Shown here in pieces: positions 1 to 21,570 of a stretch of DNA of 21,570 bases. The stretch is from a virus. The notes below the pieces were generated by a model that worked only from the letters and a program-made list of their open reading frames with translations, did no database searches and was not told the origin of the DNA. Every line of letters begins with the position of its first letter. Within the stretch, counting starts at the first letter, position 1. The stretch spans positions 4,488 to 26,057 of the IMG/VR virus record IMGVR_UViG_3300002231_000828; one strand, given 5' to 3'. Position numbers and translations under genes: made by a program.

Positions 1-845
1 CCGAAGAAATTTAAGTTCCTTACTGTTCCGTAAACTGCGTCAGTGACAAGTATATTTCTACTTGTGGACAAGATTGCCCTTTGGATATTGTCAAAAGCAC
101 CGTTCATATTTAAGAACTTACAGTTTTCGGCTCCATCGATATATAAATTAAAATCACAATACCTTAAATAGACATCAGAAAATAAGCTGTTTTGCATGTC
201 CAAAACCACTAATCCTCTGGCCATATATTCAATTCTAACACGGTTTACATTTACCCTGTTGCCAAATGGAGCCTGGATGCCTGTGGCGTCACCATTAGAT
301 CCATTAAATTGTATATCTTCAACCACTGTACTTGAGTTAGCTGTAAGCATAACTATTGTTGCAGCGGTTTTGATTGTAGTTAGGCGCCAGTTCTCCCCAG
401 TGAATGATTGATTTTCTGCAACCAATCCCGTATTAATTAGGTATGTTCCGGCAGGAAAATATACGCTTCTACCTGTATCCAATGCCGCTTGTATTGCGTC
501 ATAATCATCGACCACACCGTCACCAATTGCACCAAATATCTGTACGTCAATAACCTCAAGGTATCTCCTTTTCCATCTAGCGCCCCCTGAAGTGACAAAT
601 GTTAACCCATCATCATCTGGGGTTGTGGAGTCTGAGGCGTCATAATATACTAAACCTCCACCTTTTGCCCCTGATGTATGCTGAATTAAAAATACACATT
701 GATCATTATATCCAGGCTCAAAGTTTCTTAAGTCGGCAACGTTCTCAATCCTAGAGACCATTCTTTCAGTGACATCATCAGCATTGCTATTGATAATACC
801 TCTAACATTTGCTAGGGTTTCGCCATCATTAAAAGTCTGTTGCAT
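1..845 (-). CDS. Tailspike / receptor-binding protein with pectate-lyase-like beta-helix (partial, C-terminus off window)
   Basis: The frame stays open from ATG at 845 to the window edge, giving 281 complete codons without a stop. Residues 1-25 (TFNDGETLANVRGIIN) look like the short virion-anchoring segment seen at the start of many phage tailspikes. A small Gly/Asp-rich domain follows (about 55-95, with GGGLVYYDASDSTTPDDDG). Residues 104-136 carry the classic entry to a Pectate_lyase_3 right-handed beta-helix: FGAIGDGVVDDYDAIQAAL, then VYFPAGTYL. Proteins of this build bind, and often cleave, host surface polysaccharide at the tail tip. Catalytic residues cannot be assigned because the rest is missing. 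The ATG lies 5 nt after the stop of the tail tube gene, with AGGAT upstream as a modest ribosome binding site. Depolymerase activity is inference; the beta-helix tailspike call is firm. Confidence 0.85.
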   Translation of the reverse strand, partial: MQQTFNDGETLANVRGIINSNADDVTERMVSRIENVADLRNFEPGYNDQCVFLIQHTSGAKGGGLVYYDASDSTTPDDDGLTFVTSGGARWKRRYLEVIDVQIFGAIGDGVVDDYDAIQAALDTGRSVYFPAGTYLINTGLVAENQSFTGENWRLTTIKTAATIVMLTANSSTVVEDIQFNGSNGDATGIQAPFGNRVNVNRVRIEYMARGLVVLDMQNSLFSDVYLRYCDFNLYIDGAENCKFLNMNGAFDNIQRAILSTSRNILVTDAVYGTVRNLNFF

Positions 846-850
846 CTATT

Positions 851-1336
851 TCAATCCTGCCAAATGTCGCCGTCATCCCACGGATTAACTAATCCGCCAG
901 TACCATCATCATACCAAAAATTAGCATTACTCAATATCAAAATCTGGCCAGCGCTCTCAAGAGTCAAAGCGTAGGTCTCAGCGTTATTGAATGAACCAGC
1001 CCTTTCAATGGTTATGATCTCGAAAACGCCTTGATAGAAATAAATATCTTCAGAGATTAGCCTAAAATTCTTATGAACTCTAGCCGCCGCTGAGTCTTGG
1101 ACCGTTTTTAAAGCTGCGTTATCGCTGAAGAATCCTGTTGCTGATATTGAGTACCCAATTACTCCGCAGCCTTGCAGGAGGGTTTTATTGCCTACGCTTG
1201 CTTTAGTAGTTACGTCTACAGGCTCTTTGCTTAATGTGATGGATGTATCGAGGAGACACCCTATTGTCGAATAGACAGGGACCGGATCATCAGTCCCAAG
1301 CTGAAGAAGATACTTATCTCCGCAAAACTTAGTCAA
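851..1336 (-). CDS. Major tail tube protein (TP901-1 MTP-like)
   Basis: A 161-residue protein resembling the TP901-1/phage_tail_2 family of tail tube proteins, which stack as hexamers to form the siphovirus tail. Family-like features are the opening (KYLLQLGTDDPVPVYSTIGC), the segment SITLSKEPVDVTTKAS, the central GYSISATGFFSDNAALKTVQ, and a final strand pattern AETYALTLESAGQI. The acidic C-terminus (WYDDGTGGLVNPWDDGDIWQD) is extra compared with short members. Translation starts at TTG, whose TTGA overlaps the stop of the head-tail joining gene, so the two are coupled. Position after connector and joining proteins agrees with the role. It marks the phage as long-tailed. Confidence 0.82.
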   Translation of the reverse strand: MTKFCGDKYLLQLGTDDPVPVYSTIGCLLDTSITLSKEPVDVTTKASVGNKTLLQGCGVIGYSISATGFFSDNAALKTVQDSAAARVHKNFRLISEDIYFYQGVFEIITIERAGSFNNAETYALTLESAGQILILSNANFWYDDGTGGLVNPWDDGDIWQD

Positions 1337-1683
1337 ACTGATTTGTCCCTTAAGAGAGATCCTCTTATTTTCATGAATTGATTCATCCCATCAATATTCT
1401 CTACAGATAGGAAATCATAAACCTTGTTCCTATAAACCAAGCGAAGGGTGCCAAGGTCAGGGCTAATACTTTCATCGAACCAGGTTGTAAACTCTAAAGT
1501 TTTCTGAGTGTTTTCTTTCTGCTTTTGGAAAGACTCACCACCAGATTTAAACTTAACCGCGACATAAAGCTCAGTAAGAGTTGACCAATTATCCGCCCGA
1601 CCTCCTGAAGTATCGGCGACGGGGTTATTGATTTGAATGGTTAGCTGATTTATAAATGAACCAGCGTTTATGCCGCAGCTCAT
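1333..1683 (-). CDS. Head-tail joining (adaptor/stopper) protein
   Basis: A 116-residue protein of the size and pattern of the phage head-tail joining family (Phage_H_T_join; SPP1 gp16/HK97 gp10-like). These form a ring that closes the filled head and docks the tail. Typical features are the N-terminal LTIQINNPVADTSGGRADNWSTL (the 'D..GG....W..L' pattern), then strands with VAVKFKSGGESFQKQKENTQK, and the C-terminal LVYRNKVYDFLSVENID segment ending in MKIRGSL. It starts at ATG 1683, overlapping the end of the connector by four bases (ATGA), and overlaps the tail tube start at its own end. Gene order connector, joining protein, tail tube is the conserved siphovirus order. Confidence 0.8.
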   Translation of the reverse strand: MSCGINAGSFINQLTIQINNPVADTSGGRADNWSTLTELYVAVKFKSGGESFQKQKENTQKTLEFTTWFDESISPDLGTLRLVYRNKVYDFLSVENIDGMNQFMKIRGSLLRDKSV

Positions 1684-2117
1684 CTAACCTTATGGATCAC
1701 ATTAGAATCAATAAAAGACTTAGCCCCAGAAGCCGCAATGCACGAGCAATCATTACAATCCCCTCTATTCGCATACAGATAGGCCCCTATCATGGTCATT
1801 CCTATCCTCATATCTGCGGGAACGTCTTCTTTATTTACTCCATACCCAACCCTAAATACAATCTTAACCGCGTTTCTATTCCTAAGACTTGAAGGCGTCG
1901 GGGCGTTTATGTTAAATACAAGTCTAGAGTACATATCAGGATCATAATTATCAAGATAGTAATTAGTAGCCGGGTAAACCGTTTCGTTATTAGCATCATC
2001 GAATGTACTCACCTGAGTTATAGAAAGAGTCGGAGGGAATGGAAGCTCGATATAATCAGAGCCGTCTTTTCTTGAACATTGATTCAGTGCCTTGCCTAAC
2101 TCCTGTCCAGTACACAT
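1680..2117 (-). CDS. gp6/phiE125 gp8-like head-tail connector, C-terminal fragment (frameshifted)
   Basis: A 145-codon frame that holds the C-terminal two thirds of a head-tail connector. From about residue 22 it shows the family pattern: YIELPFPPTLSITQVSTFD, then NYYLDNYDPDMYSRLVF, then AVKIVFRVGYG, then VPADMRIGMTMIGAYLYANRG. The apparent ATG at 2117 has no Shine-Dalgarno sequence and lies inside the upstream connector frame. Its first 18 or so codons are therefore probably out-of-frame translation of the other fragment. Removing one A from the AAAA run (plus-strand tttt, 2067-2070) joins both frames into one protein of about 225 residues (...ESMFKK-DGSDYIELP...), the usual size for the family. 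The C-terminus has a short Cys cluster (CNDCSC). Confidence 0.78.
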   Translation of the reverse strand: MCTGQELGKALNQCSRKDGSDYIELPFPPTLSITQVSTFDDANNETVYPATNYYLDNYDPDMYSRLVFNINAPTPSSLRNRNAVKIVFRVGYGVNKEDVPADMRIGMTMIGAYLYANRGDCNDCSCIAASGAKSFIDSNVIHKVR

Positions 2118-2358
2118 TATTATACCCGCTTACCGGGAAACAATCTAGATAAGTGGTGATCTCTTGATCGATAAACTTTCGCCCTGTATAATTCTGGGCT
2201 TGTTCTACAGCCGCCGAAGCGTACATATCAAACAAGGCGTCATCTGTAGTGAAACTAGCCGGACGCCTTACCTGTGCCTTTATGTCATCGCCACTGATTG
2301 GAGTAATTAAGGGCGCTTCGGTTACGCTGGAGCGCTCAATTAAATCAGTGGCGTACAT
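2056..2358 (-). CDS. gp6/phiE125 gp8-like head-tail connector, N-terminal fragment (frameshifted)
   Basis: A 100-codon frame carrying the N-terminal part of the connector that binds under the portal. Family signs are ITPISGDDIKAQVRR near residues 19-32, DALFDMYASAAVEQAQNYTGRK around 40-61 (the conserved helix '...A...AE.YTGR'), and EITTYLDCFP. The last few codons (RRL and stop) follow the frame break at 2067-2070 and are not part of the native protein. ATG at 2358 follows the stop of the 75-residue gene by three bases. This is the 5' end of the gene continued at 1680-2117. Confidence 0.75.
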   Translation of the reverse strand: MYATDLIERSSVTEAPLITPISGDDIKAQVRRPASFTTDDALFDMYASAAVEQAQNYTGRKFIDQEITTYLDCFPVSGYNNVYWTGVRQGTESMFKKRRL

Positions 2359-2361
2359 TAT

Positions 2362-2589
2362 TTATTTGTTTTCTTCTGAAACGACTACGGCTTTTGTTTC
2401 GCCGTCCATTTGCTTGATAGCAACTCGGGTCTTTTTATTAGCGTCTTTTGCGTAAATAGCGCATCCGATAGAGACTAATAATTCAGCAACGGAGTCATCA
2501 ACTTCTTGAGGAATTGGTTTGCTATTGCCTTTGTTAAACTCGGGCTTAAAATCTCCATGTCCTTTTTTTGTTACGATTATTTTTTTCAT
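2362..2589 (-). CDS. Small hypothetical protein in head module
   Basis: A 75-residue protein between the capsid-region terminator and the connector, in the position where many siphophages carry a short head-completion or hypothetical gene. It is lysine-rich at the N-terminus (MKKIIVTKKGHG), has a predicted helix SVAELLVSIGCAIYAKDANKK in the middle, and ends in an acidic tail. I do not recognise a family. It has no membrane segment or signal peptide. The ATG at 2589 is preceded by AAAAGG about 6 nt upstream, a weak ribosome binding site. It stops 3 nt before the connector start, so the two are probably co-translated. Confidence 0.6.
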   Translation of the reverse strand: MKKIIVTKKGHGDFKPEFNKGNSKPIPQEVDDSVAELLVSIGCAIYAKDANKKTRVAIKQMDGETKAVVVSEENK

Positions 2590-2609
2590 TAAGTGCCTTT
2601 TAAAATAGT

Positions 2610-2641
2610 GGAAAAATAAAGGGGGCCGAAACCCCCAGTTT
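2610..2641 (-). terminator. Rho-independent terminator downstream of capsid genes
   Basis: On the minus strand a five-base-pair G/C stem (GGGGG, loop TTTCGG, CCCCC) is followed directly by TTTATTTTT. It lies in the short gap after the 137-residue protein and before the 75-residue gene, so it would cut transcripts after the highly expressed capsid genes and lower expression of the connector and tail genes. The plus-strand reading (AGTTTTT after the stem) is weaker. The call rests on stem and T-tract only. Confidence 0.7.
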
Positions 2642-2645
2642 TTAA

Positions 2646-3059
2646 CTATACCTTAAATCTACTTGGGTTACCGAGAATGGCAACACAAGATAAAGGTCCA
2701 TCAGCAGATAGAGTCACAACCGCTCTCGCGAATTGCTTGTCTCCAACATAACCGATTTTTGTTTGACTTGATGGGGAAACAACCTCAGAGTTCCCGCCGC
2801 CTTGTGGCAGTGTATCAACAGTGCCATCAGCGTCAGCCCATCCGGTCGACCCATCAGCAGACTCCTGGATTTTTACAGTTCCAGTAGTTAGGGCACCAGT
2901 CGACACGATGAACTCCATCGACTCGTAGCCGCGAAGGTCGCCTGTTGGACCTAAAATGTTAACCGCGTCGCCATTTGTGGCACCAGTTCCAGGGGCCGCA
3001 ACTGGGGCGATAGAGTTAACAGGTTGAATATGATTGTGTAAATCTTTAGAAGCGCTCAA
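2646..3059 (-). CDS. Probable head decoration/stabilisation protein after the capsid gene
   Basis: A 137-residue beta-rich protein directly downstream of the major capsid gene. Recognisable elements are an N-terminal stretch with SIAPVAAPGTGATNGDAVN, the segment YESMEFIVSTGALTTGTVKI, and ESADGSTGWADAD. This build is common in small phage and prophage proteins next to capsid genes; their role is usually guessed to be capsid decoration. It starts at TTG 3059, chosen because TAAGGAGGATACA just upstream is an excellent Shine-Dalgarno sequence with correct spacing. It is followed by a terminator. No membrane segment is seen. The decoration role comes from position and fold style, not from a specific motif. 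Confidence 0.6.
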   Translation of the reverse strand: MSASKDLHNHIQPVNSIAPVAAPGTGATNGDAVNILGPTGDLRGYESMEFIVSTGALTTGTVKIQESADGSTGWADADGTVDTLPQGGGNSEVVSPSSQTKIGYVGDKQFARAVVTLSADGPLSCVAILGNPSRFKV

Positions 3060-3069
3060 TGTATCCTCC

Positions 3070-4314
3070 TTATGGGGCTGTTACTTTCAAAAGTTTGATT
3101 GAATCGAAGCCGATCACTTGACCACCAACTCGTTTCCTCGTCTTAAAGACCACTGTCGGATAAGATGAGTACGGATCACGCAAGACAGAAACACCTAAGC
3201 GATCAACGATCATATAAGCGTCAGCGAAGTTTGCGAAAACAACAGGCAAAGTGTCATTTCCGATGTCGGGCATGTCATTTAGTTCAATAGTTCTTTGACC
3301 CAAGATCATAGAAGGCTCACCAGCTTGAACGCTAGGCTCCCATAGGTACTGACCGTCTAAATCTTTAAGCTTTCTAGTGGTTCTCAGAGTGCCCCTATTC
3401 ATGCCAAAGACAGCACCATCTCTCCATTCTTGTTTTAAAGAATATTGAAGATTAATAAAGTCATCAAAAGCAACTACACTATTAGCTTCTGAATCGACTT
3501 GGCCAATTGCTCCACGCTCATAAATGTCCGAGTCTGCTGAAGCTGGGTAAGTCAAGAAGCCTTTAGGCTGAAGTACTCCATCACCAAGAACGAAAGCATT
3601 ATTCTCTCTTCTTGTAAACTTGCGGTCAACTTTACCCATGAGCCATTGCTCCATATTGATACTTGAGTCTTCAAGAATCTTTAAGGTTGCAGGTGGGTTC
3701 GATTGAAGCTCACGAGTTGATATTGTGTACTTGCCCAGTTCTGGAGTTGTGCTATTCCCAATAACTTGAGTTTCACCAGTCCAGAAAGCTTGAGCTTCAT
3801 CATCATCATAAAAGCCTTCGTATTCGCTTGTTCCTGTAGTAGTCACAGAAGCAACTTGACGCAATGGGCTAGTTTCAAAGACTTGACCACGAGTAGGGCC
3901 TGAAGTGTCAGGAAATACGGTGATTCCGCCATCAGGATCAGATTGGACAGAAAGAAGTTTCTTCTCAATGTCGCTCATGCTAGAGATTAAGTCTTCACCT
4001 TTTGCACCGTCTGCGATGCCTTTAGTTAAGCGGTTAAAACAATCTTTTTTAATCTGAAGCTCTTCTTTCTCGTTAGAACCATTAGACTCAGATTTTTTCT
4101 TAAAATCAGCCTCAAGCTTTTCTACAGCTTTGGTGATCTCATCGGTTTTTTTGTCTAGACCATCACTGATCTTGTCAATTTTCTGTTCAATTTCAGCAAC
4201 AGCATCACCATTAGCTTTTTTTTCTAATAAATCATCGTTGGTTTTTTTGAACTCTTCCCAGTCCTTTGCTCTTTCTCCAAGAGCTTTTTTGATTTCTGCT
4301 AAGCCTTCGCTCAT
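3070..4314 (-). CDS. Major capsid protein, HK97 fold
   Basis: A 414-residue protein with the two-part layout of HK97-like capsid proteins. Residues 1 to about 120 are a highly charged coiled coil (delta/scaffold domain, rich in EIKK, EIEQKIDKI and KLEAD), which the protease normally removes. The capsid domain begins near residue 122 with SVQSDPDGGITVFP. Further family signs are TSPLRQVASVTTT, the GE-rich E-loop area, NAFVLGDGVLQPKGFLTY around 240, and the C-terminal FKTRKRVGGQVI and FDSIKLLKV. Cleavage is expected close to residues 118-122; the exact bond is inference. The ATG has GAGGAAGG as a strong ribosome binding site and follows the protease gene closely. Confidence 0.92.
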   Translation of the reverse strand: MSEGLAEIKKALGERAKDWEEFKKTNDDLLEKKANGDAVAEIEQKIDKISDGLDKKTDEITKAVEKLEADFKKKSESNGSNEKEELQIKKDCFNRLTKGIADGAKGEDLISSMSDIEKKLLSVQSDPDGGITVFPDTSGPTRGQVFETSPLRQVASVTTTGTSEYEGFYDDDEAQAFWTGETQVIGNSTTPELGKYTISTRELQSNPPATLKILEDSSINMEQWLMGKVDRKFTRRENNAFVLGDGVLQPKGFLTYPASADSDIYERGAIGQVDSEANSVVAFDDFINLQYSLKQEWRDGAVFGMNRGTLRTTRKLKDLDGQYLWEPSVQAGEPSMILGQRTIELNDMPDIGNDTLPVVFANFADAYMIVDRLGVSVLRDPYSSYPTVVFKTRKRVGGQVIGFDSIKLLKVTAP

Positions 4315-4335
4315 ACCTTCCTCAAGAAAAATAGT

Positions 4336-4995
4336 TTAAAAAGTGGACTCTTTCAACATTGCTAAAAGTTGAGCGTTTTCCTCATCACGAGAAATACCAG
4401 CATAACCTTTAGACAATAAGGTTTTGGCCTGCTTTGTTGAAAGGCCACCATCGCGGAGGTATCTTTCTAAGGACCTTTTATCTGGGGCTTGTCCATCGTC
4501 CCGGATAAGTGTTTTTACGTTCGTTGCTACAGCTTCAGGATTCATCCCAAAGGGAAGAATTGAAACCTCAAACAATTTAACTTTCTTAAGCATTCGGACC
4601 ATCTCACCGTCAACCGCCTCATCAGCAAAGTCTAGAGTTTTGTACCCAATAGACATGGCCTTGGGCCCTGTGCCAGAGTAGAGGTTATATGCCATCTGCG
4701 AAAGCTGGGTGGCTTTTTCTCCAAGCCAGAATTGACCTTTAACAAAAAGCCCTTCTGCTCGCTCTTCCATTGAAAGGAAATCGCCTACAAGTTTATCCAT
4801 ATTGTGGAACCACGGCATAACTGGAAGTTGCTTTTTATCGTTCCACTCCGCAAGGGACTCTTTAAAAGCTCCCTCAACGACTACATCATTGCCTAGATCA
4901 ACATTTCCAAACGTCGAAGCATAACCCTCAAAATAGCCCTGCTCATCGGCTGGGGCCTTCATTTCGAAGGGTACTGTAACTCGTTTTAGTTCCAT
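4336..4995 (-). CDS. HK97-family prohead protease (peptidase U35)
   Basis: A 219-residue serine protease that cleaves the capsid delta domain and itself during head maturation. Family features are FEGYASTFGNVDLGNDVVVEGAF (residues 22-44), His64 in MPWFHNMDKLVGDF, Ser115 in PKAMSIGY, and Glu143 in KLFEVSILPFGMNPEA. These fit the His-Ser-Glu triad expected for this family. It sits directly upstream of the major capsid gene as usual. The ATG at 4995 has no Shine-Dalgarno sequence; a TATAAT element ends 8 nt before it, so a leaderless or nearly leaderless transcript is possible (see promoter entry). Confidence 0.9.
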   Translation of the reverse strand: MELKRVTVPFEMKAPADEQGYFEGYASTFGNVDLGNDVVVEGAFKESLAEWNDKKQLPVMPWFHNMDKLVGDFLSMEERAEGLFVKGQFWLGEKATQLSQMAYNLYSGTGPKAMSIGYKTLDFADEAVDGEMVRMLKKVKLFEVSILPFGMNPEAVATNVKTLIRDDGQAPDKRSLERYLRDGGLSTKQAKTLLSKGYAGISRDEENAQLLAMLKESTF

Positions 4996-5003
4996 AGCAT
5001 ACG

Positions 5004-5031
5004 ATTATAAAGTGTCAAGCGAGTTTTGCAA
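5004..5031 (-). promoter_or_regulatory. Candidate promoter just upstream of prohead protease
   Basis: On the minus strand TTGCAA (plus 5026-5031) and a perfect TATAAT (plus 5004-5009) are separated by 16 bp. The -10 box ends 8 nt before the protease ATG, so a start 7-8 nt downstream would make an almost leaderless mRNA. The protease ATG lacks a Shine-Dalgarno sequence, which fits. The same geometry is found upstream of the portal gene. In AT-rich DNA such boxes also occur by chance, so this is only a candidate. Confidence 0.4.
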
Positions 5032-5236
5032 TAATAGAACCTAGTGAAATTCCTGCGGCTATGCCTATGGGAATTCCCCATTTTAAGAAATCTGCAACTG
5101 AGGTAATTTTGGCAAGACAAATCTTCACATCGCCAATATCATCTTCATTTTTCTGCACATCAATTTTGACAGGAGCAATTTCCTCCTTAATCATATCCTT
5201 AACTTTGATGTACTGGTCGCCCGTTAGTGCTTTCAT
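5015..5236 (-). CDS. Small coiled-coil protein with C-terminal membrane anchor
   Basis: A 73-residue protein with a charged, probably coiled-coil N-terminal half (YIKVKDMIKEEIAPVKIDV, NEDDIGDVKICLAKI) and one C-terminal membrane segment (about residues 52-72, WGIPIGIAAGISLGSIIAKL). The layout recalls XhlA-like haemolysin/holin-partner proteins and other small phage membrane proteins, but no specific motif proves that. It overlaps the upstream beta-sandwich gene by ATGA, so it belongs to the fibre cassette operon. Placement between fibre genes and the protease, with no lysin nearby, is odd for a lysis gene. Function is unassigned. Confidence 0.62.
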   Translation of the reverse strand: MKALTGDQYIKVKDMIKEEIAPVKIDVQKNEDDIGDVKICLAKITSVADFLKWGIPIGIAAGISLGSIIAKLA

Positions 5237-5577
5237 GTATTCGGAATTATCTGTTGAATGATCTTTATGCTCGAGTCTTCAATCCACTCTAGGACCGCTG
5301 TGCCCGTTGTTGATTGAATAGAAAGTCCATAGGTTCCAATTGGTAGGACAGCAGTTTCGGAGCTTAAAAGTTGCCATGAGACAATACCTGTACCGCCATC
5401 ATCTAAGATCACGTTCGGGCTTGTGTCATCTGCCTCCAATGCAATGGTTTTGGTAGCCATGTCAAACAAGGCAACTCTAACTAAATCGGCTGAGGCTAGG
5501 CCTAAATAAGCGCTATCGTTCTCTGTTAGGGTGACGATAAGTTTCGCTTGATTACCGGCAATTATTGTGTCAGCCAT
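5233..5577 (-). CDS. Small beta-sandwich virion protein (fibre/cassette component)
   Basis: A 114-residue protein made of predicted beta strands with no membrane segment. Features are AGNQAKLIVTLTENDSAYLG at the N-terminus, VRVALFDMATKTIALEADDT, then VILDDGGTGIVSWQLLSSET, and PIGTYGLSIQSTT near the end. The alternating pattern is that of an Ig-like or baseplate-upper-protein-type beta sandwich found in small phage accessory structural proteins. Its ATG at 5577 lies inside the end of the previous frame, with GGAG 8 nt upstream. It ends with ATGA overlap into the next gene. A role in attaching or capping the fibres is inferred from neighbours only. Confidence 0.6.
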   Translation of the reverse strand: MADTIIAGNQAKLIVTLTENDSAYLGLASADLVRVALFDMATKTIALEADDTSPNVILDDGGTGIVSWQLLSSETAVLPIGTYGLSIQSTTGTAVLEWIEDSSIKIIQQIIPNT

Positions 5578-5791
5578 TACATAGCTCCATGCTCTTTAAA
5601 AATACCGTTTTTATTCCCAGGTCTTTACTTATAACTGTCACATTATTAGACAGTATAGCCGCCTGGCTACTGATGCCAATTGCAGTTTCTAAATCAGATT
5701 CTACGTTTATATTTTTCTGAATTTCGCTCTCAACATTTGAAGAGAAAGAAAAACTGGTGGTGATATTCATTGAGCTACTGATTGAGCCCAA
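5570..5791 (-). CDS. Decapeptide-repeat protein, C-terminal fragment (frameshifted)
   Basis: A 73-codon frame with TTG as first possible start and no ribosome binding site. It continues the ten-residue repeat of the upstream 68-residue frame: SSSMNITTSF, SFSSNVESEI, QKNINVESDL, ETAIGISSQA. Reading the same frame back past the TTG to just after the previous stop adds a further unit, YKTIDVLGSI. Inserting one A in the AAA at plus 5827-5829 fuses the two frames into one protein of about 153 residues with an almost unbroken period. An 18-bp DNA repeat (5699-5716 and 5911-5928) encodes part of the KNINVES units in the two fragments. Function unknown; probably fibrous or beta-solenoid-like. Confidence 0.6.
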   Translation of the reverse strand: MGSISSSMNITTSFSFSSNVESEIQKNINVESDLETAIGISSQAAILSNNVTVISKDLGIKTVFLKSMELCNG

Positions 5792-5823
5792 GACGTCTAT
5801 CGTTTTATAAAAAGATGAAGTTA

Positions 5824-6030
5824 TTATTTAAGGTTTTTGTCTTTATCCGTGACAATAGCTAGGCTTTTGTTTATATCAGTAACAAGAAAAAGGCTTTTAG
5901 AAAACTCGCTTTCTACGTTTATATTTTTATAAATTAAACATCCAGTTTCTCCAAATGGAACGCCAAGAGCGCCAAGTCCCCGCGTGATAATTCTCTGGAC
6001 AAGGCCAAGTCCTACAGTAATCAAGCTCAC
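5824..6030 (-). CDS. Decapeptide-repeat protein, N-terminal fragment (frameshifted)
   Basis: A 68-codon frame with a glycine-rich, mildly hydrophobic N-terminus (VGLGLVQRIITRGLGALG) followed by ten-residue repeats of the form xK(S/N)(L/I)x(V/I/L)x(S/T)(D/E)x: YKNINVESEF, SKSLFLVTDI, NKSLAIVTDK, DKNLK. It starts at GTG 6030, whose GTGA overlaps the stop of the giant fibre gene, so it is translated with that gene. The stop falls in the middle of a repeat unit, and the repeat resumes in the -1 frame downstream, so this is the 5' part of a longer protein. No enzymatic motif is seen. Confidence 0.65.
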   Translation of the reverse strand: MSLITVGLGLVQRIITRGLGALGVPFGETGCLIYKNINVESEFSKSLFLVTDINKSLAIVTDKDKNLK

Positions 6031-7886
6031 TGCGGATCTTTCTCAAAAACTTCTGTAGAAGATGGGTTACCAGCCGCATCTTTAAGATCAAAGGTCTCGA
6101 TAGGCGTTGTTCCATCATCGTCATATCTAATCAAGGTGTTAGTATTGACATCAATCTTATCTCGATTGGTTAAATGCTTTCTAGCCAGCAAGATATTTGC
6201 ATTATCTGGAGTCACTGTATTCGCCCCATCCGTCCCCCTCATGTCCTCATTGTTCTCACAATTGAGCACATTAGCGACTGAATCAAGGCTTCCATTAAAG
6301 AAATATTGCTGGGTAACCTCCCGCTCATTCCTTACATAAAGATCACCTTCGCCCACCTGGTTACCATTTGAATCAGTCATATAAACAGCGTACTCACCGT
6401 CATCGACCCCGGAAAGGTCAAACGTGGTTGAGTAATAAGCCGTGGCAACTTCGGGGCATATCAAATTGCTAACAATGATTGTTCCATCGCTTTTTATTAT
6501 CCTAGCCGCCACCTTGAGACCGGTTCTCGTATCGTTAAGCTTAGTTTTAATCTCAGCAGCTCCAGGTCCTCCCCCGCCTCCTGTTGAGGTGTTGTCTATG
6601 ATCTTGGTATAGACTTTATCCGAGTTTGTGCTTATTCCATAATTTCCTGTTGATGGGAATAAAACAAAATCCTCACCATCGTCTCGATACAATCTGAAAT
6701 CATAATCGGTATACAGAAGCTGTCTTGCTGAGGTGTTATCAATGAAGATATTAGCCTTAGCCGTATTAATCACAGCGTTTCCTGCATCCTCTAGGGTTAT
6801 GCCTTCGAAAAAGTTTCTTATCCCTTCCTCTAGAGTTCCAGCAAAATAAAACCATGCCACAGTCCTCTGTTTTGTGCTCTTGCCATCGGCGTCATTAGCG
6901 TCAATCTCAATATTGCCATTATCTAAGGTAAACTCTGTCACTGTCTCGCCATCAATTCCAATAACTGCATAAGCGTCAAGTACTTCTTGATTAGCCAGAA
7001 TACTCCATCCATCAGAGGTGGCAACGGTGAAAGCCTCGAACCACTTGTGGGCTGTAGCTCCATTCTGTTCAGCAAGCCTCACTCTTACCACATCACCAGC
7101 CGAGAAGTCTGTGCCGTCAATGTATGAATCTGAATAGGTAGTGCCTGGAATCTCTTCATTGGCAATCTCTGCCAAGGTGGTTTCGTTATAGACTTGAATC
7201 CTAGAGCCTGCGACAATGTTAGGCACTGAGGATTGAGCCTGTACCGCCGGGATATAGGAGGTCCCATCATCAGACTGGAAGCTTGTAAAATCAGGATGAT
7301 CCGAGCCACCTCTTGAAACCCAAAAGCCTAATTGAGCGGCTTCGTCTTCTATAAAACCTCTTAACGTTTCGTAAGCGGTCCCAGCTTCTCCAACAATATC
7401 GCTCCAGTTAAATGATGGTTTGCCCTGATAAGTTCCTGGCAATGAATTATTATAGTTTATCTCTCTAAGAATGTCTAGTCCTGAATTAGTCCCGCCGTCC
7501 TGAACTTCATAAGAAAATAGCTTACCTCCAACCGTGATCGGCGCCGCAGAATGGTCCACAATAGTAATTGTAATTGCCGGGTCTCCCGTGGCTGCGTCTA
7601 AGGCTAGGAATGGCGTTGCTATTGGGTACGCTTGGCCGATTAAATTAGTAATGCCGTATAAATCAATAACATCGACCCTTGACTGTTGATAGCCATTAGT
7701 TTGATACTTTACAACCAAGTGCGTGTCTTTGGTAAAGTTACCATGAGTCGCATCACCATAAACTTGAATAGTCTGATCAATCGCCCCGGTGTTTGATTTG
7801 CGTTTACCGTAGTAATCCCGACGTCTTGCTGGTATCTCGCTTGAGCAGCTCCAGGTATTCCAGTCGATAACGTATATACTGCACAA
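6027..7886 (-). CDS. Giant fibre protein, C-terminal fragment (frameshifted)
   Basis: A 619-codon frame for the C-terminal part of a giant beta-rich fibre. Native sequence probably begins at the G-run at 7784-7787; codons before that are an out-of-frame read of the middle fragment. Right after it comes AIDQTIQVYGDATHGNFT, then a domain with QTNGYQQSRVDVIDLYG, a region of mixed beta structure, a GGGGGPG hinge near the middle of the C-terminal half, an Ig-like segment (FDLSGVDDGEYAVYMTD), and a C-terminal knob with TNTLIRYDDDGTTPIETFDL. The apparent TTG start at 7886 has no ribosome binding site. This part lies downstream of, and belongs with, the fragments at 7709-7984 and 7981-10494. Likely role: host-binding or head/neck fibre. 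Confidence 0.7.
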   Translation of the reverse strand: MCSIYVIDWNTWSCSSEIPARRRDYYGKRKSNTGAIDQTIQVYGDATHGNFTKDTHLVVKYQTNGYQQSRVDVIDLYGITNLIGQAYPIATPFLALDAATGDPAITITIVDHSAAPITVGGKLFSYEVQDGGTNSGLDILREINYNNSLPGTYQGKPSFNWSDIVGEAGTAYETLRGFIEDEAAQLGFWVSRGGSDHPDFTSFQSDDGTSYIPAVQAQSSVPNIVAGSRIQVYNETTLAEIANEEIPGTTYSDSYIDGTDFSAGDVVRVRLAEQNGATAHKWFEAFTVATSDGWSILANQEVLDAYAVIGIDGETVTEFTLDNGNIEIDANDADGKSTKQRTVAWFYFAGTLEEGIRNFFEGITLEDAGNAVINTAKANIFIDNTSARQLLYTDYDFRLYRDDGEDFVLFPSTGNYGISTNSDKVYTKIIDNTSTGGGGGPGAAEIKTKLNDTRTGLKVAARIIKSDGTIIVSNLICPEVATAYYSTTFDLSGVDDGEYAVYMTDSNGNQVGEGDLYVRNEREVTQQYFFNGSLDSVANVLNCENNEDMRGTDGANTVTPDNANILLARKHLTNRDKIDVNTNTLIRYDDDGTTPIETFDLKDAAGNPSSTEVFEKDPQ

Positions 7887-7984
7887 TCTACCCTTGTCGT
7901 TACATCACTTAAATCTTGGTATGTGAACCCAGCTTTTTTCCAATTGTTGATCGAGGCTGTATCTAAGAATTCAGCATCATTCAC
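7709..7984 (-). CDS. Giant fibre protein, middle fragment (frameshifted)
   Basis: A 91-codon frame whose first 65 or so residues bridge two larger frames. It contains DAEFLDTASINNWKKAGFTY, VYTLSTGIPGAAQARYQQD and ITTVNANQTPG, then leaves the native frame at the GGGG run (plus 7784-7787). After that point the fibre sequence continues in the -1 frame. The GTG at 7984 has no Shine-Dalgarno sequence. Upstream the same frame reads straight into the end of the 837-codon frame if one T is added to the TTTT run (plus aaaa, 7986-7989). It is therefore an internal piece of one protein, not a separate gene. Confidence 0.6.
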   Translation of the reverse strand: MNDAEFLDTASINNWKKAGFTYQDLSDVTTRVDCAVYTLSTGIPGAAQARYQQDVGITTVNANQTPGRLIRLFKFMVMRLMVTLPKTRTWL

Positions 7985-10494
7985 GAAAAGAAAGCCGTCG
8001 GGCCATTGGCTTTCATTGGGAAATCGGTATTTATCAAAGAAGCCTGAGTAATGAAGGCATCAACCAAAGCAGAGTATTGAAGCGGGGCATCGTTTGAGGT
8101 TATCGCCGTATATTTTTTAGTGGCTCTATTATATGATATATCAGTGCCATAAATAAGACCATGGCTCCCATTGTAAACGGGATCAGCTACAAGCTCAATC
8201 GTGACAGTTTCAGACCCAGATAGAACCCGGCCTGTGAATCTCTGAATGATAAAGCCAGCTTTTTGGATGATATAATCAACCGTATCCATCGAATGCTCAT
8301 AAGCTAAAGTATTGCTTGTTGCAGAAGCTAAGACACTTTGAGTAGCTGTTGTACATATCTGAATAAGAGACCCAGCCTCATTCACGTTTATTGTAAACGT
8401 ATCTACAGGGGCCTGAATAGTCACGCCAGTGGCGGCCCCAGAAATTGCGCTAGTGGTTGCGTCTGATCCGTTCTTCATTACCGCAGTCAATGCCGAGGCA
8501 TTAATCGAATTATAGTGAATGTCAACGGTATTACCTATCCAGGTCATTGCATCAAAGTCAAGGCTTATGTCTCCCGTTCCGGTGTACTCAATTCTAATAG
8601 CATCGTCACAACCATTGAAAGTTATCTCTGCCAAATTATCTAGGGCAGTCTGGAGCGCTGCCTCTGTTGCACCTGTGATAGTTATCGCCTGGACATCGGT
8701 ACATGCTACAACAGAAACCCCAGACAAGTTTGCGCCGTTGTGAGTTATCTCTACGCAGCCGGATATTGTTAGTCCACTATAAGCGCCCACGCCAATGGGC
8801 CTAAGAGTTACCTCTGAACAGTTTTTGAAAAGCGCTCCTACATGGCTCCATATGGCGGAAACTGAACAGGTCGCCAGATAGCGAACATAAGGGCGAACCG
8901 TTGAGCCTTGACCACCGACAACACAAGTATCTAGAATGGCGGTTTCGCCTGCAATTGCTTCGACTTCACAACCAAGATCACCATCAGAAATCCAGGCTTT
9001 CCATATCTTATTATCATAGTCAGTGACATCTAAGAATTCACAAGATTGCCCTGTACTATCCCAATATAAATCACCATCACCGGCCCCGATTTTTATTGGA
9101 TGCCCAAAAAGGAATTGAGATGTACCTATCCCTTTATTAGTTAAAACCGTGTAATCAATATTAGCTGAAAGAATTATCTCTTTATGGTTGTTAAATGTTG
9201 CAGGGCTACTTGAACCGCCTGAAGTTATTACTGCTTTTTCTAAGATATAAAATCCATATAGGTGATATTGCGCTGCGTTTGTAGCATCATTCTTTGATGT
9301 GGAATACATAACAGCATCAATGTCAGTAATGTCCCATATTCCAGAGTTGAATTCATCAATGATATAGCTCCCTGTATCTTCAGGGTTAAAGATGATAGGA
9401 CCACCGTTAAGCATTGGGGGAATTGAATCAGTTCCTCCAGCATGCCATATCCTGTAAGAGTTTGTCGCTGACCTTAGAGCGATAGTGGCTCCAATCTGCT
9501 CAAGAGTCGATGATCTGTCAAGGTTACTCATTTTCATCCCGCAACAAACAAGCTTACCAGTCAAATCTAAAGATGCAGTCAGAGCCGCTTGCACTGGAAA
9601 AACTCTATCCGCAGTAGTTGGAGTTGTTGAGATTGACCCTGAGTCTGGAAATAGGCCGCCCATGACACTATTTTGAGTACCTAAGCCTGTCGGGTTGTTG
9701 GGAGTCGCACAAGTTCTTGTAACTGCATTAAAGTCAATAGTTGACACAACCGCAGTCGGATCACTCCAAGAAGGAGCCCACTTAGGGTCTGCTGTAGCCC
9801 CTGAAGAAGTATTTAGCAATGGCATAAGCATGGACACGGAGTCCGCCGCCCCTGTAGGCTGTGAGAATGTTGTTGAAGCTGTAGACTTAAGCGCTACAGT
9901 GATCAATTGATTCCATCTATTGCCACCAGTTGATACCGTCATTGTTGGCCTAAATACTGAGCCCGCTGTCTTCTGGTATCCATAGCCTATGAACAAGGAG
10001 ACATCTGTACCGTACTCAATGTAATCCATCCAAGTTACACCGCCATAAAACTGCCTATGCGATGCCTCATCACAAGCCATGATGTAAAGAATCAGGCAAT
10101 CATCTACCGTTGTCGTTAAACTTGGAAACTGTATGAATTGACCTGATGCATCAACGGTTGAAGCTGTGGTGGCTAACCCATCAATAAATGATCCGCTTCC
10201 TAGTATGTCCTTGAATTGTATATAAGCACCAACTATGTCATTGGACGCGCTGAAGGTTGCGCTAGGTGCCGTCTCTGATGCAGTCGCTCTCTTAGAGTAA
10301 ACGCCTACACGAATCTGACTCCCTGGATTATCATTATGCTCTTCAGTCCAGCCAGATGGAGCGGTTGTTATTGTATTGTTACCATTTTGAACCCAGATAC
10401 CTAAAAGACCATCGTTTTCGTCTACTGAAACGGTGTCGAGTGTCAGTGAGGTTGCTGTTGCCTCGCTTAGGGCGTGGTTTTGGTAGTAAGCCAT
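7981..10494 (-). CDS. Giant fibre protein, N-terminal fragment (large beta-rich virion protein)
   Basis: An 837-codon frame of almost entirely predicted beta structure, low in Lys/Arg and rich in Thr, Ser, Gly and Asn, as in virion fibres. Residues 1-205 form a jelly-roll-like domain (TAPSGWTEEHNDN, SKRATASETAPSATFSASN, MACDEASHRQFYG, RWNQLITVALKST). A second domain (about 215-440) has HLYGFYILEKAV at its end. From about 480 to 700 short strands with many single Cys and Asn residues suggest a beta-helix shaft (TCVVGG, FKNCSEVTL, LTISGCVEI, VVACTDVQAI, FNGCDDAI). The tail (SLINTDFPMKANGPTAFF) breaks off at a T-run and continues in the next frame. ATG directly follows the previous stop. With the two downstream fragments the reconstructed protein is about 1,490 residues. 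Confidence 0.72.
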   Translation of the reverse strand: MAYYQNHALSEATATSLTLDTVSVDENDGLLGIWVQNGNNTITTAPSGWTEEHNDNPGSQIRVGVYSKRATASETAPSATFSASNDIVGAYIQFKDILGSGSFIDGLATTASTVDASGQFIQFPSLTTTVDDCLILYIMACDEASHRQFYGGVTWMDYIEYGTDVSLFIGYGYQKTAGSVFRPTMTVSTGGNRWNQLITVALKSTASTTFSQPTGAADSVSMLMPLLNTSSGATADPKWAPSWSDPTAVVSTIDFNAVTRTCATPNNPTGLGTQNSVMGGLFPDSGSISTTPTTADRVFPVQAALTASLDLTGKLVCCGMKMSNLDRSSTLEQIGATIALRSATNSYRIWHAGGTDSIPPMLNGGPIIFNPEDTGSYIIDEFNSGIWDITDIDAVMYSTSKNDATNAAQYHLYGFYILEKAVITSGGSSSPATFNNHKEIILSANIDYTVLTNKGIGTSQFLFGHPIKIGAGDGDLYWDSTGQSCEFLDVTDYDNKIWKAWISDGDLGCEVEAIAGETAILDTCVVGGQGSTVRPYVRYLATCSVSAIWSHVGALFKNCSEVTLRPIGVGAYSGLTISGCVEITHNGANLSGVSVVACTDVQAITITGATEAALQTALDNLAEITFNGCDDAIRIEYTGTGDISLDFDAMTWIGNTVDIHYNSINASALTAVMKNGSDATTSAISGAATGVTIQAPVDTFTINVNEAGSLIQICTTATQSVLASATSNTLAYEHSMDTVDYIIQKAGFIIQRFTGRVLSGSETVTIELVADPVYNGSHGLIYGTDISYNRATKKYTAITSNDAPLQYSALVDAFITQASLINTDFPMKANGPTAFFS

Positions 10495-11115
10495 TTAGAA
10501 CTTAGTTCCCCCGGCTTTAATATCGAATCTTTCAATTCCTGTCGTGTTATCTCTTACGATAAAGCTTAATCGGTCATTGCTTCCAGCCCTAAGTCTTAAT
10601 CCATACTGTATTCCGAAAATATCTTGAATTCTAAGGAAAGGGAGAAAAGCCTCATTGTTACCTACCACATTATTAGCCCTAAAGGCTGTATTCCCATCAC
10701 CAAAAGCAGGATTCCCGCCGGCAAGATTAACAAAGTCAAAGTTTGATTTAAGAGAATCGTCAATTGTAACCGTCCCCAGGTCAGCAGTAAACCACTCAAA
10801 AACAACCCCATTTGAAAGCGCTGGGTTAGAACCGAATTGGCTCAAAGACGCCCCTGTGTCTGATATGATAATGGCACAAGATGCAACGTAAATATCTCTT
10901 TCTTGCTCAGCTCTTATCGAATACTCAACCGAATTCGTGGACCCATCAGTCCTCATATCAGAGGAGCCGCTTGAGTTAGTAAAGAATTGCCTAAATGGAA
11001 CACTCGCCTCAATCTCTCCCTTGGGCGGGTGAGGGTGCAAAACTATATGAGCCGCCCCCTCATCACTTATGTTTAAGTGAAAGGGTCCATCCACCAAGCG
11101 ACCATCAAAAGGCAT
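10495..11115 (-). CDS. Virion-associated beta-rich protein (206 aa)
   Basis: An intact 206-residue protein. The N-terminus has a short, rather charged motif (DGRLVDGPFHLNISDEGAAH, then IVLHPHPPKGE) and a linker leading to VPFRQFFTNSSGSSDMRTDGS. The remainder is a beta domain (RDIYVASCAIIISDTGASL, VFEWFTADLGTVTI, FGIQYGLRLRAGSNDRLSFI). I know similar proteins as uncharacterised structural genes in phage and prophage genomes next to fibre and capsid genes; the exact role is not established. ATG abuts the TAG of the upstream paralogue and its TAA abuts the fibre ATG, so stoichiometric coupling with both is likely. It may form an attachment base or collar for the fibre; that is inference. Confidence 0.62.
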   Translation of the reverse strand: MPFDGRLVDGPFHLNISDEGAAHIVLHPHPPKGEIEASVPFRQFFTNSSGSSDMRTDGSTNSVEYSIRAEQERDIYVASCAIIISDTGASLSQFGSNPALSNGVVFEWFTADLGTVTIDDSLKSNFDFVNLAGGNPAFGDGNTAFRANNVVGNNEAFLPFLRIQDIFGIQYGLRLRAGSNDRLSFIVRDNTTGIERFDIKAGGTKF

Positions 11116-11702
11116 CTATTCGAGTTCTGGTATTAAGTGCGCATTAACAGCAAAAGAGGCTACCATGCTTGTATTACCCGTCGGAGCTGTGAAAGTCACA
11201 CCAATGGAGCCGCCAACTGCGAGGTACCATCTAATGGCCTCAATCCTGTAGAGTGTTGGATTTTCAATGTACCACTCGCCCAATTGGCTTCCACCTGTAA
11301 GGGCTGCGCCGTTAGTGCCTCGGGCTGAGTCAAGAGTCAAAGTGCCTGGAGACCCTGGCTTTGTATTAACCTGGATAATATCGCCAGCCCCTCCCGTCAT
11401 TCCTGTGGGCTGGAAGTAAGGCTTTATTGTAAAGTAGCCGTCAGCTATATTTGATTCTAGTGTATTGACAATAAAACGATCAATATAGATATCTCTCGTT
11501 CCTGTGTTTTTCATGTAGATCATAGCCGTTTCCGTGGCACTGTTTAGCGTGATCTTTCCGCTAGTTAAAGCAAACTGCTCGCCGTTTTGGTTGGCCTCGA
11601 AATCTCCAGACTCATTTACAACTCCTTCCCCATAGGCCGCCCAGTCTTATCTACCTTAGACCCGTAATTTGCACCACTATAACCGTTTCTTATTGAACTC
11701 AT
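11116..11702 (-). CDS. Beta-rich virion protein, paralogue B (frameshifted near the N-terminus)
   Basis: The best gene model starts at ATG 11702 (ATGA overlap with the corrected end of paralogue A) and reads MSSIRNGYSGANYGSKVDKT, GRPMG. It then shifts one base at the GGGG run (plus 11628-11631) to continue EGVVNESGDFEANQNGEQFA and on to the stop at 11116. The longest unbroken ATG frame is only 11116-11523 (135 codons). Its ATG has no good ribosome binding site, and the frame is open further upstream without a start codon. The reconstructed 195-residue protein is colinear with paralogue A: KTGRP versus KNGRG, ATETAMIYMKN versus AGETAVFYLKN, and VTFTAPTGNTSMVASFAVNA versus FTYSPPSGVSTMKVYFTINA. 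It is a beta-rich structural protein of unknown exact function. Confidence 0.6.
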
Positions 11703-12308
11703 ATTTGTGTACCGTTTAAGATAGCGTTGATCGTGAAATAAACCTTCATAGTTGACACGCCAGAAGGAGGCGAGTAAGTGAATCCTATTAGTTTTACCTG
11801 TAGGTATAACCACAATCGTATTATCACCAAAAAAAGTAGATACAGCCGTACTAGCCAGAGGTATTTCAAATTTTGCGTCATGACCCGTTAAAGTGTCGCT
11901 TACTGCATTCATTTTGAAAGCATCAATATCAAAAGAAGATGTATCTTCACCGTGATTCCTGTTGGTAATAAGAGCGCTATTTGCACCACTGACAATAGTT
12001 CCAGACGTTGGATTTCTATAATAAAATAGAGAAGGTTGATCGTCTGTTCCAGTAAAATCCTTTATAGAACAAATAAAATTATTAATAATTAGCTCAGTAT
12101 CATTATTGTTTTTAAGATAAAAGACCGCCGTTTCGCCTGCTGCGTTAATAGCCAAAGCCTCGGTAGTAATATTGTAAGTATCGCCGGTTTCTGTAAGGGC
12201 TTCGTCTAAGGTAAAATCAATTCCAGAAGTTAAGCCTCTACCGTTCTTAGTGATTATCGACGGGACGCCGCCAGTACTTGGGTTGCTAACTGTTACATTA
12301 TCGCTCAT
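11616..12308 (-). CDS. Beta-rich virion protein, paralogue A (frameshifted near the C-terminus)
   Basis: As it stands this is a 230-codon frame. Residues 1 to about 173 are a beta-rich structural protein with KNGRGLTSGIDFT, AGETAVFYLKNNNDTELIIN and NTIVVIPTGK. After the AAAA run at plus 11792-11795 the remaining codons do not match the paralogue. The next frame instead reads LIGFTYSPPSGVSTMKVYFT followed by INAILNGTQI and a stop at 11699, which matches the C-terminus of paralogue B. The true product is therefore probably about 202 residues ending at 11699. The last 28 codons of the listed frame (from the ATG at 11702) are the true N-terminus of paralogue B. The ATG at 12308 overlaps the preceding 58-residue gene (ATGA). 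Confidence 0.62.
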   Translation of the reverse strand: MSDNVTVSNPSTGGVPSIITKNGRGLTSGIDFTLDEALTETGDTYNITTEALAINAAGETAVFYLKNNNDTELIINNFICSIKDFTGTDDQPSLFYYRNPTSGTIVSGANSALITNRNHGEDTSSFDIDAFKMNAVSDTLTGHDAKFEIPLASTAVSTFFGDNTIVVIPTGKTNRIHLLASFWRVNYEGLFHDQRYLKRYTNMSSIRNGYSGANYGSKVDKTGRPMGKEL

Positions 12309-12481
12309 AAGTCTCCATTCGCTTGCATAAAGTCTTTTCTTAGGCCTCTTATCTCAATCAAAATCTTTTGCAAGAGACCATAAGTACCAGGATCAAAAAC
12401 CCTTTGATTAGTCTCCTCTGACCTTTCAACGGTTTCGCTTGGGTCAGTCTTGACAGTATTATCTTTAGATTCAGCGATCAT
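12305..12481 (-). CDS. Small hydrophilic protein (58 aa)
   Basis: A short gene filling the gap between the MuF-like gene and paralogue A. It encodes 58 residues: an acidic, Thr/Ser/Glu-rich N-terminal half (SKDNTVKTDPSETVERSEET) and an amphipathic helix (LLQKILIEIRGLRKDFMQ). It ends with an ATGA overlap into the next gene. The coding potential is supported by the overlap, by the helix pattern and by the lack of any other frame in the gap. There is no clear Shine-Dalgarno sequence; a TAAAAT box lies 6 nt before the ATG. Similar short helical proteins often precede fibre cassettes, but I cannot name a family. Confidence 0.55.
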   Translation of the reverse strand: MIAESKDNTVKTDPSETVERSEETNQRVFDPGTYGLLQKILIEIRGLRKDFMQANGDL

Positions 12482-12497
12482 TAAACTATTTTAGAAG

Positions 12498-13262
12498 TTA
12501 AAAATCATTGTCTATAAAAACCATCACACAGCGGCAATTTATAACTTCAGAAGCTCCCCCTCTGCGGTCTCCTGGCCTCTGCATCTTCTTTCCCCCTACA
12601 TCGAAAGGATCTTCTCGCTTTCTTTCTTGGCCGTCTGATCGTCTGTGGCTGTCTCTTTCCCGTCCATCCTGAATCGTCACCCACTCCTTTCCATCAGGAG
12701 GAAAGTTCATTTTATTAACCATCTCAAGCTGTGATGCTTGGCTTGCATCGTGGGTTTCAGTCCTGGCTATTGTTCTCGCTCGATGCTGAGCAATGTTGCC
12801 GCCAACGGCCTCTCTAATAGCCTTCGAAATAACCCTTTCTCCCTCTCCCACATTAACGGCAATAGCTGAAGCGATTAGATCAGCCGTGGTCCCTGATATC
12901 AGATTAGATTCAATTAAAGCATTCACAAAAATCCATTGGGTGATTAAGCGCCCTATCTCGCCCTCAATATCTTTCGTTTCTAAGACCATATCAAAAGCTT
13001 TCTGTCCTTCGCTTATGGTTCTCTTAGCCGTTTTATCAATCGTGTCAGCGTAAAGCTTTCCCAATATATCAGCGATGTTCTTTCTATGCTGATTAATGAC
13101 CGAAACCATATCAGCGTTAGACTTAGAGGCTTCCCTGGCTACCCTATTGAATTCTCTATTGAGGGGAAGGATGAATTTCCTTTCAAGAATCATCCGATTG
13201 CGCTCTTGAATTATAGCTTCACGCTGTCTTTCTGCCTCATTTGCTGGATTGAATAAGGGCAC
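12498..13262 (-). CDS. MuF-like head morphogenesis protein (SPP1 gp7 family)
   Basis: A 254-residue minor head protein of the Phage_Mu_F/SPP1 gp7 type, which binds the portal and takes part in head assembly and DNA ejection. The N-terminal 130 residues are charged helices. The diagnostic C-terminal region runs from ARTIARTETHDASQASQLEM, through EWVTIQDGRERDSHRRSDGQ, to the end pattern SEVINCRCVMVF (the usual 'P..H.NCRC' end). It starts at GTG 13262 with AAGGAGG close upstream and overlaps the portal gene by 26 bases. No toxin domain is fused at the C-terminus, so this is the plain morphogenesis form. Confidence 0.88.
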   Translation of the reverse strand: MPLFNPANEAERQREAIIQERNRMILERKFILPLNREFNRVAREASKSNADMVSVINQHRKNIADILGKLYADTIDKTAKRTISEGQKAFDMVLETKDIEGEIGRLITQWIFVNALIESNLISGTTADLIASAIAVNVGEGERVISKAIREAVGGNIAQHRARTIARTETHDASQASQLEMVNKMNFPPDGKEWVTIQDGRERDSHRRSDGQERKREDPFDVGGKKMQRPGDRRGGASEVINCRCVMVFIDNDF

Positions 13263-14574
13263 GAGCCTCCTTAGTGGCTTCCTCTATTGTTATGCCTTTA
13301 TAATCCATTATCGTCGCCGCCATGGCCTTTTCTTGCTCCTCTGGTGGCAAATCCTCAAAAGTACCCAAAGGAAACTCGCCCGCGGTCTGGTATAAGAAGT
13401 CAGCCCCAGGCGTAAGCGTATAATCCTCGTATGAGTTGGCTTGACGCTTCTCATTATCTGTCAAAAAGCCGATGCTGTCATAAGCCTGCATTCGATCAGT
13501 TCTTTTTGTGGCTAGGGCCTCAATATCGTTAGGGTCATAATAAATCTCAACGTTATTGCCGTATCTAGGGGATAAATACTTATTTAATATCCCGATCATT
13601 TCCTTAGCTAAAGGCCCCACGGTATCCTCATGCAATTGAAGACGGGCTTCTTTAAAGTTGTGGTTCGTTTGAGTTTCTGGAAGTGGAACAAGCTGAAGTG
13701 GAACGCCATAAGCTGCGGCTATTTCTTGAGCTGAGTTCTTGTGAGTGTTAAGGAAATCCATATCAACGGGCGTCATGCCTAATTGCTGATATTTAAGCTT
13801 TCCCTCCATGATCATAGTTTTTCTAGCGTTCTTAGGGCCGCGTTGATTCTTATCCATTTCCGCTCTAATATTCTTAGCTTGCTTTGGCTGAATCGGAGCG
13901 CCTTCGCTGGTCATTAATCCACTAGGAACCGCACCATTTTGAATTGATCGCATGTTCCATTCAGAGCTTTCATTGTGCTGATCAATGCTCATGGCTCCGG
14001 GCTCCATTGGGCTCATTCCGTAAAATTTACTTAACGGGTTAAAGCTTTTCCAATGAATGATCGTTTCTGAACCTTTATTTTCTGGAATGAATGGCCATTG
14101 CTTTTTTACTTTTCCGTTATTCCACTTGTAGCCCCTCGGCATGTACTCGCCATCATCTCCGATCACCGTCATATAAAATGGCGTCCAACTCCATAGCTCA
14201 GTAGGTTGTCCAGTGATTGATCCATTCATTAACTCAAAATAAGCATTTCCATCAATCAGGCGATATGAAGCAAACTCCTCAAAAAAGTCCGAACCAGTCT
14301 GCATTGGGTTAGGGTCTTTAAGCAACAAAACAAGCGGATGATCGTCTCCAACATCATCACCGTTTTGCTTTACCTTAAGCGGGATATCGCTCAAAGCTTC
14401 AGCGATTATCGATACACATCTAAAAGCAATAACGTTCCGCGCAAAGCCTTCTTTAGCGTATGCTTCACCGTTTACACTCTTCCAAGATGCTGAGCTTGCG
14501 TTCAATACATTAGAGTGATGATTATCGGCGATGGCGGCTTTACGCTCGAATAATGCTAATATCTTCTTAAGCAT
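13237..14574 (-). CDS. Portal protein, HK97 family
   Basis: A 445-residue portal that forms the dodecameric DNA channel at one head vertex. Family signs are AFRCVSIIAEALSDIPLKVK (residues 50-69), HPLVLLLKDPNPMQTGSDFF, LIDGNAYFELM, the IIHWKSFNP and YGMSPMEPG segments, NGAVPSGLMTSEG, and late SAQEIAAAYGVPLQLVPL. The C-terminus ends in charged helices with PPEEQEKAMAA. It is followed by the MuF-like gene and preceded by large terminase, the standard order. The ATG at 14574 lacks a Shine-Dalgarno sequence but has TATAAT ending 8 nt upstream. Confidence 0.93.
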   Translation of the reverse strand: MLKKILALFERKAAIADNHHSNVLNASSASWKSVNGEAYAKEGFARNVIAFRCVSIIAEALSDIPLKVKQNGDDVGDDHPLVLLLKDPNPMQTGSDFFEEFASYRLIDGNAYFELMNGSITGQPTELWSWTPFYMTVIGDDGEYMPRGYKWNNGKVKKQWPFIPENKGSETIIHWKSFNPLSKFYGMSPMEPGAMSIDQHNESSEWNMRSIQNGAVPSGLMTSEGAPIQPKQAKNIRAEMDKNQRGPKNARKTMIMEGKLKYQQLGMTPVDMDFLNTHKNSAQEIAAAYGVPLQLVPLPETQTNHNFKEARLQLHEDTVGPLAKEMIGILNKYLSPRYGNNVEIYYDPNDIEALATKRTDRMQAYDSIGFLTDNEKRQANSYEDYTLTPGADFLYQTAGEFPLGTFEDLPPEEQEKAMAATIMDYKGITIEEATKEARALIQSSK

Positions 14575-14582
14575 AGGTTTAG

Positions 14583-14610
14583 ATTATACAGACTAGATCA
14601 AACATAGCAA
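14583..14610 (-). promoter_or_regulatory. Candidate promoter just upstream of portal gene
   Basis: Minus-strand TTGCTA (plus 14605-14610), 16-bp spacer, perfect TATAAT (plus 14583-14588), then exactly 8 nt to the portal ATG. This is the same geometry as at the protease gene. Transcripts from it would be leaderless or nearly so, which would fit the missing Shine-Dalgarno sequence. It overlaps the 3' end of the large terminase gene. Chance matches in AT-rich DNA cannot be excluded. Confidence 0.4.
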
Positions 14611-15815
14611 ACACCGATATGCTCAGAATTAAAATATTGGTATGCTCCAGACGCGCCATCAAGTCTATCATCATGAGCGTGAGAATCATCATTTGAGAAT
14701 GAGCATCCCTCAGTTATAAAGCCTTCGTTCCAGTCACCTCTAAGTAGAGTCACTTGACCTCTCTTTAATCTTGACGCCCATTTCATGCATCTAACCAGTT
14801 TATCTCCCTTTGGTGCTTGGCCAACAATCGTGTAATTTGCCATTCTCGGTTCCGCTGAAATATCATCGACATATCCCACTTGTTGCCCCGCTTCCTCAAT
14901 AACAACCACGACATCAGGCCCGTCTAATTCTGCCGTGCTCATTATTTCAAGCTTAAGCTCTGGCCATGTCAACTTCCCATGCTTCACATCAAGTATCTGA
15001 TATTTTGTCTCATCGCGGGACATTTTCACGCCTGCGTAAAAGTCATTGGCCTTTTTAACGGTGAAAGCCAAGTCCCAAGAACGTACCGTTTCACCATAAA
15101 GCGGAGTCTCATCAATTTGAAACCAGAAGTCTTTGATTATGCCAGAGACCGAATCAACGTGCTTACCATAAAACTCCTGGTCTCTGATTGGGCCCTCTGG
15201 AAGCTCCTCTCTTACCTCTTCAACTGCCTCATTAGTTAGATGGGGGTTTTCATCTGTATTGATATGGCTATGGGTCCAGTTTTTATGGTTACGGGTACAC
15301 ATTTCAGTGAACAGCGAAATTTTGCCATCCTTCCCCCTTCTACCCTTTGGCGTTCCACCGATAAAGACTTGGCAATCAGCATAATCTAAGGTCATTGGTA
15401 GGATTGAGTTTGACCAGAGCGCGCGCCCTTTATCACCCTTAAGAATGATCCCTGCCTCGTTTAAAATCACTCTATGGTACCCAAAGCCCTCCATATTCTC
15501 GGGCCGATCGGCACTTCTGAAATCGTAAACGCAATGGCCTATCTTCATTTCTTTTTTAGATGGAGCCCAAGACCATAAATTATTAGGCATTTGTTTTAAT
15601 GTTGGCAGAAAATAACGCTCAACATACCTATCAATATTTGAATAAACGGTATCAACCCAAAGGAAGCGATATTCTTTTTGGAGTAAGCCCTCAAGCTGGC
15701 AATAAATAGCAGAACCATGAGTAAAACCAGTTCGACGGCCCTTGTCTAAGGTGTTGTATTTTGTTTCAGAACCATAAAAATAATCGAATTGTTTTTGATA
15801 AAGGTTTAGGTCCAT
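14598..15815 (-). CDS. terL: Terminase large subunit (packaging ATPase/nuclease)
   Basis: A 405-residue two-domain packaging motor. The ATPase half has KGRRTGFTHGS (residues 25-35) in the Walker A position, RVILNEAG (115-122) as Walker B, and GGTPKGRR (153-160) as the coupling motif. The nuclease half is RNase H-like with Asp248 (RSWDLAFT), Glu307/Glu308 (VVVVIEEAG) and the late DDSHAHDDRLDGASGAY (376-392), which give the metal-binding acidic set. The Walker A lacks the classical GKT/S lysine, and Walker B has Asn-Glu rather than Asp-Glu, as in some Terminase_6-type proteins. ATG follows AAGGAA by about 11 nt. It lies between small terminase and portal. Confidence 0.92.
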   Translation of the reverse strand: MDLNLYQKQFDYFYGSETKYNTLDKGRRTGFTHGSAIYCQLEGLLQKEYRFLWVDTVYSNIDRYVERYFLPTLKQMPNNLWSWAPSKKEMKIGHCVYDFRSADRPENMEGFGYHRVILNEAGIILKGDKGRALWSNSILPMTLDYADCQVFIGGTPKGRRGKDGKISLFTEMCTRNHKNWTHSHINTDENPHLTNEAVEEVREELPEGPIRDQEFYGKHVDSVSGIIKDFWFQIDETPLYGETVRSWDLAFTVKKANDFYAGVKMSRDETKYQILDVKHGKLTWPELKLEIMSTAELDGPDVVVVIEEAGQQVGYVDDISAEPRMANYTIVGQAPKGDKLVRCMKWASRLKRGQVTLLRGDWNEGFITEGCSFSNDDSHAHDDRLDGASGAYQYFNSEHIGVCYV

Positions 15816-15842
15816 GTATAATACTGTTCCTTGTGATGTAGT

Positions 15843-15872
15843 AAAAAGGTCAATCTTCGGATTGGCCTTTTT
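15843..15872. terminator. Strong C(UUCG)G hairpin between terS and terL
   Basis: Plus strand: A5-GGTCAATC, loop TTCG, GATTGGCC-T5. This is a 13-bp stem with one G·U pair, closed by the extra-stable C(UUCG)G tetraloop and followed by T-rich sequence, so the plus-strand reading is a textbook intrinsic terminator. On the minus strand the loop is CGAA, the G·U becomes a C-A mismatch, and the T5 run still follows, so it may act as a weaker attenuator between the terminase genes. It overlaps the last codons of the small terminase gene. Bidirectional function is inference. Confidence 0.65.
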
Positions 15873-16170
15873 CTTTATTGGGGATCACAGTTAAATTAAC
15901 TTCTGGAAATGCATCACCTACTTGCTCAATAATTTGTTTTGGTTTGCCTTCAGTTCTATCTGCAATAAAGTTTACCGCCCAAGCATCTCCCTCACTAGCT
16001 ATTTTATAGACTTTCCTCATTATAGCCTCAAGCTTTGTCATTGATTTATCCGAGGGTAAAGCCTCATCACCTATACGCCTCAAGCACTCAGCAATAGTCT
16101 TATTAGTTTTTGGCCTCCCGTTTGGGTTTCCGCTTTTCCCTTTCTGAAAGCCTTTTACTCCTTTAGGCAT
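15850..16170 (-). CDS. terS: Probable terminase small subunit (DUF5681 family)
   Basis: A 106-residue DNA-recognition component placed directly before large terminase. The N-terminus has the DUF5681 signature FQKGKSGNPNGRPKTNKTI (residues 8-26). It is followed by a helical region (LEAIMRKVYKIASEGDAWAV) and the pattern RTEGKPKQIIEQ common to these phage proteins. Small terminases bind the packaging start site and stimulate the large subunit. It overlaps the methyltransferase gene by 8 bases (its ATG lies within that gene's last codons). The terminase role comes from family and position. Confidence 0.82.
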   Translation of the reverse strand: MPKGVKGFQKGKSGNPNGRPKTNKTIAECLRRIGDEALPSDKSMTKLEAIMRKVYKIASEGDAWAVNFIADRTEGKPKQIIEQVGDAFPEVNLTVIPNKEKGQSED

Positions 16171-17344
16171 CGATTAACTCCGCTTTCTTTCCTGTGAAAT
16201 CTTCCCAGCGTTTGATTATTACTTCGCAGTATTTGGGGTCGAGTTCCATCGTCAAAGACCTTCTGTTTAGTTTTTCTGCAGCTATGATAGATGTCCCGCT
16301 GCCGCCAAATGGCTCATAAATATACTCACCTTTATTTGTGTGATGCTCGATTGCCCTTGTATAAATTTCAACGGGCTTTTGAGTTGGATGCGCAGTCTTT
16401 CCTTCTTCAAAAATAACGGACTTTATATCCCAAACTGTCATCTGAGACCTCCCTCCATTCCAATTTCTATCACCACCCTTTTTAACAGCGTACCAGCATG
16501 GCTCATGCTTCCAATGGTAATCACTTCTACTTAGGGCATGGACGTTTTTATTCCAAATAATCTGCTGCTTTATTTCAAATCCTGCATCCCTCAAACCCTT
16601 CATTACCACATCAGTAAATGCACTAGCATGCCAGACATAAGCTACATCACCTTTAAAAAGGCTATAAGCATATCCCCAGTCGGCCTGGTTATCATTCATA
16701 AGACTTGAGCTTTCTTCTCTTTCGGTTTTCTTTCTACCTTTTGCCTCTGCTCTCCAGTTTGCCTCGTACTCAACGCCATAAGGAGGGTCGGTTATCATGG
16801 TGTTAGGTGATTCATCAGACAAAAGCTTATTAACCTGATCTTCTTCACTCGAATCTCCACACATCAACCGATGCTCTCCAAGCTTCCAAATCTGCCCCAG
16901 CTTAGCCGTTGGCTCTTCAGGAACTTCGGGAACTTCATCCTCGTCAGTTAAGCCTTCATTTCCTTCTATATCAAAATCATCAAACCCCATCTCTGCGAGG
17001 TCAATATCGAATTCAGCTGACAAATCAGCAAGCAATTGTTCGTCCCACTCTGCAAACTCAGAAACCTTATTATCCCTGATATTATAGTCCACAAACTCAG
17101 CCTCAGACTCAAATTGTTTTACAATTACAAGAGCTTCTTTTGAGCCAAACTTTTTAAGAGCTTTTAAGGTCGTGTGACCACAGCAAACAACCTCCTCTTT
17201 GAACGGATGACCTGCAGCTGATAAAACAATGGGCTTAACTTGTCCATGCCTTTTAAGTGATTCAAGAACATGATCGACAGCATCTTTATTAACTCTAGGG
17301 TTTTTGTCGTAAAGAATAATGTCTTTTATTTTCCTTTTTTCCAT
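16163..17344 (-). CDS. ParB-like domain fused to beta-class DNA methyltransferase
   Basis: A 393-residue two-domain protein. Residues 1-110 form a ParB/Srx-like nuclease-fold domain (IILYDKNPRVNK, KRHGQVKPIVL, CCGHTTLKALKKFG). An acidic linker (about 120-145) follows. Residues 150-385 are an AdoMet-dependent methyltransferase: TDPPYGVEY (185-193, catalytic DPPY), HPTQKPVEIYTR (319-330) and EPFGGSGTSIIAAEKL (344-359, AdoMet binding). DPPY before FxGxG makes it beta class, and it would methylate adenine N6 or cytosine N4. Such orphan fusions are common in phages beside terminase and can protect phage DNA from restriction. The ParB part has the GHTTLKA variant of the usual GHxRxxA. No partner endonuclease is next to it. 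Confidence 0.9.
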   Translation of the reverse strand: MEKRKIKDIILYDKNPRVNKDAVDHVLESLKRHGQVKPIVLSAAGHPFKEEVVCCGHTTLKALKKFGSKEALVIVKQFESEAEFVDYNIRDNKVSEFAEWDEQLLADLSAEFDIDLAEMGFDDFDIEGNEGLTDEDEVPEVPEEPTAKLGQIWKLGEHRLMCGDSSEEDQVNKLLSDESPNTMITDPPYGVEYEANWRAEAKGRKKTEREESSSLMNDNQADWGYAYSLFKGDVAYVWHASAFTDVVMKGLRDAGFEIKQQIIWNKNVHALSRSDYHWKHEPCWYAVKKGGDRNWNGGRSQMTVWDIKSVIFEEGKTAHPTQKPVEIYTRAIEHHTNKGEYIYEPFGGSGTSIIAAEKLNRRSLTMELDPKYCEVIIKRWEDFTGKKAELIDA

Positions 17345-17348
17345 AACC

Positions 17349-17723
17349 TCATTTTAACGCCCCATTGTAATAGTCTAGAATGGCCTGCTTTGCTTCAGCG
17401 GCTCCTTTGCAGATCACACATTTATATCCAACAAGTGAGCAGTACACTTTAAACTCCTTTTGCTTAGCCGATGCCCTGCCCCCTTTCCTTTTCTTCATCT
17501 CGATGTAGAGCCCATAATAAGGCTCTTTAGGATAAGGAAGGCACAAATCAGAGACCCCAGCATTGACGCCCATGGCCTTACGATAAGCCCCCTTAGCGGG
17601 CCCTTCTGAGTTCTCGTTTGTTATTGCGTAGAGCCACTTAAGGCCATTATATTCATTAGCGTGACGTCTAGCCCACTTGATCAGGGCTATTTGCTCTTTA
17701 TCTTCTAGGGGAGGTTTTGGCAT
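17349..17723 (-). CDS. VRR-NUC domain nuclease
   Basis: A 124-residue stand-alone PD-(D/E)xK nuclease of the VRR-NUC type. Visible signs are EDKEQIALIKWARRH at the N-terminus, YAITNENSEG, then GVSDLCLPYP with Asp59, and LYIEMKKRKGGRASAKQKEF with Glu75 and Lys77 as the ExK part and the Ser-Gln motif near 88. This is close to the whole usual domain length, so nothing is fused to it. In phages such nucleases are seen with helicases and recombination genes and may resolve branched DNA or trim ends. It overlaps the small upstream gene by 19 bases and ends 4 nt before the methyltransferase gene. Confidence 0.87.
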   Translation of the reverse strand: MPKPPLEDKEQIALIKWARRHANEYNGLKWLYAITNENSEGPAKGAYRKAMGVNAGVSDLCLPYPKEPYYGLYIEMKKRKGGRASAKQKEFKVYCSLVGYKCVICKGAAEAKQAILDYYNGALK

Positions 17724-17917
17724 GATGTATTGTCAATGACTAGTCCAGTGGCTGACTTGTAGATTTCTAAAATCTTTCTTAGATCACGGTTTTGCGCTTC
17801 AATCTCTTTAATGTGCTCCATCGTGTAGCCTGTTGGCTCATAGACTCTTGCCTCAATGTTTTTGTTACATGAATTTCGATAGAGTTCTTTGTCTTCTACA
17901 TATTCAATTTTTTCCAA
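17705..17917 (-). CDS. Small hypothetical protein (70 aa)
   Basis: A hydrophilic protein with a central helix (MEHIKEIEAQNRDLRKILEI) that could form a coiled coil. The frame opens farther upstream at an ATG (17947), but I chose the TTG at 17917 because GGAGGT stands five bases before it and the longer version would start deep inside the membrane-protein gene. The product begins MEKIEYVEDKELYRNSCNKN. It overlaps the nuclease gene at its end. No family is recognised and no membrane segment is seen. Confidence 0.6.
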   Translation of the reverse strand: MEKIEYVEDKELYRNSCNKNIEARVYEPTGYTMEHIKEIEAQNRDLRKILEIYKSATGLVIDNTSCQNLP

Positions 17918-18107
17918 TCTTAACCTCCAAAAAAGTAAGCAAAGCATAAGTAAAAATAAAGATAATAGCCATTATCAATGGCCCTATTGTTGGCATAAGC
18001 ACCAACCACCATGACCAATCCACATAATCAGTCATTTTCATGGTTATAAACACAACCGTGATCACCTCAAGAATCTTGGATATTAGCTTTGTTATTAGCT
18101 TACTCAT
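17904..18107 (-). CDS. Small two-segment membrane protein (67 aa)
   Basis: The start was set at ATG 18107 because it overlaps the stop of the zinc-ribbon-like gene (ATGAGTAA) with a GGAG just upstream; the longer frame from 18131 would add eight residues. The protein has a first hydrophobic stretch (LEVITVVFITM, within residues 10-25) and a second, stronger one (WWLVLMPTIGPLIMAIIFIF, about 35-55), with charged ends. The size would suit a holin or an inner-membrane exclusion protein, but there is no lysin nearby and the gene sits in an early cluster, so function is open. Confidence 0.6.
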   Translation of the reverse strand: MSKLITKLISKILEVITVVFITMKMTDYVDWSWWLVLMPTIGPLIMAIIFIFTYALLTFLEVKIGKN

Positions 18108-18285
18108 CGGGCTCCAGGTACATACATCCATGATGCAAAAACTTTACTATATAATCGTCTGTAAAACAATCGCTTTTAGTCTCTTTTAAAACCATCTCCT
18201 TGCCTAATTGCTTTTTGCACTTGTGGCAATTTTTAGCAAATGGCCTTGTTTCGGTGAGGACGTAACGCCAGCGAACTTCAGCCAT
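18100..18285 (-). CDS. Small zinc-ribbon-like protein (61 aa)
   Basis: A 61-residue basic protein with a CHKC pair (residues 20-23), a further Cys near residue 40, and HHGC near residue 54, which together could bind one zinc ion. This is seen in many small phage early proteins that bind nucleic acid or host factors. ATG at 18285 is in a TAATG overlap with the 34-residue micro-ORF, with GGAGG upstream (TGGAGGTTTAACTA). The end overlaps the next membrane protein gene. No named family is recognised. Confidence 0.6.
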   Translation of the reverse strand: MAEVRWRYVLTETRPFAKNCHKCKKQLGKEMVLKETKSDCFTDDYIVKFLHHGCMYLEPDE

Positions 18286-18389
18286 TAGTTAAACCTCCAC
18301 AAATACCAATCTAAAGCAAAGCTTATCACGCATATCAATGACAATGTGATTGCGACTAATTTTTGGGTTTTATCTACTTTATTGCTCAT
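18285..18389 (-). CDS. 34-residue single-span membrane micro-protein
   Basis: The only frame in the gap between the coiled-coil gene and the zinc-ribbon-like gene. It reads MSNKVDKTQ, then a hydrophobic span KLVAITLSLICVISFALDWY, then LWRFN. It is preceded by GAGGT with good spacing and ends in TAATG, so the next gene starts inside its stop. The combination of ribosome binding site, coupling and one clean membrane segment makes it a credible gene despite its size. An N-in single-span topology is likely. Function unknown. Confidence 0.62.
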   Translation of the reverse strand: MSNKVDKTQKLVAITLSLICVISFALDWYLWRFN

Positions 18390-18399
18390 CTAGGCCACC

Positions 18400-18837
18400 T
18401 CAAGTATCTTGGATATTATCTTTAGGATTGCCCCATCCATCTTTTTCTTGCTCCTCAATTATTGCACATGATTTTTTATAAGCATCATAAACTTTAAGGA
18501 GGCCACCATCACCATCCCAGTCCCAAGAGTCCGGCTCTTTGTAGGCATGCCTTAGAGCTTGATTAACTTCTCTATAACCGAGAACTTCCTTCAACTCCTC
18601 AACCTGCTTTTTAAGCTCCCGATTAGCAATCTTGTAATCTTCTGCACCTGACATGTAGGCGATTGTTAAGGCGTCGCTGTTGTTTGCTTTTGCTTTGGTT
18701 AACTCCTCGACTTGCTTTTGAAGCTCATCTGCTCTAGCCTCTTCCCATGCCAAAACATCACACCATTGCTCAGGGTTTTCGCTTTCGCTGTAAGGCTCAA
18801 CAGGCCTCTCTATTTTTGTATATTCTATTTCGCTCAC
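18400..18837 (-). CDS. Acidic coiled-coil hypothetical protein (145 aa)
   Basis: Starts at GTG 18837 behind a perfect AAGGAGGT. The middle of the protein (about residues 30-90) has two charged helices that form likely coiled coils (EARADELQKQVEELTKAKAN and NRELKKQVEELKEVLG). The C-terminal part has Trp/Asp-rich DSWDWDGDGGLLKVYDAYKK. The helices suggest a self-associating or partner-binding early protein. I recognise no family. Two bases lie between its start and the stop of the 198-residue gene. Confidence 0.62.
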   Translation of the reverse strand: MSEIEYTKIERPVEPYSESENPEQWCDVLAWEEARADELQKQVEELTKAKANNSDALTIAYMSGAEDYKIANRELKKQVEELKEVLGYREVNQALRHAYKEPDSWDWDGDGGLLKVYDAYKKSCAIIEEQEKDGWGNPKDNIQDT

Positions 18838-18839
18838 TT

Positions 18840-19436
18840 CTAAACCTCCTTAGACTCGTTATATTTATTAATGCCCCAAACGACAGCAAAACAAGCCCAT
18901 AGATAGTGATGCGTATATTCCTTAAATGAATACTCAAAACTATATTGAAAAATCGATAGGTCTAAATTATAATCAAATTCATGCATTTTTTCATAACAAT
19001 TGTATTCATTAGCATCTCCAATCATAAACTCAAGCTCTTCTTTAATCTCTTTCATCTTATCATCATCAACATCATTCTCATTTATATATTCCTTAACATC
19101 TCTGTTGACAGTATAAGAAAACATACGTTCGCTAAATTCACTGTATCCATCCTTAGAAGCGTCAAGTTTTTCAGACCAGTAACTAGGGTTAATGCTCAAT
19201 TTTTCTTTGCTATCACCAAAGAAATTAAACATGTCATATATTCTTGAGAAGATCCATTCTCCCATATCTCCACTAACAACTAAATAACCAGGGAATGTGG
19301 TAAGCCTAAACTTATAAACGCTGGAGCCATTATTCGAAAATACTATATGCCTAAAAACGCCATCATCTTTCTCAATTACCATTGAGTGTTTAGCAGTGTC
19401 TTTTAAAAAACATTCTTTTACTTTTTCGCGATTCAC
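18840..19436 (-). CDS. Conserved phage hypothetical protein (198 aa)
   Basis: A protein of a widespread but uncharacterised phage/prophage family that I recognise by its pattern. The N-terminus has DGVFRHIVFSNNGSSVYKFR and LTTFPGYLVVSGDMGEWIFS ('YRH..F..PG.S.Y.F.L.T.PG.L...GDMG...F.R'). Then come DMFNFFG, INPSYWSEKLDAS and EFSERMF. The C-terminal half is acidic (NENDVDDDKMKEIKEELE) and ends in aromatic-rich helices. No catalytic motif is seen. It begins at GTG 19436 in a GTGA overlap with the membrane protein gene, with GGGGAGGGGG upstream. Position is in the early cluster. Confidence 0.72.
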   Translation of the reverse strand: MNREKVKECFLKDTAKHSMVIEKDDGVFRHIVFSNNGSSVYKFRLTTFPGYLVVSGDMGEWIFSRIYDMFNFFGDSKEKLSINPSYWSEKLDASKDGYSEFSERMFSYTVNRDVKEYINENDVDDDKMKEIKEELEFMIGDANEYNCYEKMHEFDYNLDLSIFQYSFEYSFKEYTHHYLWACFAVVWGINKYNESKEV

Positions 19437-19639
19437 TTATCCCCCTCCCCTAACTGAATAACATTACCACCTAAATCAAGATACTGACCTTCTCCAGTGG
19501 CTTTGTTGTATTCGAATAATCCTAGTTTTTTGAGGTGTTTTTTATGATCGACCTCGACAATACTAGACCCTACAAGTGCTCCTAAAAGACCACCTAATAT
19601 GATGCCAACAAATAAAATTAATGGGAAGTTATTGTCCAT
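19433..19639 (-). CDS. Small N-terminally anchored membrane protein (68 aa)
   Basis: The start was set at ATG 19639 (in TAATG, behind GGGGGAGGAG) rather than the upstream ATG at 19660, which would add seven residues out of the upstream gene's 3' end. The product begins MDNNFPLILFVGIILGGLLG, a glycine-rich membrane segment (about residues 5-26, with a GxxxG-like pattern). A soluble basic-then-polar tail follows, with KKHLKKLGLFEYN and GEGQYLDLGGNV. N-out/C-in topology is likely. Function unknown. Confidence 0.62.
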   Translation of the reverse strand: MDNNFPLILFVGIILGGLLGALVGSSIVEVDHKKHLKKLGLFEYNKATGEGQYLDLGGNVIQLGEGDK

Positions 19640-20064
19640 TACTCCTCCCCCTCCAAACACATCTTAAACAGCTCTTGCGCAATAGGGTCTTTAACTTCTG
19701 CGATTAGTTCTGCTGTTGATTTTTTTGGTTGGTCTGGTATAAGTTCGATGTGTTTCCAGCGCAATCCGTTACGGGTTAGATAAGGAAAATTTGCAAGTTT
19801 ATTCCAATAAGAAATATAATCTTCATAAACATCTGTTTCATCTACCCACAACCTAACCTTCTGACAAAAGTTGCCTTCACTGTCGTATGGGACTTTGTAT
19901 TCATAAAGATCATCATCAGGATTAGTTTCTGAATGGTCATCATCGAACCAATATTCTCCATGATTTTTTTCATAATACACGCACCCAACATTCTGAGCCC
20001 CATGAACAGCAATAAGCAAAGGCACACGTTTAATAATTTCTAGCTTTATTTCGTTATCAGTCAT
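19639..20064 (-). CDS. Acidic hypothetical protein (141 aa)
   Basis: A soluble acidic protein with many Asp, Glu and Tyr residues. The N-terminus has a helix-like LEIIKRVPLLIAVHG, the middle is very acidic (DDDHSETNPDDDLYEYKVPY), then VRLWVDETDVYEDYISYWNK, and a lysine-containing C-terminal helix (STAELIAEVKDPIAQELFKM). I do not recognise a family. It starts at ATG 20064, overlapping the stop of the 22-residue micro-ORF (ATGA) and preceded by AGGAGG. Its stop overlaps the start of the next membrane protein gene. Confidence 0.62.
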   Translation of the reverse strand: MTDNEIKLEIIKRVPLLIAVHGAQNVGCVYYEKNHGEYWFDDDHSETNPDDDLYEYKVPYDSEGNFCQKVRLWVDETDVYEDYISYWNKLANFPYLTRNGLRWKHIELIPDQPKKSTAELIAEVKDPIAQELFKMCLEGEE

Positions 20065-20129
20065 TTCTTCACCCTCCTCTTACGAATGGCCCGAAGGATG
20101 CTCAAATTTACTCTATCTTGCTTTGTCAT
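20061..20129 (-). CDS. 22-residue basic micro-ORF upstream of acidic protein
   Basis: After the helicase stop there is AAGGAG, a short spacer and an ATG that encodes 22 residues: MTKQDRVNLSILRAIRKRRV and two further Lys. The stop overlaps the start of the 141-residue gene (ATGA). Net charge is strongly positive, with RKRR near the end. The good ribosome binding site and exact coupling argue that it is translated. It could be a leader peptide that couples expression of the next gene or a tiny nucleic-acid-binding peptide. Confidence 0.5.
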   Translation of the reverse strand: MTKQDRVNLSILRAIRKRRVKK

Positions 20130-20176
20130 GTTTCTCCTTGTGACTTGATATTACCTATTGTAACCAGTGATTCTAT

Positions 20177-21570
20177 TTAGAAACCCCTAATTTGCAAAAA
20201 TCCTGATTTTTTCTCAAATATCTCAACTTCTTTGATAGGGAAGAGCTTCCCACTATTCACGCCTTGGACGAATATATCAGGCGTCATCTTGTCAGCATTG
20301 TACTTAGTGAAGCGCCGGACAATCTTTTTAAATTGGTACTCAATAGACCATTTCTTGAGGTACCAGTGCCGAATCAAGCGCTCTTGGGTCCCTCTTTTAA
20401 GCCAAACCGTCAATATAACGCAATCCTCGCCAGCCCTGGTCTTGCTATGTTCAGCAGAGCCCCCGGTCGCTTCCCAGTACTCTGGCGTCAGCTCAACCAT
20501 TTCATAATCAGCAACCTTTGAAACCACCTCAACTTTCTCGACAAGCGAATGGCCGCACTGAAGGCAAACGCTGGACCCTGGCGGATTCAAGCTCATGCAC
20601 TCATCACAAATCTTTTCTTGAGCCTCTTTATTGGTACCGGTCTTCTGTCTTTCGTCGCAAACGTACACATTTGTTATCGAGCCATGCTCTCGCCCGTTGT
20701 TTGCCAAGTCCAGAATCAAGCAATCTTTCTTTCCTGTCTCTGGGCTCAATCTAAGCCCGCGCCCCGCCATCTGGACGTACAAAGACGGCGATTGAGTAGG
20801 CCTCGCCAACAGTACACAATCAGTCCTAGGGCAATCCCAGCCCTCTGTTAGCACATCCACATTAGTCATAAACCGGCTCTCACCTGAATCAAACCTCATC
20901 AAAGCAGAGTCTCTTTCCTCAGTACTCATCTTTGAGTGTACGATTTCCCCGCCAATTCTTTCATGAATCATCTCAGCGTGTAGAATTGAGGTCGCGAATA
21001 TCACTATCGATTTTCTATCAGAGGCGTACTTTTCAACATCATTTTCTAGAGCGTCGAGGTGAACTTCTTTCACCATTTCGCCCTCAAGTTGGCCCTGATT
21101 ATATTCTCCGGCTGTAACTTTGATCTCGCTTAGGTCTAGCCTCTGCGTCACCTTATGCACGAAACTGACCAAGAATCCCATACTGATCAGTTCTGAGGTA
21201 GATATATCAAAGTCCACATCTTTAAACCATCGGCCTTTTCCGTAAATATAGCCCTGGTTCAATCGGTAAGGCGTAGCCGTTACGCCAATCAATTTACAGC
21301 CCAATTTCTTGAGCACTTTGCCATACTGAGACTCCACATCAGGAGGCGGAATTTTATGAGCTTCATCTACAATCACCACATCGAAGTTAAGCTCTCCCTC
21401 ATATCTAGCTAAGCTCTGGACCGAGGCGATTGTGATGTCCCCCAGATTCTTAGTACCCAATGAGGCCGAGAAGATTGAAGCCCCAAGCCCAGTAGAAGCC
21501 TTTAACTTGTCCCTTGCTTGTTTTACAAGTTCTTTGCGATGGGCTAAAACTAGGACATTTCTCCAGTTAT
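20177..21570 (-). CDS. DEAH-box SF2 helicase with C-terminal zinc ribbon (partial, N-terminus off window)
   Basis: The frame is open to the window edge, with 463 codons visible; the TTG at 21460 is internal, not the start. Visible motifs in order are Ia (NVLVLAHRKELVKQ, at the edge), II (VIVDEAHKIPP), III (GVTATPYRLNQG), IV (KSIVIFATSILHAEMI), V (TNVDVLTEGWDCPRTDCVLL) and VI (QMAGRGLRLS). A zinc ribbon follows (CDEC, ten residues, CLQC), then a C-terminal domain with Trp-rich ILTVWLKRG and HWYLKKWSIEYQF. Motif I (Walker A) must lie beyond 21570. This is the phage-type ATP-dependent DNA helicase found near replication genes. The remaining short gene cluster follows it. Confidence 0.9.
   Translation of the reverse strand, partial: NWRNVLVLAHRKELVKQARDKLKASTGLGASIFSASLGTKNLGDITIASVQSLARYEGELNFDVVIVDEAHKIPPPDVESQYGKVLKKLGCKLIGVTATPYRLNQGYIYGKGRWFKDVDFDISTSELISMGFLVSFVHKVTQRLDLSEIKVTAGEYNQGQLEGEMVKEVHLDALENDVEKYASDRKSIVIFATSILHAEMIHERIGGEIVHSKMSTEERDSALMRFDSGESRFMTNVDVLTEGWDCPRTDCVLLARPTQSPSLYVQMAGRGLRLSPETGKKDCLILDLANNGREHGSITNVYVCDERQKTGTNKEAQEKICDECMSLNPPGSSVCLQCGHSLVEKVEVVSKVADYEMVELTPEYWEATGGSAEHSKTRAGEDCVILTVWLKRGTQERLIRHWYLKKWSIEYQFKKIVRRFTKYNADKMTPDIFVQGVNSGKLFPIKEVEIFEKKSGFLQIRGF

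What the first reader, a model, noticed from the sequence alone, without database searches (positions are those of the whole stretch)
6027..10494. Fibre of about 1,490 residues hidden in three frames
The 837-, 91- and 619-codon frames join into one protein if one T is added at 7986-7989 and one G at 7784-7787. The middle piece has no start signal, and the joined junctions read smoothly (GPTAFF-FVNDAEFL and NANQTPG-AIDQTIQVYGD). The second junction also allows a GGG-to-GGG slip, so programmed -1 slippage cannot be dismissed there.
Basis: partly seen in the sequence, partly recalled or inferred. Interest (0 to 1): 0.55.

Follow-up and report, generated by a model that had tools for sequence, protein, structure and literature searches.

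The report
One broken phage horn-type protein gene
Three reading frames in an uncultured phage contig are pieces of one gene for a surface protein of about 1,490 residues, split by likely sequence errors; part of that protein resembles a capsid-horn protein of a marine phage rather than a recognised tail fibre.

Summary
The 837-, 91- and 619-codon frames (minus strand, 10494-6027) are fragments of one gene. Eight relatives encode the stretch around both junctions in one uninterrupted frame (E 2e-93 to 2e-53). Eleven loci match more than one piece, all in a single frame. Programmed slippage is not supported: neither junction has a slippery heptamer, the downstream RNA is unremarkable and relatives stay in frame. 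The contig has another frame break in its head-tail adaptor gene, and single Ns bound the window, so sequence errors are likeliest. "Fibre" is doubtful. Against all 61 Syn5 proteins, the joined protein and 22 of 50 relatives match only gp53 or gp54, never the tail fibre gp46. These are recalled as the horn proteins of cyanophage Syn5. The gp53 match spans both junctions: 44.7 bits against at most 25.4 in 200 shuffles. The gene lies between head-morphogenesis and protease genes. My reading is a fused, horn-type virion appendage; attachment to head rather than tail is inferred (about 45%), and some neighbours point to the tail. The frame break is ordinary; the horn link is the interesting part.

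The parts
7981..10494 (-). 5' part of the gene: 837 codons, ATG start; its stop is reached only because of the first frame break
   Evidence: its last part (from residue 640-738 on) aligns in frame with L024-L027, L045, L046, L048, L050
7784..7990 (-). middle part of the gene, about 68 residues in the -1 frame, no start of its own
   Evidence: matches relatives only in this frame
6027..7787 (-). 3' part of the gene, 586 codons counted from the second junction
   Evidence: follows the middle part at adjacent bases in L020 and L024-L027
7984..7992 (-). first frame break (-1)
   Evidence: eight single-frame relatives span it
7784..7790 (-). second frame break (-1), at a run of four G
   Evidence: nine single-frame relatives span it, none with the G run
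8170..8427 (-). approximate place of a transthyretin-like domain that corresponds to the C-terminal domain of Syn5 gp54 (shown on relatives; not significant for the window alone)
   Evidence: profile A2 vs gp54 540-621, probability 83%, E 9.4e-6; model of relative L025 425-510; window alone vs gp54 E 0.18
7440..8076 (-). gp53-like domain; contains both frame breaks
   Evidence: joined protein 807-1019 vs Syn5 gp53 44-259, 27% identity, 44.7 bits, shuffles at most 25.4; E 4.9e-7 among 61 Syn5 proteins
6588..7229 (-). conserved C-terminal domain (IDGxTVTE motif), by which the 48 metagenomic relatives and Curvibacter phage PCA1 were found
   Evidence: alignment of the window with 21 of the 48
2056..2358 (-). 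internal control: first half of the head-tail adaptor gene, broken by another indel
   Evidence: phrog_442 profile 78-140, E 1.7e-6
1680..2117 (-). internal control: second half of the same adaptor gene, in another frame (shift of the opposite sign)
   Evidence: phrog_442 profile 141-227, E 4.7e-8; one ORF of 193-198 aa in P12026, Pq0 and PB15

Best explanation
10494-6027 (minus strand) is one gene for one virion appendage protein of about 1,490 residues. The three frames are an artefact of two indels in the contig sequence, most likely sequencing or assembly errors, because the same contig carries at least one more frame break in an essential head-tail adaptor gene. The protein has an N-terminal part of its own, a transthyretin-like domain like the C-terminus of Syn5 gp54, a domain like Syn5 gp53, and a conserved C-terminal domain. 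It therefore resembles a fused, enlarged version of the two proteins recalled as making the horn on the Syn5 capsid. Its likely role is a long surface appendage, assembled with the head and projecting from the virion. Sub-estimates: one gene 0.97 (shown); breaks are sequence errors rather than real mutations 0.85 (inferred); virion appendage 0.85 (inferred from homology and gene position); on the head rather than the tail about 0.45 (inferred; lowered slightly from 0.5 when I rechecked the calls and weighed Tunturi_3 and the PCA1 neighbour).
For: One gene: 8 of 13 relative ORFs compared align unbroken across both junctions, a ninth (L020, cut by its contig end) across the second; 11 of 11 loci that match more than one piece do so in one frame; the codon-usage model agrees. 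Errors: the head-tail adaptor is split as well while it is one ORF in three phages; single Ns bound the window on both sides and a third lies 31 bases further out; two more probable breaks near 11,600 and 5,825. Horn-type: hits to Syn5 proteins are only gp53 (window + 7 relatives) and gp54 (18 relatives), none to tail fibre gp46; L009, the relative with the same gene order (portal, MuF-like, this gene, protease, capsid), matches gp54 at 48% over 180 aa (E 1e-39) and again at its N-terminus (E 2e-21); the window-gp53 match needs the joined protein (p1 alone E 1.6, p2 none, p3 4e-4, joined 2e-8). Gene position among head genes in the window, L009, PCA1, L025 and L039; a PHROG labelled 'head decoration' matches two relatives (L048, L045) at E 3e-9 and 4e-9.
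Against: The horn role of gp53/gp54 is recalled; the papers could not be read. For the window itself the gp54 match is not significant (E 0.07 and 0.18). 28 of 50 relatives show no match to gp53 or gp54 at E 1e-3, among them PCA1 and three of the eight that span both junctions (L045, L046, L048). Neighbours of the relatives are mixed: head genes, but also tail-fibre and minor-tail families; in L047 the gene follows a central tail fibre J homologue; in PCA1 the preceding, cut CDS is annotated 'tail fiber protein'; a short match of L048's protein in Tunturiibacter phage Tunturi_3 is annotated 'tail protein' (E 7e-6, 8% of the query). The passages seen of the PCA1 paper describe a 50-nm head and a tail of about 150 nm with no mention of a horn. 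The first adaptor half matches the P12026 adaptor only weakly (E 0.005). No reads were available to prove sequence error.
Confidence: 0.7

Rival explanations
1. Same single gene, but the protein is an ordinary long tail fibre or receptor-binding protein whose gene lies in the head module; the gp53/gp54-like parts are modules shared between horns and fibres.
For: Tail-fibre, collagen-like and minor-tail families occur among neighbours of relatives; L047 sits after a gpJ homologue; PCA1's preceding CDS is annotated tail fibre; Tunturi_3 match annotated tail protein; one viral Foldseek hit is FdeC-like; carbohydrate-binding Pfam models score weakly and below cut-off.
Against: No match to Syn5 gp46 tail fibre while gp53/gp54 match; no PHROG tail-fibre family matched by any piece; the contig carries a separate tailspike-like gene among its tail genes, a label given by eye.
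Confidence: 0.38
2. The frame breaks are real: the gene is a decaying or phase-variable gene in this phage population.
For: Both breaks in this gene have the same sign, and the second lies at a run of four G. Appendage genes are often dispensable (general knowledge).
Against: A break also lies in the head-tail adaptor, which a tailed phage should not be able to lose (general knowledge); runs of four are short for phase variation (general knowledge); codon usage and similarity are intact on both sides of each break.
Confidence: 0.12
3. Programmed -1 ribosomal slippage at one or both junctions makes long and short forms.
For: GGG can re-pair with GGG at the second junction (sequence).
Against: No X XXY YYZ heptamer at either junction (motif as described in passages of PMC10885494); RNA after the junctions folds no better than shuffles (z 0.39 and -0.21); relatives have one open frame; two slips in one gene would be needed.
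Confidence: 0.02

Closest known systems
Cyanophage Syn5 gp53 and gp54 (NC_009531; annotated 'structural protein', horn proteins by recall)
   Same: gp53-like domain spanning both junctions (27% identity, 44.7 bits); relatives share gp54 parts up to 48% identity; a gp54-end-like part precedes the gp53-like part in L024-L027 and L050.
   Different: In Syn5 two adjacent genes of 446 and 622 residues, here one polypeptide of about 1,490 with another N-terminal part and an extra conserved C-terminal domain; another gene position, and head and tail genes of siphovirus type (inferred).
Hypothetical protein of Curvibacter phage PCA1 (OP588919, CDS 305-3250)
   Same: Same C-terminal domain (32% identity, E 2e-13) and upstream of the head maturation protease, with four small CDS between.
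   Different: About 981 residues in one frame; no convincing similarity to the first two pieces and none to gp53/gp54 at E 1e-3.
Uncultured phage locus L009 (IMGVR_UViG_3300047359_001164)
   Same: Same gene order portal, MuF-like, this gene, small ORFs, protease, capsid; 55% identity over the conserved C-terminal domain.
   Different: About 810 residues; N-terminal and central parts match Syn5 gp54, while the window has a different N-terminal part and a gp53-like domain.

Membership tests
Syn5 horn proteins (gp53/gp54) | Sequence similarity to gp53 | tested here: met
   Joined protein 807-1019 vs gp53 44-259, E 4.9e-7 among 61 Syn5 proteins; 44.7 bits vs at most 25.4 in 200 shuffles
Syn5 horn proteins (gp53/gp54) | Sequence similarity to gp54 | tested here: inconclusive
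   Window alone E 0.07 and 0.18; 18 of 50 relatives match at E 1e-3 or better; profile A2 E 9.4e-6
Syn5 horn proteins (gp53/gp54) | Two separate adjacent genes | tested here: not met
   One reading frame in relatives, fused order gp54-end then gp53-like; so it is called related to, not a member of, the gp53/gp54 pair
Syn5 horn proteins (gp53/gp54) | Located on the capsid vertex opposite the tail | not testable with these tools
   needs electron microscopy with labelling
Tail fibre | Gene in the tail module near tape measure and baseplate genes | tested here: not met
   Lies between the MuF-like head morphogenesis gene (12498-13262) and the head maturation protease gene (4336-4995)
Tail fibre | Similarity to a known tail fibre family | tested here: inconclusive
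   No PHROG or Pfam family at E 0.01 for any piece; no match to Syn5 gp46 at E 1e-3; one short match of relative L048 to an annotated tail protein
Tail fibre | Binds the host receptor | not testable with these tools
   needs an adsorption assay
Programmed -1 frameshift gene | Slippery heptamer X XXY YYZ at the shift | tested here: not met
   GCT TTC TTT TCG TGA and ACA CCG GGG CGA
Programmed -1 frameshift gene | Stimulatory RNA structure downstream | tested here: not met
   z 0.39 and -0.21 against 200 shuffles each; nested secondary structure only, pseudoknots not tested
Programmed -1 frameshift gene | Shift conserved in relatives | tested here: not met
   Single open frame in 8 relatives across both sites and in a ninth across the second
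Sequence-error frameshift | Other frame breaks in conserved genes of the same contig | tested here: met
   Head-tail adaptor split, phrog_442 78-140 and 141-227; one ORF in P12026, Pq0 and PB15
Sequence-error frameshift | Reads contradict the contig at the breaks | not testable with these tools
   no reads available

The most novel reading that the evidence does not exclude
The gene encodes a fused gp54-gp53-type horn: a single giant capsid appendage protein, in a siphovirus-type phage, belonging to a family that is spread through uncultured phages (48 metagenomic loci) but almost absent from isolated ones (1 of 50,697 phage records with the window's 3' piece as query). The Syn5 horn would then be the first seen case of a widespread class of head appendages rather than a cyanophage oddity.
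Probability: 0.35. Interest if true: 0.66.

Novelty: new variant of a known kind. Interest (0 to 1): 0.4.

Why it matters
As a frameshift story it is ordinary: a sequence-quality problem that splits a large gene and would mislead gene callers. What matters is the relationship found on the way. What the Syn5 horn does is unsettled (recalled; a passage of PMC10575957 says that horn and knob proteins were proposed to stabilise the capsid), and its two proteins have few named relatives: gp53 matches 6 and gp54 6 of 50,697 phage records, two of each being Syn5 itself. Fused relatives in uncultured phages, some placed among head genes, give a family in which the question of what horns are for could be tested outside cyanophages, for example in Maribacter phage Panino (gp53- and gp54-like genes side by side) or Curvibacter phage PCA1 (shared C-terminal domain).

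Tried and rejected
Pattern-based scans of IMG/VR with the middle piece, the 3' piece, the 5' piece or the portal protein found no relative. The capsid scan gave one relative without this gene (L005). The two-row profile A1 gave 48 loci. The 22-row profile A4 (one peptide pattern) found nothing in the bacterial and archaeal genome collection, while A1 gave one MAG contig (L057), so prophage relatives look rare at this sensitivity. tblastn of the 5' piece against phages found nothing. Profile A2 found nothing in PDB sequences.

Structure: the model of the window's first piece is poor (mean pLDDT 42) and was not searched. The model of relative L025 (mean 47; good only within about 424-960) gave no PDB Foldseek match at E 0.001 or better. 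Among predicted viral structures the Syn5 protein was rank 3 (E 2.5e-6), after an uncharacterised protein of an uncultured phage (E 5e-20) and an unnamed entry (E 8e-8). VIA-align Z of about 9 for transthyretin-like folds may be only a common arrangement and is used as a domain name. The junctions fall at about L025 residues 577 and 645 (inferred), inside the moderately predicted stretch, so the model neither proves nor opposes joining.

I considered calling the gene a tail fibre and kept that as the main rival. I considered a conserved slippery run at the first junction: 3 of 8 relatives (L025, L027, L050) do have four T there, but they are in frame. The 8 relatives that span both junctions are not independent: to L025, L027 is 100% (rounded), L024 92% and L026 60% identical, so they stand for about six lineages by my judgement.

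Counts: one search covered 49 loci (48 from IMG/VR plus PCA1). 13 ORFs went to the joined-protein comparison, chosen because they matched more than one piece or were syntenic (L009); four of these (L009, L028, L031, L039) do not align across the junctions. One search used 50 relatives (adding L057), the joined protein and the three pieces; the pieces alone gave no match at E 1e-3 there. Neighbour scans used 81 of 87 upstream ORFs (rows of L027 and L035 left out as near-duplicates) and 103 of 128 downstream ORFs (near-duplicates, PCA1, L009 and some others left out for size); their answers list only the 25 commonest of 177 and of 137 families. (portal and capsid Pfam models in 24 and 38 records) had 4 and 3 records with a match and settled nothing.

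Papers: passages only of PMC3277595, PMC10885494, PMC9763317, PMC2784036, PMC10575957, PMC8776855 and PMC9860041; others only as search listings. The Syn5 horn papers (Pope 2007 and, from recall, Raytcheva 2014 and a 2014 capsid paper) were not held; what I say of gp53/gp54 as horn proteins is recalled. Searches held no paper with the terms; the rows listed by searches (12 of 38; 10 of 145) showed none that links horn proteins to metagenomic relatives. That is a limit of this library and these listings, not proof of novelty.

Full report
What the window is. The window is bases 4488-26057 of a 26,294-base virus record. It is the stretch between single ambiguous bases at 4487 and 26058; another ambiguous base lies at 4456. 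The genes are those of a tailed phage: head maturation protease, MuF-like head morphogenesis, head-tail adaptor, head closure and major tail protein by family match, and terminase, portal and capsid by match to other phages. By the MuF-like gene the closest isolated phages include Marinomonas phage P12026, Pseudoalteromonas phage Pq0 and Alteromonas phage PB15; in these three, the only ones I opened, nothing like this gene lies between the MuF-like gene and the protease.

The observation. The three frames are present at the stated coordinates. Along the minus strand the reading passes from one frame to the next by -1 twice. A codon-usage frame model passes from one frame to the next with gaps of 4 bases and 1 base at the same two places.

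One protein. The conserved part of the 3' piece, aligned with its only match among 50,697 phage records (Curvibacter phage PCA1), retrieved 48 metagenomic virus loci. In 8 of the 13 relative ORFs compared, the concatenated protein aligns without interruption across both junctions, at 32-37% identity (L024, L025, L026, L027, L045, L046, L048, L050; E 2e-93 to 2e-53); the alignments start between residues 640 and 738 of the joined protein. L020, cut by its contig end, aligns across the second junction. In L020 and L024-L027 the middle piece ends and the 3' piece begins at adjacent bases. Of 49 loci, 11 match more than one piece at E 0.01, all 11 in one frame; no locus has matches in two frames. 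The middle piece matches relatives only in the expected frame. These relatives stand for about six lineages, not eight (my judgement).

Why the frames are broken. The head-tail adaptor of the same contig is split too: one ORF matches positions 78-140 of PHROG 442 and the next, in another frame, positions 141-227. In P12026, Pq0 and PB15 it is one ORF of 193-198 residues; the window's second half matches residues 77-187 of them (E 5e-13 to 6e-8), the first half only P12026 and weakly (E 0.005). This break has the opposite sign, which fits random indels and not a programme. Two further probable breaks, near 11,600 and 5,825, rest on codon usage and reading by eye only. The passages I read give homopolymer errors in 2.1-2.8% of genes in a 454 assembly and 0.3-1.0% in Illumina (PMC3277595); the platform of this contig is unknown. 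Slippage is not supported: no heptamer, ordinary RNA folds downstream, no conserved run at the second site in nine relatives, and relatives in frame.

What the protein is. No piece matches Pfam or PHROGs at E 0.01. The model of relative L025, compared with predicted viral structures, gave as its third match a 622-residue structural protein of cyanophage Syn5 (E 2.5e-6), which is gp54 by length and description. Compared with all 61 Syn5 proteins, the joined window protein matches gp53 only (E 4.9e-7), and among 50 relatives 18 match gp54 and 7 match gp53 (22 different relatives in all); nothing matches the tail fibre gp46 or any other Syn5 protein at E 1e-3. The best cases are strong: L009 with gp54, 48% identity over 180 residues, E 1e-39, plus 39% over the N-terminal 166; L054 and L026 with gp53, E 7e-22 and 2e-18. 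Of the eight relatives that span both junctions, five match gp53 or gp54 at this level and three (L045, L046, L048) do not. The window-gp53 alignment covers 807-1019 of the joined protein, includes both junctions, scores 44.7 bits against at most 25.4 in 200 shuffles, and is not reached by any piece alone. So a protein of an isolated phage, read in one frame, supports the joining independently of metagenomic contigs. In L024-L027 and L050 a gp54-end-like part precedes the gp53-like part, so the family looks like a fusion of the two Syn5 proteins with other N-terminal parts and a further conserved C-terminal domain.

How it probably works. From recall, gp53 and gp54 make the thin horn on the Syn5 capsid vertex opposite the tail, and antibodies to them did not block infection; a passage of PMC10575957 confirms the horn and its place and says that it was proposed to stabilise the capsid. 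By homology and by gene position among head genes (window, L009, PCA1, L025, L039), I infer a long beta-rich appendage assembled with the head. The tail cannot be excluded: neighbour families of the relatives include tail fibres and minor tail proteins as well as terminase, portal, capsid and scaffold (commonest families only), L047 sits behind a gpJ homologue, the CDS before the PCA1 gene is annotated tail fibre, a short match of L048's protein is annotated tail protein in Tunturiibacter phage Tunturi_3, 28 of 50 relatives show no gp53/gp54 match, and the passages on PCA1 morphology mention no horn.

Verdict. The finding is right about the sequence and its joining, wrong to keep slippage open, and perhaps too narrow in calling the product a fibre. 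The frame break itself deserves little interest; the link between an unnamed family of uncultured-phage proteins and the Syn5 horn deserves some.

Noticed in passing
window 1680-2358 (minus strand): Head-tail adaptor gene split into two overlapping frames; one ORF in three relatives, so another indel in the contig.
   Followed up: yes
window 11116-11650 (minus strand): Coding signal runs on upstream of the listed ATG at 11523, while an ATG just after the previous gene lies in another frame; probably a further frame break near 11,600.
   Followed up: partly
window 5570-6030 (minus strand): Two short repetitive ORFs just downstream of the gene read like one protein with a further frame break near 5,825; no relative proves it.
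   Followed up: partly
window 3-845 and flank L002 3788-4594: A gene that reads like a pectate-lyase-fold tailspike (by eye; only its last part was scanned against PHROGs, without a match) lies between a major-tail-protein paralogue and other tail genes; two single Ns fall inside it.
   Followed up: partly
window 851-1336; L002 2114-2527 and 2540-2956: Three major-tail-protein-like genes in one contig; the first two listed match phrog_1407, the third looks alike by eye.
   Followed up: partly
L061 7001-9655 (Maribacter phage Panino genes 0100 and 0099): Relatives of Syn5 gp53 and of the gp54 C-terminal domain lie side by side in a Maribacter phage, annotated hypothetical; a culturable place to look for a horn.
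   Followed up: partly
L054 3552-8888: A 1,779-codon open frame with two stretches similar to gp53 (E 7e-22 and 9e-9), the longest frame among the relatives.
   Followed up: no
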